Source: an uncultured Prevotellaceae bacterium (GTDB taxonomy: Bacteria > Bacteroidota > Bacteroidia > Bacteroidales > Bacteroidaceae). From it: a DNA stretch of 63,105 bases. Both the position numbers and the translations under genes were made by a program. The stretch spans positions 1 through 63,105 of the forward strand of contig ONMR01000012.1 in the NCBI GenBank assembly GCA_900318995.1, in the 5' to 3' direction. The notes beneath the pieces were generated by a model that made no database searches, was not told the origin of the DNA, and worked only from the letters and a program-made list of their open reading frames with translations. This document shows, in pieces, positions 1 through 63,105 of the stretch. Every line of letters starts with the position of its first letter. Position 1 is the first letter of the stretch.

Positions 1-163
1 AAAACACGAAATGGAATATTAAAAACACACCAAATGATATTGAGCCAATTGCGTAGAGTTTCCTGCTCCCCGGACCAAATACGGAGTATCCTTCTAATAC
101 AGTGCTGATTAAGAGGGCTATTGCTGTTACTATGCGGATATTCCTGTAGGTTTTGAGTTTCAT
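1..163 (-). CDS. Small two-helix membrane protein, partial (runs off left edge)
   Basis: Only the first 54 residues are visible because the frame leaves the window at base 1. It begins MKLKTYRNIRI and has hydrophobic stretches at about residues 9-22 and from 38 on, so an inner-membrane protein with two helices is likely. It aligns without gaps to the gene at 185-394: LEG at 23-25, V28, G30, GSRKL at 32-36 and FGVF at 44-47 are identical. The ATG (161-163) lies 21 bases after the stop of that gene, so the two are probably one transcript. No known function is recognised. The ATG and reading frame are seen directly; the role is open. Confidence 0.6.
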   Translation of the reverse strand, partial: MKLKTYRNIRIVTAIALLISTVLEGYSVFGPGSRKLYAIGSISFGVFLIFHFVF

Positions 164-184
164 GACGGTAGTATGGAATGATGA

Positions 185-394
185 TTATGACTTATCTGAG
201 TCTTGCTTAACCCACTTGTTCTTAAAGGCGCTAAGCATGAGTGATATTACCACAAAGACACCAAAGACTATCCAACAAGTCATTTGCAGTTTTCTGCTAC
301 CCTGGCCATATACACAGGTTCCCTCAAGTGCATAGCTAGTAAAAATGACTATATATGTTATGATGTTGAGCAGATTGTAGGTTGTTGGTTTCAT
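185..394 (-). CDS. Small two-helix membrane protein, tandem paralogue
   Basis: 69 residues, with predicted membrane helices at about 8-24 and 40-57 and a short charged tail (KNKWVKQDSDKS) that should face the cytoplasm. The loop between the helices carries the block LEG..VYG.GSRKL shared with the partial gene downstream, so this is the first member of a tandem duplicated pair. The pair is transcribed away from the large structured RNA that begins about 40 bases upstream on the other strand. No signal for a known family is recognised. A real gene is favoured because the duplicated neighbour conserves the same residues. Confidence 0.6.
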   Translation of the reverse strand: MKPTTYNLLNIITYIVIFTSYALEGTCVYGQGSRKLQMTCWIVFGVFVVISLMLSAFKNKWVKQDSDKS

Positions 395-416
395 AATTGT
401 TAGAAAAGGGTTAGTA

Positions 417-448
417 TTTGCAAATTAAGGGATTATCCCTGGTATTTG
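417..448 (+). promoter_or_regulatory. Possible promoter for the large RNA
   Basis: TTTG at 417-420 and TATTTG ending at 448 are 20 bases apart, the usual -33/-7 spacing in Bacteroidetes. The -7 box is imperfect (GGTATTTG instead of TAnnTTTG). The 10-mer GTATTTGCAA occurs twice (414-423 and 443-451 region), and a small hairpin AGGGA-TTA-TCCCT lies between at 428-440. The assignment is an inference. Confidence 0.3.
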
Positions 449-449
449 C

Positions 450-1250
450 AATAGTAGCGTGGAAGATTACGCGCACCGGATGGCGGGATGCGGGCCTTTG
501 GGGGCCGCACCCTAAAAGGAGCCCGGGACGGGGACCGCTGGCGGCTGTGCCGCCGGGGGTGCGCGGCACGCTACCGAGGAGTGACGTGGAGGCAGTACCT
601 TATGGAGGATGCCGTGCAGACCCATAAGGTTCTGGTGGAACGTTACGACCCAGCACCCGGAAGGGTTGCGCCTGCTGCACGCAGCAGGAAGCGCAGGTGC
701 GATGCATTTGTTTAGGGAGGGTGACCGCCTGATGGACCAGCTATTTAACATAGTGGGGATTATGCTTGTAGGAGCGAGTGCGGGAGCGACGGAGGGCATA
801 ATCAAGAATTCCATTATGTTACATAGCGGAAAAAGGTGCACTACTGTCTCAAAGCGAACCATGCCCCATTGCGGCCTGAAGCCGCAATTAAAAGAAGCGT
901 GGAGCACGATTGCTATATCTATGCCTGGAATAGTGCTTGCACCATGGAGGGTGTAGATATAGTAATGGTGCGGAACACCTTGTTATTGGTAGGCCTGAGG
1001 GTTTGATGCTGCCGGCTATCTGCAGGAGGTTGCACCGGGAAGAACAGACAGGGACTGGAACTGATTAGGGTTGGGAAGCGTGCCCTACTCTGTTTCCAGG
1101 CGCTGGCTGTTCTGGGTTAAACAAGCCAGACAGTGGCGTTTGGGCGGGAGGATTACTCTATATACGGTTACATCGGCTGGAGCGGGATGCGGAGGCCGAT
1201 GGTGCAGGGCCACTGGCTGCTACCTCTACAGGGCGGGGCCGTAAGTACTA
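450..1250 (+). ncRNA. Candidate giant structured non-coding RNA (~0.8 kb)
   Basis: This stretch has no convincing reading frame but many long perfect helices in order: 540-545/549-554 (GGCGGC), 597-605/622-630 (9 bp), 671-677/682-688 (7 bp, CACG loop), 758-765/796-803 (8 bp, extendable by two U-G pairs), 868-875/881-888 (8 bp, CUGAA loop), 898-901/905-908, 910-921/954-965 (12 bp with one G-U), 967-970/976-979 (CGGAA loop), 1103-1108/1124-1129 and 1171-1177/1195-1201 (7 bp). The wobble pairs at 912/963 and 766-767/794-795 work only if the + strand is transcribed. No tmRNA, RNase P, SRP, group I or group II signature was found. Its size recalls the OLE, GOLLD and ROOL class of large ornate RNAs, but membership in any of these is not shown. 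Ends are approximate. Confidence 0.55.
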
Positions 1251-1358
1251 TTCTGCTTCTATTTGCAGATAAGGTTGATGGTTCGCAGTGAACAGCCCGC
1301 GATACATGATCATCGGATGTGGAAGCATCGGAAGAAAGCATCGGACGATTTCTTTTGC

Positions 1359-1366
1359 TATCTTTG
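1359..1366 (+). promoter_or_regulatory. -7 box of the Nim-like gene
   Basis: TATCTTTG matches the Bacteroidetes -7 consensus TAnnTTTG exactly and lies 34 bases upstream of the ATG at 1401. No clear TTTG -33 element is seen at the expected distance. Confidence 0.6.
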
Positions 1367-1400
1367 CCGGGCAAATTCATCGACATTATAACACTATCGT

Positions 1401-1877
1401 ATGGAAGAGTTCAGAGCGATGAGGAGATTCAATCAGCAGGCATCAGATGAGGCCTGTCTGAGATTGTTGGAATCGGCAGCAAGGGGCATCCTTGCTGTGC
1501 ATGGGGATAACGGTTATCCGTATGGGATTCCTTTGAACTTTGTATTCCGGGGCGGGCGCATTTGGTTCCATTGCGCTAAGGAGGGACATAAGCTGGATGC
1601 TATCCGCAGGGATGATAAGGTGTGCTTTACCCTACTCTCTGAGCCTGTGAAGAATGAGGGCGAATGGTGGAATAACGTGATGAGTGTTGTGGTGTTCGGG
1701 CGTATCAGGGAGGTGACGGACCAGGCTGAGATTGACGTTATCCTGCGGGCCCTTGGTGAGAAGTATTTCCCTGAAGGGTATGACATTGAGCATGACATGC
1801 AGAAGAACGGTCCGCGGGCTCTGGTACTGGAGCTTTGCATTGACCATATTACAGGTAAGTATGTGAAGGAAAAATAA
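1401..1877 (+). CDS. Pyridoxamine 5'-phosphate oxidase-family (Nim-like) flavoprotein
   Basis: 158 residues with the split-barrel flavin-binding fold of the PNPOx-like superfamily. It is most like the small Nim proteins: MRRFNQQASDEACLRLL near the N-terminus, the strand pair GYPYGIPLNFVF at about residues 38-49, IWFHCAKEGHKLDAI at about 54-68, and the VVVFGRIREV strand near 100. Members bind flavin and reduce small molecules; some Nim enzymes give 5-nitroimidazole resistance, but that cannot be inferred here. The gene has its own TATCTTTG promoter and is followed by a terminator-like hairpin. The start at 1401 is used because of its distance from the promoter; ATG at 1419 (MRRFNQQ) is the alternative. 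Confidence 0.85.
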   Translation: MEEFRAMRRFNQQASDEACLRLLESAARGILAVHGDNGYPYGIPLNFVFRGGRIWFHCAKEGHKLDAIRRDDKVCFTLLSEPVKNEGEWWNNVMSVVVFGRIREVTDQAEIDVILRALGEKYFPEGYDIEHDMQKNGPRALVLELCIDHITGKYVKEK

Positions 1878-1933
1878 GGAAAGGAATATCGGTACCGGAA
1901 TCATTTATATACCGACACCTTTATGGTGGGGAT

Positions 1934-1970
1934 GAGCAGGCAGGATGGCCTGTTCATTCTTTATTTTATT
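1934..1970 (+). terminator. Intrinsic terminator of the Nim-like gene
   Basis: An 8-bp stem GAGCAGGC/GCCTGTTC (1934-1941/1948-1955, one G-U pair) with a 6-base loop is followed by the T-rich run ATTCTTTATTTTATT. It lies 57 bases after the stop codon. Confidence 0.5.
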
Positions 1971-1980
1971 GATTATGTTA

Positions 1981-2011
1981 TTTGTTTTTAGGTGATAATG
2001 TTTTATATTTG
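1981..2011 (+). promoter_or_regulatory. Promoter of small RNA A
   Basis: TTTG (1981-1984) and a perfect TATATTTG (2004-2011) are separated by 19 bases, a textbook Bacteroidetes promoter. No reading frame starts just downstream; two strong hairpins do. Confidence 0.7.
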
Positions 2012-2015
2012 CATT

Positions 2016-2118
2016 GCAAACAAGGAGAGAGGGGCGCTGGTTGTGAAACCGGGCCCCTTATATTTCAATTATTGGAAAAGGACTGAGAAGGCTGGTAGCG
2101 ATACCAGCTTTCTCTATT
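2016..2118 (+). ncRNA. Candidate small RNA A (two-hairpin)
   Basis: Directly behind a perfect promoter lie two stem-loops. The first pairs GGGGC 2031-2035 with 2053-2057 and GGTT 2039-2042 with 2047-2050. The second is a 13-bp stem, 2085-2097 with 2102-2114, closed by a GCGA (GNRA) tetraloop; its single G-U pair (2090/2109) indicates transcription of the + strand. No plausible peptide is encoded. The layout (promoter, small hairpin with inner loop, long hairpin) is the same as that of the candidate at 5091-5176. It could instead be a long leader of the acetyltransferase gene, but that gene has its own -7 box after the second hairpin. Confidence 0.5.
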
Positions 2119-2145
2119 GTATGGGTGGTGGTCTGAGTTTTTCAG

Positions 2146-2153
2146 TATATTTG
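2146..2153 (+). promoter_or_regulatory. -7 box of the Vat-like acetyltransferase gene
   Basis: TATATTTG, a perfect TAnnTTTG box, lies 25 bases before the ATG at 2179 and after the second hairpin of small RNA A. No good -33 element is seen at 19-21 bases. Confidence 0.55.
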
Positions 2154-2178
2154 TTCCTGCAACAAGCTAAATATCATC

Positions 2179-2829
2179 ATGAAGAAGATAACAAACAGGC
2201 CCGACCCGAATGCAGCTTTCCCGAATCCTAAGATTCCAAGCCTCTGCTTCATCAAGAATGTAGTGAAGAATCCGCGTATCATCATCGGAGATTACACTTA
2301 CTACGACGATGTGGATGGTGCAGACCAGTTTGAGAAGCACGTTACGCACTTCTACGATTTCATCGGCGACCGGTTGATCATTGGTAAGTTCTGCGCCATC
2401 GCAAAAGGTGTAGAGTTTGTGATGAATGGTGCCAACCATCGGATGGACGGCGTGACCACTTACCCATTCTATGTGATAGGCGGTGATTGGGGTTCTGCTA
2501 TTGCACCGGTGAAGAATGAGCTCCCCCTGAAGGGTGATACTGTTGTGGGTAATGATGTATGGATTGGCCAGAATGTAACTATCATGCCTGGCGTTCATAT
2601 TGGCGACGGTGCCATTATAGGTACCAACTCTGTTGTGGCGAAAGATATTCCTCCTTATTCAGTTGCTGTAGGCAATCCGTGCCGGGTGGTAAGGAAACGT
2701 TTTGATGACGAACTTATAGCTTATCTGCTGGACCTGAAATGGTGGGATTGGGATATTGAGAAGATTGAGGCCAACTTTGAAGCCCTGTCAAGCGGCGACC
2801 TCTCGCTTATCAGAAAGATAAACAAGTAA
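2179..2829 (+). CDS. Vat/CatB-type xenobiotic O-acetyltransferase
   Basis: 216 residues of the hexapeptide-repeat (left-handed beta-helix) acyltransferases, close in length and motifs to Vat/XAT proteins that move acetyl from acetyl-CoA to hydroxyls of streptogramins or chloramphenicol. Family marks: GDYTYYDD near residue 37, the IGKFCAIAKGV turn, FVMNGANHRMDGVTTYPF carrying the conserved catalytic His (about residue 90), then hexapeptide turns VVGNDVWIGQNVTIMPGVHI and GAIIGTNSVV and the C-terminal AVGNPCRVVRKRF. The substrate is unknown; many genomic Vat homologues are not resistance enzymes. A trimeric cytoplasmic enzyme is expected from the family. It is followed after 21 bases by the hydrolase gene. 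Confidence 0.88.
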   Translation: MKKITNRPDPNAAFPNPKIPSLCFIKNVVKNPRIIIGDYTYYDDVDGADQFEKHVTHFYDFIGDRLIIGKFCAIAKGVEFVMNGANHRMDGVTTYPFYVIGGDWGSAIAPVKNELPLKGDTVVGNDVWIGQNVTIMPGVHIGDGAIIGTNSVVAKDIPPYSVAVGNPCRVVRKRFDDELIAYLLDLKWWDWDIEKIEANFEALSSGDLSLIRKINK

Positions 2830-2850
2830 ATTCCGATCTATCTGCTTATC

Positions 2851-3531
2851 ATGTTCACAGAGTTTGAGACTAAGGGACGGCGCTGCGTGTATCGGGCTGA
2901 TGAGGAGCCGGAGATGCTGCTGGTGGAGGCCATTGATGCCCGTGAGTTTGAGGGATTGGATGCGGAAATATCGGCCATAAAGAAAGGATGTAAGAACCGG
3001 TTCGCATATGTCGCCTTGATTGTTGAGGACTGGAATACTGAGCTTGCACCTTGGACGGCAGCACCGGTCTTCGGGAAAGTTCCATTTGGGGATGGTGCCC
3101 GAAATACACTTGAGTTTATTAAGAATGGAGTATTACCTGAGATGCTTAATCGTTTCAGCTCTCTCAGAGGAGTTAATATTATCATAGGTGGTTATTCGCT
3201 GGCTGGATTATTCGCATTGTGGTGCGGGTATGAGAGCGATTTGTTCTATGCGGTTGCAGCAGCTTCACCATCTGTATGGTATCCTGAATGGATGGACTTT
3301 ATTGGTGGCCGCCAGCCTAATGCGCAGAGGATTTATCTGAGCCTTGGGGATGCTGAGGCTAAGACTAAGAATGCTACTATGGCCACTGTAGAGCAGAATA
3401 TCAGAGCAATGTCTGATTTGCTTAAAGGAATGCCTGGCGTGGAGAGTACACTTGTCTTTAATCAGGGTGGTCATTTCAAGGATCCTGCCTTAAGAACTGC
3501 ACAGGCTTTCATCTGGGCGCTACGGCATTAA
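2851..3531 (+). CDS. Esterase-D-like alpha/beta hydrolase
   Basis: 226 residues with an alpha/beta-hydrolase core. The nucleophile elbow is GYSLAG (Ser at about residue 115), followed by AASPSVWYPEW and a C-terminal GGHFKDPAL segment supplying the catalytic His. The GGYSLAGL elbow and ASPSVW strand resemble the esterase-D/enterobactin-esterase group, which hydrolyse acyl esters. No signal peptide is seen, so it should be cytoplasmic. It lies 21 bases after the acetyltransferase and is probably cotranscribed with it. Substrate unknown. Confidence 0.75.
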   Translation: MFTEFETKGRRCVYRADEEPEMLLVEAIDAREFEGLDAEISAIKKGCKNRFAYVALIVEDWNTELAPWTAAPVFGKVPFGDGARNTLEFIKNGVLPEMLNRFSSLRGVNIIIGGYSLAGLFALWCGYESDLFYAVAAASPSVWYPEWMDFIGGRQPNAQRIYLSLGDAEAKTKNATMATVEQNIRAMSDLLKGMPGVESTLVFNQGGHFKDPALRTAQAFIWALRH

Positions 3532-3536
3532 TTAAG

Positions 3537-3584
3537 CCGCCCCGTAATTATCGGCTTTCGTGAAAGGCGATAGTTACGGGACGG
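3537..3584. terminator. Long hairpin between convergent genes
   Basis: A 22-bp stem (3537-3558 with 3563-3584, two mismatches and one G-U) closed by CGTG lies between the hydrolase stop (3531) and the end of the lysis cassette (3607). There is no U-tract on either side, so it is a barrier or RNA-stability element rather than a canonical terminator. Confidence 0.5.
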
Positions 3585-3606
3585 AACAGACGCGAAGCGG
3601 CTGAGG

Positions 3607-3918
3607 TTACGCAGGTGCTTGTGTCAGCTGCTTGCGGAGATCCTGGACTTCGGTCTTGAGTTGGACATTCTCCTTGCAGAGTTGGTCTACTGATGTCTTG
3701 AGTTCTCCGTTCTCACGGCGGAGGGCCACGACCTCACGATTTACTGTTGTTAGGTCTTCTATGAGGCGCTTGTTTTCGGTCGAGAGGATATCGATGGAGT
3801 CTTGCATCGACTTGAGGGCATCATTGCGGCGCTTGCGCTTGCCGGCAAGCCAACCTGCAGCTGCTGTTATCATCGGCACCAGGCAGTCTGTGATTATTGA
3901 TATGGTTGTTGTTTCCAT
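3607..3918 (-). CDS. One-helix coiled-coil protein of a lysis cassette
   Basis: 103 residues: a hydrophobic segment at about 7-24 (LVPMITAAAGWLAG), a KRKRR stop-transfer cluster, then an almost uninterrupted coiled coil from about 38 to 97. It starts 13 bases after the stop of the lysozyme gene and is the last gene of the minus-strand cassette. The layout of a short membrane anchor and cytoplasmic coiled coil is seen in holin-accessory or small phage membrane proteins; I do not recognise a family. A holin role is inferred from the neighbours only. Confidence 0.6.
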   Translation of the reverse strand: METTTISIITDCLVPMITAAAGWLAGKRKRRNDALKSMQDSIDILSTENKRLIEDLTTVNREVVALRRENGELKTSVDQLCKENVQLKTEVQDLRKQLTQAPA

Positions 3919-3931
3919 GGTGATTCATCTG

Positions 3932-4357
3932 TTATGAGTAATACAATTTGATTTCTTGCTCTCTCCTTTTGATGAGTCCGGGCATTTTCTCGTTGCCGGC
4001 ATAGATCCAGCGGCGGAACTCATCGGCTATGGAGGGGTCATTAGGGTCTCTCAGGATCTTCTTGCGGATGGTGGAGACGTTGAAGCCCCGGGCTCCTATG
4101 TTGAAGACGAAGCTGATGAGGGCATCAAACTGTTCCTGAGTGAGGTCTGCGCCCATCTGGTTGATACAGTGCTCGGCGTTGCGGATGTCCTGTTGAAGAA
4201 GCTCATCGGCTTTTTTTTCGGTTATTTGCATGCCTTGGTGGACGCCTGCGGTGTGGCCGTAGCCGATGGTCCAGACGCCTGCCGGACAGAGGTATGAGTT
4301 GAGGCGTAGCTGCTCAAAACTCTTTATAAGTAAAAGTGCGTAATTTGTTGCTTTCAT
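3932..4357 (-). CDS. Phage-type lysozyme (GH24 endolysin)
   Basis: 141 residues, the usual size of T4/P1/P21-type endolysins that cut the MurNAc-GlcNAc bond of peptidoglycan. The motif E-8aa-(D/C)-5aa-T is present as E15, C24 and T30 (SFEQ...YLCPAGVWTIGYGHT), the Cys variant known from P1 Lyz. The C-terminal FDALISFVFNIG and GLIKRREQEIKLY are also family marks. There is no clear signal or SAR helix, so it would need a holin or other route to the periplasm. It lies between the u-spanin-like lipoprotein (25 bases upstream) and the coiled-coil protein, on one transcript. Confidence 0.9.
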   Translation of the reverse strand: MKATNYALLLIKSFEQLRLNSYLCPAGVWTIGYGHTAGVHQGMQITEKKADELLQQDIRNAEHCINQMGADLTQEQFDALISFVFNIGARGFNVSTIRKKILRDPNDPSIADEFRRWIYAGNEKMPGLIKRREQEIKLYYS

Positions 4358-4382
4358 GGTTGTTATGGATTTATGTTAGTGT

Positions 4383-4895
4383 TTAAACGGTGTGTGTTTG
4401 GCGGGTGACAATCTTGAATACTATCAGGAAGATTGTGGCCGCTATGATTAGGATTATGAGGCGGTCCAGGATGGGTGATGCTCGGGGTTGCTGGGTTTGC
4501 TTTTCATGGTATTGGGTGTTTTGTGTGGTGGTTGTGTCTTGGGCTGATGTGTGTGTTGTGGCTGTGGTTTCTGCCTGGTTGGTGGTGGACTCCTGTTCTA
4601 TTATCAGGGTGCCTCCTCCCTGCTCTATTAGCTGGTTGGTTAGATTCTGAAGGGAGCTGTTAGTTCTTGGGATTGGCAGGTCCGGTGAGGTTATTTGGAA
4701 GCCTGGGATGTAGGTTATGGTGAACTTATGGCTTTGGCTGGCCATGAGACGGTGTGCTGCGCTGTCTATGGCGTTCTGGGTGATGGATGTGGTTGATGTG
4801 CATGTGGCGGTGGTACGCTTGCTGGTGCGGCAGGCGGGCATCAGAAGTATCATTGTTATGATGCAGGATAGTGTGATGAGGTGCTTTGTTGTCAT
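4383..4895 (-). CDS. u-spanin-like lipoprotein with C-terminal membrane helix
   Basis: 170 residues from the ATG at 4893-4895; an upstream in-frame ATG (4949) lies before the promoter and is rejected. The N-terminus is a lipoprotein signal ending LLMPAC (Cys22). The middle is unusually rich in Thr and Gln, and a single membrane helix (LIILIIAATIFLIVFKIV) sits at about 146-163. An outer-membrane lipid anchor plus a C-terminal inner-membrane helix in one chain is the defining layout of unimolecular spanins, which join the two membranes in the last step of phage lysis. Its place directly before a lysozyme supports this. No sequence family is recognised, so the role rests on topology and context. 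Confidence 0.65.
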   Translation of the reverse strand: MTTKHLITLSCIITMILLMPACRTSKRTTATCTSTTSITQNAIDSAAHRLMASQSHKFTITYIPGFQITSPDLPIPRTNSSLQNLTNQLIEQGGGTLIIEQESTTNQAETTATTHTSAQDTTTTQNTQYHEKQTQQPRASPILDRLIILIIAATIFLIVFKIVTRQTHTV

Positions 4896-4927
4896 GGTAC
4901 ATAGGGTGTTTTGCATTAGTATTTGCA

Positions 4928-4958
4928 CAAAGATAATGAATTTGTGCAATCTGCCAAA
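4928..4958 (-). promoter_or_regulatory. Promoter of the lysis cassette
   Basis: On the minus strand TTTG (4955-4958) and TATCTTTG (4928-4935) are exactly 19 bases apart, a perfect Bacteroidetes promoter. Transcription should begin near 4921, about 26 bases before the ATG at 4895. Confidence 0.75.
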
Positions 4959-5082
4959 GGCTATTAGTCACTGAATAGATGTAAGTTGAGATAGAAAGGC
5001 AAATAGAAAACGATAGAGTACAAAGTTGTTATGGCAGCCAAAAGAATGGTTGAAGATGGATTCCTATATCAAGCAAAGACCT

Positions 5083-5090
5083 TATATTTG
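5083..5090 (+). promoter_or_regulatory. -7 box of small RNA B
   Basis: TATATTTG is a perfect -7 box followed by GCAT, as at small RNA A. No good -33 motif at the usual distance. Confidence 0.5.
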
Positions 5091-5176
5091 CATCAAACCA
5101 AGGTGGCAACACTGGTTTTTTGATTTACAACGAATCCGGTATTCTTCGGTCTTGAGGAGTACCGGATTCACTCTTT
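5091..5176 (+). ncRNA. Candidate small RNA B (two-hairpin)
   Basis: Two stem-loops follow the -7 box. The first pairs AAACCA 5095-5100 with 5113-5118 and GTG 5103-5105 with CAC 5110-5112 around a GCAA tetraloop, followed by TTT. The second is a 16-bp stem, 5132-5147 with 5154-5169; its two U-G pairs fit + strand transcription. No peptide is credible. It lies between the lysis-cassette promoter and tRNA-Arg and shares its architecture with small RNA A. It might be the terminator region of an unrecognised short transcript. Confidence 0.45.
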
Positions 5177-5243
5177 ATAGATCATTAGGGAAAGGTATGC
5201 ACCGAAAATTATGGTACATTTATGGTACATTTTTGATTTTTGG

Positions 5244-5282
5244 AAAAATTAATCGGCCTCAGAAGTATCTCTGAGGCCGATT
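5244..5282 (-). terminator. Terminator of tRNA-Arg
   Basis: A perfect 13-bp stem (5251-5263 with 5270-5282) is followed on the minus strand by TTAATTTTT. It lies 5 bases beyond the tRNA 3' end. Confidence 0.8.
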
Positions 5283-5287
5283 TGTCG

Positions 5288-5361
5288 TGATTCCGCCGGG
5301 ATTCAAACCCGGAACCTTCTGATCCGTAGTCAGATGCTCTATTCAGTTAAGCTACGGAACC
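5288..5361 (-). tRNA. tRNA-Arg(ACG)
   Basis: A 74-base cloverleaf is read on the minus strand: acceptor GGTTCCG pairs with CGGAATC (one G-U) with discriminator A, the anticodon loop is CTACGGA (anticodon ACG) and the T arm is CCGGGTTTGAATCCCGG. CCA is not encoded. An intrinsic terminator follows directly. tRNA-Arg genes are frequent integration sites, and the orphan lysis cassette lies just beyond, but no repeat of the tRNA 3' end was seen nearby. Confidence 0.95.
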
Positions 5362-5552
5362 GAACCTTAAGCCAAACGAACAAAGAAAAACTCCGTTTTT
5401 CTTTAATTCTTTTGAATTGACGGCAAAAAGGAACCAGTTCATTTTTGACGTTGATTCAAAAGAATCAAGTAAGCGCAAGCTTACTTTGTCGTGGCGTGGT
5501 GAGGAAGACGAAGTCAACCAACCCCCGCTTCCTTAAAAGCGGTGCAAAGATA
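5362..5552 (-). other. Hairpin-rich leader upstream of tRNA-Arg
   Basis: A perfect minus-strand -7 box TATCTTTG lies at 5545-5552. Between it and the tRNA are several hairpins: CCGCTT/AAGCGG (5526-5542 region), AGTAAGC-GCAA-GCTTACT (5469-5486 region) next to TTGATTC/GAATCAA, AATTC/GAATT, and AAAGAAAAAC-TCC-GTTTTTCTTT (about 5385-5407). No gene is visible. This may be a processed tRNA precursor, or a separate small transcript ending before the tRNA. Confidence 0.35.
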
Positions 5553-5610
5553 CACTTTAATTTCTACAATCGCACACTTCTTGACCTATTTTTTACAAGA
5601 AATAACGTTT

Positions 5611-6384
5611 TTATTTCCGCAGAGCATCACTCAAAGCCTCAAATGCCTGATTAGCATCACCAATCTCCTCCAGCAGCTGCACAAACTTACTGCCGATTAT
5701 GCATCCTGCAGCATTTGCCTGAGCACTCTCCAGTGTCTGCTTGTTACTGATTCCAAAGCCAATCATGCGCGGATGCTTTAGCCCCATCCCGTTCACGTGG
5801 TTAAAGTACTCCTGTTTCTTAAGGTCAAACTCCTTCTGCGCACCGGTGGTGGCGGCACTGCTCACCATGTAGATGAATCCGTCAGTGTTGTCATCGATAA
5901 AACGGATGCGCTCGTCGCTGGTCTCAGGTGTGATTAGCATGATGATACGCACATCGTACTTATCGGCCACAGGCTTTACCTGGTTCAGATAGTCGTTGAA
6001 CGGAAGGTCCGGAATGATTACGCCGTCTACGCCAATCTCGCTACACTTTTTAAAGAACGCATCGAATCCATATTGGTAGATGGGATTCAGGTAACCCATA
6101 AGCACCAGCGGCATCTTTACGCCCTTGCGAATGTCGGAGAGCTGCTCAAACAGCAGTCTGAGCGTCATTCCGTTGCGCAGGGCCTTGGTGGCGGCGTCCT
6201 GGATTACGGGGCCGTCGGCCATGGGATCGCTGAACGGGATTCCCACTTCTATCATATCAACTCCCTTCTGTTCAAGGGTGCGGATTATCTGCGCTGTGCT
6301 GTCAAGCGTGGGGTGTCCGGCGCAGAAATAAAGTGACAGGATGCCGTTTTTCTTCTCAGCGAACAACTTATTAATTCTGTTCAT
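5611..6384 (-). CDS. trpA: Tryptophan synthase alpha chain
   Basis: 257 residues of the TIM-barrel alpha subunit, which cleaves indole-3-glycerol phosphate to indole and glyceraldehyde 3-phosphate and passes indole to TrpB. Visible marks: MIEVGIPFSDPMADGPVIQ with the catalytic Glu, LMGYLNPIYQYG, GVIIPDLPF, and the phosphate-binding GFGISN and GCIIGSKFV. The start MNRINKLF at 6382-6384 fits family length; it overlaps the end of trpF by 14 bases, which suggests translational coupling. It is the last gene of the operon. Confidence 0.97.
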   Translation of the reverse strand: MNRINKLFAEKKNGILSLYFCAGHPTLDSTAQIIRTLEQKGVDMIEVGIPFSDPMADGPVIQDAATKALRNGMTLRLLFEQLSDIRKGVKMPLVLMGYLNPIYQYGFDAFFKKCSEIGVDGVIIPDLPFNDYLNQVKPVADKYDVRIIMLITPETSDERIRFIDDNTDGFIYMVSSAATTGAQKEFDLKKQEYFNHVNGMGLKHPRMIGFGISNKQTLESAQANAAGCIIGSKFVQLLEEIGDANQAFEALSDALRK

Positions 6385-6997
6385 AATTACGTATGTTATT
6401 GATAAATACACTCAGTTTGTTAATCTCTTTAAGGCCCGGCTCAACCTCAAACTGGCTGTTCAGGTCAATGCCGCGGAATTTGGGATGCTCTATCTCCACA
6501 AGGCGCTCCTCGGCTCCGGGGCCGATGCCTCCGGCCAGGATGAACGGGTTGCCACCGTCATAGCTGTCCAACAGGCTCCAGTCAAAACTTTGGCCGCTGC
6601 CGCCCCACCCGCTGCATTTGGTGTCAAACAGGAACATATCCACGCCGTCGGCACGCTCAAATGCGCTGCATTGCACAAAATCATCGGCAGAATCCACCTG
6701 TATGGCTTTCATTATAGGCAGCCCGGTGACCTTATGGATGGCGCGGGACAGTTGCGGCGTCTCGGCTCCGTGCAGCTGTATGCGGTTAAGGCCCAGTTCA
6801 CGGACCTTCTGGACCACCTCATCGGCCGTGGGATTGACAAAGACCCCCACTCTGCACACATCGGGCAGATAATAGGGCCTGTCGCTCACGTAACGCTTGC
6901 TACCGTTCCAGCACATAAATCCCATCATATCCGGGCGCAGGCTCTCTACATCCCTGATATTCTGAGCGTCACGCATTCCACAGACTTTGATTATCAT
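6371..6997 (-). CDS. trpF: Phosphoribosylanthranilate isomerase
   Basis: 208 residues. Converts N-(5-phosphoribosyl)anthranilate to the 1-deoxyribulose form (Amadori rearrangement). IIKVCGMRDAQN holds the general-base Cys near the N-terminus; VGVFVNP, IQLHG and ILAGGIGPG are the remaining family motifs. The ATG at 6995-6997 overlaps the trpC stop in ATGA; longer upstream readings would run into trpC. Monofunctional TrpF and TrpC, as here, contrast with the fused enterobacterial enzyme. Confidence 0.96.
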   Translation of the reverse strand: MIIKVCGMRDAQNIRDVESLRPDMMGFMCWNGSKRYVSDRPYYLPDVCRVGVFVNPTADEVVQKVRELGLNRIQLHGAETPQLSRAIHKVTGLPIMKAIQVDSADDFVQCSAFERADGVDMFLFDTKCSGWGGSGQSFDWSLLDSYDGGNPFILAGGIGPGAEERLVEIEHPKFRGIDLNSQFEVEPGLKEINKLSVFINNIRNYEQN

Positions 6998-7785
6998 ATC
7001 GCTGCAATGAATTCGGCAAGAGCCTTGCCGGGGTCCGGTTCTTTCATAAAACACTCACCCATAAGGAATCCACGGAATCCCGCCTCGCGCAGGCTGCGTA
7101 CAGTTTCCGGGTTGCTTATGCCGCTCTCGCTCACTTTAACGGCCTCTGTAGCCATTTTCTCCGCCAGACGGAAGGAGTTGGCCACATCGGTGTGGAAAGT
7201 GCCCAGATTGCGGTTATTTATGCCCGCCATATCCGGATCACACTCCAGATAGTCAAGTTCCTGCTCGCTGTGCATCTCAAGCAGCACCTCAAGCTTAAGG
7301 TCGTGCGCAGTGCGTGTAAGAGTACGGCACTCCTCCTTGCTCAGATCTGCAGCAATCAGTAATACAGCGTCTGCTCCGGCATTACGCGCCTCAAACAGCT
7401 GATACTCATCAACAATGAACTCCTTGCGAAGTATAGGAATATCGACCGATGCACGCACCTGCGGGATAAAATCCAGAGTTCCGCCAAAATACATGCTGTC
7501 AGTGAGTATACTCAGGGCCGATGCCCCGCCGGCTGCGTACCTGGGTATCACATCCATAGGCTGTGCATCCTCATGGATCCAGCCTTTTGAGGGGCTCTTA
7601 CGCTTGAATTCCGCAATGATTCCAGAAGGGCTGGAGGCCAGAGCGCGGCTCATGCTGCGTTCTGCAATGCCGTCGGCCATAAGGCGCTCCACGCGGGCGT
7701 ATAGTTCTCGGGGCGGAACCAACTGTTTCTGCTGCTCCAGCTCCACCCGCTTATGGGCTACTATTTCCTGTAGTATATCGGCCAT
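6994..7785 (-). CDS. trpC: Indole-3-glycerol phosphate synthase
   Basis: 263 residues, TIM barrel. Closes the indole ring by decarboxylation. Motifs: IIAEFKRKSPSKG with the catalytic Lys, ALSILTDSMYFGG, ILRKEFIVDEYQ, ADAVLLIAA, the INNRNL strand, and SESGI. The start overlaps the trpD stop by one base (TAATG). Confidence 0.97.
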   Translation of the reverse strand: MADILQEIVAHKRVELEQQKQLVPPRELYARVERLMADGIAERSMSRALASSPSGIIAEFKRKSPSKGWIHEDAQPMDVIPRYAAGGASALSILTDSMYFGGTLDFIPQVRASVDIPILRKEFIVDEYQLFEARNAGADAVLLIAADLSKEECRTLTRTAHDLKLEVLLEMHSEQELDYLECDPDMAGINNRNLGTFHTDVANSFRLAEKMATEAVKVSESGISNPETVRSLREAGFRGFLMGECFMKEPDPGKALAEFIAAI

Positions 7786-8780
7786 TACTGATTGATTTCT
7801 ACGAATTTACGGAATGACTGCAGGGCGCGGCCGCTTTCCAGTGACTCACGTGCCATTGCCACGCTGTCCTCAATGCTCATGTTGCGGTCCATAATACCTA
7901 TTCCGCAGGCTGCATTGGCTATGATCACGTTCTTCTGTGCGGTGGTTGATGTGCCGTTCAGCACGCTGTCAAATATGGCCGATGCGTCCGATATGCTTGC
8001 ACCGCCGAATATATCACTTGGAGAGATGTAGTCCAGCCCCATATCCTTGGGGGTATAAACCTTCTCGTAGTAGTTTGTAACCACCTTGAATCCGCTGGTA
8101 AGTGAAATCTCATCGTAGCCGTCATAACTTGTAATGACTCCAAAGTTGTCACCAATGCGCTGATGGATGTTGACATAGAGACGCAGTTGGGCCTGTGTGG
8201 CTGTTCCGTGCAGCGAGTTCTTGGGATGGCAGGGATTTACAAGCGGTCCCAGCAGGTTGAAGCATGTGGGAATGGCCAGAGCCTTGCGGGTGGGTCCTAC
8301 AAACTTCATTCCGTATGCAAACAGCGGTGCGTGAAAGTAGCATACGCCTGCCTCATCGAGCGAACGGCGCAGTACATCGGGGTTGTCGGTGAACTTTACT
8401 CCGTGCTCCTGCAGCACGTTGCTGGCACCGCTTACGCTGCTGCTGCCGCCGTTTCCGTGCTTGGTAACCTTGTAGCCGGCTCCTGCAATAACGAATGCCG
8501 AGCAGGTGCTTATGTTGAACGTGTTCTTGCCGTCACCGCCTGTACCTACAATGTCAAGAGTGTTCTCCTGGTCCAGGTCTATGTGCTTACCGGTCTCCAG
8601 CAGTCCCTGGCGCAGGCCAAGAAGCTCATCTACAGTCACTCCGCGGGCCTGTATGGCCATAAGCAGAGCGGCTATCTGCTGGTCGTTGTACTTACCGTCA
8701 ATAATGTTCAGCATGATGCTGTGTGTCTCCTCCTGAGTCAGTGAGGCGCCGTCAATGAGTTTTAAAAGATACTGTTTCAT
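7785..8780 (-). CDS. trpD: Anthranilate phosphoribosyltransferase
   Basis: 331 residues. Joins anthranilate to PRPP. Motifs: DIVGTGGDGKNTFNIST (pyrophosphate binding), KHGNGGSSSVSGASNVLQ, and NLLGPLVNPCHPK. It is a stand-alone protein, not fused to the glutaminase TrpG, whose gene ends 13 bases upstream. Confidence 0.97.
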   Translation of the reverse strand: MKQYLLKLIDGASLTQEETHSIMLNIIDGKYNDQQIAALLMAIQARGVTVDELLGLRQGLLETGKHIDLDQENTLDIVGTGGDGKNTFNISTCSAFVIAGAGYKVTKHGNGGSSSVSGASNVLQEHGVKFTDNPDVLRRSLDEAGVCYFHAPLFAYGMKFVGPTRKALAIPTCFNLLGPLVNPCHPKNSLHGTATQAQLRLYVNIHQRIGDNFGVITSYDGYDEISLTSGFKVVTNYYEKVYTPKDMGLDYISPSDIFGGASISDASAIFDSVLNGTSTTAQKNVIIANAACGIGIMDRNMSIEDSVAMARESLESGRALQSFRKFVEINQ

Positions 8781-8793
8781 ATAGCAATGTTAT

Positions 8794-9363
8794 TTATTTG
8801 TTATTCAACCAATTATTGATTATTGTCTTACCCTGCGGAGTAAGTACGCTCTCGGGGTGGAACTGGATGCCGCGTATGTCAAACTCACGGTGTCTCAATG
8901 ACATTATGTATCCGTCATCGCTGCGGGTGGTAACCTCCAGGCACTCAGGCAGTTCCTTGTCATCGACCACCCACGAGTGGTAACGCCCCACCTCAATATC
9001 TGCGGGCAGACCCTTGAACAGATAATCCTGTATCGTGATATGTGCAGGAGTAGCCACACCGTGAACCACGTTCCCTATATTGAGCAACTTGGCACCGAAA
9101 GCCTCGCCTATGGCCTGATGTCCCAGGCAGATACCCAATATGGGTTTGCGTCCGGCATATGATTTGATAACCTGAGGCATAAGTCCTGCCTCGCTGGGTA
9201 TTCCGGGGCCCGGAGACAGCACAATCCTGTCATACTGCTCCAGGTCCTCAAGACGGAACATGTCGTTACGCACTACGGTCACACTTGCCCCAAGCTCCTT
9301 AAGAAGGTGACTCAGATTGTATGTAAATGAGTCGTAATTGTCTATTATTACGGTCTTTATCAT
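8794..9363 (-). CDS. trpG: Anthranilate synthase glutamine amidotransferase subunit
   Basis: 189 residues, class I glutaminase that supplies ammonia to TrpE. The nucleophile Cys is in GICLGHQAIGEAFG, and the His-Glu pair is in IQFHPESVLT near the C-terminus. The N-terminal IIDNYDSFTYNL is typical. The start overlaps the trpE stop by four bases (ATGA). Confidence 0.97.
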   Translation of the reverse strand: MIKTVIIDNYDSFTYNLSHLLKELGASVTVVRNDMFRLEDLEQYDRIVLSPGPGIPSEAGLMPQVIKSYAGRKPILGICLGHQAIGEAFGAKLLNIGNVVHGVATPAHITIQDYLFKGLPADIEVGRYHSWVVDDKELPECLEVTTRSDDGYIMSLRHREFDIRGIQFHPESVLTPQGKTIINNWLNNK

Positions 9364-10760
9364 AACTTCTCTGCCATTTGGATTGCCTTGCGCAGGGCGC
9401 CCAGCTTGTTGTTAACCTCCTGTAATTCATACTCCACATCGCTCTTGGCCACAATGCCGCCGCCGGCCTGGAACCACAGCTCACCGTTACGGCTCACAAA
9501 GGTGCGTATGGTGATGGCCTGGTTCAGATCGCCGTTAAAGCCTATAAAGCCTATGCATCCGCCGTAGGCACCGCGGTTATGCGGCTCATACTCACTTATA
9601 AGCTGCATGGCGCGTACCTTTGGGGCGCCGCTCAGTGTGCCGGCCGGGAAAGTGTCAATGAATGCCTTTACGGGATCGGCATCATTGTCCAACTCTCCCG
9701 ATACGCGGCTTACCAGGTGTATTACATGGCTGTAGTATTGCATATCCTTGTAAAAGTCTATGTGTACGTTGTGGCAGTTGCGGCTTAGGTCGTTACGGGC
9801 CAGATCCACCAGCATCACGTGCTCGGCATTCTCCTTGGGATCATTCTTAAGGTAGAGGGCGTTCTCTCGGTCCTGCTCGGCATTTCCGGTACGTTTGGTG
9901 GTACCTGCAATGGGATCGATGTATGCCTGTCGGCCCTGAATGCGGCAGTGAGTCTCGGGGCTTGAGCCAAAGATGCGGAATCCGCCAAAGTCAAAATAGA
10001 ACAGGTACGGACTGGGATTGATACTCCTAAGGGCGCGGTACAGCTGGAAATCATCGCCAGTAAAGGACTGCTTGAAACGGCGTGAGAGTACAATCTGGAA
10101 TACATCACCGCGCTTGCAGTGGGCAATTCCGCGGCGTATGTTCTCGCGGTGCTCATCATCGGTCAAGGTGCTGGTGCAATCGCCTACGGCATGGAATCCG
10201 AATGTGCGGAATGTATGTGAACTGAGGCAGTGCTCAAACTTGTCAAGTGAACTCTCCTCGCCTTCTGCAACCAACTCAATAAGAGTAAGTTCGTTGCTGT
10301 AATGGTCAAATACCGCGATGCTTTTAAAGAGCGTGTACTGCATATCGGCCGCATCGTTCTCCTTCTGGGTCTCGTCCTTGATGCTTATGTTCTCAAAGTA
10401 GCGTACGGCATTGAATGTGGTGAATCCGTACAGGCCGCAGTAGTTGCTGCCCTCGCCCTCTATGCTAAAGTGGCTCAGGAAATCATTTATGAGCCTGGCT
10501 GCGTCATAATCGGCACTGATGGCGTGCTCCTGCGTAGTTCCGTCTGGGAAAAGCATGGTGCCTACGCCATGGGCAATGCTGACTGTGGCAATGGGATTGA
10601 TGGCAATGAATGACTTGGAGTTCTCAACGCCGTGATAATCAGAACTCTCCATGAGTACGCTCTGTGAGTAGAGGTCACGTACGTTAAGGTATGCCGTTAC
10701 TGGAGTGAGCAGGTCACCTGCCACTTTACGGCTGGCTGTAAGGTATTTAAATAGCTTCAT
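9360..10760 (-). CDS. trpE: Anthranilate synthase component I
   Basis: 466 residues. Converts chorismate to anthranilate using ammonia from TrpG. Chorismate-binding motifs: [45 protein letters not shown], and GAYGGCIGF. An N-terminal [13 protein letters not shown] segment corresponds to the Trp-binding site region, so feedback inhibition by tryptophan is expected in addition to attenuation. It overlaps the trpB 3' end by 14 bases. Confidence 0.97.
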
Positions 10761-11949
10761 AATCTATTTCGTCTTTATGTTTAAGGTATGTTGTAAGGTC
10801 TTTGTCGCCGCGGCCGCTTACGGTAAGCACAACCACATCGTCTTTCTTGAACTTCATCTTGGGCAGCATGGCCAGTGCGTGGCTGCTCTCCAGTGCCGGG
10901 ATTATACCCTCCAACCTGGTAAGTTCAAATGCAGCCTGAAGAGCCTCATAATCGTTTACGGCCATCACCTGGGCGCGTCCGGTCTTGTAAAGGTTGCAGT
11001 GGATTGGGCCTGTGCCGGGATAATCCAGTCCGGCCGATATCGAATAAGGCTCTATGATCTGGCCGTCGGGGGTCTGCATCACCATGATACGGCTTCCGTG
11101 CAGTATTCCGGGAGTTCCAATCTCCATAGATGCAGCCGTTTGAGGGGTATCTATTCCCATGCCTCCGGCCTCGCCCAGAACCAGCTTAACACGCTCATCA
11201 TCAATATAATGATAGATTGTTCCTGCAGCGTTGCTGCCTCCGCCTACGCATGCCATCAGATAGTCGGGATAGTCACGTCCCTCTTTCTCCATAAGCTGCT
11301 CCTTAATCTCGGCCGATATCACACTCTGCAGACGGGCGACCATATCTGGATAAGGGTGCGGGCCTACGGTACTGCCTATGATATAGAATGTGTCGGCAGG
11401 ATGACAGCACCAGTCACGTATAGCCTCGTTTGTGGCGTCCTTAAGGGTCTTGTTGCCGCTGTAAACGGGCATCACCTCGGCCCCCAGCATACGCATGCGC
11501 TCCACGTTCACAGCCTGGCGCTCCACATCAAGCGCTCCCATATAAACCCTGCAGGGCATATTCATAAGGGCGCATACGGTTGCTGTGGCTACACCGTGCT
11601 GTCCTGCACCGGTCTCTGCAATGATGCGGGTCTTGCCCATACGCTTGGCCAGCAGGATCTGCCCTATTGAGTTGTTTATCTTATGGGCGCCGGTGTGGTT
11701 CAGGTCCTCACGCTTCAGGTAGAGCTTGCAGCCGTACTTCTGGCTCATGCGTGATGCGTAATACAGCGGGCTGGGACGGCCTACATAGTCACGCAGCAGT
11801 GCATGGTACTCTTTCTTGAACTCCGGGCTCTCAATAATGGGCAGGTAGCTCTCTTTAAGGGTCTCTACGGTCTTGTAGAGTATCTCGGGGATGTATGCAC
11901 CTCCAAACTCTCCGTAGTAACCGTTACTGTCAATTTGATAAGTATTCAT
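10747..11949 (-). CDS. trpB: Tryptophan synthase beta chain
   Basis: 400 residues. PLP enzyme joining indole and serine to tryptophan. The PLP Lys lies in [11 protein letters not shown], the phosphate-binding loop is GGGSNAAG, and [12 protein letters not shown] and GRPSPLYYA are family marks. It is the first gene of the operon, directly behind the attenuator, so the last enzyme of the pathway is made first. Confidence 0.97.
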
Positions 11950-11974
11950 ATTATGTTGTTTTGATTATATGCAC

Positions 11975-12012
11975 AAAAAAAAGGCTCTTCGTGAGTTTAC
12001 CGAAGAGCCTTG
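11975..12012 (-). terminator. trp attenuator terminator
   Basis: On the minus strand the arms AAGGCTCTTCGG and CGAAGAGCCTT form a stem followed by eight T. It lies between the leader peptide stop (12048) and the trpB start (11949), as in transcription attenuation. Confidence 0.9.
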
Positions 12013-12047
12013 TATGTATGTTCATTTATGGATATATGGCCTCTACC

Positions 12048-12104
12048 TCACGATCTTATGAATCCCGAGTAAAGCCACCACCAAAATGAAAGATGCATTG
12101 TCAT
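12048..12104 (-). CDS. trpL: trp leader peptide (18 aa, Trp-Trp-Trp)
   Basis: Reading on the minus strand from the ATG at 12102-12104 gives MTMHLSFWWWLYSGFIRS and a TGA stop at 12048-12050. The three consecutive Trp codons (12075-12083) should stall the ribosome when charged tRNA-Trp is scarce, letting the leader fold so that the downstream terminator does not form. A second in-frame ATG at 12096-12098 could also serve. This matches the known bacteroid-trp RNA class of Bacteroidetes attenuators. The promoter lies 30 bases upstream. Confidence 0.88.
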   Translation of the reverse strand: MTMHLSFWWWLYSGFIRS

Positions 12105-12133
12105 TATTATGCGTTTTTGCTTGATTTGTGCTG

Positions 12134-12141
12134 CAAAGATA
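12134..12141 (-). promoter_or_regulatory. trp operon -7 box
   Basis: TATCTTTG on the minus strand is a perfect -7 box 30 bases before the leader ATG. A TTG 17 bases upstream (12159-12161) may be the -33 element. The long-hairpin element E1 begins only about 25 bases further upstream. Confidence 0.7.
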
Positions 12142-12187
12142 TGCAAAAGTTCAATATGCAATGGATTTTTGTGACTTTTTTTGAGAA

Positions 12188-12469
12188 GGAACTTTTAAGG
12201 GTATCAGTATCACTGAACTTTCCATTTGCAGTAGCAGGACTATCCCCTTATGGGACCATCAGTGCAGTGGCGTAAAGCGGAGCGCCCCGGAGGATCCCGT
12301 TAAGAACGGCACTTGTTTGACGACGATTAGACACCTTCAGGTGGCTAAGATGGAGGAGTTTGCCGTTTAGGGTCCGGAGGGGTTGCGGAGTAGCCACGGA
12401 ACGTTGCGTCCTATAAGGGGATAGTCCTGCGGTGCTTGGATTTATGATACTGATACCCTTAAAAGTTCC
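12188..12469. repeat. Long-hairpin element E1 (family 1)
   Basis: A 282-bp element with perfect 25-bp terminal inverted arms (12188-12212 and 12445-12469, beginning GGAACTTTTAAGGG) and second inner arms of 22 bp with one mismatch (12234-12255 and 12409-12430). The core holds the palindromic 22-mer at 12327-12348 and a 7-bp stem AACGGCA/TGCCGTT (12305-12311 with 12361-12367). The core is homologous, in the opposite orientation, to that of element E2 at 35148-35365, but the outer arms differ. No reading frame is credible. The right arm supplies the last codons and stop of the HAD gene. Confidence 0.85.
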
Positions 12470-13076
12470 GTGCACCGAGGAGATTATTCAGGATGGGAAG
12501 CAATTCTTTTGCTGAACCTGGATAAACTATGCCACTCATTCCTAATGCCATAGCGGCATTTACGTTGTCGGCGCGATCGTCTATGAAGACACACTCCTGG
12601 GCTTTCAGATTGTATTTGGAAAGCAGCAGTTGATAGATGGCAGGTTCGGGTTTGGCCAGGTGGACGGAGCTGGAGACTACGTAGTTGTCTATGCTGCCGA
12701 TGGTCTTGAAACGGCGACGGGCTTCGGCGAATGTGGCGGCGGGCCAGTTGGTGAGACCGAATACTCCGTAGCCTTTCTGTTTTAGGTCCTGGATTATCTC
12801 CAGCATGCCGGGGATATCGCCGTGACACATATCGAACCAGCGGTCGCGGAACAGTGCTATGGCATCGGCATACTCCGGGTGCTTGGCCTGGAGTTCGGCT
12901 ACGCATGTGTCCATATCCTCGCCCCGGTCCATGCGGGTGAACCATTCACGGTTGCAGACATTGTCTGTAAAGTATCGGCACTTCTCTTCATCACCGTTAA
13001 ATACGGGCATGAACAGGTATGCCGGATTCCAGTCTACAAGGACGTTTCCGTAGTCGAATATGACGTTTTTAATCAT
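12459..13076 (-). CDS. HAD-superfamily hydrolase (YihX/haloacid dehalogenase-like)
   Basis: 205 residues of the HAD IA type. Motif I is VIFDYGNVLVDWNP (nucleophile Asp about residue 9), motif II is GLTNWPA, motif III Lys in HLAKPEPAIY, and motif IV VFIDDRADNV. Probably a small-molecule phosphatase such as the YihX group; substrate unknown. Its start overlaps the M23 peptidase gene by 8 bases, so it is the last gene of the ligA-dapA-M23-HAD cluster. The final codons AAC TTT TAA come from the inverted arm of element E1, so the native C-terminus may have been altered. Confidence 0.88.
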   Translation of the reverse strand: MIKNVIFDYGNVLVDWNPAYLFMPVFNGDEEKCRYFTDNVCNREWFTRMDRGEDMDTCVAELQAKHPEYADAIALFRDRWFDMCHGDIPGMLEIIQDLKQKGYGVFGLTNWPAATFAEARRRFKTIGSIDNYVVSSSVHLAKPEPAIYQLLLSKYNLKAQECVFIDDRADNVNAAMALGMSGIVYPGSAKELLPILNNLLGARNF

Positions 13077-14348
13077 TTGATGCAGTGTTTGTTATGGTAT
13101 CATTCATGATGCTGTCCGCAGCGGCCAGACCAACCATTTTCATGTAGCCGCTAACAGCCTTGAGATACTGCGACATATCATCGGGAGCGATGGGGTCAAC
13201 TGCCGGCAGATCCATGCGCAGCGGGTCTATGGCGGTGCCGTTCTTGAATACGCGGTAGTCCAGATGCGGACCAGTAGCGGTTCCGGTCATACCCACATAG
13301 CCTATCAGCTGGCCCTGCGATACGTGAGTACCTACGCTGATGCCACTGGCAAATCCCCTAAGGTGCATATACTCTGTAGTATACGTGGAGTTATGCTTTA
13401 TCTTGATATAGTTGCCGCCACCCTTGCTGTCCCAGGCACGTGCGGTCACCACTCCGTCTCCCACCGAATATACAGGAGTGCCCGATGGAGCCGCATAATC
13501 AACTCCGTGATGTGCCCTTACAATCTTCTTGATGGGATGCAGGCGGGCGTTTGAGAACTTAGAACTTATGCGGGTGTAGCTTAACGGGGCTTTAAGGAAA
13601 GCGCGTCTGAGGCTGGTGCCGTTCTCGTCAAAGTACTCACCGCGCTCATTGTGGTAATTGTATCGGAATGCGTAGTGGTCTGTGCCGGATGTTATGAAAT
13701 TGGCAGCCAGGACCTCGCCTGTGGCTACTCTGACGCTGTCGGCATAGAGTTCCTGGTAATAGACTGAGAATGAGTCTCTCCTCTGGATTCCAAAAAAGTC
13801 TATGGTCCAAGAGTAGATATCGGCTAGCATTCCGGCCAGATCGGGGGCGGCGCCCTGATCTATCATGGCGTTCCAGAGCGATGACTCTATACTGCCGCTG
13901 ATATAGTTCAGTACGGTGTCGACATCGATTGAGCCGGTGTAACTGAAAATGCTGTCTGTCAGTGAATAGACTGCATAATCGGTCTTGTTTATATCGTATA
14001 CAAAGTACCTGGCTTTGGCCACCGAATCGCGGTCGCGGACTACGTGATACGGCTTGCCGGACTGCATTCTGCGTACGCTCCAGGTCTCCTGCGATGCCTT
14101 TTCCAGATGGTAGATGGTCTGGGATGATACATCGTAACGGTATAATATGGTGGAGAGCAGTTCATTGCGCCCTATCACTCCATCCTCAACATCCAGACTG
14201 TCAATGTTGATACCCCAGCGCATTGTCGGCACCGGTACGGGTTCGACAGTCTCCTCCGGTTCGGTTTCGGGTACAGCGTTATTCTGTTTGCAAGACAGCG
14301 TAATGGCAATCAATGCTGTCAGAACAATAATATAGCGCCGGAAAAACC

Positions 14349-14352
<4 letters not shown>
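13069..14352 (-). CDS. M23-family metallopeptidase, lipoprotein
   Basis: 427 residues. A lipoprotein signal ends LIAITLSC (Cys21), followed by a Glu/Pro-rich linker. An N-terminal domain of about 230 residues resembles the OapA-like region of envelope M23 proteins. The peptidase domain is at about 250-370: zinc ligands are in HHGVDYAAPSGTPV (His281, Asp285) and GPHLDYRV (His363). Such enzymes cut peptide cross-links of peptidoglycan in the periplasm. It overlaps dapA by four bases (ATGA) and sits with ligA and the diaminopimelate gene dapA, a cell-wall context. Confidence 0.9.
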
Positions 14353-17343
<2,991 letters not shown>

Positions 17344-17345
17344 TT

Positions 17346-18020
17346 ATGCGTATAGATATACTTACAGTATTTCCCGATATGCTTGAGGGCTTCTTTAACT
17401 GCTCAATGATGGCACGCGCCCAGAAAGCCGGTCTTGCCGATATCCATCTGCACGACATAAGGGACTACACCACCGATAAGCACCACAAGACCGATGACTA
17501 CCCATTTGGTGGCTGCGCCGGCCTTGTAATGAAGATAGAACCCATTGACCGCCTCATTACCGACCTCAAGTCACAGCGTGAATACGATGAGGTGATATAC
17601 ACATCGCCCGACGGCGAGCAGTTCAACCAGAAAACCGCCAACAGCCTATCCCTGCTAAACAACATAATCATCCTGTGCGGTCACTACAAAGGAATCGACT
17701 ACCGCATCCGTGAGCATCTGATAACCCGCGAGATAAGCATCGGAGACTACGTCCTGACCGGAGGTGAACTTGCCGCCGCAGTAATGACCGACAGCATAGT
17801 ACGCCTTATACCTGGTGTCCTGTCCGATGAGCAGTCCGCCCTATCCGACTGCTTCCAGGACAACCTCCTGGCACCCCCAGTCTACACCCGTCCAGCCGAC
17901 TACAAAGGCTGGCGAGTCCCCGACGTCCTCCTCTCCGGCAACCAAGCCCTGATAGACGATTGGGAGTTCCAACAATCAATGGAGCGCACTAAACGCCTCC
18001 GTCCCGATCTCCTAAAATGA
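17346..18020 (+). CDS. trmD: tRNA (guanine-N1)-methyltransferase
   Basis: 224 residues, a SPOUT (trefoil-knot) enzyme that methylates G37 of tRNAs. [20 protein letters not shown] at the start, [37 protein letters not shown], and the knot segment [14 protein letters not shown] are all intact. The TGA stop lies inside a REP-like palindrome (R1). Single gene between divergent ligA and convergent pyrD. Confidence 0.97.
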
Positions 18021-18055
18021 TACAATTGGGGACAGACCCCTTTTGTACTATTTTT
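18014..18055. repeat. REP-like palindrome R1
   Basis: The palindrome TGATACAATTGGGG-ACAGA-CCCCTTTTGTACTA is flanked by A and T runs. The first TGA is the trmD stop codon. It can act as a terminator in either direction. First of nine copies in the window. Confidence 0.9.
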
Positions 18056-18075
18056 GAGATTAATTGTTTTCTGGG

Positions 18076-18205
18076 GGAACTTTTGGGTTGTTAGCGTCAA
18101 AACTACGCGCTTCGCGCTATCCCTCCCACGCCTTTGGCGCGGGCCCCTCCCATTCACAGAGACATGGGCGTCTATGGTTTTGCCTGCTAACAACCCAAAA
18201 GTTCC
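18076..18205. repeat. Long-hairpin element E3 (family 2)
   Basis: Perfect 20-bp inverted arms (18076-18095 and 18186-18205, GGAACTTTTGGGTTGTTAGC) enclose a core that begins AACTACGCGCTTCGCGCT at 18101 and ends around 18175. The core is shared with element E4 (60686-60892), while the arms differ. A hairpin CCCAT/ATGGG (18149-18153 with 18164-18168) is conserved in E4 as CCCGT/ACGGG, a compensatory change. E3 is bracketed by the REP copies R1 and R2, between the trmD and pyrD 3' ends. No gene. Confidence 0.85.
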
Positions 18206-18227
18206 GCTCGCTTAGCGGATTTACTGC

Positions 18228-18268
18228 AAAATGATACAACTGGGGCCTGTCCCCTTTTGTATCATTCT
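18228..18268. repeat. REP-like palindrome R2
   Basis: TGATACAACTGGGG-CCTGT-CCCCTTTTGTATCA. It overlaps the pyrD 3' end: the TAG stop (18262-18264) lies at the palindrome edge. Confidence 0.9.
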
Positions 18269-19170
18269 AAAGCGCCTATGATTTCCTGGACGGATGTAAA
18301 GCCATGGCGATTGAGGTATTCTTCGATGCCGTCAATGACTTTCTCAGAGATTGAGGGGTCGATAAAGTTTGCGGTACCGATCTGGATGGCCGATGCACCT
18401 GCAAGCAGGAACTCGATTGCATCGGTAGCCGAGCAGATACCGCCCAGTCCGATGACAGGAATTTTTACCGCCTTTGCCGTCTGCCACACCATACGCATGG
18501 CAACAGGCTTGACAGCAGGACCACTCATGCCGCCGGTAACGGTTGACAGGATTGGCTTACGCTTCTCGGCATCGATAGCCATACCCAGCATAGTGTTGAT
18601 GAGCGATACGCTATCGGCACCGGCGCCCTCAACTGCACGGGCAATTTCAGTAATATCAGTAACGTTAGGCGAAAGCTTGACAATCAGAGTCTTATCATAA
18701 GCCTTGCGCACGGCTGCCACAACCTGGGCAGCGCTCTCCGGATTGACACCGAACGCCATGCCGCCCTGCTTTACATTAGGGCAAGAGATATTGAGCTCAA
18801 TGGCAGGTATGTCATCAAGAGTATTGATAATGCCGGCAGTCTGTACGTAATCATCAATACAGGAACCGGACACGTTGACTATGATGTTTGTCTGAATTTT
18901 TCTGACCTCAGGATAGATATAATCCACAAAGTAATCCACACCCTTATTTTGGAGACCGACGGCATTGAGCATACCGGAAGGAGTCTCCGCCATACGCGGA
19001 TATGGATTACCCTGACGCGGATTGAGAGTAGTACCTTTTACAATAATGGCACCCAGACGGCTGATATCCATAAAATCGGCGTACTCGGTGCCGTATCCGA
19101 ACGTGCCCGATGCCGTCATCACCGGATTCTTGAGCTCCAGTGAACCTATCTTAGTATTCAGTTGAACCAT
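18262..19170 (-). CDS. pyrD: Dihydroorotate dehydrogenase B, catalytic subunit
   Basis: 302 residues, class 1B enzyme of pyrimidine synthesis. Oxidises dihydroorotate to orotate on FMN and passes electrons to Pyr[12 protein letters not shown] and [12 protein letters not shown] at the N-terminus, the catalytic Cys in [22 protein letters not shown], and the FMN-phosphate motifs GLGGI and AIQIGTAN are present. It overlaps pyrK by 13 bases, as expected for an obligate PyrD-PyrK heterotetramer. Confidence 0.96.
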
Positions 19171-19937
19171 TTCAGTCTGTCAATTTCAAAAACCGGACCC
19201 TCTTTACAAACACAAACGTTACCCTGATCGGCAGTATCCTCAACGCAGCAGAGGCAAGCCCCTATTCCGCAAGCCATCTTATGCTCCAGAGATACTTCAC
19301 AGGCCATCTCATGCTCCTGCGCCCATCGGGCCACAGCCTTAAGCATAGGCGTAGGACCACAGGCATAAATGCAGTCAAATGCCTCGCTGTCCATAAGTAG
19401 GCTATGGTTGGTAACAAAACCCTTTTCGCCGGCCGATCCGTCCTCGGTAGTCATGAACAGGTTTCCATACTTCAGGAACTCCTCCTTACGCAGGATAAGG
19501 TCTGCCGTGCGGCCTCCGAACAGGAATGCAGGACGTATTCCGTGCTCTGCAAACTCCTGTCCCAGAAACAGCAATGGCGCCACACCTACTCCTCCGCCAA
19601 TAAGCAGAGGTTTGGCCACATGGGTGCTGCGGTAGTTGAATCCGTTTCCAAGCGGCAGCAGCACGTTTATCTTATCGCCGGCCTTGGCATCGGCAAGAGA
19701 CTGCGTACCCTCGCCGACAATCTGTATAAGGAATTCAACAAGATTGTTTGTGCGGTCTATAGCATGTATGGAGATTGGTCTGCGTAGCAGTACTTTAGCT
19801 GATGGCACCTGGAGTTCGGCAAACTGTCCGGCAACCATATCTGGCAGATTGCCCGGATATTGCAATGTAAGCAGTGTGGCGCATGGTCCGACAAGGCGGT
19901 TGTCGGCCACCGTCATATCTGTCTGGAATTTCTTCAT
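19158..19937 (-). CDS. pyrK: Dihydroorotate dehydrogenase B, electron-transfer subunit
   Basis: 259 residues. FAD domain ([24 protein letters not shown]), NAD-binding part ([24 protein letters not shown]), and a C-terminal [2Fe-2S] site with four Cys in [12 protein letters not shown]...NVCVC. Transfers electrons from the PyrD FMN to NAD. The start MKKFQTDM at 19935-19937 fits family length; it is the first gene of the pair. Confidence 0.95.
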
Positions 19938-20019
19938 ATGTTGTAAAATAGCACTGCGAAGGTACAAAAAAAGGTGCAACCCCAAAAGGCTGCACCAGGT
20001 TAGTTATAGGTTTAATTGA

Positions 20020-20943
20020 TCAGTATTCCTGAACATTCTTAAAGTCACGCCACTCCATGCGTCTCTTATAGTTGAGCACCTGGCCTCTGGGGACATACAG
20101 CTTGGCGTTCTGCTTGGCGGCATCGTCAAAAGCGTTCGGGCAGTGAGCCGGCCACATACCATGGGCGTTGACAAGCATCAGCTTGGGGCAGTTCTTGAAT
20201 GACTCTGCACCGATGATTCTGACATTACCTCCCAGCTCAACTTCCTCAAGAGCTGTGCAGTTCTTGAATGAGTTGTCACTGATGGCTGTCACAAAGTTTC
20301 CTATAAATACCCTTTTAAGGAAGGTATTGTCCATAAAAGCTTCTGTACAGATTATTGAAACTTCTTCTGAGATAACATATTCGGCTGTCTCCTTCTTGGC
20401 GGGGTATTTGACCAGCATCTTATTATCCTTGCTGAACAGGACTCCGTCAACATCCTTATAAGACTGATTATTCTCATTTACAGTGAACTTCTTAATGGCA
20501 CTACAGCCCTTGAAAGCGCCATCCACAATGCGTAATACACTATAAGGTATATCGATTGATGTGACTCCGGTACAACCATAGAATGCGTTCTGGTCAATCT
20601 CTACTACGCGGAACGTAAATTCATCATTCTCACCCGTGGTTATAAACGAAGGTATACTTATATCGCCCTTGTAACTGCTGGCACCGTCATCATAATTCTT
20701 ACGTCCGTTTGTCCGGTCCCAGGTAAGGGTTACATTTCCAAAGTTGTCGAGAATCTTATAACAGAGGGTGGTACCGTTATTATATTTAACGGTGACAATC
20801 TGATCCTCAACTTTTGCATCCAACTGTTTAACCAGCAACGTTTGCCAAACCTCTTTCTGATTTGTTTTTGATGCTTCTTTGCTTGAACGGCAACCGACCA
20901 TGCAAATGGTAGAAACCAGGACAACAAATAGATATTTTTTCAT
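20020..20943 (-). CDS. BspA-like leucine-rich-repeat lipoprotein
   Basis: 307 residues with a lipoprotein signal ending ICMVGC (Cys18). From about residue 110 to 270 it has BspA-type (LRR_5) repeats: NAFYGCTGVTSIDIP, GAFKGCSAIKKFTV, EAFMDNTFLKRVFIG, NSFKNCTALEEVELG, ESFKNCPKLMLVNA, and a C-terminal cap LYVPRGQVLNYKRRMEW. Such proteins sit on the outer membrane and bind host or matrix proteins in some oral and gut Bacteroidales. It stands alone, with its own TATATTTG promoter. Confidence 0.88.
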   Translation of the reverse strand: MKKYLFVVLVSTICMVGCRSSKEASKTNQKEVWQTLLVKQLDAKVEDQIVTVKYNNGTTLCYKILDNFGNVTLTWDRTNGRKNYDDGASSYKGDISIPSFITTGENDEFTFRVVEIDQNAFYGCTGVTSIDIPYSVLRIVDGAFKGCSAIKKFTVNENNQSYKDVDGVLFSKDNKMLVKYPAKKETAEYVISEEVSIICTEAFMDNTFLKRVFIGNFVTAISDNSFKNCTALEEVELGGNVRIIGAESFKNCPKLMLVNAHGMWPAHCPNAFDDAAKQNAKLYVPRGQVLNYKRRMEWRDFKNVQEY

Positions 20944-20974
20944 AGCCTTATATTTTTAATTGGTTTGTTTTTAG

Positions 20975-20982
20975 CAAATATA
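20975..20982 (-). promoter_or_regulatory. -7 box of the LRR lipoprotein gene
   Basis: TATATTTG on the minus strand, 31 bases before the ATG at 20943. Confidence 0.6.
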
Positions 20983-21015
20983 AACATCAAAAACTAAAAA
21001 ATCAAAAAAACGGTA

Positions 21016-21498
21016 TTATTTTTTTAAATCAGGTAATAATTTTTGATATGTACCGTCTTCAAAAAATACAACCACTTCTTTAATTCTCTTTTGGTGATCA
21101 TTGGCAAGTGTGTTTGATTTATCGCTAACATCCTTATTATTAAGCCTTTTACGAGACTGAACGGGCGTCTTTACCTCGTTTAGGTTTGAAAAATCCGAAT
21201 TATCTCTGGTATTTGGCCGAAATAAAGCACTCTCGTTTCCTGAAAATAGAGGATAGTCAATGCTGTTATCCTGAGATGGAGCCGATGTCTCACCAAAAGT
21301 ATTACCTTTTCCATATAACAGCCATTCAAGATCAACCTGAGGAAAACCATCATGTATAGCCATGATGATCTTCAGGCTTGGCTCATTTCTTCCATTCAGT
21401 ATATGTTGAAGTGTTGCCCTTTGTACTCCTATAGCATTTGCAAACTGCGTCGGTGAACAGTTGAGCATCTGCATCAATTGAATCAGTCTTTCTTTCAT
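21016..21498 (-). CDS. XRE-type transcriptional regulator
   Basis: 160 residues from the ATG at 21496-21498; an in-frame extension further upstream runs through the promoter and is rejected. The N-terminal helix-turn-helix covers about residues 1-55: LNCSPTQFANAIGVQRATLQ and HILNGRNEPSLKIIMAI. A polar, probably disordered middle (SQDNSIDYP to SDKSNTLAND) leads to a short C-terminal segment KEVVVFFEDGTYQKLLPDL. This layout is common among phage-repressor-like regulators of Bacteroidetes. It is upstream of a 600-bp AT-rich zone with repeated ACAAATGT boxes that may be its operators. Confidence 0.82.
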   Translation of the reverse strand: MKERLIQLMQMLNCSPTQFANAIGVQRATLQHILNGRNEPSLKIIMAIHDGFPQVDLEWLLYGKGNTFGETSAPSQDNSIDYPLFSGNESALFRPNTRDNSDFSNLNEVKTPVQSRKRLNNKDVSDKSNTLANDHQKRIKEVVVFFEDGTYQKLLPDLKK

Positions 21499-22109
21499 TT
21501 GGGTGGTGTTTTTGTTGTTGGAACAAATGTATAACGAATTTTTGTATCCAACAAGAATCCATTTGTATAAACAATATTTGTGTTTACATTTGTAGGTTGT
21601 ACAAATGTATCTGCATATATAATGCATCAGGGATTCTGCTAAACACTCTACCGGAATATTACTTTGAAAATAGTTTGATTTTTATATATAATATATTGGA
21701 AATATATAAATTATAATCAAATAGATATTCGATTTCCCATTCCGCTTGAGCGTTTTGCATACAATTTGCCGAGAACCTAAAAACAAGTGCAGGTAACTCA
21801 ATATAAATACACTGATTAATAGAGTTTTATATATAAGAAGCTGCTTTGTATAAAATTTTGCATATAAGCTGATGTTCTTTTTATTCCTTTTGTGAGCCAC
21901 TGTATGAAAAAACACATTTGTAGCCACAAACAGCTTCAGTACACATGTAAATATACATATGTATCGACTATATAATACAAATGTTTGCGTGAAAAATAGT
22001 TAAATGAAGTGCTGCCGGCAAACATGAAATCCCCTTATCGCTGAGATTTCAATATTTGACGACAATGTGTACAGATGTAAGCAAAAAAACGAGCTGTGAC
22101 AAGGAATGA
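21499..22109. other. AT-rich intergenic zone with repeated ACAAATGT boxes
   Basis: No convincing gene is seen. A minus-strand frame at 21682-21927 codes a low-complexity Ile/Lys/Tyr-rich peptide and is not accepted. The motif ACAAATGT or its complement recurs at about 21523, 21589 and 21601 (forming the perfect inverted pair TACATTTGTA...TACAAATGTA), 21914 (as CACATTTGTA) and 21975; ATTTGTATAAA near 21562 is a partial match. TACATTTG (21524-21531, minus strand) with TTG 20 bases upstream is the likely promoter of the XRE gene. The rest is A+T rich, unlike the rest of the window. Confidence 0.5.
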
Positions 22110-23159
22110 TCAGTGCAGAATCATGTAAAGCAATTCCCTGAGTAGTCCCTCGCCTGTATTTGAGGTAGTTTCTACCCCTTTTGACTTGGCGTCATATTTT
22201 CGGATTGTACTAATTATGTTCATGGTCTGTGTTGCGGTATAATTCCGCATTCCGGTAGTATAGTCCCTTACCCCCCAAGTGTTCTTAAGGTCCAGCTGAT
22301 CGGCTATCCCCCTGTCCGTCTTGTCAGGAGCATAAAAAGCCAGCATCAGATTGGCAAAGTACGGAAAAATGGCGGCTGTAACCAGTTGCATAGGATACAT
22401 CTTGGGGTTACTCTCGTAATATGAAGCAATCTGATTGGCTTTGAGAATGTTTTTGTTGATTATGGCATCCTTGAATTCAAAAATATTGAAGTCTTTGCTT
22501 ATTCCCACCCTCTCTTCAATGAATTCCGGTGTTATCTCTTGCTGTCCATCGGGTAAACCGGTAACAAGTTTATTGAGTTCACCGTTAAGACGGCTCAGAT
22601 CAGTGCCGACAGACTCACAAATCATTGATATGGCCTTGGGGGACATTTTCAGACGGCGTTCATCAATAAACTCTTCAACAAATTGTGGCAGTGCGTCATC
22701 CCTGACCTTCTTTGATTCAAACAGAACCCCTTCCTTTTCGATTACCGCTACAACTTTCTTGCGCCGGTCAAGGGATCCGTTCTTGTGACAGAACACCAAT
22801 ACCGTGCTTTTTTGAGGGTGCTGCAAGTAAGCCATCAGGATTTCGGAAGGTGAAGCAGGAGCCGAATCCGAGTCCTTTTTCATCAGGTGTTGAGCCTCTT
22901 TCACAATGATAACCTGTCTGTCGGAGCCCATCGGGTATGCCCTGGCTCTCTGGATAACCTCATTCATTGTGGTCTCATTACCATAGAGAATCAGCTGGTT
23001 GAAATCCCTCGCCTCTTCGGGAAGGGCATTATCTCTAATATAGTCAGAAATAGAATCAATAAAGAACCCCTCGTCTCCCATAAGATAATAAATTGTCTTA
23101 TAGATTCCGGATTCCAGATCTTTCATGATCTGACGGTATGTTGAACCTGATGTTGCCAT
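22110..23159 (-). CDS. holA: DNA polymerase III delta subunit
   Basis: 349 residues. Opens the sliding clamp as part of the clamp loader. The family is weakly conserved, but IYYLMGDEGFFIDSISDYI, RAYPMGSDRQVIIVKEAQ, KSTVLVFCHKNGSLDRRKKV, DLSRLNGELNKLV and the C-terminal LLRELLYMILH are recognisable. Diverges from the HsdR-N gene with a 67-base gap. Confidence 0.92.
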   Translation of the reverse strand: MATSGSTYRQIMKDLESGIYKTIYYLMGDEGFFIDSISDYIRDNALPEEARDFNQLILYGNETTMNEVIQRARAYPMGSDRQVIIVKEAQHLMKKDSDSAPASPSEILMAYLQHPQKSTVLVFCHKNGSLDRRKKVVAVIEKEGVLFESKKVRDDALPQFVEEFIDERRLKMSPKAISMICESVGTDLSRLNGELNKLVTGLPDGQQEITPEFIEERVGISKDFNIFEFKDAIINKNILKANQIASYYESNPKMYPMQLVTAAIFPYFANLMLAFYAPDKTDRGIADQLDLKNTWGVRDYTTGMRNYTATQTMNIISTIRKYDAKSKGVETTSNTGEGLLRELLYMILH

Positions 23160-23226
23160 TCCAAATCCTTTTATTAACTTCGCGGCATCAGAAATGCCTA
23201 TTTGAATAACAGTCGATTACAAAGAT

Positions 23227-23679
23227 ATGATTGATAATCTGAATTTGCCATCATTTGAGCCAAAAATATCCGAACGGGAAGGGAAAATCGTAACCTGGGA
23301 CCCTGTTCGCAAGCTTTGGGTGGCATTTACCCCCGAAGAAAATGTCAGACAATCTTTCGTTTCATATCTTGTATGTCATAAAGGATATCCGATATCACAT
23401 ATAGCTAATGAACAGACTATCGGATTGAATGGCATGAGCAGGCGTTGTGACTCTGTAATATATGACAAAGCCGGACATCCTAAGGTTATAGTTGAATATA
23501 AAGCACCGACTGTAACCATATCCCAGAAAGTCTTTGACCAGATCTCTCGCTACAATCTTGTCTTACATGTAGACTACCTGATAGTCAGCAATGGACTCAA
23601 ACACTACTGCGTAAAAATGGAATATCCCACAGGAAAGTATACATTCCTGCAGGATATTCCGGGTTATTCTGATTTGTAG
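23227..23679 (+). CDS. Lone HsdR N-terminal-type nuclease-fold protein
   Basis: 150 residues matching the N-terminal domain of type I restriction R subunits (HSDR_N_2 type), here as a complete small protein. The PD-(D/E)xK-like core is visible: RRCDSVIYDKAGHPKVIVEYKAP holds the Asp and the E-x-K pair at about residues 75-98. There is no helicase domain and no HsdM or HsdS nearby. In Bacteroidetes such short proteins commonly stand alone, often near holA; their role is not established. It ends two bases before the stop of the convergent zinc-ribbon gene. Confidence 0.8.
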   Translation: MIDNLNLPSFEPKISEREGKIVTWDPVRKLWVAFTPEENVRQSFVSYLVCHKGYPISHIANEQTIGLNGMSRRCDSVIYDKAGHPKVIVEYKAPTVTISQKVFDQISRYNLVLHVDYLIVSNGLKHYCVKMEYPTGKYTFLQDIPGYSDL

Positions 23680-23681
23680 GA

Positions 23682-24509
23682 TTACTCCTCTTCGGCGGCA
23701 GCCTTGCGTGTACGGCGTTTAGGAGCAGCCTCCACTTGCTTGACCTCCACTTTTACACCAGCCAGTTCGGGATCTATCATGATACGTCCGCAATATTCGC
23801 AAACGATGATTTTCTTGCGCATGCGGATGTCCAGCTGACGCTGAGGCGGAATCTTGTTGAAGCAACCGCCGCATGACTCACGCTGTACATATACGATACC
23901 AAGTCCGTTGCGGGTATTGTTACGTATACGACGGAATGACTGGAGCAGACGAGGCTCGATATTCTGCTCAAGAACCTTGCACTTCTCGCGCAGTCTCTCC
24001 TCTTCCTGGCGGTTCTCCTCAATGATCTCATGAAGCTCTGACTTCTTGATTTCAAGGTCCTGTTTCTTCTCCTCAACAAGCGCCTTATTGCTCTCTATCT
24101 CCTCTTTCTTGGCGTTGATTGCGGCAGTAAACTCGCGGATACGCTTCTCGGCCAACTCAACCTCCAGGTTCTTGAATTCAATCTCCTTGTTGAGTGAGTC
24201 AAACTCACGGTTGTTGCTTACGTGGTCCTGCTGTTCCTGATATTTTGCAATTGCAGCTTTGGAAACCTCTATTACGTTCTTGTTTTCAGCAACGCCCTTG
24301 GTCATATCAACGACATCGGCGCTGGCCTTTTCGATTCGTGTTGTAAGACCGGCAATCTCGTCCTCAAGGTCCTGAACCTCAAGAGGCAGTTCGCCGCGCA
24401 GTGTCTTGATCTTGTCAATCTCGGTCAGCATGGTCTGCAGCTGATACAGTGACTGGAGTTTCTCCTCTACAGAGTACTCGCTGGGGTCTTTCTTAGTGTT
24501 TGTAGCCAT
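23682..24509 (-). CDS. Coiled-coil protein with C4 zinc ribbon
   Basis: 275 residues. A long coiled coil runs from about 20 to 195, followed by a four-Cys zinc ribbon (ESCGGCFNKIPPQRQL and IIVCEYCGRIMIDPEL, about 205-245) and a basic tail (KRRTRKAAAEEE). This is the zf-RING_7 family, thought to bind nucleic acid or assist translation. It starts three bases after the Nif3 gene, a conserved pairing in many bacteria. Function not firmly known. Confidence 0.88.
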   Translation of the reverse strand: MATNTKKDPSEYSVEEKLQSLYQLQTMLTEIDKIKTLRGELPLEVQDLEDEIAGLTTRIEKASADVVDMTKGVAENKNVIEVSKAAIAKYQEQQDHVSNNREFDSLNKEIEFKNLEVELAEKRIREFTAAINAKKEEIESNKALVEEKKQDLEIKKSELHEIIEENRQEEERLREKCKVLEQNIEPRLLQSFRRIRNNTRNGLGIVYVQRESCGGCFNKIPPQRQLDIRMRKKIIVCEYCGRIMIDPELAGVKVEVKQVEAAPKRRTRKAAAEEE

Positions 24510-24512
24510 AAT

Positions 24513-25292
24513 TTATATGTAATAATTTATCGGATTCGTCTTGTTTGCGGTCTTGAGCACTCTCAGCTCCGGGAATGCCTCCTTAAGGATGTCGGCAATC
24601 AGGTCAACCGTGAACTGCTCGCTCTCAAAATGTCCGGCCTCAATCAGTTTGATGGTGCCGTCGTAGCCAAAGAAACGGTGATATCCAATCTCACCGGTCA
24701 TGAATGCATCAGCGCCCTGCTCTACTGCCTTATCGGTCAGGAATGCACCTGCGCCTCCGCATACAGCCATACGTTTTATCGGGCGGCCAAGTTCACCGTT
24801 GTGTCTGATGCATGTCACTCCGAACTTCTCTTTAACCAGAGCCAGTAACTGATTCTCTGTCATTTGCTTAGGGAATCGGCCGATAATACCGGCGCCATTA
24901 CCGTCGGGCTGCTCATCCAGGGGCTTGACATCGGTCAGTCCCAGAACGTTTGCTATGCGCATGTTCACGCCCTTGCTGGCGTTGTCCAGGTTGGTGTGGC
25001 TTGCGTAGATTGTAATACCCACGCGTACGGCGCTCATCACGATACTACCTATGCTGTCATCGGTAAGGCGTTTGAGCGGACGGAACAGCAGCGGATGGTG
25101 CGAAATAATCATATTGCATCCGTTGTTGATGGCCTCGTCAACCACTTGACGGGTTACGTCCAGACACAATAAAACCCCTGAAACTTCGGTCTCTGTAGTT
25201 CCAACCTGCAAGCCTGAATTATCGTAATCATCCTGCAGTGGCAGAGGCGCGAAACTCTCAAGGGCATCAATTACCTCCCTGATTTTCATCAC
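24513..25292 (-). CDS. Nif3-like dinuclear metal-centre protein
   Basis: 259 residues of the NIF3/YbgI family, which forms hexameric toroids with two metal ions per subunit. Metal-ligand motifs: ISHHPLLFRP near residue 65, ASHTNLDNASKGVNMRIA near 99, and the C-terminal GYHRFFGYD and EAGHFESEQ. Activity is debated (GTP cyclohydrolase-fold or DNA-related). First gene of a pair with the zinc-ribbon protein. ATG at 25290-25292 or the next codon are both possible starts. Confidence 0.92.
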   Translation of the reverse strand: MMKIREVIDALESFAPLPLQDDYDNSGLQVGTTETEVSGVLLCLDVTRQVVDEAINNGCNMIISHHPLLFRPLKRLTDDSIGSIVMSAVRVGITIYASHTNLDNASKGVNMRIANVLGLTDVKPLDEQPDGNGAGIIGRFPKQMTENQLLALVKEKFGVTCIRHNGELGRPIKRMAVCGGAGAFLTDKAVEQGADAFMTGEIGYHRFFGYDGTIKLIEAGHFESEQFTVDLIADILKEAFPELRVLKTANKTNPINYYI

Positions 25293-25311
25293 CTTTCCTT
25301 AAAGTGTGCTG

Positions 25312-25319
25312 CAAAGATA
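25312..25319 (-). promoter_or_regulatory. -7 box of the Nif3 operon
   Basis: TATCTTTG on the minus strand, 20 bases before the ATG. It abuts the heptamer repeat at 25330. Confidence 0.6.
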
Positions 25320-25329
25320 CACAATTTAA

Positions 25330-25433
25330 TTGAGAATTGAGAATTGAGAATTGAGAATTAATACGCAGAACCTGCGTAAAAAAAATTGCCACGCACCGCA
25401 TGGCAATTCTCAATTCTCAATTCTCAATTCTCA
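25330..25433. repeat. Inverted heptamer arrays flanking two hairpins
   Basis: Four tandem copies of TTGAGAA (25330-25357) face four copies of TTCTCAA (25406-25433), so the arms form a 28-bp perfect stem. Between them are two smaller hairpins: ACGCAG-AAC-CTGCGT (25362-25376) and ATTGCC...GGCAAT (about 25383-25406). The unit sits between the Nif3 promoter and the pncB stop codon and is non-coding. Confidence 0.9.
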
Positions 25434-25437
25434 ATTT

Positions 25438-26634
25438 TTAAATCAAGCCCAATATCACTTTGTAAGAATGAACCTCATCCGGATCACCCAGCTCCTTGCC
25501 CGGGGTGTCGGACAGTTTCACGCAGCGGTAGACGTGCTGGCGGGGGTTCACCTGGAAGGTCTTGAGTTTCATTACGATGTTCAGGGGCGCTACGGTACCG
25601 ACATCGTTGGTGAGGTTTGTGCCGATGCCGAACGATACCTTTATCCTACCTTCAAAGTACTTCTGGATGGCCAGGGCACGGTCAAAGTCAAGGGCGTCAC
25701 TGAATACGATTGACTTTGTCATGGGGTCTATGTGGTATGATTCGTATTTGGCTATGATCTTGTCGCCGAACTCAAACGGATCGCCGCTGTCGTGACGTAC
25801 GCCGTCATAGAGTTTTGCCATATCCAGTGAGAAGTTGCGCAGGAATACGCGTGTAGTGAAGCAGTCAGGCAGCATGGTACCCATGTTTCCGCCGAATATC
25901 TGTGCCCAGTTGCGCATCACGTAGTAGTTTGCTTCCTTGGGGCCCATGAATGCAGCCGTAGCCATCATAAGCTCGTGCGCCATTGTGCCAATAGGCTTCA
26001 GGTCCGGACGGATTGACTGGTATTTCATTGCGAAATATACGGTCGATGAGCCGATGAAATACTTGGCGTTACGTGTCAGATACTCGGTTACATGATCCTC
26101 AACCTCACGTGAGTAGCGGCGGCGCATACCAAAGTTTGCAAACTTGAGCTTGTTCTCGTTTGATATTGCAACCTTCTTTTCCAGATGGCTGTCAATGTAT
26201 GCCCAGTCCGGCTCGGTTTTTTCATATATCTTATAATATACCTCCGATACCGTACTCAGAATGGGGATTTCATACAGAGTGACCTTGTAGATAAGGTCTT
26301 TTGCCTCAATGTGCAGGTGGCCCTCCTCATCAAGCGATATATCAATTATGTCGGCATCAAACCGGAATCCTTTGAGCCACTCAAAATAGCACTGAGGTAT
26401 GAAATATATATTGGAGAGGCACCATTTGAACTCCTCATCGGTCAGGGCCAGCGTCTCCAGTTTCTTGAACTCCTTGCGCAACAGGTCCACAAACTCCGGC
26501 GTGAATTTCATGCCGTTGCGGTCATTGAAACTGAATGTGCCTATACCCTCGGGAGTAGTCCGTTGGTAGTAGTATGACATGGAGAATTTGTAGAGGTCAT
26601 TCTCCAGCATGCTTTTTACAATAGTGCTCTCCAT
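25438..26634 (-). CDS. pncB: Nicotinate phosphoribosyltransferase
   Basis: 398 residues. Makes nicotinate mononucleotide from nicotinate and PRPP. SMLENDLYKFSMSYYY at the start, SNENKLKFANFGMRRRYS, GTMAHELMM, and the phosphate-binding FGIGTNLTNDVG are family marks. It starts 7 bases after the nicotinamidase gene, so nicotinamide is taken to NaMN by two enzymes from one message. Confidence 0.96.
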   Translation of the reverse strand: MESTIVKSMLENDLYKFSMSYYYQRTTPEGIGTFSFNDRNGMKFTPEFVDLLRKEFKKLETLALTDEEFKWCLSNIYFIPQCYFEWLKGFRFDADIIDISLDEEGHLHIEAKDLIYKVTLYEIPILSTVSEVYYKIYEKTEPDWAYIDSHLEKKVAISNENKLKFANFGMRRRYSREVEDHVTEYLTRNAKYFIGSSTVYFAMKYQSIRPDLKPIGTMAHELMMATAAFMGPKEANYYVMRNWAQIFGGNMGTMLPDCFTTRVFLRNFSLDMAKLYDGVRHDSGDPFEFGDKIIAKYESYHIDPMTKSIVFSDALDFDRALAIQKYFEGRIKVSFGIGTNLTNDVGTVAPLNIVMKLKTFQVNPRQHVYRCVKLSDTPGKELGDPDEVHSYKVILGLI

Positions 26635-26641
26635 AAAATCC

Positions 26642-27280
26642 TTATTTATAAATCTTTATCTTATTCTCGTTCATGTAGGTCACCAGGGGTTCGTTGCTCT
26701 CTATCGATGCTACACCCTCCAGGTAAACCGAGAGTTCAAAACCTACCTCCTTGCTCAGACGAACCAGGTTCTTCAAGGTCTCCAGGACGCAGTACTCGGC
26801 AGCGATACCGCATACCACAACCTTGTCACCCTTTACAAAAAGATCCTGGTCATTACCCTTAGTATTCTCAAACTGACCGTACTCCTCCTTGTCCTGAGCC
26901 TGGCCCTTGGGGAGAAAACGTACATTGTCAATGTTCAGGTTGTCCAGAATGCCGTCTGGAAGTGCTGCACCAACGGTATAGCGTACGCAGTGCTGCGGCC
27001 AGATACCGCCGTTAGCCTTGAATGAGCAGTGGTTCCAAGGATGCCAGTCAAGAGTGAAATAAACTCTGTCAAAAGACGTAAGCTTACTCTTGATGGGATC
27101 CACAACGCGGGTACCGTCGGTAGCGGGAAGGTTTCCGTCAATGAAATCCTTCTGGAGGTCCACAACTACCATAATGTTGGCTGGTTCACGGTCTGTCATA
27201 GCTTTCTGTGTCTTGTTTCCTGTGCATGCCACCATTGCCATAACTATGGCTGCTGCGGCAAAAATCTTTAATACTTTCAT
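26642..27280 (-). CDS. pncA: Nicotinamidase with lipoprotein signal
   Basis: 212 residues of the isochorismatase-like nicotinamidases, which hydrolyse nicotinamide to nicotinate. The catalytic Asp is in VVVDLQKDFI, the metal site in TLDWHPWNHCSF (Asp, His, His), and the nucleophile Cys in CGIAAEYCVLETL. Unlike typical cytoplasmic PncA it begins with a clear lipoprotein signal, MKVLKIFAAAAIVMAMVAC (Cys19), so it should be anchored outside the cytoplasm. It precedes pncB with a 7-base gap. The promoter is TTTG-19-TAATTTTG on the minus strand. Confidence 0.92.
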   Translation of the reverse strand: MKVLKIFAAAAIVMAMVACTGNKTQKAMTDREPANIMVVVDLQKDFIDGNLPATDGTRVVDPIKSKLTSFDRVYFTLDWHPWNHCSFKANGGIWPQHCVRYTVGAALPDGILDNLNIDNVRFLPKGQAQDKEEYGQFENTKGNDQDLFVKGDKVVVCGIAAEYCVLETLKNLVRLSKEVGFELSVYLEGVASIESNEPLVTYMNENKIKIYK

Positions 27281-27305
27281 TTCAATAAAATTGTATTTGA
27301 GACTG

Positions 27306-27336
27306 CAAAATTAATGCTTTTAAGAGTAAAAACAAA
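27306..27336 (-). promoter_or_regulatory. pncA-pncB promoter
   Basis: Minus strand TTTG (27333-27336), 19 bases, TAATTTTG (27306-27313); 25 bases before the ATG. The divergent FemAB-like gene promoter begins at 27341. Confidence 0.7.
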
Positions 27337-27340
27337 CTTG

Positions 27341-27372
27341 TTTGTTTATCAACTCACATTTGTGTACCTTTG
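27341..27372 (+). promoter_or_regulatory. Promoter of the FemAB-like gene
   Basis: TTTG (27341-27344), 20 bases, TACCTTTG (27365-27372); 26 bases before the ATG at 27399. Confidence 0.7.
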
Positions 27373-27398
27373 ACATCACATTTAAACGACCCTGACAA

Positions 27399-28454
27399 AT
27401 GCGGTGCATAGTAAGACAGCAGACAGATATCGACCCCGTCAAATGGAATGAGTTTGTCCGGGCCAACTCCATGGGATGGGCACATTTCCTTTATGAAGTT
27501 ATAGCTATAGACAGGTACGCCTCATACCGGAATCTGTCATTTGCCATTGTTGATCAGGATAACAATGATGATATACTGTTCATTATGCAGCTTCACCGCA
27601 CCTCAAAGTACGGATTCCTGACAAGAATCGGATTCCCCTTTTTCAAGGAAAAACTTAAAAGCCGATGGGGTTATGTAATCAAGGACGGACTGGTCAGGAA
27701 ACACCAAAGACTGGTTAAGGAGTGCTTTGAGAACTATATTGACCATTATCTGGCCGATAATCCCATAAAGCTTTTCAGTGCCGACCTGGCTCCCGTAACA
27801 CAGGACCGCCTCAATCATAGGGATGGCATTAATCCGCTGGTCTTCTTTGATTTCAAACCTAGAATCAGATACACATGGGTGGTTGATCTGTCCAAGCCCG
27901 ATGACCGCATGCTGGCCGACTGTGAGGAGACAACCCGTCAGGCAGTACGAAAGTTAGAGGCATCGGGCCGTTATGAAATGGTTGAAGCCAAATCCACACA
28001 AGAGGATTGCCGGATTTATATCGACCTGCACAAGGAGACTTATACCCGTACAGGTGCCGCAAAAGACATAATAGCCGATGATTATCACCACAACATATTC
28101 TTTAACCTTATCCCCAAAGGAATCTGCCGTGTCTTTTTCCTGAAGGAGAATGAGACCGGCCAGGTAATAGCAACGGTAGCTGTCCTGATATATGGCAATA
28201 CCGCCTACTACTGGTGGGGAGATTCCAGGAACGAGAAAGAGATAGGCGTCAATAAGTATCTGCTTTTCAAGGTGATATGCCTGATTCGTGATAGTTTCGG
28301 CAAAACAGGATACTTTGAGACGGGAGGAGCCTACCCTTACCTTCGGCGGGGCAAATACAAAGGTCTGAATGACTTTAAGAAATGCTTCGGTACTTTCCTG
28401 ATGCCCATATACTGTGGCGATTATCAAAAGATTAAACCTGCCAAGAAACAATAA
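27399..28454 (+). CDS. FemAB-like GNAT-fold protein
   Basis: 351 residues resembling the peptidoglycan-bridge FemA/FemB and BioF2-like acetyltransferase group: two GNAT-like halves, with ETTRQAVRKLEASGRYEM and YIDLHKETYTRTGAA in the middle, and VIATVAVLIYGNTAYYWWGDSRNEK and FETGGAYPYLRRGKYKGLNDFKKCFG at the end. Those enzymes transfer aminoacyl groups from tRNA or acyl groups from CoA. No signal peptide is seen. The acceptor in this organism is unknown. It leads a possible three-gene run with the M3 peptidase (10 bases downstream) and the DMT transporter. Confidence 0.75.
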   Translation: MRCIVRQQTDIDPVKWNEFVRANSMGWAHFLYEVIAIDRYASYRNLSFAIVDQDNNDDILFIMQLHRTSKYGFLTRIGFPFFKEKLKSRWGYVIKDGLVRKHQRLVKECFENYIDHYLADNPIKLFSADLAPVTQDRLNHRDGINPLVFFDFKPRIRYTWVVDLSKPDDRMLADCEETTRQAVRKLEASGRYEMVEAKSTQEDCRIYIDLHKETYTRTGAAKDIIADDYHHNIFFNLIPKGICRVFFLKENETGQVIATVAVLIYGNTAYYWWGDSRNEKEIGVNKYLLFKVICLIRDSFGKTGYFETGGAYPYLRRGKYKGLNDFKKCFGTFLMPIYCGDYQKIKPAKKQ

Positions 28455-28464
28455 TAACAGATAA

Positions 28465-30564
28465 ATGAACAAATCAAAACTATTAGTAGCCGTAGTGACG
28501 GTATTGTTGACTATGTCATGCAGTGAATTAAAGAACAATCCGTTCTTACAGGAAAGCCAGTTGCCATATGGCGCTGTAGAGTTTGACAAGATACAGTCAA
28601 GTGATTATCTGCCCGCCTTTGAGGAGGGATTCCGCCAGTTCAAGGCCGATATTGACGCTGTGGCTGCTTGTCCCGATGCCCCCACCTTCCAGAACACAAT
28701 CGAGGCCCTGGAGTCAAGCGGCCGGCTTCTGAACAAGGTAAGTGCCGTATTCTTCAACCTGATGGAGACCGATGCCGATGACCTGATGAAAGAGACCGAG
28801 GAGAAGGTCATTCCCATGCAGACCGAGGCTGACTCCTATCTTTACATGAATGAGGTTATCTTTAAAAGAATCAAGCAGTTATATGACAGTAAAGATAATG
28901 GAGGCCTTACCACAGAACAGATCAAGGTATTGGAGAAATACTACCGCCGTTTTATCAAGGGAGGCGCCCTGCTGGATGACAAGGCTAAGGCCCGTTTTGT
29001 AGAGATTCAGAACCGTCTGGGTGAACTCCGCATCAAGTTTGCCAAGAACAATCTTGACGAGAGCAATGCCTACGTTCTGAACGTAACTGACATAAAGCGT
29101 CTTGAGGGACTCAGTCAGGACCAGTTGGAGGCTGCTGCCACTCGCGCTAAGGAAAAAGGCCTGCAGGGTTGGGCATTCAACGTACAGAAACCCTGCTGGA
29201 TACCGTTCCTGCAGACATGTAAGGACCGCAACCTGCGCGAGCAGATGTACAAGGCATACTACAGTCGCGGCAACAACAATAACGAATTTGACAACAAGGC
29301 CATCGTAAAGGAGATACTCACCTTACGCCTGGAACTGGCCAATCTGCTTGGTTATGAGACGTTTGCCGATTATCAGCTTGAGGACCGCATGGCCAAGACC
29401 CCGCAGGCAGCCTATGACCTGCTTATGGAAATATGGAAATTCGCCCTGCCGCAGGCCGAGCGCGAGCGTGACGAGATGCAGAAGATCATCGATGCCGAAG
29501 GCGGTAAGTTCAAGCTGGAGGCTTGGGACTGGTGGTACTACGCCGAGAAGCTGCGCAAGCAGAAATATGATCTGGACGAGTCACAGCTGATGCCCTACTT
29601 TAGTCTTGACAACGTACGCAAGGGCTCATTCATGGTTGCCGAGACCCTCTTCGGCATCAAGTTCAAGAAGGTCGATAACCTGCCCGTCTACCATCCTTCG
29701 GTGGAGACCTGGGAGTGTCTGGATGCCGACGGCAGCCACCTGGCCTACTTCTACACCGACTGCTTTGTGCGCCCCACCAAGCGTCAGGGAGCCTGGATGA
29801 CTAACTTTACAGATGAATTCAACTACGGAGGCCGCAGCCAGCGTCCCACCATCGTGAACGTATGCAACTTCTCCGTGCCTACCGATACCCTTCCCTGCCT
29901 GCTCTCCATAGATGATGCCCGCACCGTATTCCACGAGTTCGGACACGCCCTGCACGGAATGCTCACACAGTGCCACTATCCTACAGTAAGCGGTACTGCC
30001 ACACCGAATGACTTTGTCGAGATGTGCTCACAAATCATGGAGCACTGGGCCATAGATCCCTCAATATTAAAGCAGTACGCATTCCACTACAAGACAGGAG
30101 AGCCTATCCCCGACGCTCTGATTGAGAAGATGCAGAACGCCGGCCATTTCAATACAGGATTCGAGACCGTAGAGCTTGTAGGAGCCGCCCTGCTGGATAT
30201 GGAGTATCATATGCTCAAGGACTACACGGACTTTGATGACCAGAAGTTCGAGGATGAGATATCGGCCAAACTGGGTATGATACCGCAGATTGAATACCGT
30301 TACCGCGGCACATTCTTTAACCACATATTCAATAACGACTACTGTGCAGGCTATTACAGTTATCTCTGGGCCGAGGTTCTGGACTGCGACGCCTTCCAGT
30401 GTTTCCAGGAGGAGGGCCTCCTCAATAAGGAAACCGGCAGGCGCTATCGTCAGAACATACTGGAGAAAGGCGGCAGCGATGACCTGATGAAACTGTACCG
30501 CCAGTTCAGAGGCAGCGATCCCAAGACCGAGGCAATGTTACGTAACCGTGGATTAATTGATTGA
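28465..30564 (+). CDS. M3-family peptidyl-dipeptidase (Dcp-like), lipoprotein
   Basis: 699 residues, the usual length of peptidyl-dipeptidase Dcp. A lipoprotein signal ends LLTMSC (Cys19), so it acts in the envelope rather than the cytoplasm. The zinc site is TVFHEFGHALHGML (first His about residue 490), with the downstream Glu in DFVEMCSQIMEHW, and a C-terminal YRYRGTFFNHIF...YYSYLWAEVLD substrate-binding part. It removes dipeptides from the C-terminus of peptides. It overlaps a possible upstream start of the next gene. Confidence 0.93.
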   Translation: MNKSKLLVAVVTVLLTMSCSELKNNPFLQESQLPYGAVEFDKIQSSDYLPAFEEGFRQFKADIDAVAACPDAPTFQNTIEALESSGRLLNKVSAVFFNLMETDADDLMKETEEKVIPMQTEADSYLYMNEVIFKRIKQLYDSKDNGGLTTEQIKVLEKYYRRFIKGGALLDDKAKARFVEIQNRLGELRIKFAKNNLDESNAYVLNVTDIKRLEGLSQDQLEAAATRAKEKGLQGWAFNVQKPCWIPFLQTCKDRNLREQMYKAYYSRGNNNNEFDNKAIVKEILTLRLELANLLGYETFADYQLEDRMAKTPQAAYDLLMEIWKFALPQAERERDEMQKIIDAEGGKFKLEAWDWWYYAEKLRKQKYDLDESQLMPYFSLDNVRKGSFMVAETLFGIKFKKVDNLPVYHPSVETWECLDADGSHLAYFYTDCFVRPTKRQGAWMTNFTDEFNYGGRSQRPTIVNVCNFSVPTDTLPCLLSIDDARTVFHEFGHALHGMLTQCHYPTVSGTATPNDFVEMCSQIMEHWAIDPSILKQYAFHYKTGEPIPDALIEKMQNAGHFNTGFETVELVGAALLDMEYHMLKDYTDFDDQKFEDEISAKLGMIPQIEYRYRGTFFNHIFNNDYCAGYYSYLWAEVLDCDAFQCFQEEGLLNKETGRRYRQNILEKGGSDDLMKLYRQFRGSDPKTEAMLRNRGLID

Positions 30565-30575
30565 TATTTGTAAAT

Positions 30576-31490
30576 ATGACTTTAGCAGGAATTCTGTTTC
30601 TCATCATTGCGACCGTATGCGCCGCAATGTTCTCTGTAGCGTTCAAGATCTTTCATCGCAAAGATATTGATTCACACCAGGCAATCTTTTTCAACTACCT
30701 GATAGCCTTTGTTATGGGTGTGCTGTTCTCACTTCACGGTGAGGTGGTTGTCAACCCATTCAAGGCCAGTTGGCTGGTGCCCGTAATCATACTGGGATTC
30801 ATTTTCATGGCAGGTATGGTCCTGCTGTCCGAATCCACCCGTCGTGTAGGTGTAGCCATTTCCACGGTCTGCAGCCGCGCATCGATGGTAATACCCATCA
30901 TAGTATCATATCTGATGATTCAGGGCAGCGACAAGCCCAAATGGCTGCTTATTTGTCTGGTTCTGGTTTCCATGACCCTTACCGTATGGACCGGAAAGCA
31001 GGAAAGCGGACACAAAATCACCGTCATGGACATACTGGCCCCGCTTTCAGTATTCATTGCATTCGGAGCCAGCAACTCATTCCTCAAGGTGTTACAGCAT
31101 AAGGTTACTGTGGCCGATACAGCCGCCGGACTCTCCCAGCAGGCCATCAACAGCGAACTATCACTGGTTACCGCATCGGTATTCTTTGTGGCCATGATAA
31201 TTTGCTCCTATTCATTCTTTACCAAGGATGAGAACGGCAAGCGCGCCCCTATCCGGTTCAAGAACATTCTGGGAGGTGCAGCACTGGGCCTTATCAACTA
31301 TTTCTGCACCTACACCCTGATGCTGGCCATGAAGACCATAGACTCCTCCCTGCTGTTCCCCCTTCACAACATCGGAATAGTAGCCATCGGAGCCCTGGTA
31401 GGCATGTGGGCATTCCATGAAAAGATGAAACCGCACCAAATACTCGGAATGGTACTTGCTGCGGTCTCAATTGCCCTGCTCTGCATCTAA
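30576..31490 (+). CDS. DMT/EamA-family transporter
   Basis: 304 residues from the ATG at 30576, about ten membrane helices in two EamA halves (LIIATVCAAMFSVAFK at the start; NYFCTYTLMLAMKTIDSSLLF and GIVAIGALVGMWAFHEKM near the end). Drug/metabolite transporters move many small molecules; the substrate cannot be told from sequence. It starts 11 bases after the peptidase stop. It is convergent with the FMN-riboswitch receptor gene, so it is not under that switch. Confidence 0.85.
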   Translation: MTLAGILFLIIATVCAAMFSVAFKIFHRKDIDSHQAIFFNYLIAFVMGVLFSLHGEVVVNPFKASWLVPVIILGFIFMAGMVLLSESTRRVGVAISTVCSRASMVIPIIVSYLMIQGSDKPKWLLICLVLVSMTLTVWTGKQESGHKITVMDILAPLSVFIAFGASNSFLKVLQHKVTVADTAAGLSQQAINSELSLVTASVFFVAMIICSYSFFTKDENGKRAPIRFKNILGGAALGLINYFCTYTLMLAMKTIDSSLLFPLHNIGIVAIGALVGMWAFHEKMKPHQILGMVLAAVSIALLCI

Positions 31491-31530
31491 AATGATACAA
31501 AAGGGGACAGACCCCTTTTGTACTATTTTA
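31489..31530. repeat. REP-like palindrome R3
   Basis: TGATACAAAAGGGG-ACAGA-CCCCTTTTGTACTA. It fills the 37-base gap between the transporter stop (31490) and the receptor stop (31528) and can terminate both. Confidence 0.9.
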
Positions 31531-34500
31531 ATCGAATATCAGTTTTACTCCCAGCTGGAAATACCAGCAGTTGGAGTTGGATTTATCCAGATCAAAGGTC
31601 TTTGAAACAAGGCCGTCTTTGTTTGTAGCCATAGTGAACTGCGGATATCCCTCAGCATCAGTGCCCTTGTAATCAAGCAGTTTAGCGTTGTTGCAGGCTG
31701 CAGGAGTCTGCATTACACCCCACTTGCTGCTAAGCAGGTTTCCTACGTTCATGATATCCAGTGACACCTGCAGAGTCTCGTTGTTGTGTTTGGAGCCTCT
31801 CAGGGCACCTACATTGAAGTTCTGGGCCAGATGCAGGTCCAGGCGGTTCAGCCATGGCATATGGGCGGCGTTTGCATCGGCATACTCACCTTTGTGGCTG
31901 CTCAGATACCTGTCCTGGTTGACAAAGTCCCAGAAAGCCTGCTGCTGCATCTCTGCAGTTATAGCTCCATTGTCCACAAACTTTACCTCATCCTTACTTG
32001 CCGGTATGTAAATAAGGTCATTCGTGATACCGTCACCGTTCATGTCATTGCTGTAGGTGTAGCTGTATGTACCGGCTGTATAACCAGTGTAGAACACTCC
32101 AACCTCAGTACTCATGAACTTATTTCTGGCATAACCGATACGGTATGTAGCCATTGCTGACAGCTTATCCGGAATAACATAGGCCGATGGGCGCAGACCC
32201 AGTTCGTTGGGGCTGTTCACGTTCACATCGTTGCTCCAGGCCGAGTTCAGGGCCGATCCCTTCATATCCTGCACGGACATTGAAACCTGATGTATGTAAG
32301 CAAGTTCAGTCTTAAGACCGTACACGGGTTCAGCCTTGACAGTTCCGCCCAATGACCAACTGTAACCCTTGTCGGTATTACTGATAACCATGGCGCCACC
32401 TGACTTGGATACTGTCGAATAAACGGGTGCTACCGTATTGTAATTCACTCTGTTATCAGTTCCGCTAAAACGTCCTGCAGCATCGTCGTGAACCTGGTTG
32501 TAGTTCTCAATATATACGGCGTTAATATCCTTGTTGTATATACCCTCAACCGATACTGCCAGCGGGAATGCCAGGTCGTCGGGCTCATAGTCAATGGCAA
32601 GGGATGTCTTGAATACCTGCGGCAGTTTGAAATTATCCTGAATACCGGTAATAGATGCACCCTTGAGCACGGGATTGGGATTAGCCGTCATGGGCAGCCC
32701 CTGCTGGATCAGATAGTTCCTCAAATCAGCCTCGGTATAGAGGAATTTGCCCTGCAGACCCGTCAGGAAGGCATCGCCTGCCGTTGGGAACATAACCGTG
32801 TTTTGCAGCATACCGCTGCTATTGGGGATTGTGGCAAAGAAAACCAGAGGGATACGGCCGGTAAACAGACCTGCACCGCCGTGAACAGTCAGTGTGCGGG
32901 CATCGTCCACATTCCAGTTGAATCCTACTCTCGGTGACAGCTGCACGTTTGCCTTGGGCCACTTGCCGTTGTCTATGACCGGAGCCTTAGGACCTGTTAT
33001 CTGTTCGGTTGAATAGAAGTGGCTGGTCCAGTCCAGAGCCTTGAATGACTCATTGGTCTGCAGCGGCTCATAATACTGCATATGGTCTGCCCTGAGTCCG
33101 TATGTAACAGTAAACTTGTCTGTTATATGTGACTCAGCCTGCAGGAAAGCGGCGGTCTGACCAAATGATGTACGTGATGCAGGATCATCAATCCCGTCAT
33201 AGGTGTAAGTCATTCCGAATGCCGCAGGAGCAGCCTGATTGATAAAATCCTCGAGTGAGTTGTATCGGTAGTAACCCGTTCCGTACATGCGGTAGTTGGT
33301 GGCACCCTTCTGGTACTGATAGCTCAGACCGGCCGTAATGGTGCTGTGAGCCAGTGTCCAGCGTATATGGTCACTGAAACTGTATGTACGCACGTAGTTT
33401 CCGGTGCCGTTTGAGAATGCCTCATAACCAGCACTCATGAATGCGTCACCATCCTTACGTATATCGATATGAGGGAACCAAGCCGATTCCGAACCTCTCA
33501 GATTGCTCACGTCCGATACGCTGGCAGAGAACTTGTTGCTCATATGTCCGCTCAGGCGGCTGTTGAGCTCAGCCACTGCCGACCATGCGTTGTCGTTGAT
33601 ACTGAAGCAGTTATTAAGGAATGCGTACGAGTTCTTTGATATGCGGTCCGATGCAGCCTTGGCACCTACAGTGCTCTTGGCATTTGGAGTGTTCCACTGC
33701 TTGTTGCCGGTCCAGTTGTAACGCAGCATCAGGTTATGATTGTTGTTGATGTTCCAGTCAATACGTGCTAGGATCTTGGTATTGGTCTGGTCACCGTTGG
33801 TAAGGTCATATCCGCCTGCATCATAACCGTAAGCCTTGAGTGCAGCGGCAAACTGATCCATATCGGCTGCGGTAACGCGGCTTATCTTAGCGGCATCATC
33901 TCCCACGCCGTCCTGTGAAAGCTTGTACTCGGTTATCGGACCGGGTGTGGTAACATACTCAGCATTAACAAAATAGAACAGCTTGTCCTTAAGTATCGGA
34001 CCACCCAAAGTGAATCCAACTGTAGTATGACTGTTGCTAACCCTGTCGCCCAGATCCACGCCGTCAATACGGTTGCCGCGCATCTTCTCATTATGGAAAT
34101 AGGTATAGGCAGTGCCCTTGAAAGTGTTTGTACCGGACTTGGTGATTACATTGATGCCACCGCCGGTAAAGTTGCTCTGACGTACATCGTAAGGCGCAAT
34201 AGCCACCTGCATCTCCTCGACTGCATCAATAGATATAGGTGTTCCGCCACCGGGCAGATCGGCCGAAAGACCAAAGCTGTTGTTCAGTACTGCCCCATCG
34301 ATTGTGAGTGTGGTACCGCGGCCGTCACGTCCGGCCATGGTGTTCTCAATGCCGCTGTAGGGCGACAGACGGGTGTAATCCAGCATGCTGCGGTTAACTG
34401 ACGGCAGCAGCGCCATGCTCTCCCTGCCAATGTGATAGGTCTGGCCGGTACGGGTCTCATTAAAGTGCGTACTCTCGCCGCGTATGGTCACGGTCGGGAT

Positions 34501-34953
34501 GTTTCTGGTCTCCTCCTTAAGAACTACATTAAAATTGTAATCCTTACCCATAGAGAGCACCACATTGTCATAAGCCACATCCTGATAACCCAGGAACGAT
34601 ACCGTCACCAGATACTTGCCTGGCTTGAGTCCCGACAGGGAAAAGATGCCGTACTTATTGGCAACCGCGCCGTAGAATGCGCTGGTCTCATTGTTGGTAA
34701 CCACTACCGATGCTGCCTGGAGCGGCTCTCCGTCAGAGTCTTTCACGGAACCGCTGATGGATGCTGTAGTGTTCTGAGACCATGCCCCTGTGCTGGCAAA
34801 CAACAACACGCATAGGCACGCAAACCCGATGAGTCTGAATGACATACTGTCGGCCATAGCCGAAAAACTGAACTCGGATGTCTCATTCACGCCCTTGGCA
34901 CAAATGAGTTTTGCAGGCGCGATAACGCCTGACAGGACTGTTTTGATACTCAT
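31528..34953 (-). CDS. TonB-dependent outer-membrane receptor (Oar-like), FMN-riboswitch controlled
   Basis: About 1,141 residues from the ATG at 34951-34953. A signal peptide MSFRLIGFACLCVLLFASTG ends at AWSQ; the ATG at 34843-34845 just before it is the other possible start. Then a carboxypeptidase-regulatory-like domain (TTASISGSVKDSDGEPLQAA, about 85 residues), a plug (RDGRGTTLTIDGAVLN, INVITKSGTNTFKGTAY) and a large barrel ending CWYFQLGVKLIFD. It belongs to the Oar/SusC-like receptors, but no SusD gene is adjacent. The gene lies behind an FMN riboswitch, so its ligand is most likely riboflavin or another flavin; this is inferred from the switch. Confidence 0.9.
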   Translation of the reverse strand: MSIKTVLSGVIAPAKLICAKGVNETSEFSFSAMADSMSFRLIGFACLCVLLFASTGAWSQNTTASISGSVKDSDGEPLQAASVVVTNNETSAFYGAVANKYGIFSLSGLKPGKYLVTVSFLGYQDVAYDNVVLSMGKDYNFNVVLKEETRNIPTVTIRGESTHFNETRTGQTYHIGRESMALLPSVNRSMLDYTRLSPYSGIENTMAGRDGRGTTLTIDGAVLNNSFGLSADLPGGGTPISIDAVEEMQVAIAPYDVRQSNFTGGGINVITKSGTNTFKGTAYTYFHNEKMRGNRIDGVDLGDRVSNSHTTVGFTLGGPILKDKLFYFVNAEYVTTPGPITEYKLSQDGVGDDAAKISRVTAADMDQFAAALKAYGYDAGGYDLTNGDQTNTKILARIDWNINNNHNLMLRYNWTGNKQWNTPNAKSTVGAKAASDRISKNSYAFLNNCFSINDNAWSAVAELNSRLSGHMSNKFSASVSDVSNLRGSESAWFPHIDIRKDGDAFMSAGYEAFSNGTGNYVRTYSFSDHIRWTLAHSTITAGLSYQYQKGATNYRMYGTGYYRYNSLEDFINQAAPAAFGMTYTYDGIDDPASRTSFGQTAAFLQAESHITDKFTVTYGLRADHMQYYEPLQTNESFKALDWTSHFYSTEQITGPKAPVIDNGKWPKANVQLSPRVGFNWNVDDARTLTVHGGAGLFTGRIPLVFFATIPNSSGMLQNTVMFPTAGDAFLTGLQGKFLYTEADLRNYLIQQGLPMTANPNPVLKGASITGIQDNFKLPQVFKTSLAIDYEPDDLAFPLAVSVEGIYNKDINAVYIENYNQVHDDAAGRFSGTDNRVNYNTVAPVYSTVSKSGGAMVISNTDKGYSWSLGGTVKAEPVYGLKTELAYIHQVSMSVQDMKGSALNSAWSNDVNVNSPNELGLRPSAYVIPDKLSAMATYRIGYARNKFMSTEVGVFYTGYTAGTYSYTYSNDMNGDGITNDLIYIPASKDEVKFVDNGAITAEMQQQAFWDFVNQDRYLSSHKGEYADANAAHMPWLNRLDLHLAQNFNVGALRGSKHNNETLQVSLDIMNVGNLLSSKWGVMQTPAACNNAKLLDYKGTDAEGYPQFTMATNKDGLVSKTFDLDKSNSNCWYFQLGVKLIFD

Positions 34954-34956
34954 AAA

Positions 34957-35064
34957 TTCTTCTTCCATCCAGACTATACTGTCGGTACCGTAGTTGCAAC
35001 GGTTCGGCCTTTCGGCTCGCGGACTCTACCGCCGGTCGGGGAATTGCGCCCCACCCTGAAGTTT
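34957..35064 (-). promoter_or_regulatory. FMN riboswitch (RFN element)
   Basis: On the minus strand the conserved blocks of the FMN aptamer occur in order: CTTCAGGGTGGGGCG, CAATTCCCCGACCGGCGG, TAGAGTCCGCGAGC, a GCCGAAAGGC arm, a variable hairpin, ACCGACAGTATAGTCTGGAT, and the closing GGAAGAAG. FMN binding normally turns off flavin synthesis or uptake genes. The 3' side of P1 (GGAAGAAG) is also the likely ribosome binding site for the ATG at 34953, 5 bases on, so closing P1 on FMN binding would hide it. Downstream, CAGGCG/CGCCTG inside ATGAGT/ACTCAT (about 34901-34953) forms a further hairpin that includes that ATG. Confidence 0.93.
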
Positions 35065-35147
35065 TACGCCTGCAAATTTCCGCTTTCTACGCGACTCTGC
35101 AAAGCTTTTTCTGCTAAAAAAGATAAAGTTTATGATAAATGGTAAGG

Positions 35148-35365
35148 CCGGTTTCCTCCACCTGAATATAAGTATTCTGGAGACGACGTTACGGGGCTAC
35201 TCAGAACCCCTCCGAGACCTAAACATCGATCGCCTCCCTTTTAGCCACCTGAAGGTGTCTAACGGTCGTTGGACGTAACGATGTTCTTAACGGTCTCTCC
35301 AGGGCCTTCGCTCACGCCCCTTCACTGACGCTCCCGAATACTTATATACAGGCTCCGTAAACCGG
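35148..35365. repeat. Long-hairpin element E2 (family 1)
   Basis: About 218 bp with imperfect inverted arms: CCGGTTT (35148-35154 with 35359-35365) and ATATAAGTATTC (35166-35177 with 35336-35347). The core is homologous to that of E1 in opposite orientation: GGCTACTC..AACCCCTCCG, the palindromic 22-mer TTAGCCACC...GTGTCTAA (35241-35262), and GTTCTTAACGG. The stem AACGGCA/TGCCGTT of E1 is replaced by AACATCG/CGATGTT (35222-35228 with 35279-35285), preserving pairing. It lies between the riboswitch and R4. Non-coding. Confidence 0.82.
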
Positions 35366-35383
35366 AATGCCACGTGCACCCAT

Positions 35384-35424
35384 AAAGTACAAAAGGGGTC
35401 TGTCCCCTTTTGTATCATTTTTTG
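35384..35424. repeat. REP-like palindrome R4
   Basis: AGTACAAAAGGGG-TCTGT-CCCCTTTTGTATCA. On the minus strand its TGA is the stop codon of the plug-domain protein gene (35415-35417). Confidence 0.9.
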
Positions 35425-35972
35425 GTTTTGATTTCTATTACTCCGTTCTTTCCTTTCTCGCCCCAGACGGTTACTGCAGCTTTTCCTTTCAGAACGGTCA
35501 TGGACCGGACGTTTTCAGCATCTATATCTTCGATGCTTCCGTTGAAGACTTCATCGTCTACAATAATGAGCGGTGTTTCACCTTCTTTAAAGGCACTCTT
35601 CAGTTCCCCCTCAGAAAAGCCGTTGGAGTTATATGTAGAAGATGTCGTGCTTCCTGATTCCCACGTTGAAGACTTATATGTTGTTGATGATTTGCCCGTT
35701 GGGTCTGTATTAACATCTGAACTCATGAACATATCAAATGGGTCCGATATTTTTGTCTTGATGTTATGCTCTTTGATTACCCCTTCGGTAGAGTTCTTGT
35801 AGTTTATGTCATACTTGACGATGGTCTTTGAGACCAGTTGAGAGCCGTCAAATGCGGTAATGGTCTGACCGTCTATTACATAGCGGTTGATTGTGTCGGT
35901 CGGGGCTGCAATTTCATTGGAAACTGACAGCGTAGCAAACAGTGCTGAGATTAATAATGCGTTCATATTCAA
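35415..35972 (-). CDS. Secreted stand-alone TonB-plug-like protein
   Basis: 185 residues. A signal peptide (MNMNALLISALFATLSVSNEIAA) is followed by a Ser/Thr-rich middle and a C-terminal piece that looks like the end of a SusC/TonB-receptor plug: PLIIVDDEVFNGSIEDIDAE, SMTVLKGKAAVTVWGEKG, KNGVIEIKTKK. There is no barrel, so it cannot be a transporter on its own. It is the last gene of an operon with an anti-sigma-like protein (13 bases upstream) and an ECF sigma factor. A signalling or chaperone role in the periplasm is possible but not shown. Confidence 0.72.
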   Translation of the reverse strand: MNMNALLISALFATLSVSNEIAAPTDTINRYVIDGQTITAFDGSQLVSKTIVKYDINYKNSTEGVIKEHNIKTKISDPFDMFMSSDVNTDPTGKSSTTYKSSTWESGSTTSSTYNSNGFSEGELKSAFKEGETPLIIVDDEVFNGSIEDIDAENVRSMTVLKGKAAVTVWGEKGKNGVIEIKTKK

Positions 35973-35985
35973 TCAATTATTAAAG

Positions 35986-36516
35986 TTAGTTTAATGCAGT
36001 GAATGATAGCGAACTGGCATCGGAATTACACGTCATAGAGTACAATCTTTCCTTGCCGTTTGTGAGTTTAACGGTTATGACAACCGTACTGCCGTGAGGT
36101 TCGGCCTTAACGGATTCAATCTCTCCCACCTCAATCTTGGAGATCATCTCCATACCCTCCAGAATCTGCATGGTGCTGATAGCGGGCTGATTTTCCGGCA
36201 GAATCTGTTTATGGCCGATATGCAGGCACACAAGCATCAGTATGATTGCAGCGGCTGCCACCGAACTCCACCTGAGAATCACGCGTACAGGCCTTCTGCT
36301 CTTGGTAATGCGGTCAAAATCGGCCGTATCAATCATGTCCGATGCACCCGCGTGCGTCATCTTGATAAGTGCCGCAATCTGCTCCTCATCGGCATCAGGC
36401 TGGTGCGATGCATAGTACTGGGCCAGCATCTGCTCCTCGCGGATGGTAGTATCGGCATCCAGATATCGCTCTGCAAGAGCCTTGCGGAACTGTTTGTTTT
36501 CAAGCATAGTATTCAT
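35986..36516 (-). CDS. Putative anti-sigma factor, one membrane helix
   Basis: 176 residues. A cytoplasmic part of about 80 residues (EEQMLAQYYASHQPDADEEQ) is followed by one helix at about 83-100 (SSVAAAAIILMLVCLHIG) and a periplasmic part of about 75 residues. The start overlaps the sigma gene stop by four bases (ATGA). Topology and coupling are those of ECF anti-sigma factors; no ZAS zinc motif (HxxxCxxC) is seen, so this is a context-based call. Confidence 0.65.
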   Translation of the reverse strand: MNTMLENKQFRKALAERYLDADTTIREEQMLAQYYASHQPDADEEQIAALIKMTHAGASDMIDTADFDRITKSRRPVRVILRWSSVAAAAIILMLVCLHIGHKQILPENQPAISTMQILEGMEMISKIEVGEIESVKAEPHGSTVVITVKLTNGKERLYSMTCNSDASSLSFTALN

Positions 36517-37013
36517 AAGTCCTTCTTTATGTGTTCCATCATCAGCCTGCGGGCTGCTGAAAGCGTTGTTTTAATACTGGTTTTGGGACATCCCGTCACC
36601 TCCTCCATCTCATCAAGAGAGAGTCCCATCTCATTCCTTAGATGCAGATAATGCCTCTGCGTAGGCGTGAGCATTGCCAACAGCGACTCCCTGACGGCAT
36701 TCATATCGGCCTCATCAGTCAAATCCGATGCCGACGGACCACCCGCCAAATCAACCCCGTCAATAGGCTGCATCACCGCCCTGTTACCGCGCAGATGAGC
36801 AAGACAAACCTTCTTTGTTATCGTAACGGCCAAAGCATCAGGATTCTGCATATCATACCCGTTCTCAGTCTGACGCCAAAGAACCAGCAGAGATTCCTGA
36901 ACAATATCATCGGCATCATCAATGATACCTGAATCCTTAACGAACCGGCTGGCCATCAAAACCAACCTGCTCCGTATGCGGCCTGAAAACTGTTCAAATT
37001 CCTGTCTGTTCAT
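36513..37013 (-). CDS. ECF-type RNA polymerase sigma factor
   Basis: 166 residues. Region 2 at about 15-80 (DADDIVQESLLVLWRQ, where DAxD(I/L)xQExF is usual) and region 4 at about 110-160 (LTPTQRHYLHLRNEMGLSLDEMEEV and SIKTTLSAARRLMMEHI). It should direct transcription of a small regulon, under control of the membrane protein encoded next. A -7-like box TACTTTTG lies at 37049-37056 on the minus strand. Confidence 0.9.
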   Translation of the reverse strand: MNRQEFEQFSGRIRSRLVLMASRFVKDSGIIDDADDIVQESLLVLWRQTENGYDMQNPDALAVTITKKVCLAHLRGNRAVMQPIDGVDLAGGPSASDLTDEADMNAVRESLLAMLTPTQRHYLHLRNEMGLSLDEMEEVTGCPKTSIKTTLSAARRLMMEHIKKDL

Positions 37014-37048
37014 ATCAGCGTCTCTACCATATAGTTGCAGAAAACTCT

Positions 37049-37056
37049 CAAAAGTA
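37049..37056 (-). promoter_or_regulatory. -7 box of the sigma-factor operon
   Basis: TACTTTTG on the minus strand, 35 bases before the ATG at 37013. No clear -33 motif. Confidence 0.45.
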
Positions 37057-37058
37057 AA

Positions 37059-37087
37059 TTGAAAAACGCAATAAATCTATATATTTG
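37059..37087 (+). promoter_or_regulatory. Promoter of the broken beta-barrel gene
   Basis: TTG (37059-37061), 18 bases, TATATTTG (37080-37087); about 80 bases of 5' leader before the ATG at 37169. Confidence 0.55.
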
Positions 37088-37168
37088 CCATACTAACAAA
37101 TCAGAACTGGTTATTCTAAGAATGACTATATCTGTTGCATTATTCATTCAACATAATTTGATCGCCTT

Positions 37169-37785
37169 ATGAGTATAAAACGTTTTCTTATCCTGTTATC
37201 ATTTGTTTTATTTACAGTTAATATTAATAGTGTGGCGCAAGATGATTTTACTGCCTAGGTGTTGAATTTGTACATGGTTCTACATGTTATCTGCGTGACA
37301 CTCCAGTAAATGGAGGAGGATTCCAAGTGCGATATAAAAAACTGTATGCTGGTTCTATCCTTTTATTTGCAAATGAAGAAAAGAGTAAAATTTTCACGAC
37401 AAATTCAACTGAAATAAAGGATTTCAAAAATGCAATTAAAGAAAAGACCGGCACTGAAGGATGGTGGTTTAACGGTGGCTTTTATTTGGATTTAGGTTAT
37501 AATATAACCGAACATATTTCAGTTGGCGGAAGCATGGGTATCCAGTCAAATGTTTATGGAGTTAATTATCGTGTAATGGATACGACATCGGGCGTTGCTA
37601 AATATAAAGTGGTTACAAAGCAGGAGGATACAAAACGTGCTTTTGATGCCGGAGTATTCGGTTGTGCTTTTATACCACTCTCCAAATCTGACGATTTTGG
37701 ATTAAGTATAAGAGGAGGATGGACTAAATTATCAAATCTCTTTTTTGGTGTAGGTCTTTCATTTACAATTTCTGAGATGCTTTGA
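37169..37785 (+). pseudogene. Outer-membrane beta-barrel protein, frameshifted in a T run
   Basis: From the ATG at 37169 the frame gives a signal peptide (MSIKRFLILLSFVLF...NSVAQDDF) and then a TAG at 37256. The other frame continues without a break from YCLGVEFVHGSTCYLRD to the stop at 37783-37785. One extra T in the run at 37246-37249 would join the two into a protein of about 205 residues, with alternating strands (WWFNGGFYLDLGYNITEHISVGGS) and a barrel-like C-terminus (NLFFGVGLSFTISEML). Either a sequencing or assembly error, phase variation, or a recent mutation. An ATG inside the second frame is possible but would lack the signal. Confidence 0.75.
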
Positions 37786-37788
37786 TAC

Positions 37789-37826
37789 AAAATGATACAA
37801 AAGGGGTCAGACCCCTTTTGTATCAC
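37789..37826. repeat. REP-like palindrome R5
   Basis: TGATACAAAAGGGG-TCAGA-CCCCTTTTGTATCA, an almost perfect palindrome, 3 bases after the stop of the beta-barrel gene. Confidence 0.9.
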
Positions 37827-37830
37827 GTGT

Positions 37831-37868
37831 AAAAGAAAACCGCTCCTCAATAACGAGAAGCGGCTAAA
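37831..37868 (-). terminator. Terminator after aspS
   Basis: Stem CCGCT/AGCGG (37840-37844 with 37859-37863) with inner CTC/GAG; on the minus strand it is followed by TTTTCTTTT. It lies between REP copies R5 and R6. Confidence 0.6.
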
Positions 37869-37908
37869 AATAGTACCAAAGGGGCCTGACCCCATTGGTA
37901 TCATTTTA
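37866..37908. repeat. REP-like palindrome R6
   Basis: TAGTACCAAAGGGG-CCTGA-CCCCATTGGTATCA. On the minus strand its TGA is the aspS stop codon. Confidence 0.9.
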
Positions 37909-39655
37909 GGTCAATTTTGAGCTGGAGCTCGTCTAGCTGGGACTGGTCGAGAGGACCGGGAGCATCCAGCATGACGTCGCGGCCGGAGTTGTTCTTGGGG
38001 AACGCAATGCAGTCGCGGATGCTGTCAAGCTTTGCAAAGATGCTCACAAAGCGGTCCAAACCGAATGCCAGACCACCGTGAGGAGGTGCACCGAACTTGA
38101 AGGCGTTCATCAGGAATCCGAACTTGGCCTGAGCCTGCTCGGGTGTAAAGCCCAGGATCTTGAATATGGTTGCCTGCAGCTTGCTGTCGTGGATACGGAT
38201 AGAACCGCCGCCAACCTCGATACCGTTTATAACCATATCGTATGCATTGGCGCGAACGCTTGCAGGATCAGTATCAAGCAGAGGAATATCCTCAGGCTTG
38301 GGTGATGTGAACGGATGGTGCATAGCCATCAGGCGGTTCTCCTCATCGGACCACTCGTACATGGGGAAGTCAATCACCCACAGGCACTTGAACTGGTTCT
38401 TGTCACGCAGGCCAAGTTCATCGGCCACCTTAAGACGCAGTTCTGAGAGCTGCTTGCGGGTCTTCATTGCGTCATCACCTGAGAGGATCAGGATAAGGTC
38501 ACCGGCCTCGGCGTTCATGGCAGCCTTTAACTGCTGCAGAACCTCCTGGGAGTAGAACTTATCGACCGATGACTTGACGCTGCCATCCTCCTCGACACGG
38601 GCGTAAACCATACCCTTGGCACCAATCTGCGGGCGCTTAACATATTCTGTAAGAGCATCAATCTGCTTACGGGTGTATGTAGCGGCACCCTTGGCGCAGA
38701 TACCGCCTATGTATGCGGCGCTGTCAAATACGCCGAATCCGTGTCCCTTGAGAACATCCATCAGCTCTACAAAGTGCATGTCAAACCTAAGGTCCGGTTT
38801 GTCACTGCCGTAGTATTTCATTGCGTCCTGCCAGGTCATACGCTGGAAAGGCTCCTTGAAATCAATACCCAGGATGCTCTTGAACAGATGCTTGGCCATA
38901 GCCTCAAAGATCTGCAGGATATCCTCCTGCTCCACGAATGACATCTCGCAGTCAATCTGGGTGAATTCCGGCTGACGGTCAGCACGCAGGTCCTCGTCAC
39001 GGAAGCACTTGGCTATCTGGAAGTAACGGTCAAAACCTGATACCATAAGCAGCTGCTTAAGGATCTGGGGGCTCTGAGGCAGAGCGTAGAACTGACCGGG
39101 ATTCATGCGTGAAGGCACCACGAAATCACGTGCACCCTCTGGAGTGGAGTTGATAAGAATAGGTGTCTCAACCTCCATGAAGTTAAGGTCATCCAGGAAC
39201 TTGCGGATCTCCATGACCATCTTGTGGCGCAGTTCCAGGTTCTTGCGTACGCACTGGCGGCGCAGGTCAAGATAGCGGTATTTCATGCGCAGGTCATCGC
39301 CGCCGTCGGTATCGTCCTCGATTGTGAAGGGAGGCGTATCGGCCGCATTGATAACATTCAGATTATTAACCAGGATCTCTATATCACCTGTAGGAATCTT
39401 GGAGTTCTTGCTTGAACGCTCGCTCACCTTACCGGTAATCTGGATCACGAATTCGCGTCCCAGACGGCTGGCCTGCTCGCACAGGGCGGCATCGGTGGCA
39501 TCGTCAAACACAAGCTGGGTAATACCGTAGCGGTCACGCAGGTCGACAAAGACCATACCGCCCATTTTCCTTACTCTCTGAACCCATCCTGCCAGTGTCA
39601 CGGTAGTGCCGGCATCGGCCAGACGGAGCTCTCCGCATGTTTTAGTTCTGAACAT
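37901..39655 (-). CDS. aspS: Aspartyl-tRNA synthetase
   Basis: 584 residues, bacterial-type class II synthetase. The OB-fold anticodon domain ([20 protein letters not shown]) is followed by class II motif 1, motif 2 ([20 protein letters not shown]), a GAD insertion domain (about 280-410), and motif 3 ([14 protein letters not shown]). Charges tRNA-Asp. Its stop codon lies in palindrome R6. Single gene with its own promoter. Confidence 0.98.
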
Positions 39656-39681
39656 ATTCGCTATATCTATTTAAAGACCTG

Positions 39682-39689
39682 CAAAGTTA
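39682..39689 (-). promoter_or_regulatory. -7 box of aspS
   Basis: TAACTTTG on the minus strand, 26 bases before the ATG at 39655. Confidence 0.6.
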
Positions 39690-39803
39690 CTTTTTTGTTT
39701 GATAACTGCATAATAATGACGTCTGATTTGTTCTAACGGGGAAAATGCTTAACTTCGCACTGTTTTATATATATTTAAGGTATAAACCTTCTTAACTGGA
39801 CTG

Positions 39804-40154
39804 ATGAAAAAGGGAATAATCCGTTTGTCTCTGGTGCTGGCAACAGTACTTGTATTGTTTGCCGGTTGCGGCAAAGATGAATTTGACGAAGATATGCTTG
39901 TCGGCACCTGGAAGTGTTCCGACGGCTTCTCGTACCGATTTGAAGAATACGGCTCCGGCAGATGCTTTGATTCCGACGATAAAGGAATGGACTTTACATG
40001 GGAACTATATAGTGATGAGCTTACCATTGAGTACAAGAAGAGCGGTACTTTGGGCAAGCCAAGTAGAGAGGTGTTCATATTGGAGAAACTCACGTCGTCA
40101 CGCATGGAAGCTCATCTTGTAGGTGACGATTATACATACACATTTACCAGGTAG
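39804..40154 (+). CDS. Small lipocalin-like lipoprotein
   Basis: 116 residues. A lipoprotein signal ends VLFAGC (Cys22). The rest has the short-strand pattern of small lipocalin-like proteins (VGTWKCSDGFSYRFEEYGSG, WELYSDELTIEYKKSG, YTYTFTR), common in Bacteroidetes. It ends one base before the AsmA-like gene. Function unknown. Confidence 0.72.
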   Translation: MKKGIIRLSLVLATVLVLFAGCGKDEFDEDMLVGTWKCSDGFSYRFEEYGSGRCFDSDDKGMDFTWELYSDELTIEYKKSGTLGKPSREVFILEKLTSSRMEAHLVGDDYTYTFTR

Positions 40155-40155
40155 T

Positions 40156-43100
40156 ATGGAAGCAAAGACAAAAAAGGTCTTAAAGATAACAGGCATCACA
40201 CTGGGTTCACTGATCGGTCTGGTGCTTATAATTGTTGCTGTGGCATGCTGGTTGATATTCTCATCAGCCGGCCTTACAAAAGTCGCGGAGAAAGCCCTTG
40301 ACAAGTATTCTCCTGCCCGTGCCAAAATAGATGACGTCGATCTTAAACTGGTCAAGACCTATCCGTTCCTCGGGTTCCGTTTGAACGGTCTGGTAATATA
40401 TGATGACATGGAGGACTCTCCGTATGATACACTTGCCGCCATCAATGAACTGACGGTAACGGTTGATTTCAAGACGTTGTACAAGGAGAAAAAAATCATC
40501 CTTACCAACCTGTTTGTAAACGGAATATATGCCAATGTATTCAGTGCTTCAGACGGCCGTTCAAACCTGGATGTGTTCGGAACATCCGATGATAAGGATA
40601 CTGTAAGGGATGACAGTGATATGAACATATACGCTGACCTTCAGAAAATATTCATTAATGATGTAAACGCCTCTTACAAGGACCTTCAGTCCGGAATAGA
40701 CGCAGGAATCAGTGGCATAGACATAGACCTTAAGGGACTCCTCAATTATGACAGCCTGGATGCCAGGGCGAATCTAAAGTTGGCAGCTTTGAAAGCCGTC
40801 ATCAGTAATGATTCCATCGATGCTGCAGCCACTCTCAATGACCTTAGGCTGAACGGTAACCTGACAAAGTATAAGGATGATATCGATGCCGATATCAAAC
40901 TGACACTCAAGGAGTCGACCGCCCGTTCCGGAACTATGGATGCCGACCTGAATGATCTGACACTCGATATAAATGACCTCTCGTTTATTCTCGCTAAGGA
41001 AGGACTCAATGACCTCATGGCCGGTCTGGCAATGACAGCAAAGGATCTGAAATTCTCATCGGATGGAATGTCGACATCTACAGGTGCCATCTCCATGAAA
41101 GCCGATAAAGCCATATACACAGGCGACAGCATCAACATTACCGGATTTGTCTTTGACTCACGCACAATCGGTCTGAACCTTGTGGATTCAGCCGGTGCTG
41201 TGTCAGTGGCATCGGTCGACAAGGTTAATCTGGGTATTGACGGGGGCTTGAAACTGGACATGACAAGCGTAGATACCGGTCTGGAACTTACTCTTGAGGG
41301 AACCAGATTTGAATCAGGAGGAGAATCACCTATGAGTGTGGTAACAGACAATGTTTCATTCATTGCCGACGGCCGGATAAACGGCAAGGATGTGGAACTG
41401 AATTCAACATTCGTCACCCCGGCCATCAATTTGACGATGGGCGGCGATGTCTATGTTCCCGGCTGGCCTTTGAGCCTCACAGTACCTCTTGAGACCACCA
41501 TGGATATGGACAGGTTCAACATAAAAGAAGGAGCAAACATCAATATAGATGGCCAGAAGATAGGTTTCAGCGCCAACGGTACTCTTGGCGGACAACAGGC
41601 TGTAGCTGGCAGAGCCAGGATAAAAACCATAAATAATCTTGATATTGACAGGCTTATATCCATGATACCCGACGCATTCCGGGATGTTCTGGACGGAATA
41701 GACATTCACGGAATACTTGGACTTGACCTTAACGTCAGGGGTGCCGTAGGTGAAAACGGACCTGTAGTGGATGATGCCAGAGCGCAGCTTTCACTCAAGA
41801 ACCTTGATGCTATGCTGAATGATTCGCTCAAGGCTGTGTCAGACCAGCTTTCGGCCGATATCACATACCCCAGCAGGATTGCTGTTGACAAGGACCGCCA
41901 GACTGCAGATATCGTTCTGAAGGCTGCAGACCTGGCCGTATCTGTAATAGATTCAACCACTATCAACGCATCATTTGACAACCTCGACCTGAATGCATCG
42001 GTAGCCGGTCTTGATGAAGAGACTGACAAGATGAACATCATCATGGACCTTCGCGCCGAAAAACTCAAGGCCGACATGGATACCATATCCGGTACACTGG
42101 ATAATGCCGATATAAGCCTTACCATAGCACCGGCCGAAAGCACCACTGCTATGATGGCCAATATAGCTTTCAATGACCTGTCCGCATCCGTCGGAAGTAC
42201 CCTTAACGCCTCACTTGGCAAGACAGACCTGCTTGCGGTAGCCCAGTATGATGAGTCAAAGGATGATCTGCTGCTCAAGTATAATCCGCGCATTAAAGTC
42301 ACGTTCGAGGACGGTAACCTGGAGATGCTTGATGAACCTATCCTGCTTCCTGTGTTGGATATGGACTTCTCTCTCGGACGTTTCAATATAAATGACTGCC
42401 GCGTGGAGATTGACAACTCGGACATCATGCTTTGGGGTGACGTCTACAATATCGGAGAGTACATTGACGGCACCGGCCTGCTGACCGGAGAACTGTTCCT
42501 GGAGTCCGATTATGTTGACGTTACAAAACTGATGCAGTTGTTCAGCGCTGATGACGAGACAGTTCAGAACACGGAAGAGGCCATAGAGGAGATTGAGGCC
42601 GGTAAGGATACATTGTCAGCCATGCCGTTCATTGTACCCAAAGGCATAGACCTGACAATGTATACCAATCTGTCTGAAATCAATTTCAATGATCATCTTT
42701 TCAATAATGTAGGCGGAGATGTCACTATCAAGGACGGAGTTGCAATACTCCAGGAGTTGGGATTCTCATCCGATGCGGCCGAGATGCAGCTGACAGCCAT
42801 ATACCGGACCCCCTCACCCCAGGATGATCCGTTCATTGAACTTGATTTCCATCTGCTTGACATTGAGATTGATGAGTTGATTGACCTCATACCATCTGTT
42901 GACTCAATCGTTCCTATGTTGAAGGCATTCAGCGGTCAGGCCAATTTCCATCTGGCAGCCGAAACATTCCTCAAAGACAATACTCCTATCATGTCCACCC
43001 TGCTTGGTGCAGCGGCTATCGACGGCAAGAACCTGGTGCTTCTTGACAATGAGGTATTTGACGGCATCAAGCGCAAACTGCTGATGAGCAAGAATGCCCA

Positions 43101-43458
43101 GAACGTAATTGACAGCATTGACGTACAGATGCAGGTAATACGCAACAGGGTTACTCTATATCCGTTCAGGGTACATATGGACAGGTATACCGCCATCATA
43201 GACGGACGTCACTTCATCAACAAGGACCTTGACTGCAAGTATACAGTCTCACTCATTGACTCACCGCTCCCCATCTCCCTGGGAGTCAGCATAAGCGGTT
43301 CTATCAATGATATTGCCGAGAGCCCCATTAAGCACATACGTCTTGTAAGGCCGCAATACAACAAATTGTACATACCGGACAAACAGTCCAGGACCGATGA
43401 GATTATAATGGAACTCAAGAACAATATTCAGGATGTCCTGAGGAGCAACGTAAGATAA
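40156..43458 (+). CDS. AsmA-like envelope protein
   Basis: 1,100 residues from the ATG at 40156, one base after the preceding stop. One N-terminal membrane helix (about 9-37) anchors a very long periplasmic beta-rich region with AsmA features: AEKALDKYSPARAKIDDVDL at the start, then many Leu/Asp-spaced strands and AsmA C-terminal-like segments near the end (YPFRVHMDRYTAIIDGRH, VSLIDSPLPISLGVSISGS). AsmA/TamB-type proteins are thought to act as lipid-conducting bridges or assist outer-membrane assembly. A bidirectional terminator follows. Confidence 0.85.
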   Translation: MEAKTKKVLKITGITLGSLIGLVLIIVAVACWLIFSSAGLTKVAEKALDKYSPARAKIDDVDLKLVKTYPFLGFRLNGLVIYDDMEDSPYDTLAAINELTVTVDFKTLYKEKKIILTNLFVNGIYANVFSASDGRSNLDVFGTSDDKDTVRDDSDMNIYADLQKIFINDVNASYKDLQSGIDAGISGIDIDLKGLLNYDSLDARANLKLAALKAVISNDSIDAAATLNDLRLNGNLTKYKDDIDADIKLTLKESTARSGTMDADLNDLTLDINDLSFILAKEGLNDLMAGLAMTAKDLKFSSDGMSTSTGAISMKADKAIYTGDSINITGFVFDSRTIGLNLVDSAGAVSVASVDKVNLGIDGGLKLDMTSVDTGLELTLEGTRFESGGESPMSVVTDNVSFIADGRINGKDVELNSTFVTPAINLTMGGDVYVPGWPLSLTVPLETTMDMDRFNIKEGANINIDGQKIGFSANGTLGGQQAVAGRARIKTINNLDIDRLISMIPDAFRDVLDGIDIHGILGLDLNVRGAVGENGPVVDDARAQLSLKNLDAMLNDSLKAVSDQLSADITYPSRIAVDKDRQTADIVLKAADLAVSVIDSTTINASFDNLDLNASVAGLDEETDKMNIIMDLRAEKLKADMDTISGTLDNADISLTIAPAESTTAMMANIAFNDLSASVGSTLNASLGKTDLLAVAQYDESKDDLLLKYNPRIKVTFEDGNLEMLDEPILLPVLDMDFSLGRFNINDCRVEIDNSDIMLWGDVYNIGEYIDGTGLLTGELFLESDYVDVTKLMQLFSADDETVQNTEEAIEEIEAGKDTLSAMPFIVPKGIDLTMYTNLSEINFNDHLFNNVGGDVTIKDGVAILQELGFSSDAAEMQLTAIYRTPSPQDDPFIELDFHLLDIEIDELIDLIPSVDSIVPMLKAFSGQANFHLAAETFLKDNTPIMSTLLGAAAIDGKNLVLLDNEVFDGIKRKLLMSKNAQNVIDSIDVQMQVIRNRVTLYPFRVHMDRYTAIIDGRHFINKDLDCKYTVSLIDSPLPISLGVSISGSINDIAESPIKHIRLVRPQYNKLYIPDKQSRTDEIIMELKNNIQDVLRSNVR

Positions 43459-43465
43459 TAAACTT

Positions 43466-43505
43466 AAGAAAGGCTTGTGATCGGAACCGCAAGCCTTTCT
43501 TATTT
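43466..43505. terminator. Bidirectional terminator
   Basis: A 12-bp perfect stem AAGAAAGGCTTG/CAAGCCTTTCTT (43466-43477 with 43490-43501), with T-rich sequence on both strands, lies between the convergent AsmA-like and Na/Pi genes. Confidence 0.8.
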
Positions 43506-43521
43506 CCTTGATTATCAGGGA

Positions 43522-45273
43522 TTATTTAAGTCCTGCAAGAGCTTGGGATATGTTTATCATGAAATCTCCCATCGTCTCCAGTTCATGTATAAGGTCAAAG
43601 TAATAAACGCCGGCAGTGTAGTCATATGATTTTACCTCCATATTCTTGAGGTGTTCCTCACGCAGACGGTCACGCATATCGTTAATGGCGTCCTCGGCCT
43701 GATAAGCATTGGATATATCACTTACCTTAGGCATATTCAGGTTCTCGTTCATCACATCGTATGCCTTCTGCATTATGTCAAGCATCTCGTTGATACGCTC
43801 CAGCATCAGTTTGTCAAATACCTTGCCGTGGTCACGCTTGCGCTGCAGAAGACGGGAAATAGCCTCACCCGAATCCCCTAACGACTCCAGCTCACCTATT
43901 ATCTTGAAATATGCCTTGACCTGCATGCGGGACTCATCCGATATGTCATTCTGGCTTACCTGATTAAGATATGTGGCTATCTCAAACTCAATACGGTCAG
44001 TAATCTCCTCATATTTGACAAGTTTTTGCCTGAACTCCTCAAATCCGTCAGACTCGGACTCCTTTATGGCCTGTCGTACATAACCGAACCCCTTTGTGCA
44101 TATCTCGGCGTAGTGATTGATTTCCTTACGGGCCTCGGTGATGGACAACTCTGCCAGGTTGGCATTGCCCTTACCGATATATACCAGATGGAATACCTCT
44201 TTCTCCTCTTCCTTGTTGGGAACCATCTTCATGACAAGTTTCTCAAGCTGCGGGATGAACCATACAAGTATCAGGGTTGTAATAATATTGAAAAGGGAGT
44301 GTACTATTGCAACACTGTACGGCAGGCTGCTGGCCAAAACAGTCTGGCTTTTAAGGGCTTCACCCTCCAGACCTGTCTGTGACAGTATGCTGAAGTCGGC
44401 AGTCAGCGGATTGGGGAATCCCAGCCACTCCACAATCTGTGCGTTGAGCATCATATATGGGCGGAACAGCGCTATTACCAGTACTGAGCCGAACAGGTTG
44501 AACACCAGATGCGCACGTGCAGTACGCTTGGAACTGACATTTGTCGATGTGGCGGCCAGGTTTGATGTGATTGTGGTACCGATATTCTCACCCAGGATGA
44601 ATGCCACGGCATTAGGGAATGTAATGGCGCCCGATGCCAACAGCAACATGGTGATACTGGTAGCGGCAGCCGATGACTGAAGGCAGAAAGTCATTACAGC
44701 ACCTATTATAATGAACAGGACTGTGCTCAGGCCCATATCTGTAATCGGAGCCAGGAAGTTACGTACCGGTTCGCTTGAGAGCAGCGGATAAGATGTATCC
44801 TTAAGCATGCTCAGACCCAGGAACAGGAATGCGAATCCTATCAGAAACGAGCCGAAATCCTTAGTCTTCTGCTTTTTGAAAAAAGAAGACAATACGAATC
44901 CCACGAAAATAAGCGGTATGGCGATGGCTCCCAGACTGAACGAGCCGTCCATGCTGACTGCAAACAGCCATGCCGTTACCGTTGTGCCGATGTTGGCACC
45001 CATAATCACACCGATGGCGCTCTTGAGTGTCATAAGTCCCGCATTCACGAAACTTACCAGCATAAGTGTCGTTGCGGTCGATGACTGTACCAGGACGGTC
45101 ACCAAAAAACCGGTAAACAGGCATTTACCGGTATTTGAAGTCATCTTCTCAATAAAGGAACGCAAACCCTTGCCTGCAAATCTCTGAAGGCTGCTGCTCA
45201 TCAGGTTCATGCCCCAAAGGAAAAGGGCAAGGCAGCCAAGCATCGTAAGAATCTGATAAAATAATGAATCCAC
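43522..45273 (-). CDS. Na/Pi-cotransporter family protein with PhoU-like domain
   Basis: 583 residues. Two Na/Pi repeats each carry the QSS signature (VLVQSSTATTLMLV and CLQSSAAATSITMLL), within about nine membrane helices covering residues 1-330. A C-terminal PhoU-like helical domain of about 230 residues follows (YAEICTKGFGYVRQA, IGELESLGDSGEAI). Probably takes up phosphate with sodium. The start codon is GTG (45271-45273). A -7 box TACCTTTG lies at 45298-45305 on the minus strand. Confidence 0.92.
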   Translation of the reverse strand: MDSLFYQILTMLGCLALFLWGMNLMSSSLQRFAGKGLRSFIEKMTSNTGKCLFTGFLVTVLVQSSTATTLMLVSFVNAGLMTLKSAIGVIMGANIGTTVTAWLFAVSMDGSFSLGAIAIPLIFVGFVLSSFFKKQKTKDFGSFLIGFAFLFLGLSMLKDTSYPLLSSEPVRNFLAPITDMGLSTVLFIIIGAVMTFCLQSSAAATSITMLLLASGAITFPNAVAFILGENIGTTITSNLAATSTNVSSKRTARAHLVFNLFGSVLVIALFRPYMMLNAQIVEWLGFPNPLTADFSILSQTGLEGEALKSQTVLASSLPYSVAIVHSLFNIITTLILVWFIPQLEKLVMKMVPNKEEEKEVFHLVYIGKGNANLAELSITEARKEINHYAEICTKGFGYVRQAIKESESDGFEEFRQKLVKYEEITDRIEFEIATYLNQVSQNDISDESRMQVKAYFKIIGELESLGDSGEAISRLLQRKRDHGKVFDKLMLERINEMLDIMQKAYDVMNENLNMPKVSDISNAYQAEDAINDMRDRLREEHLKNMEVKSYDYTAGVYYFDLIHELETMGDFMINISQALAGLK

Positions 45274-45297
45274 CTTTGTAGTCTGTCAATTGTGGTA

Positions 45298-45305
45298 CAA
45301 AGGTA
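45298..45305 (-). promoter_or_regulatory. -7 box of the Na/Pi transporter gene
   Basis: TACCTTTG on the minus strand, 24 bases before the GTG start. Confidence 0.5.
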
Positions 45306-45353
45306 ACAATATTTCAAATGGAGCTTAACAAAATCTTAACAGATTTGTAACAA

Positions 45354-46115
45354 TCAGAAAAACTCTACACAGAGCCCGTCATAGGCAAACTGCATGTGTG
45401 GCGGGAATTTGGCGTTCATTATGGCGTGCATTCCGGCCCGATGGCTCATATGCACGAAATATGTCTCGCGTGCGCCCACTCTCTCTGCAAACAGCACAGC
45501 CTGACGCACGTTCTGGTGCGTTGGATGCTCCTTGGTATGCAGGGCGTTGACCACGAGAGTCTCAGTACCTTCAAGCAGCTTGAAAGACTCCTCGTCCATG
45601 CTCTTCATATCGGTAATGTATGTCAGTTTTCCTATCCTGAAACCCAGAATGGGCAGACTGCCGTGCATTACGCGTATGGGCATTATCTCCAAGTCACCCA
45701 CCTTAAACTTTTTGTCCGGCTGGATCTCACACAGTTCCATATGAGGCACACGTGGATTGATATTCTGGTTGAAGCAGTACGGCATACTCTGCACGATATG
45801 AGCTATCACGTTCCTCTCGGCATAGATGGGAATGGTGGTCGTAGTGCAATAAGGACGCAGGTCATCAAGCCCTCCTATATGGTCGTAATGTTCATGCGTA
45901 ACAATCACAGCATCAAGTTGTTCAATACCGGCTCTTAAAGCCTGCTGACGGAAGTCCGGACCACAGTCTATAATGATTTTTGTGGTATCGGTCTCTATCA
46001 GGGCCGATGTGCGCAGACGCTTGTCGTGAGGGTCTGCCGACATGCATGTCTGGCAGTGGCAGCGCATCTCGGGCACTCCGATAGATGTTCCTGTTCCAAG
46101 GAAAGTCAGTCTCAT
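45354..46115 (-). CDS. MBL-fold metal-dependent hydrolase (PhnP-like)
   Basis: 253 residues with the metallo-beta-lactamase fold. Metal motif THEHYDHIGGLDDL, with further ligands in DCGPDF, RVMHGSLP, ITDMKSM and HMSHRAGMH. The N-terminal MRLTFLGTGTSIGVPEMRCHCQTC resembles PhnP-type phosphodiesterases. Substrate unknown. The start overlaps the murB stop by four bases, so the two are coupled. Confidence 0.88.
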   Translation of the reverse strand: MRLTFLGTGTSIGVPEMRCHCQTCMSADPHDKRLRTSALIETDTTKIIIDCGPDFRQQALRAGIEQLDAVIVTHEHYDHIGGLDDLRPYCTTTTIPIYAERNVIAHIVQSMPYCFNQNINPRVPHMELCEIQPDKKFKVGDLEIMPIRVMHGSLPILGFRIGKLTYITDMKSMDEESFKLLEGTETLVVNALHTKEHPTHQNVRQAVLFAERVGARETYFVHMSHRAGMHAIMNAKFPPHMQFAYDGLCVEFF

Positions 46116-47113
46116 ATGTAGTTAACCTCTGTAGATAAGGTAATACCGAATCTGCTGTACACGTCTTGAATTACGGCATCTGCCAGGCGCTTGATATCGG
46201 CACCTGTGGCACCGCCTTTGTTGACCAGAACCAGAGCCTGCCTGTCATACACTGCGGCAGGACCAAGTGAACGGCCTTTCCAGCCGCATTTCTCTATCAG
46301 CCAACCGGCCGGCACCTTTATCATACCATCGTTGGCCGGATAGGACGGTATCTCCGGCCACGATACCTTTAGCGCATCAAACTGTGCCGACGGGATAACC
46401 GGATTCATAAAGAAACTGCCGGCATTGCCCAGAACCTTGGGATCTGGCAGCTTACTCTCACGGATGCTGATGACAGCATGACGAATATTTGCAAGCGTAG
46501 GACCTCCACGACGCTCCACCTCTTGCTCCAACGCTCCGTAACCCAATTTGGGGGCTGCTGCCTTGGAGAGCCTGAATATCACGTAAGCTACGGCGTACTG
46601 CCCTTTCAGCTCATTCTTGAAAATGCTCTGGCGGTATGAATAACCGCACTCGGCATTGCTGAAATCACGTTCGGAACCATCGGCCAGGCAGATTGTCTGG
46701 ACAGTATCGATGACATCCTTTGCCTCAACTCCGTAGGCGCCGATGTTCTGGACCGCGCTGGCACCTACTTCACCTGGAATGGCGGAGAGGTTTTCGACGC
46801 CCCAGAATCCATTTATCACGCTCCAGGCAACGAAATCGTCCCAGACCACGCCTGATCCCACCTTGACATGAACGTCATCATCGGTACTTCCGATAATCTC
46901 TATCGTAGAGATTGTCGAATGGATCACGGTGCCGTTGAAATCACCCATAAAAAGCAGGTTGCTGCCGCCTCCTATCATCAGGAAGGGCTTTTCAATATCA
47001 TGAAGCTGACCCTTAAGCTCATCGGGAGTGGACCATTCTAGCATATGGTCTGCCCTTACATCCATGCCGAAAGTGTTCTTGCCGGCCAGCGAACAGTTGT
47101 CTCTTATTGTCAT
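46112..47113 (-). CDS. murB: UDP-N-acetylenolpyruvoylglucosamine reductase
   Basis: 333 residues. FAD enzyme that makes UDP-MurNAc for peptidoglycan. The FAD-binding PFLMIGGGSNLLFMGDF and VVWDDFV segments, NLSAIPGEVGASAVQNIGAYG, and the catalytic region LGNAGSFFMNPVI are present. The start MTIRDNCSL fits the family. A perfect -7 box (47119-47126) ends only 5 bases before the ATG, so the mRNA may be almost or entirely leaderless. Diverges from pheS. Confidence 0.95.
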   Translation of the reverse strand: MTIRDNCSLAGKNTFGMDVRADHMLEWSTPDELKGQLHDIEKPFLMIGGGSNLLFMGDFNGTVIHSTISTIEIIGSTDDDVHVKVGSGVVWDDFVAWSVINGFWGVENLSAIPGEVGASAVQNIGAYGVEAKDVIDTVQTICLADGSERDFSNAECGYSYRQSIFKNELKGQYAVAYVIFRLSKAAAPKLGYGALEQEVERRGGPTLANIRHAVISIRESKLPDPKVLGNAGSFFMNPVIPSAQFDALKVSWPEIPSYPANDGMIKVPAGWLIEKCGWKGRSLGPAAVYDRQALVLVNKGGATGADIKRLADAVIQDVYSRFGITLSTEVNYI

Positions 47114-47118
47114 GACCG

Positions 47119-47126
47119 CAAATTTA
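47119..47126 (-). promoter_or_regulatory. -7 box of murB, very close to the start
   Basis: TAAATTTG on the minus strand with only 5 bases between box and ATG. Confidence 0.55.
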
Positions 47127-47136
47127 CAGAATCTAA

Positions 47137-47167
47137 TTGCTTTTCCACCCAAAAAATGCTAAATTTG
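47137..47167 (+). promoter_or_regulatory. pheS promoter
   Basis: TTG (47137-47139), 20 bases, TAAATTTG (47160-47167); 25 bases before the ATG at 47193. Confidence 0.65.
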
Positions 47168-47192
47168 CGCCTCGAAAAACTTGAAGTCAGCG

Positions 47193-48212
47193 ATGTTAGA
47201 GAAAATTGAACAGCTAATTAAAGAGGTAAACGCTCTCAAGGCTGCATCGGCCGAAGAGTTGGAATCTCTCCGTCTTAAATATCTGAGCAAGAAAGGTGCC
47301 ATCAATGATCTTATGGCCGATTTCCGCAACGTTCCCGCCGAGCAGAAGCGTGAGGTAGGCCAGAAACTCAATGAGCTGAAGGTCATGGCACAGGATAAGA
47401 TAAACAGCCTTAAGGAGGCATTCGAGGCACAGAAGGCCGTTGACGAGAAGCCGGACCTGACACGTACCGCCTATCCCGTAGAGTTGGGCTCACGCCATCC
47501 GCTCAATATCGTCAAGAATGAGATAATCGAGATATTCTCACGCCTTGGCTTTGTCCTGGCCGACGGTCCCGAGGTAGAGGATGACTGGCACGTGTTCTCC
47601 GCCATGAACTTTGCCGAGGATCATCCGGCACGCGATATGCAGGACACCTTCTTTGTAGAGGCACATCCCGATATCATCCTGCGTACTCACACATCATCCG
47701 TTCAGAGCCGTGTCATGGAGGTTACACAGCCCCCTATCCGTATCATCTGCCCGGGACGTGTATACCGCAATGAAGCTATCAGTTACCGTGCACACTGTTT
47801 CTTCCATCAGGTTGAGGCTCTGTACGTTGACAAGAACGTAAGCTTTACTGACCTCAAGCAGGTGCTGCTATCTTTCGCACAGCAGATGTTCGGTCCGGAT
47901 ACCAAGATACGCCTGCGTCCCAGCTACTTCCCGTTCACGGAGCCTTCGGCCGAGATGGACATAAGCTGCAACATTTGCGGCGGCAAGGGATGTGCATTCT
48001 GCAAGGGTACCGGATGGGTTGAGATACTGGGTTGCGGAATGGTTCACCCTAACGTGCTGGAACTGAACGGAATTAACAGCAAGGAATACACCGGATTCGC
48101 ACTCGGCATGGGTATTGAGCGCATAACCAACCTCAAATATCAGGTTAAGGACCTGCGTATGTTCTCCGAGAACGACGTACGTTTCCTCAAGGAGTTTGAG
48201 GCAGCCAACTGA
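47193..48212 (+). CDS. pheS: Phenylalanyl-tRNA synthetase alpha subunit
   Basis: 339 residues. An N-terminal coiled coil of about 85 residues binds tRNA; the catalytic class II core follows with HTSSVQSRVM, GRVYRNEAISYRAHCFFHQVE (motif 2) and GFALGMGIERI (motif 3). An added zinc-ribbon-like CNICGGKGCAFCKGTGW lies at about 262-278, as in many PheS. pheT is not in the window. The ATG at 47193 is used, not the TTG 12 bases upstream. nth follows after 15 bases. Confidence 0.96.
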   Translation: MLEKIEQLIKEVNALKAASAEELESLRLKYLSKKGAINDLMADFRNVPAEQKREVGQKLNELKVMAQDKINSLKEAFEAQKAVDEKPDLTRTAYPVELGSRHPLNIVKNEIIEIFSRLGFVLADGPEVEDDWHVFSAMNFAEDHPARDMQDTFFVEAHPDIILRTHTSSVQSRVMEVTQPPIRIICPGRVYRNEAISYRAHCFFHQVEALYVDKNVSFTDLKQVLLSFAQQMFGPDTKIRLRPSYFPFTEPSAEMDISCNICGGKGCAFCKGTGWVEILGCGMVHPNVLELNGINSKEYTGFALGMGIERITNLKYQVKDLRMFSENDVRFLKEFEAAN

Positions 48213-48227
48213 TAACGGACTATCCCT

Positions 48228-48863
48228 ATGAAAAAGAGGGATTTATATAATAAATGCAGCGAGAGACTATCTCAGGCATACCCTGAGGCTGGTACCGAGC
48301 TGCATTTTTCGTCTCCATACGAGTTGCTGGTGGCGGTCATGCTGTCGGCCCAATGTACCGACAAGCGCGTCAACCTGGTCACTCCGGCACTGTTTGAAGC
48401 GTTTCCTACTGTTCAGGACTTGGCCTCAGCCTCTCCGGAACAGATATTTCCTTACATAAAGAGTGTATCATATCCCAACTCAAAAGCCGATCATCTTGCC
48501 GGGATGGCCCGCATGGTATGTGACCGTTTTGACGGCCGGATACCTGAGACTATGGAAGATATGACATCACTGCCCGGCGTAGGCCGAAAGACAGCAAACG
48601 TGATGCTTGCCGTGGCATTTAACGGCCAGGCCATGCCGGTTGATACCCACGTGTTCCGCCTGAGTCACCGCATAGGTCTGGTAAGCAAGCGGTGCACCAC
48701 CCCGTTAAGCGTTGAGAAAGAGCTGGTTAAGCACTTCCCGAAAGAACTGCTTTCACGTGCTCACCACTGGCTCATTCTGCATGGCCGATATGTATGCACC
48801 GCGCGCGCACCAAAATGTTCAAATTGCTGTCTTAATGACATATGTTTGCGCGATTTTGATTAA
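48228..48863 (+). CDS. nth: Endonuclease III
   Basis: 211 residues. DNA glycosylase/AP lyase for oxidised pyrimidines. The helix-hairpin-helix MTSLPGVGRKTANV holds the catalytic Lys, VDTHVFRLSHR the catalytic Asp, and the C-terminal CTARAPKCSNCCLNDIC the [4Fe-4S] ligands. Its TAA stop codon is also the TA of the -7 box of the following cysE-like gene. Confidence 0.96.
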   Translation: MKKRDLYNKCSERLSQAYPEAGTELHFSSPYELLVAVMLSAQCTDKRVNLVTPALFEAFPTVQDLASASPEQIFPYIKSVSYPNSKADHLAGMARMVCDRFDGRIPETMEDMTSLPGVGRKTANVMLAVAFNGQAMPVDTHVFRLSHRIGLVSKRCTTPLSVEKELVKHFPKELLSRAHHWLILHGRYVCTARAPKCSNCCLNDICLRDFD

Positions 48864-48868
48864 TTTTG
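48861..48868 (+). promoter_or_regulatory. -7 box overlapping the nth stop
   Basis: TAATTTTG begins with the TAA stop of nth (48861-48863) and lies 20 bases before the ATG at 48889. Confidence 0.5.
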
Positions 48869-48888
48869 CGGTCTGTTACCATCAGGCA

Positions 48889-49716
48889 ATGGAAAAGAAA
48901 GACATTTTTGAAAGCATCAGGGACGTTAAAAAATCCCTTCAGAAAGCCGATCAGTACATCCCCAAGGTTGAGGAGCGCTCCATTGACCGTGCCGAAATAA
49001 AGGAGGCGGTCAAGCTGTTCCGTCATGTGGTGTTCGGCAATTTCTTCGGAGCAGTTGACCTTTCCACGTCTTTAAGCCGCCTGTATACCATTCTGTCCCA
49101 TCAGATTGACTATATCAGCCGGATATTCCATGAGTCCATGCCCTGCCCGGCCGAGGAGATTTCACAGCAGTTCATAGAGAGCATACCGGAACTCCGCCGT
49201 ATGCTGGGTACAGATGTCAAGGCCATCTTTGACGGTGACCCCGCAGCTGTAAGCCACGAGGAGGTAATCCTGTGCTATCCGTCACTTGTAGCCATGTACC
49301 ACTACCGTATGGCACACCGCCTGCTTGAGCTGGGAGTACCCATCCTGCCCCGCATAATCACCGAACTTGCACACTCGCTTACCGGTATCGACATCCATCC
49401 GGGTGCCCGCATCGGTGAGTATTTCAGCATAGACCACGGTACCGGTGTGGTTATCGGAGAGACTGCAATCATAGGCAATCATGTTCAACTCTATCAGGGA
49501 GTTACGCTTGGTGCCAAGAGTTTCAAGTTTGATGAGAACGGCAATCCCATAAACGTACCGCGTCATCCTATCATCGAGGACAATGTGGTCATATACTCCA
49601 ACACATCGGTGCTTGGCCGCATAACCATCGGACATGACACCATAATAGGAGGTAACGTATGGCTCACGCAGGACCTGCCTCCCCACTCCAAGTTTTTTCA
49701 GAACAGAGAGAAATAA
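48889..49716 (+). CDS. cysE: Serine O-acetyltransferase
   Basis: 275 residues from the ATG at 48889; in-frame upstream sequence lies inside nth and is rejected. The N-terminal helical domain (about 1-150) precedes hexapeptide repeats with the CysE marks ELAHSLTGIDIHPGARIG, IDHGTGVVIGETAIIG and YQGVTLGAKS, and the C-terminal YSNTSVLGRITIG. It makes O-acetylserine for cysteine. The long N-terminal part and the RHPIIEDNVVIYSNTSV segment are like the EpsC-type enzymes. A short gap of 24 bases leads to pgk. Confidence 0.93.
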   Translation: MEKKDIFESIRDVKKSLQKADQYIPKVEERSIDRAEIKEAVKLFRHVVFGNFFGAVDLSTSLSRLYTILSHQIDYISRIFHESMPCPAEEISQQFIESIPELRRMLGTDVKAIFDGDPAAVSHEEVILCYPSLVAMYHYRMAHRLLELGVPILPRIITELAHSLTGIDIHPGARIGEYFSIDHGTGVVIGETAIIGNHVQLYQGVTLGAKSFKFDENGNPINVPRHPIIEDNVVIYSNTSVLGRITIGHDTIIGGNVWLTQDLPPHSKFFQNREK

Positions 49717-49740
49717 ATTAACCATAAACAAACAGTAATT

Positions 49741-50991
49741 ATGACAATTGATCAATTCAATTTCGCCGGAAAGAAGACTTTCGTACGCGTAGACTTCAAC
49801 GTTCCTGTTGATGAGAACTTCAACATCACCGATGATACCCGTATCGTCGCTGCTATGCCCACCCTGAAGAAGATCATCGCCGATGGCGGTCGTCTTATCA
49901 TCGCTTCACACATGGGTCGTCCCAAGAAGAACCCGGACCCCAAGTACTCACTCAAGCACATCCTGAAGCACGTTTCAGAGTGCCTTGGTGTTGACGTTAA
50001 GTTTGCTGAGGACTGCGCTAAGGCTCAGGAGCAGGTTGCCGCTCTTAAGGACGGCGAGGCTCTGCTGCTTGAGAACGTACGTTTCTACGCCGAGGAGGAA
50101 GGCAAGCCCCGTGGCATCGAGAAGGAGGATCCCGCATACGATGCTGCCAAGAAGGAGCTCAAGGCCGCCCAGAAGGAATTTGCCAAGACTCTGGCTTCAT
50201 ACGCCGATGTTTATGTAAACGACGCATTCGGTACCGCTCACCGCAAGCACGCCACCACAGCCGTTATGGCCGATTTCTTTGATGCCGACCACAAGATGTT
50301 CGGTTATCTGATGGAGAAGGAGGTTGTAGCTGTTGAGAAGGTTCTCAATAACTCAGTAAAGCCTGTAACCGCTATCATCGGTGGTTCAAAGGTATCTTCT
50401 AAGATCACCATCATCGAGAACCTGCTTCAGAAGGTTGACAACCTGGTAATCATAGGCGGTATGGCCTACACATTCGTTCTTGCCAAGGGCGGTAAGGTTG
50501 GTAACTCACTCTGCGAGCCCGATCAGGTAGACGTTGCTCTGGCAGTTCTTGCCAAGGCTAAGGAGCTGGGCGTAAACATCGTTCTTCCCGTTGACTGCCT
50601 TGCAGCCGATAAGTTTGACAACGAGGCCAACACCCAGGTTGTTGACAACAACAACGTGCCCGACGGTTGGGAAGGTATGGATATAGGTCCTGCTTCTGCC
50701 AAGGCTATGGCCGGTGTAATCGAGTCATCCAAGACTATCCTCTGGAACGGTCCTGCCGGTGTATTCGAGTTCAGCAACTTCCAGGCCGGTACAAAGGCTA
50801 TCGCTACCGCTGTTGCCAATGCAACTGCCAATAACGGTGCATTCTCACTCGTAGGCGGCGGTGACTCCGTAAGCGCTGTAAAGCAGTTCGGTTTTGCCGA
50901 CAAGGTATCATATGTATCTACCGGTGGCGGCGCCCTGCTTGAGGCTATCGAGGGTAAAGTTCTGCCCGGTATTGCTGCCATCAAGGGATAA
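49741..50991 (+). CDS. pgk: Phosphoglycerate kinase
   Basis: 416 residues. Glycolytic ATP-forming step. The N-terminal [35 protein letters not shown], and the nucleotide-site [21 protein letters not shown] and [13 protein letters not shown] are intact. Codon use is biased to the preferred codons (GGT, GTT, AAG), as expected of a highly expressed gene. A terminator follows 22 bases after the stop. Confidence 0.98.
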
Positions 50992-51006
50992 TTCATAAAA
51001 AATTCC

Positions 51007-51014
51007 TATATTTG
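51007..51014 (+). promoter_or_regulatory. -7 box of the TPR gene, fused to the pgk terminator
   Basis: TATATTTG (51007-51014) ends where the stem of the pgk terminator begins (51014), so the new transcript would start inside that hairpin. Confidence 0.5.
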
Positions 51015-51050
51015 AAACCGCGGGAGCAAAACTCCTGCGGTTTCTTTTGT
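51014..51050 (+). terminator. pgk terminator
   Basis: A 13-bp stem (51014-51026 with 51032-51044, one G-U) closed by CAAAA and followed by TTTTGT. The next ATG (51051) follows directly. Confidence 0.85.
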
Positions 51051-53186
51051 ATGAGTGTTGAAGATGACATAAAGAAACGTTCCGATCGCATCCGTGAACT
51101 TCTGTTGGGTTCGCAACTCAAGGAAGCTTTGGAACTGATGCAGAACCAGATGGCCGGTGTATCTGACTGGTCGGTAGTAACCCGATTTGAGGATATTGAC
51201 CGTTCATACCGCTATATGCTGCAGTATTTCAGCCAGGGATCTCCGGATGAGCACCGTATTGAGCTGTACCGTCAGCTGGTACGCCGTTCGCTTCTGCTCA
51301 ATGACGAACTTCTCCAGGTACGAATGCAATCGCAGTCTATGCTTCTTTATTACCAGCATCTGCGCTCCTGCCAGTCCCGCACCGAGAACCTTGAAACAAT
51401 AAGGATGGTTCTTGAGTCATTTATCGACACGGCCGATGTCAACGCCCATGAGAGGGCTCTCGCCATTCTCTTTGACCTTTTATGGACCAACGGTCAGTGG
51501 AGCGCAGAGGATTCGGCTCAGCTTCAGGAACTGATTGACTCGCCACTTGTTTCGGATGATGATTCAGCTTTTGCCATAAGTGCTGTCACACTTGCTCTTA
51601 TGCAACGGTTTGATCCTCTCAAATGCCTTTTCCTGTGTCAGGCAGCCCAAAGCATCAGTACTGCCGTATCGGTCAGGGCTCTAACCGGATTGGCAGTCTC
51701 GCTTACCGGTTATAAGGATATACTGCCCTATTTTCCGGAGATAAATGCCCGTATCAGGCTTCTCTCCGATGATCCGGCTGTAACCGGACGGATGCTGAAG
51801 GTTCAGATGTCACTGCTTCAGTGCCGTGAAACCAAGGAGATTGACCGCCGTATGCGTGAGGAGATAATCCCCATCATGCTGCGCAACCCCAAACTGGGTG
51901 ACCTTATGCGCGAGGAACTGGAGCGGGATGATGTCAGCCCGGATTGGGCAGACTGGATAGAACGCAGTGATGTGAAAGACAAGCTACTGCAGATGAGTGA
52001 ATTGCAGATGGAAGGCGCCGATGTCTACATGAGTACGTTCGCCAACCTCAAGAACTATCCTTTCTTTCGTGAGATATCCAACTGGTTCCGCGTCTTCAGC
52101 TTGGACCAGCCGGACGTAAAGAGTTCATTCGGTAATGACGGCATAGCCGACACTATTCTGGGCAAGTCAATGCTGACCGGTAGCGTTTTCTGCAATTCGG
52201 ACAAATACTCCTTTGCACTAACATTTTCACAAATACCGCGTGAGCAGCGTGAAATGATTACAGGACAGCTTTCAGAGCAGGCATCCGATGAACTCAGGGA
52301 GATTGGGATGGGACAGGTTACTGCCGATGTCACAGAGACTCTCCTGGCGCGCCAGTATGTCCAGGACCTCTACAGGTTCTTCAATCTTTTCAGCCGTCGC
52401 CACGAGTTCCACGACCCGTTCTCCGACAACCTTAACCTACTTATTGACACTCCATTGTCCATTCTTCTTCAAACTGATGATTCGGAGCAGAAGATAGCAG
52501 CCTGGCTGTTGCAGAAAAACTACTTTGATGAAGTTGTCCCGGCTTACAAACTAATGGAAAAGGACGCCAACCCCTACTCTTCGGACTACCGGTTCTATCA
52601 GCAGTTGGGATACGCACTGCAGCGGACCCAATCCTACCGTGATGCTTTGGAGGCTTACCGCAGGTCTGATATCCTGCAGCCGGACAACAACTGGACCATG
52701 CGTCACTCAGCACAATGCCTGCGAATACTCGGAGAGCCACAGGAGGCTCTTAAGCTGCTACTGGATGCCGAAAAGACCAATCCCGACAATCTTTCACTGC
52801 AAATCCAGATAGGTGACTGTCTTGTAGACCTGAAACGGTATGATGAGGCCCTTACACGGTTCTTCAAGGTGGATTATCTCAAACCGGACTATGTAAAGGC
52901 CTGGCGTGCCATAGGCTGGTGTGCATTCCTGGCAGGACGCATAGAGCGTTCAATTGAGTACTATGACAAGCTTCTGGCATCGGCCCCTTGCGGAACCGAC
53001 TGCCTTAATGCCGGTCACGCCTATTGGGTAAACGGCAATATCCAGCACGCCGCAATGCTGTACCGCAGGAGCGCTTCGATGATGGGGCGCGAACAGTTTG
53101 AGACCGAATTTGAGAAAGACCAACCCGTACTTATCAGCAAAGGCATCTCGGAGCAGGATTTTCCGCTAATGCTCGATCTGATTTGA
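51051..53186 (+). CDS. Large TPR-repeat protein
   Basis: 711 residues from the ATG at 51051; there is no signal peptide and no membrane helix, so it is cytoplasmic. The first 480 residues are helical and not recognised. From about 490 to 680 there are TPR-like repeats: YRFYQQLGYALQRTQSYRDALEAY, WTMRHSAQCLRILGEPQEAL, SLQIQIGDCLVDLKRYDEAL, AWRAIGWCAFLAGRIERSIEYY, LNAGHAYWVNGNIQHAAMLY. Such repeats bind proteins. The function is unknown; close relatives are expected only in Bacteroidales. Confidence 0.8.
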   Translation: MSVEDDIKKRSDRIRELLLGSQLKEALELMQNQMAGVSDWSVVTRFEDIDRSYRYMLQYFSQGSPDEHRIELYRQLVRRSLLLNDELLQVRMQSQSMLLYYQHLRSCQSRTENLETIRMVLESFIDTADVNAHERALAILFDLLWTNGQWSAEDSAQLQELIDSPLVSDDDSAFAISAVTLALMQRFDPLKCLFLCQAAQSISTAVSVRALTGLAVSLTGYKDILPYFPEINARIRLLSDDPAVTGRMLKVQMSLLQCRETKEIDRRMREEIIPIMLRNPKLGDLMREELERDDVSPDWADWIERSDVKDKLLQMSELQMEGADVYMSTFANLKNYPFFREISNWFRVFSLDQPDVKSSFGNDGIADTILGKSMLTGSVFCNSDKYSFALTFSQIPREQREMITGQLSEQASDELREIGMGQVTADVTETLLARQYVQDLYRFFNLFSRRHEFHDPFSDNLNLLIDTPLSILLQTDDSEQKIAAWLLQKNYFDEVVPAYKLMEKDANPYSSDYRFYQQLGYALQRTQSYRDALEAYRRSDILQPDNNWTMRHSAQCLRILGEPQEALKLLLDAEKTNPDNLSLQIQIGDCLVDLKRYDEALTRFFKVDYLKPDYVKAWRAIGWCAFLAGRIERSIEYYDKLLASAPCGTDCLNAGHAYWVNGNIQHAAMLYRRSASMMGREQFETEFEKDQPVLISKGISEQDFPLMLDLI

Positions 53187-53226
53187 ATACATCTCCAAAA
53201 ATATTTCCGTTAACTTAACTTTTTCC

Positions 53227-53234
53227 TATTTTTG
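53227..53234 (+). promoter_or_regulatory. -7 box of the GH43-like gene
   Basis: TATTTTTG, 51 bases before the ATG at 53286. Confidence 0.5.
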
Positions 53235-53285
53235 TAATCTAATAAGGAGATTAACCTAAAACCAATAATAATTATTTTACTACAA

Positions 53286-55433
53286 ATGAGAGCTAATAGA
53301 CTTTTTATCGGTGCGTTGATTATGTCATGCACCGTAGTCCTGTCTACTCAGGATCTGTCTGCTGCCAAGAAGGTCCAGGAGGGCCAGATGAAAGCTTCAC
53401 AGCGTTTTGTGCATAACTACGGCGGTCGCGGTAACCCCTATCTGCCTCTTTGGGAGCATGTTCCCGACGGAGAGCCTAAGGTTTTTGAAGATCCCGACCA
53501 CAAAGGCCACTACCGTGCATATATAATCGGTTCACACGATGTAAGTGCCAACCGCTACTGCGGTCCCGATATCCGTATCTGGTCAGCACCTATCGAGAAC
53601 CTGAACGAATGGCGTGATGAAGGTCCTGTTTTCACTTATCAGGCAGCCAACGGACGCTGGGACGTGATGTATGCCCCTGACCTGGTTGAAGTAATTGAAA
53701 AGGATGATAAAGGTAAGGAAAAGAAGGTTTACTACCTCTATCCCCATAGCCGTGGGCCCCGTCGTGAGGCAATGGTCTGCAAGGGTGACCGTCCCGACGG
53801 CCCCTTCACTCCGCTCAACCTAGATGAGAACGGGGCTGCCATCGCAGGTAGCTGCATAGGATTCGACCCCTCTGTATTCATTGAGAATATAACCGATAAG
53901 AACGATCCCGACTATGCAAAGGGCTTCCGTGCATACGGTTACTGGGGCTTCCAGCACTCAACAGGTGCCCAGCTTGACCAGGAGACCATGTACTCTGTAC
54001 GTCCCGGCACATCTCCGGTTGATCCCCTTCTTCCCGCCAGCTCACGCTACGGTGTGGTACGTGACCGTCAGGGAACAGTCTACACAGCTCTTGCTGAGGG
54101 CCAGAATCCCGGCGAGTTCAACTTCTTCGAGGCTTCATCCATCCGTCAGGTTGGTAACAAATACGTGATGATATTCTCAGGCTACTCAGGTCCTGACTAC
54201 GGTCTGGGTTCAACCAACTCAGCTCTGCGTTACTGCTATGCAGACTCTCCTCTGGGCCCCTGGAAGAGCGGCGGTGTAGCTGTTGATTCACGTGGTGTCA
54301 CCCTGAATGAGGACGGTACCAAGCTCATGACCAGCAACTTTGCACACAACACCCACGGCAGTATCCAGCAAATCGGCGACCAGTGGTACATATTCTACCA
54401 TCGTCCCCCGAGAGGCAACGGTAACGCCCGTCAGGCCATGGTTGCTCCTATCAAGATTGAGTGGGATGAGAAGCCTGTATCAGAAGGCGGTAAGGTTGTG
54501 CTTCACGGATATGATCCCTATGCTCCCGATGAGATCTGGGAGGCCAAGGCTTCAAACGGTGACACTTACAGCGGTGCTGAGGTTACATCCGAAGGATTCA
54601 ACATCTACGGTCTTCCCCCATACGCTTACTATTCAGCAGGTTACGCTTGCGTATTCATGAACAGGAACGGCGGTCAGAACCGCAACTCACTACAGGACAA
54701 CTGGGATATCTGGAACAACGAGCAGATTTGCAATGTTGACGCAGGCGATATCATCGGTTACAAATACTTCGGTCTGGGCGGTCTTAAAAAAGACAGCAAG
54801 GGTATCGAGGCTTTCGATGGTACCACATCAAAGCAGCACTCATCATTCAACGTATGGTTCAAGCGTACCGTCGGTGAGGGTGGTATCAACATCAAGGTCA
54901 TGATGGACGGTCCCTGGGCAAACGACGTTTGGAAAGGAAAGGAGATCGGTAAGATTAAGATTCCGGCTTCATCACCTGTTGACAAGCTGGAGAAATACAC
55001 AATCGACGTATCTGAGTTCGTTGATGATGTAGAAGGCAAGCATGCCATCTATCTGGTATTCGATGCTGCTGTGGACGGTGCTCTCGGCCAGTTCTACGGT
55101 TGCGGTTTCAACACCAAGACAACTTCTCTCAAGCGTCCTGTACCTCCCACCCTTAACGTAACCATCGGAGGTAAGGAAGTTGAGCTCCCGGCTGAGCCTG
55201 TTCACTCAAATGACAACAACGGCTATACAGACAACACTCATTATGAGATGGACTACAAGCTGGAGCCAGGTCAGAAGTCAAGAATTTCTGTAGAGTGCCT
55301 CTGGTCAACCATGCAGTTCTGGGTAGATCAGGTCAAGGGCGATGAAGGCACAGCCACAATCACTGCCGAGTACCTCTTCCCCGGTACCACCAGCAAGCAG
55401 ACCAAGGTCTACAAGATCAATATCAGCAAATGA
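53286..55433 (+). CDS. Secreted GH43-like glycoside hydrolase with C-terminal carbohydrate-binding region
   Basis: 715 residues with a signal peptide (MRANRLFIGALIMSC... cleaved near ADLSAA). The first 400 residues form a five-blade-propeller-like GH43 domain: GNPYLPLWEHVPDGEPKVFE, RWDVMYAPDLVEV, IGFDPSVFIE, FFEASSIRQVGNKYVMIFSG and NFAHNTHGSIQQIGDQWYIFYHR give the expected acid/base and pKa residues (FDPS, FEASS). A C-terminal part of about 300 residues resembles CBM6/CBM35-type modules (WDIWNNEQICNVDAGDIIGYKYFG). Likely acts on arabinose- or xylose-containing glycans. No SusCD pair is adjacent. Codon use is strongly biased, like pgk. The stop TGA is in palindrome R7. Confidence 0.82.
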   Translation: MRANRLFIGALIMSCTVVLSTQDLSAAKKVQEGQMKASQRFVHNYGGRGNPYLPLWEHVPDGEPKVFEDPDHKGHYRAYIIGSHDVSANRYCGPDIRIWSAPIENLNEWRDEGPVFTYQAANGRWDVMYAPDLVEVIEKDDKGKEKKVYYLYPHSRGPRREAMVCKGDRPDGPFTPLNLDENGAAIAGSCIGFDPSVFIENITDKNDPDYAKGFRAYGYWGFQHSTGAQLDQETMYSVRPGTSPVDPLLPASSRYGVVRDRQGTVYTALAEGQNPGEFNFFEASSIRQVGNKYVMIFSGYSGPDYGLGSTNSALRYCYADSPLGPWKSGGVAVDSRGVTLNEDGTKLMTSNFAHNTHGSIQQIGDQWYIFYHRPPRGNGNARQAMVAPIKIEWDEKPVSEGGKVVLHGYDPYAPDEIWEAKASNGDTYSGAEVTSEGFNIYGLPPYAYYSAGYACVFMNRNGGQNRNSLQDNWDIWNNEQICNVDAGDIIGYKYFGLGGLKKDSKGIEAFDGTTSKQHSSFNVWFKRTVGEGGINIKVMMDGPWANDVWKGKEIGKIKIPASSPVDKLEKYTIDVSEFVDDVEGKHAIYLVFDAAVDGALGQFYGCGFNTKTTSLKRPVPPTLNVTIGGKEVELPAEPVHSNDNNGYTDNTHYEMDYKLEPGQKSRISVECLWSTMQFWVDQVKGDEGTATITAEYLFPGTTSKQTKVYKINISK

Positions 55434-55468
55434 TACAATTGGGGACAGACCCCTTTTGTATCATTTTA
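55428..55468. repeat. REP-like palindrome R7
   Basis: TGATACAATTGGGG-ACAGA-CCCCTTTTGTATCA. Its first TGA is the stop of the GH43-like gene. Confidence 0.9.
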
Positions 55469-55473
55469 CCCCC

Positions 55474-55508
55474 AAAAGCGTCCGGAACCCCATCTGGACG
55501 CTTTTTTC
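55474..55508 (+). terminator. Terminator between R7 and R8
   Basis: AAAAGCGTCC/GGACGCTTTT stem (55474-55483 with 55496-55505) followed by T residues. Confidence 0.8.
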
Positions 55509-55524
55509 ATTAATTAGAAAATCA

Positions 55525-55563
55525 AAAATGATACAAAAGGGGTCTGTCCCCAATTGTATCATG
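55525..55563. repeat. REP-like palindrome R8
   Basis: TGATACAAAAGGGG-TCTGT-CCCCAATTGTATCA. It is inverted relative to R7 about 60 bases away, with a terminator between, a REPIN-like pair. Confidence 0.9.
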
Positions 55564-55660
55564 GAACGAGACCGCGGTCCCGGAGGGCCGCCAAGCGAAA
55601 TGAAATGGAGCGCATTTGCGTAGCAAATTAAAATGAGGTTTACCGAATCCCTCTTCTGAA

Positions 55661-55692
55661 GCAAAACAGGCGCCCCATAGGCGCCTGCTTTT
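55661..55692 (-). terminator. Terminator of tRNA-Ser
   Basis: Perfect 8-bp stem CAGGCGCC/GGCGCCTG (55667-55674 with 55680-55687), followed on the minus strand by TTTTGC. Confidence 0.75.
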
Positions 55693-55693
55693 G

Positions 55694-55778
55694 CGGAAGA
55701 AGAGGGATTCGAACCCCCGGACCCGTGAAGGTCAACGGTTTTCAAGACCGCCGCATTCGACCACTCTGCCATCCTTCC
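55694..55778 (-). tRNA. tRNA-Ser(TGA)
   Basis: An 85-base class II tRNA on the minus strand: acceptor GGAAGGA pairs with TTCTTCC (one G-U), discriminator G, anticodon loop CTTGAAA (anticodon TGA), a long variable arm and T arm GGGGGTTCGAATCCC. CCA is not encoded. Confidence 0.95.
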
Positions 55779-55899
55779 AAACCCAACCCGGATTTCTCTC
55801 CGTTTGAGCGGTGCAAAGGTGGATATTTTTTTTGGAAACAGCAAGCACTCTCCCACTTTTTTGATTACTTTGCAGAAAAAATAACCCAATATTTATAAT

Positions 55900-57258
55900 A
55901 TGGACAAGAATAAGGTTACTGAGTTCCTTAAACACAGGGTGCTGGAGAGATTTGCATTAGGGGCCGATGCGGCATCGCAGGAGGAGGTTAATTCCAATAT
56001 CCATAAGGGAATAATGATTCGGGGCACAAACCTTTGGGTCCTGATATTCGCCATATTCATTGCTTCTCTGGGTCTTAACACCAACTCAACCGCCGTTATC
56101 ATAGGCGCCATGCTTATATCCCCACTCATGGGCCCCATCATCGGCATGGGTTATTCAATGGGAGTGTATGATTTCAACCTGCTCAAGGAATCACTGCGTA
56201 ACTTCCTGTTTATGATTGTGGTAAGCCTTATCACATCGGCCATATTCTTTACGCTTCCGCTCATCACTTCCACCCAGAGCGAGTTGCTGGCACGTACGCA
56301 ACCCACCACATATGATATACTGATAGCGCTCTTCGGCGGTCTGGCCGGCATGGTTGCCCAGACACGTAAGGACCGCACCGGAACCGTTATTCCGGGTGTG
56401 GCCATTGCAACCGCCCTTATGCCACCACTCTGCACCGTCGGTTACGGACTGGCCACTTTCCAGTTCCGCTTTATGCTTGGTGCGCTGTATCTCTTTACCA
56501 TCAACTCCATTTTCATTGCGCTGGCATCATTCATTGTAACCCGTGTAATGAATTTCAAGATGATAGGTGAGTTGGAGCCCGACAAACTGAAGAAACTCAA
56601 GCGCGCAATGGTTGCGGTCATCATCATAGTTACCCTGCCCAGCGTGCTGATAGCCATCTCAATCATACAGAGGTCTGCATTCGAGGCCAATTACCGGAAC
56701 TTTGTGGACGAGGCTTTCAAATATGACAACACTTTCGTAGTTGAATCCAAATATGAGTACAACGCCAACCCGCGCAAACAGTCTGTGATTGAGGTGCGTC
56801 TGTTCGGTGAGCCGTTACCGGACAACGTAATCAACAACATACGCGGCCAGATGTCAAGCGTTTACCATCTGCCCAAGGTTGACCTTGTAGTGCGTCAGTC
56901 CAACCAAGAGGACGGCGGAATAGCCATAACGGCCCTGCAGAGCAACTACACCGAGATGCTCAACGAGAAGAACCGCCAGATATCACATCTGCAGGAGCAA
57001 CTCTCATCCATACGTACGGCCGATACGCTTGCCGTGAGCAGCATGACCCGCGAACTTGGCATATTCGTGCCCGAGATTAACGACATGTCGCTTCAGCGCC
57101 ATATTTCATACAATACCGACGGTGCGGCCACTGACACCGCATATATCTGCATCATCTCATTCCGTGATGGTACCGATATACAGCCCAAGATTGATCTGAT
57201 AAAGGACTGGCTCACCAAACGGGCCGGTGCCACCAACATTAACATTCTTGTCAAGTAA
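55900..57258 (+). CDS. DUF389-family membrane protein
   Basis: 452 residues of the DUF389 (TIGR00341-like) family. Six or so membrane helices between about 40 and 265 carry the family marks STAVIIGAMLISPLMGPIIGMG and GVAIATALMPPLCTVGYGLA. The C-terminal 180 residues are soluble, with a short coiled coil (YTEMLNEKNRQISHLQEQLSS). Function unknown. mutS2 starts one base after its stop codon, so they form an operon. Confidence 0.88.
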   Translation: MDKNKVTEFLKHRVLERFALGADAASQEEVNSNIHKGIMIRGTNLWVLIFAIFIASLGLNTNSTAVIIGAMLISPLMGPIIGMGYSMGVYDFNLLKESLRNFLFMIVVSLITSAIFFTLPLITSTQSELLARTQPTTYDILIALFGGLAGMVAQTRKDRTGTVIPGVAIATALMPPLCTVGYGLATFQFRFMLGALYLFTINSIFIALASFIVTRVMNFKMIGELEPDKLKKLKRAMVAVIIIVTLPSVLIAISIIQRSAFEANYRNFVDEAFKYDNTFVVESKYEYNANPRKQSVIEVRLFGEPLPDNVINNIRGQMSSVYHLPKVDLVVRQSNQEDGGIAITALQSNYTEMLNEKNRQISHLQEQLSSIRTADTLAVSSMTRELGIFVPEINDMSLQRHISYNTDGAATDTAYICIISFRDGTDIQPKIDLIKDWLTKRAGATNINILVK

Positions 57259-57259
57259 G

Positions 57260-59806
57260 ATGATATATCCTGACAATTTTGAACATAAGACCGGTTTTGA
57301 AGAAATCAGACAGATGCTCGCCGACCGTTGCATATGCCCGCTGGGTGTCCAGCTGGTTGACGATATGCAGTTCATGACTGATTTCCAGCCAATTGAGAAG
57401 GCGCTGGACCAGACCATGGAATTTGTCAGGATACTCACCGAGGGCAAATCATTCCCCGATCAGAACTATCACGACCTGCGTGAGGCACTGGCCCGCATAA
57501 AGGTGGTAGGCACATGGCTCGATGAGGCCGAACTGCTTGGTTTGTGGCGCTCTCTGGAGACCATCAGCGGCATAGTGGAATTCCTTAACAAAGAAGACAA
57601 TCAGGGACTCTACCCCAACCTTACCGAACTTGCCCAGAGCGTAGCGGTATTCCCCACCATCACACAGGGAATAGCCAAGATACTGACCAAGTTCGGAAAG
57701 CTCAAGGACAACGCCAGTCCCGAGCTCTACCGCATCCGCATGGACCTTACCAACACTTCGTTCAGCATATCACGCATACTAAACAGCATTCTCAAACAGG
57801 CCCAGTCCGATGGTCTTGTGGATAAGGATGCCGTTCCCACCATGCGTGACGGCCGACTTGTACTGCCCGTGGCACCCGGACTCAAGCGCAAGATACGCGG
57901 TATAGTACACGATGAGTCCGCATCGGGCAAGACCGTATTCATAGAGCCCGAGGAGGTTGTTGAGGCCAATAACCGCATCCGTGAACTTGAGGCCGATGAG
58001 AAACGTGAGGTCACCCGCATACTGATTGCATTTACAGACTCCATACGCCCCCAGATTCCGTCAATCCTGGAATCATACGGATTCATGGCACAGATAGACT
58101 TTATCCGCGCCAAAGCCCGTCTGACGCTTGATTTTGACGCCTGCAAGCCCATCATGGAGCGTAAGACCGTGGTTGATTGGGTGCAGGCCGTGCATCCGCT
58201 GCTCAAACTCTCGCTTGCCAAGCATGACAAGACAGTGGTTCCGCTGGACATTGACCTGGATTCCAAGAACAGCATACTGTTGATATCGGGCCCCAATGCC
58301 GGCGGTAAGTCAGTGTGCCTAAAGACCGTAGGCCTGCTACAGTACATGCTGCAGTGTGGAATTCCCATACCCATGCGCCCCAACAGCCATGCCGGCATAT
58401 TCAAGAGCATATTCATAGACATCGGCGACGAGCAGAGCATTGACGATGACCTGAGTACATACTCCAGCCATCTGCTCAACATGAAGAACATGATTAAGTA
58501 TGCCGATAACCGCTCACTCATTTTGATTGATGAGTTCGGAAGCGGTACGGAGCCCAACATAGGCGGTGCCATTGCCGAGTCGGTGCTGATGCGTTTTAAC
58601 CGCAACCGTGTATTCGGCATCATAACCACACACTATCAGAACCTTAAGCATTATGCCGATAGCAATGAGGGCATCCGCAACGGCGCCATGCTCTATGACC
58701 GTCACCTGATGCAACCGCTCTATATACTGCAGATTGGCAACCCCGGCAGCTCATTCGCCGTGGAGATTGCCCGCAAGATTGGTCTTCCCGAGGATGTCAT
58801 TGAGGATGCCACCCAGATTGTCGGACGTGATTATGTGAATGCCGATAAGTACCTGCAGGACATTGTGCGTGACAAGCGATACTGGGAGAACAAGCGCCAA
58901 AACGTGCATCAGCTGGAGAAACAGCTGGACCAGCAGATTGAGCAGCACCGTCAGGAACTTGAGTCGCTGCAGAAAGAGCGCAAATCAATCATCCGTGAGG
59001 CCAAGGAGAAGGCCGATCAGCTTATCCAGGACTCCAACGCCATGATTGAGAACACAATACGCACCATCAAGGAGTCTCAGGCCGATAAGGAACTGACCCG
59101 TCTGGCACGTCAGGAACTCACTGATTTCAAGGAGACTATCGATGACCGCCAGGCCAATAGCGAGGAGGAACTCAAGATACAGCGCAAGATGGAGCGCATC
59201 CGTCAGAGTCAGGAACGCCGCCAACAGCGCAAGCGCGACAAGGCTCTCCGACCCCAGCAACCCGTTCTTCAGACAACTAACGCACCGGATGGCAGCCACG
59301 CACCGGATGGAAGCCAACGCCAAAGCCAACGCCAAAGTCAAACCATCAAGGTTGGTGACACGGTCCGCCTGGCCGGTCAAACTCAGGTTGGCGAGGTGAT
59401 ATCGGTCAACAAGAATGATGTTACCGTTGCATTCGGACTTATCAAGACATCGGTCAAGGCTAACCGTCTGGAGCCGGCTGATCCTATAAAGGTTCAGGAG
59501 ATCCGCACCGCCACATACGTGAGCAAGCAGACTCACGATGACATCTATAACCGCAAACTGGCTTTCAAGCCCGATATCGATGTTCGCGGCATGCGTGGCG
59601 ATGAGGCTATCCAGACCGTTATGCACTTTATTGACGATGCCACGCTCATCGGCATGAGTCGCGTACGCATCCTGCACGGTACCGGCAACGGCATACTGCG
59701 CAACCTTATCCGCCAGTATCTGCACACCGTTCCTGCCGTCAAGGACTACCACGACGAGCACATCCAGTTCGGAGGCCACGGCATCACAGTAGTAGATTTA
59801 GGTTAA
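57260..59806 (+). CDS. mutS2: Endonuclease MutS2 (with Smr domain)
   Basis: 848 residues from the ATG at 57260. MutS-like core and ATPase (Walker A ISGPNAGGKSV at about 341-351, Walker B LILIDEFGSGTEP), a long coiled coil (about 520-660), a KOW-like segment VGDTVRLAGQTQVGEVISV, and a C-terminal Smr nuclease domain (DVRGMRGDEA, RILHGTGNGILR). Acts in recombination suppression and, in some bacteria, stalled-ribosome splitting. The linker before the KOW-like part contains short tandem repeats (APDGSHAPDGS, QRQSQRQSQ). The TAA stop abuts palindrome R9. Confidence 0.95.
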   Translation: MIYPDNFEHKTGFEEIRQMLADRCICPLGVQLVDDMQFMTDFQPIEKALDQTMEFVRILTEGKSFPDQNYHDLREALARIKVVGTWLDEAELLGLWRSLETISGIVEFLNKEDNQGLYPNLTELAQSVAVFPTITQGIAKILTKFGKLKDNASPELYRIRMDLTNTSFSISRILNSILKQAQSDGLVDKDAVPTMRDGRLVLPVAPGLKRKIRGIVHDESASGKTVFIEPEEVVEANNRIRELEADEKREVTRILIAFTDSIRPQIPSILESYGFMAQIDFIRAKARLTLDFDACKPIMERKTVVDWVQAVHPLLKLSLAKHDKTVVPLDIDLDSKNSILLISGPNAGGKSVCLKTVGLLQYMLQCGIPIPMRPNSHAGIFKSIFIDIGDEQSIDDDLSTYSSHLLNMKNMIKYADNRSLILIDEFGSGTEPNIGGAIAESVLMRFNRNRVFGIITTHYQNLKHYADSNEGIRNGAMLYDRHLMQPLYILQIGNPGSSFAVEIARKIGLPEDVIEDATQIVGRDYVNADKYLQDIVRDKRYWENKRQNVHQLEKQLDQQIEQHRQELESLQKERKSIIREAKEKADQLIQDSNAMIENTIRTIKESQADKELTRLARQELTDFKETIDDRQANSEEELKIQRKMERIRQSQERRQQRKRDKALRPQQPVLQTTNAPDGSHAPDGSQRQSQRQSQTIKVGDTVRLAGQTQVGEVISVNKNDVTVAFGLIKTSVKANRLEPADPIKVQEIRTATYVSKQTHDDIYNRKLAFKPDIDVRGMRGDEAIQTVMHFIDDATLIGMSRVRILHGTGNGILRNLIRQYLHTVPAVKDYHDEHIQFGGHGITVVDLG

Positions 59807-59846
59807 AATGATACCATTGGGGTCAGGCCCCATTGGTACTATTTTT
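59805..59846. repeat. REP-like palindrome R9
   Basis: TGATACCATTGGGG-TCAGG-CCCCATTGGTACTA. It fills the space between the mutS2 stop and the nfo start (59854), so it lies within 8 bases of a start codon, unlike the other copies. Confidence 0.88.
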
Positions 59847-59853
59847 GAAAATT

Positions 59854-60693
59854 ATGAAGAAAATTGGTCCACATGTATCGGCTTCGGGGGGTGTTTTTAA
59901 TGCTCCCATCAATGCTATGGCAGTTGGGGCTTCGGCCTTTGCTTTGTTTACCAAGAACCAGAGACAATGGTTTAGTACACCTCTGCAACAAACTGAAATT
60001 GAGCGATTTAAGGCTGAAGTGTTGAAGTCGGGAATTGAGGCCCGATACATACTTCCTCATGACAGTTATTTGATTAATCTGGGTAGTCCGGATGCGGAAG
60101 GATTGGAGAAATCACGCGCATCGTTTTTGGATGAGATGCAGCGCTGTGAGCAGTTGGGACTGACCATGCTCAACTTCCACCCCGGCAGCCACCTTAAGCA
60201 GATCACGCCCGAGGAGTGTCTGGACCGCATTGCAGAGAGCATCAACCTGACTCTTGAAAAGACCAGCGGCGTTACCGCAGTCATCGAAAATACCGCCGGA
60301 CAGGGCTCCAACATGGGATTCGCTTTCTGGCAGATAAAGCGCATAATAGACGGAGTGACCGATAAGTCCCGCGTAGGAGTCTGCATAGACACATGCCACA
60401 CCTATACCGCCGGCTACGACCTAAAAAACGCGTACGAGAGCGTCTGGGAGGAGTTTGACAACGAAATCGGCCTCTCCTACCTGCGTGCCATCCACCTGAA
60501 CGACAGCAAGAAGGAACTTGGCTCCCGCGTAGACCGCCACGATTCCATAGGAAAAGGCTTCCTGGGTCTGGACTTCTTCAAAAAGATAATGCAAGACCCC
60601 AACCTGAACCAAATCCCCTTCATCCTGGAAACCCCCGACGAATCCCTCTGGGTCGATGAAATAAAGCTTCTTCACGATTTGGAAGAGAAGTGA
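59854..60693 (+). CDS. nfo: Endonuclease IV
   Basis: 279 residues from the ATG at 59854. AP endonuclease with a trinuclear zinc site: [68 protein letters not shown], and ILETPDE supply the ligands. It cuts DNA at abasic sites. The stop TGA (60691-60693) lies inside the left arm of element E4. Confidence 0.97.
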
Positions 60694-60892
60694 CAAAGGA
60701 AATTCGGGGGTATAGTCTCCTGAACTACGCGCTTCGCGCTATCCCTCCCATCCCCAATAAGACGCTCTGGAAGGCATGAGTAAACTCCTACCTCCCAGAG
60801 CATCTTCTTGAGCACGGGCCCCTCCCGTTCACAAGCCCACGGGCGGCCATGGTTCCTGAGACTATACCCCCGAATTTCTCTTTGTCACTTCT
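60686..60892. repeat. Long-hairpin element E4 (family 2)
   Basis: About 207 bp. The arms AGAAGTGACAAAG...AAATTCGGGGGTATAGTCTC (60686-60719 with 60858-60892) pair with one small bulge and include the stop codons of both convergent genes (nfo and the hybrid kinase). The core begins AACTACGCGCTTCGCGCT like E3 and contains CCCGT/ACGGG (60824-60828 with 60839-60843), matching CCCAT/ATGGG in E3. An extra hairpin GCTCTGG/CCAGAGC (about 60763-60801) is inserted in the middle. No gene. Confidence 0.85.
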
Positions 60893-63105
60893 GCTCGTCG
60901 GCCTCGAGTTGTCGGATATACTCCGTGGGGCTGACGCCGTAGTACTGCTTGAAGGTAGTTGAGAAGTGGGTCTGGGATGAAAAACCTACGCTGTAGGCAA
61001 TCTGGGATACGTTTACGCGCTTCTCCTTGAGCAGTTTCATAGCCTGCTGCATACGTATGTTCTGCATAAAGCGTGCAGCCGAGAATCCGGTAAGCTCCTT
61101 GAGCTTGCGATGCAGTTGAGTGCGGCTCATTCCCACCTCATCCACCATCTGAGTGATATTGAATTCGCTGTTGGAGATATTTGCATTCACAATCTCCATG
61201 ACACGCTTCATAAACAACTCATCACTGGATTCAAACCGTACAGGTGCCACCTGCTCCGCCTGCTCCTGCTGCCCCGAGTATTTACCCTTAACTATCAGTC
61301 GGTTATTGATAAGGTTAACCATGATAGACTTCAGCTCACTCAAATAGAAAGGTTTGGGCAGGTAGCTGTCGGCACCGGTATCAATGCCCATCATGCGGTC
61401 CTGAAGCTTGTTCTTGCCCGACAGCATTATAACCGGGATATGACTGACCAGAGAGTTACCCTTCAGTGATTTAACAAGTTGAATACCATCCATTTCGGGC
61501 ATAACCACATCCGTAATGATCAAGTCCGGGGCTTGAGAAACGGCCAGTTTAAGTCCCTCCTTACCGTTTCGGGCTGTAATAATCTTATAGCTGCTCTTGA
61601 GAGCGTCAAACAGGTAATCCAACATAGAGTCATCATCATCTACGATAAGAACCTTGATCGAGCCTTTGGTTTGCTTTCCGGTTTCAGGTTCGTCAATGCT
61701 CAGGCTCACCCGGTTGCGTTCCAGTTGCTGACGCTCAACCGTAGCTGCATCCACCATATCCTCTTGTGCGATATGGCTGTTGCCAAGCGGCAGACGGAAT
61801 GAGAACACGCTTCCGCTCTGTCCGTCATGACGTCCTGAAGCCTTTATGGTACCGTGGTGCATACCAATAAGCATCTGACTGTAATTCAGACCTATCCCCA
61901 TGCCAATGGTAACTGATGTAAACTCATTGTCTGCTCTATAGAAACGATCGAAAATCTTGTTCACATCATCCTTGTCCAGACCGATTCCCGTATCCGAAAC
62001 CGATACTTCAACGTAGTTGCGCAGAGGTCCCTTCTCATGGTCATCGGTCCCTACCTCAACATCAATCTCAATAGTTCCCTCGTCGGGAGTGTACTTGAAG
62101 GCGTTTGAGAGCAGGTTCATCATTACCTTGTCAATACTGTCGCGATCTATCCATACTGGTTGCTCGGCCATTGTGTGGCTGAACGTGAACTCTATACCGC
62201 GTCTTTCGGCAGTCTGTGTATAGAGCTCAAACGGTCCCATCAGGAAGTTTATCAGGTCCGTCTCAGCAAAATGCAGTTGCATCTGTCCTTCATCATACTT
62301 ACGCATATCCAGCAACTGGTTTATCAGAGAGAGTATTCTTGTGGAACTCTTGTGCATCTGCTTCAGATTTGCCTGCATCTCTACTGGAGTCTTTTCATCG
62401 TGAAGCATCTCCTCCAATGGCGATATCACCATCGTCATAGGTGCACAAATCTCATGTGCAACATTTATGAAAGACTGGAATTTGGCCTCGTCCATCTCCC
62501 TTAAGCGCGCTTTCTTCCTGATTCGCAATGAGACCATCAGGATCACCAAAGCCAGGAATATATAGATCATCACGGCTATCGAGGACGCATACCAGGGAGC
62601 CTCTATCCTGATATTGTACGCCTTGGGAACCGACACTATATCATTCAGTCTTGCACGCACGTATAGCGTATATCGGCCGAATCCGAGCTTTGAGAATGAG
62701 AAACGGTTCATACCGGCGGGATTGCTCACCCATTCGCTGCCGCTGGGACTCATTGAATACTCGTATATGATACTCATCTCGTCGCCATAGTTCATCAAAG
62801 CACCCAGGAAATAGGTGGCCACGTCATAGCCTTCAAAGGCATAGTGGCGCGGCTCGGTCGAATACTTGCTTCTGAACTTGAGCACGAAGCGCTTCACCTC
62901 GTCCGACGAGTAGTCGGCAAAGCCATTGGCGACATAGATAGCGTTCATCTTCAGCAAGTTGTCGACAAGCAGCTTTTCGTTCTTTTCCCAATTGGGGACA
63001 CATACCAAAGTAATGGGGAACCTGTTGGCCGTACCGGTCAAAGAATTCAGCAGCTGGGTGGCGAAGACGTTATCGTCGCCATAAGCAATGATGAGGTTAT
63101 TTCTG
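60885..63105 (-). CDS. Hybrid two-component sensor/regulator, partial, with atypical N-terminus
   Basis: The frame stays open to the right edge, so the true start is not seen. Visible parts: an about 105-residue piece resembling the C-terminal end of an amino-acid-type periplasmic binding protein (HYAFEGYDVATYFLGALMNYG), then abruptly a Y_Y_Y domain (EYSMSPSGSEWV, GFGRYTLYVRARL), a membrane helix (AVMIYIFLALVILMVSLRI), HisKA (INVAHEICAPMTMV), HATPase (NLLSNAFKYTP, DTGIGLD, GMGIGLNYSQ), a receiver (LIITDVVMPEMDG) and a C-terminal AraC HTH (QIAYSVGFSSQTHFSTTF). HTCS proteins sense oligosaccharides and activate glycan-use loci. The usual Reg_prop repeats are missing here; the junction may be an assembly chimera. 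Confidence 0.85.
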   Translation of the reverse strand, partial: RNNLIIAYGDDNVFATQLLNSLTGTANRFPITLVCVPNWEKNEKLLVDNLLKMNAIYVANGFADYSSDEVKRFVLKFRSKYSTEPRHYAFEGYDVATYFLGALMNYGDEMSIIYEYSMSPSGSEWVSNPAGMNRFSFSKLGFGRYTLYVRARLNDIVSVPKAYNIRIEAPWYASSIAVMIYIFLALVILMVSLRIRKKARLREMDEAKFQSFINVAHEICAPMTMVISPLEEMLHDEKTPVEMQANLKQMHKSSTRILSLINQLLDMRKYDEGQMQLHFAETDLINFLMGPFELYTQTAERRGIEFTFSHTMAEQPVWIDRDSIDKVMMNLLSNAFKYTPDEGTIEIDVEVGTDDHEKGPLRNYVEVSVSDTGIGLDKDDVNKIFDRFYRADNEFTSVTIGMGIGLNYSQMLIGMHHGTIKASGRHDGQSGSVFSFRLPLGNSHIAQEDMVDAATVERQQLERNRVSLSIDEPETGKQTKGSIKVLIVDDDDSMLDYLFDALKSSYKIITARNGKEGLKLAVSQAPDLIITDVVMPEMDGIQLVKSLKGNSLVSHIPVIMLSGKNKLQDRMMGIDTGADSYLPKPFYLSELKSIMVNLINNRLIVKGKYSGQQEQAEQVAPVRFESSDELFMKRVMEIVNANISNSEFNITQMVDEVGMSRTQLHRKLKELTGFSAARFMQNIRMQQAMKLLKEKRVNVSQIAYSVGFSSQTHFSTTFKQYYGVSPTEYIRQLEADEQK

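Follow-up and report, generated by a model that had tools for sequence, protein, structure and literature searches.

The window analysed here is the whole of a 63,105-nt contig of an uncultured Prevotellaceae bacterium (ONMR01000012.1), read from base 1, and it opens with two minus-strand genes for small membrane proteins, one truncated by the contig start (2..163; no Pfam match) and one of 69 aa with two helices by eye, which we class as a passenger (185..394; no match in Pfam, PHROGs or NCBIfam at E ≤ 0.01). Between this divergent gene and the next feature lies a palindromic, promoter-like stretch of putative promoter function (417..451), followed on the plus strand by the predicted 3′ half of a giant structured RNA, blocks D1-D7 (465..1341), recognized from block order in relatives, covariation and a frame that is not conserved. 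Three plus-strand passengers come next, encoding a pyridoxamine 5′-phosphate oxidase family protein (1401..1877; Pfam PF12900, E 2.4e-22), a hexapeptide-repeat transferase (2179..2829; Pfam PF00132, E 1.7e-13) and a putative esterase with relatives at 9 of 27 loci (2851..3531; Pfam PF00756, E 3.1e-5). The lysis genes then lie on the minus strand: a holin-like protein with a membrane helix (by eye) followed by a coiled coil (3607..3918; PHROG 3671, of unknown function, E 9e-11), a phage lysozyme or endolysin (3932..4357; Pfam PF00959, E 2.3e-41; PHROG 7 endolysin, E 6e-53), and a spanin-like lipoprotein (4383..4949), named only from its position and N-terminus, which matched no family in Pfam, PHROGs or NCBIfam. 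Beyond them an RNA gene scan placed a tRNA-Arg(acg) gene (5287..5361, minus strand), its 3′ end towards the lysis genes. Elsewhere in the window, an FMN riboswitch occupies 34953-35067 on the minus strand (Rfam RF00050, 98.1 bits).

The initial annotation had proposed a structured RNA of about 0.8 kb at 430-1300. A structured RNA does appear to lie there, but its edges have to be moved, with the conserved block running from about 465 to 1341 and 430-464 belonging to the palindromic promoter-like stretch common to opposite-strand genes, and block profiles of relatives make it only the 3′ half of a unit of about 2.0 kb. This anatomy was drawn from profiles of 13 blocks (U1-U6 and D1-D7), the borders of which were our choice, and relatives hold them in a single order, U1-U2-U3-U4-U5-U6-D1-...-D7. 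The block series is uninterrupted in loci L033, L041 and L044 (about 2.0 kb in L033), L034 and L035 are without part of U2-U3, and the U half of the window copy is not visible because the contig begins at base 1. On the plus strand of the window, block D1 (465..575; helices 1 and 3 of alignment A2) begins the 3′ domain directly after the interdomain linker; D2 (576..705) combines a covarying hairpin (A2 helix 7, double changes in 6 of 11 pairs) with the highly conserved stretch ACGACCCAGCACCCG..AGGGTTGCGCCTG; D3 (735..868) is predicted to form a long hairpin, hand-mapped to about 740-770 with 797-827, which covaries in alignment A8; D4 (867..985; A2 helices 15-17) would fold into a hairpin at about 868-888 and a long hairpin at about 904-970, also hand-mapped; and D5-D7 (1000..1341), the 3′ end, are conserved in sequence with weak structural support. 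By eye, the 5′ boundary of the unit is rather sharp in 11 loci. Some genomes have more than one copy of the RNA, and short copies keep both ends with the middle missing. Insertion sequences break two copies, one with an IS110-type transposase (L045 283-1944) and one with a Mu/rve-type transposase that we take to be IS21-like (L043 1384-3974). Block D7 also occurs detached from the RNA in other intergenic places (L048 1197-1286 and 2013-2111, L049 3926-4024, L041 3805-3880, L042 3585-3712). The intact, split and internally deleted versions found across related species amount to a natural experiment.

Structurally, the helices of the initial annotation were borne out by compensatory changes well above shuffles, in the window fold laid on 14 copies as well as in alignments A8 and A2, and its proposal withstood a covariation analysis run as double-change counts, in which 0 of 500 shuffles reached the score in any of A2, A8 and A9; these shuffles do not preserve relatedness, and the RNA copies are mosaic. 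Window 440-1290 folds at −373 kcal/mol on the plus strand (z −6.9) and −297 kcal/mol on the minus strand (z −6.8), energies that none of 20 shuffles matched on either strand. The minimum-free-energy fold of window 440-1340 alone on the plus strand, made without an alignment, showed double changes in 58 of 305 pairs when laid on the 14 copies, and its 141 double-change cells exceeded both the shuffle mean of 68 (sd 6, maximum 83) and the 31-65 obtained with slid partners; the minus-strand fold of the window alone had double changes in 41 of 261 pairs and 101 cells, figures that come without a shuffle comparison. In A2 (14 sequences, window 464-1000, RNAalifold), 127 pairs were predicted, with 97.2% of cells paired and 86 double-change cells against 26.5 in shuffles (sd 4.1); A9 (nine sequences of the 5′ half, U4-U6) gave 117 pairs, 48 of them doubly changed, and 107 cells against 34.6 (sd 4.7); and A8 (22 sequences, block D3) gave 27 pairs and 66 cells against 21.8 (sd 4.1), counts that all lean towards structure because 19 of the 22 A8 sequences built its model and the A2 and A9 folds come from their own alignments. 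Slid structures scored far below the true ones in all three alignments. Further pair types were no more numerous than in shuffles for A2 (154/500) and A9 (187/500), and only narrowly more so for A8 (29/500). Along the window, the structure is strongly supported up to about 985 and weakly over 1000-1341 (z −2.4 and −3.4; 4 of 36 pairs doubly changed). From these comparisons we conclude with high confidence that the segment would act as a structured RNA.

The plus strand, from which the initial annotation had the RNA read, is favored moderately, and reading from this strand is likely, though not proven. Consensus energy was lower on the plus strand in all three alignments compared (A2, A9 and A4) and z-scores were stronger on it in each of the four stretches examined, whereas shuffle-based z-scores of the whole alignments (A2, A9, A4) were at least as strong on the minus strand. 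Pairs predicted on one strand only held 21 double changes for the plus strand versus 6 for the minus strand, and pairs predicted on both held 20 G-U versus 9 A-C cells, sums that are not independent because A4 overlaps A2. The absence of a reading frame also held up: 12 window ORFs were compared with 12 or 13 homologs each, and none remains uninterrupted and in frame throughout, the best kept being 1085-1213 on the minus strand (7 of 13 homologs) and 488-715 on the plus strand (6 of 13). A protein-coding or decayed gene was rejected, the 12 window ORFs being stopped or shifted in homologs. Mean identity over D1-D4 was 0.819 (55 pairs, 11 loci) versus 0.797 for the lysozyme gene and 0.621 for its third codon positions; at the level of sequence, the RNA thus appears conserved on a par with the lysozyme gene. 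There is almost no correlation between the D1-D4 and lysozyme identities (r 0.14), and some of the similarity may therefore stem from exchange between copies.

Blocks U6 and D1 were both matched in 12 copies, being joined and geneless in eight (L031, L033, L034, L035, L041, L043, L044, L142) and separated by a gap in four (L036, L040, L042, L144). Genes in the gaps lie on the opposite strand: that of L036 codes for a small membrane protein, and those of L040 and L144 code for larger proteins whose N-termini resemble secretion signals by eye; the L042 gap lists only a short ORF. In the prediction, U4-U6 forms a closed fold that ends shortly before the junction, so that passengers appear to insert into a linker separating two folding units. 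The aligned sequences indicate that the two RNA halves meet where whole passenger genes are tolerated. The palindromic stretch itself recurs at 16 places in 10 of 37 genomes of the genus, window 417-451 included (reversed-pattern control, 0), in front of genes for diverse small membrane or secreted-like proteins, several small ones of which end in ..KQDSDKS or similar, and it may mark a regulon. In a stretch running from 500 bases before the 5′ boundary to 250 bases past it, a full Bacteroidetes-type promoter was found at 0 of 11 loci, and two of the 11 had a −7-like match on its own; window 300-1500 yielded no sigma-70-type promoter on the plus strand and no terminator-like site.

A DNA search of 101 related genomes from 65 genera matched 23 of them at E ≤ 0.001, all in one genus, many of the matches being pieces, and at E ≤ 1e-6 a search matched 22 of 37 genomes of the genus, pieces included; the matches in G002 and G016 span only the first 65-67 bases, largely the palindrome. 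Two strictly filtered samples were searched with covariance model R1, built on block D3: at family level it matched 13 of 399 genomes, in 1 of 30 genera, and at order level 2 of 393, namely the window's own genome and G465. The G465 match (L189, G465:C4:127057-127174), from another family, is isolated and weak (38.1 bits, E 1.3e-4), with lysozyme and tRNA genes absent within 14 kb, and is probably due to chance. Among genome contigs, an exact-pattern scan found 13 stretches, which carry titles of Bacteroidales, Bacteroidaceae or Prevotellaceae MAGs; where a title states the source, it is yak, water buffalo, reindeer, red deer or horse. The RNA was absent from 50,697 phage and 72,556 plasmid records, and two exact RNA patterns had no match in viral contigs. 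Leaving the weak G465 match aside, the RNA thus appears confined to one uncultured Bacteroidaceae genus, and its carriers look like uncultured gut bacteria of ruminants and horses.

Downstream of the RNA and on the opposite strand, lysozyme genes were found at 16, holin-like genes at 15 and spanin-like genes at 12 of 27 loci, a set that includes short and derivative RNA copies; among the 13 longer regions the counts were 11, 11 and 10. The distance from RNA to lysis genes is 0.8-4.6 kb, filled by varying passenger genes, and a tryptophan-rich protein is encoded upstream of the RNA at 9 of the 27 loci. Across the 37 genomes of the genus, 19 have both RNA (pieces included) and lysozyme, three the RNA only, two the lysozyme only and 13 neither (Fisher p 1.9e-5, uncorrected for relatedness), and lysozyme is present in all 13 genomes with a block-D3 match. 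As to the genomes with lysozyme only, contigs end near the lysis genes in G004 and at one of two G021 loci. No full RNA was found at lysis loci L165, L167 and L171, where about 2.5-11 kb can be read past the holin gene, and D7 pieces occur in L165 and L171; at L047 the RNA lies near a tRNA gene and lysozyme is absent there. The holin-like family occurs in at least eight viral contigs, with terminase and tape-measure genes in L183 and a tape-measure gene in L184, and viral contig L180 encodes in a row a tryptophan-rich protein that shares 58% identity with a G025 protein of this type, an endolysin, a holin-like protein and a spanin-like ORF, with no RNA match. Tryptophan-rich proteins, a relative of which leads the L180 lysis genes, are also encoded at L148, three in tandem (155-3555) and one apart (9121-9801); Pfam recognized InlB-type repeats in one only, and they matched no PHROGs family, 9121-9801 having been searched against Pfam and NCBIfam only. 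AlphaFold models of two island proteins reached mean pLDDT of 60.0 and 50.7, and Foldseek with the first was uninformative. In all likelihood, the RNA is part of a lysis island.

A tRNA or tmRNA gene lies 0.9-6.7 kb downstream of the RNA on the opposite strand at 13 of 16 judged loci, the exceptions being L033, L037 and L039. Six kinds of neighbor were seen (Arg-acg, Arg-tct, Ala-ggc, Asp-gtc, Lys-ttt and tmRNA), with tRNA-Asp at four of the 13 loci, and p-values for this proximity are only a guide because 45 tRNAs per genome were assumed and four loci share tRNA-Asp. Nine loci were left out of the count as cut short, insufficiently scanned or fragmentary (L040, L042, L043, L044, L135, L136, L139, L142, L176) and had no tRNA within the scanned part; L141 was outside the tRNA scan; and among the short derivatives, likewise uncounted, a tRNA-Lys lies 2.2 kb downstream of L145 and no tRNA follows L140 or L146. 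In the fetched stretches of seven regions the tRNA 3′ end was not duplicated, so the case for island mobility is drawn from the six kinds of neighboring tRNA or tmRNA gene; BLAST found a hairpin directly after the tRNA in six of the seven regions. Upstream of the RNA in G025, the one region scanned closely, genes include those for GmrSD-type, PglZ and BrxL proteins, and comparison of 10 upstream genes with PHROGs turned up neither capsid nor tail families (a single NUDIX domain touches a portal family), which may mean that the island is defective or domesticated. The PglZ and BrxL genes there (L147 12850-17464, G025:C11) are BREX-type and lie about 22-24 kb upstream of the RNA.

Functionally, we posit that the RNA and the lysis genes would form one phage-derived island, upon whose induction the RNA would be transcribed, that the transcript would fold into an ornate particle, possibly through self-assembly of the ROOL and GOLLD kind, and that this particle could serve the island around lysis as a scaffold, a container or a sequestering agent. 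We regard as evenly balanced the reading that a new structured non-coding RNA of about 2 kb, with window 465-1341 as its 3′ half, accompanies phage-derived lysis genes and would be ROOL/GOLLD-like by context. Self-assembly around lysis in the manner of ROOL and GOLLD, suggested by analogy, is put forward more tentatively, and somewhat more doubtful again is the fullest version, in which the RNA would be a third class of phage-derived cage or scaffold RNA, about 2 kb long and of separate origin from ROOL and GOLLD, with two domains and a passenger-landing linker, working with a tRNA-associated lysis island that can hold defence genes.

Several other explanations deserve weighing. That the RNA is itself mobile, whether as a ribozyme-like element or as a non-autonomous repeat, and carries passengers while lying near lysis genes by happenstance, would suit the rather sharp 5′ boundary (11 loci), the deletion derivatives with both ends, the multiple copies in some genomes and the detached D7 pieces; we hold it unlikely, as the unit matches no intron or ribozyme family, its position relative to the lysis genes is constant beside different tRNAs, and no RNA-tied enzyme was seen. 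A little less likely is a cis-acting or antisense RNA that controls lysis genes or passenger genes facing it: the RNA is directed towards opposite-strand lysis genes and some copies have the promoter-like palindrome, but 0.8-4.6 kb and differing passengers separate RNA from lysis genes, and a structure of about 2 kb is large for a leader. The pairing could instead act in single-stranded DNA, during recombination, replication or packaging, given that covariation is blind to RNA versus single-stranded DNA and that a promoter was not recognised (11 loci; window 300-1500); we find this improbable in view of the better plus-strand fold, though that fold is equally compatible with single-stranded DNA, and because known single-stranded DNA sites are, to our knowledge, unlike a multi-domain structure of about 2 kb. 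Still less probable is an OLE-like membrane ribonucleoprotein with the small membrane proteins as partners, for although such proteins adjoin the RNA or its pieces in the window, L036, L072 and L145, eight of 12 linkers are geneless, different proteins occur elsewhere and OLE is not matched. Chance or a decayed protein gene, hinted at by stop-to-stop frames of about 200 codons in some copies, can be dismissed on the shifted or stopped frames of homologs and the 0 of 500 shuffles in three alignments.

Against known RNA families, no Rfam model reached its gathering score in the RNA segment; at E ≤ 5, window 300-1420 gave four matches, each of them on the minus strand and far under its cutoff, and the full L033 unit gave none at E ≤ 1. 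The initial annotation had set aside tmRNA, RNase P RNA and group I/II introns, rightly in that no covariance model of these matched the segment or the L033 unit, the sole group II intron match (L133 651-741) being outside the RNA blocks. Models of GOLLD, ROOL and OLE, all included in Rfam (PMC12286853), were unmatched at gathering score in the window and eight loci, at E ≤ 5 in window 300-1420 and at E ≤ 1 in the L033 unit. A literature search that covered few subscription journals recognised no description of the present RNA.

The initial annotation had been reminded of OLE, also a large, ornate RNA, by the membrane proteins that adjoin the RNA in the present window; the analogy falters, however, on linkers that are geneless in eight of 12 copies and hold other proteins elsewhere. 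Whereas OLE has a conserved membrane-protein partner, membrane proteins are not constant neighbors here, and OLE is reported as about 600 nt long and from Gram-positive bacteria (PMC9723947), against about 2.0 kb and Bacteroidaceae here. A partner role of the OLE kind for the small membrane proteins was rejected on the varying linker contents. ROOL and GOLLD, as described in PMC12286853, are encoded by phages or prophages, often near tRNA islands, and form cages. ROOL, which forms a homo-oligomeric nanocage, probably shares with the present RNA an ornate structure and this setting, and the 659-nt example studied in that work is from cow rumen (PMC12286853), whereas the present RNA is about three times longer, adjoins lysis genes and has no capsid or tail gene among the genes scanned. 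GOLLD, whose cage is a 14-mer and which that source describes as increasing during lysis, is a giant phage or prophage RNA often near tRNA islands and linked to lysis (PMC12286853); the present RNA has phage-type lysis genes nearby at 16 of the 27 loci and tRNA or tmRNA genes at 13 of 16, with no intact prophage recognised around it. The 3′ region of GOLLD is conserved and its 5′ region less so (PMC12286853), which counts as a further likeness. The GOLLD linker sometimes holds tRNAs (PMC12286853), whereas the linker passengers here are protein genes on the opposite strand, and GOLLD has "many members exceeding 800" nt (PMC12286853), whereas the present RNA is about 2.0 kb and occurs in one Bacteroidaceae genus only. 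The link with lysis genes is where the role of giant phage-associated RNAs might be looked for. On our best reading, ROOL and GOLLD rather than OLE would be nearest in setting, a likeness of context and not of homology; if that is true, a sequence-unrelated and much longer RNA in a ROOL/GOLLD-like place, with phage genes, tRNA neighbors and the rumen in common, would suggest repeated origin for one job.
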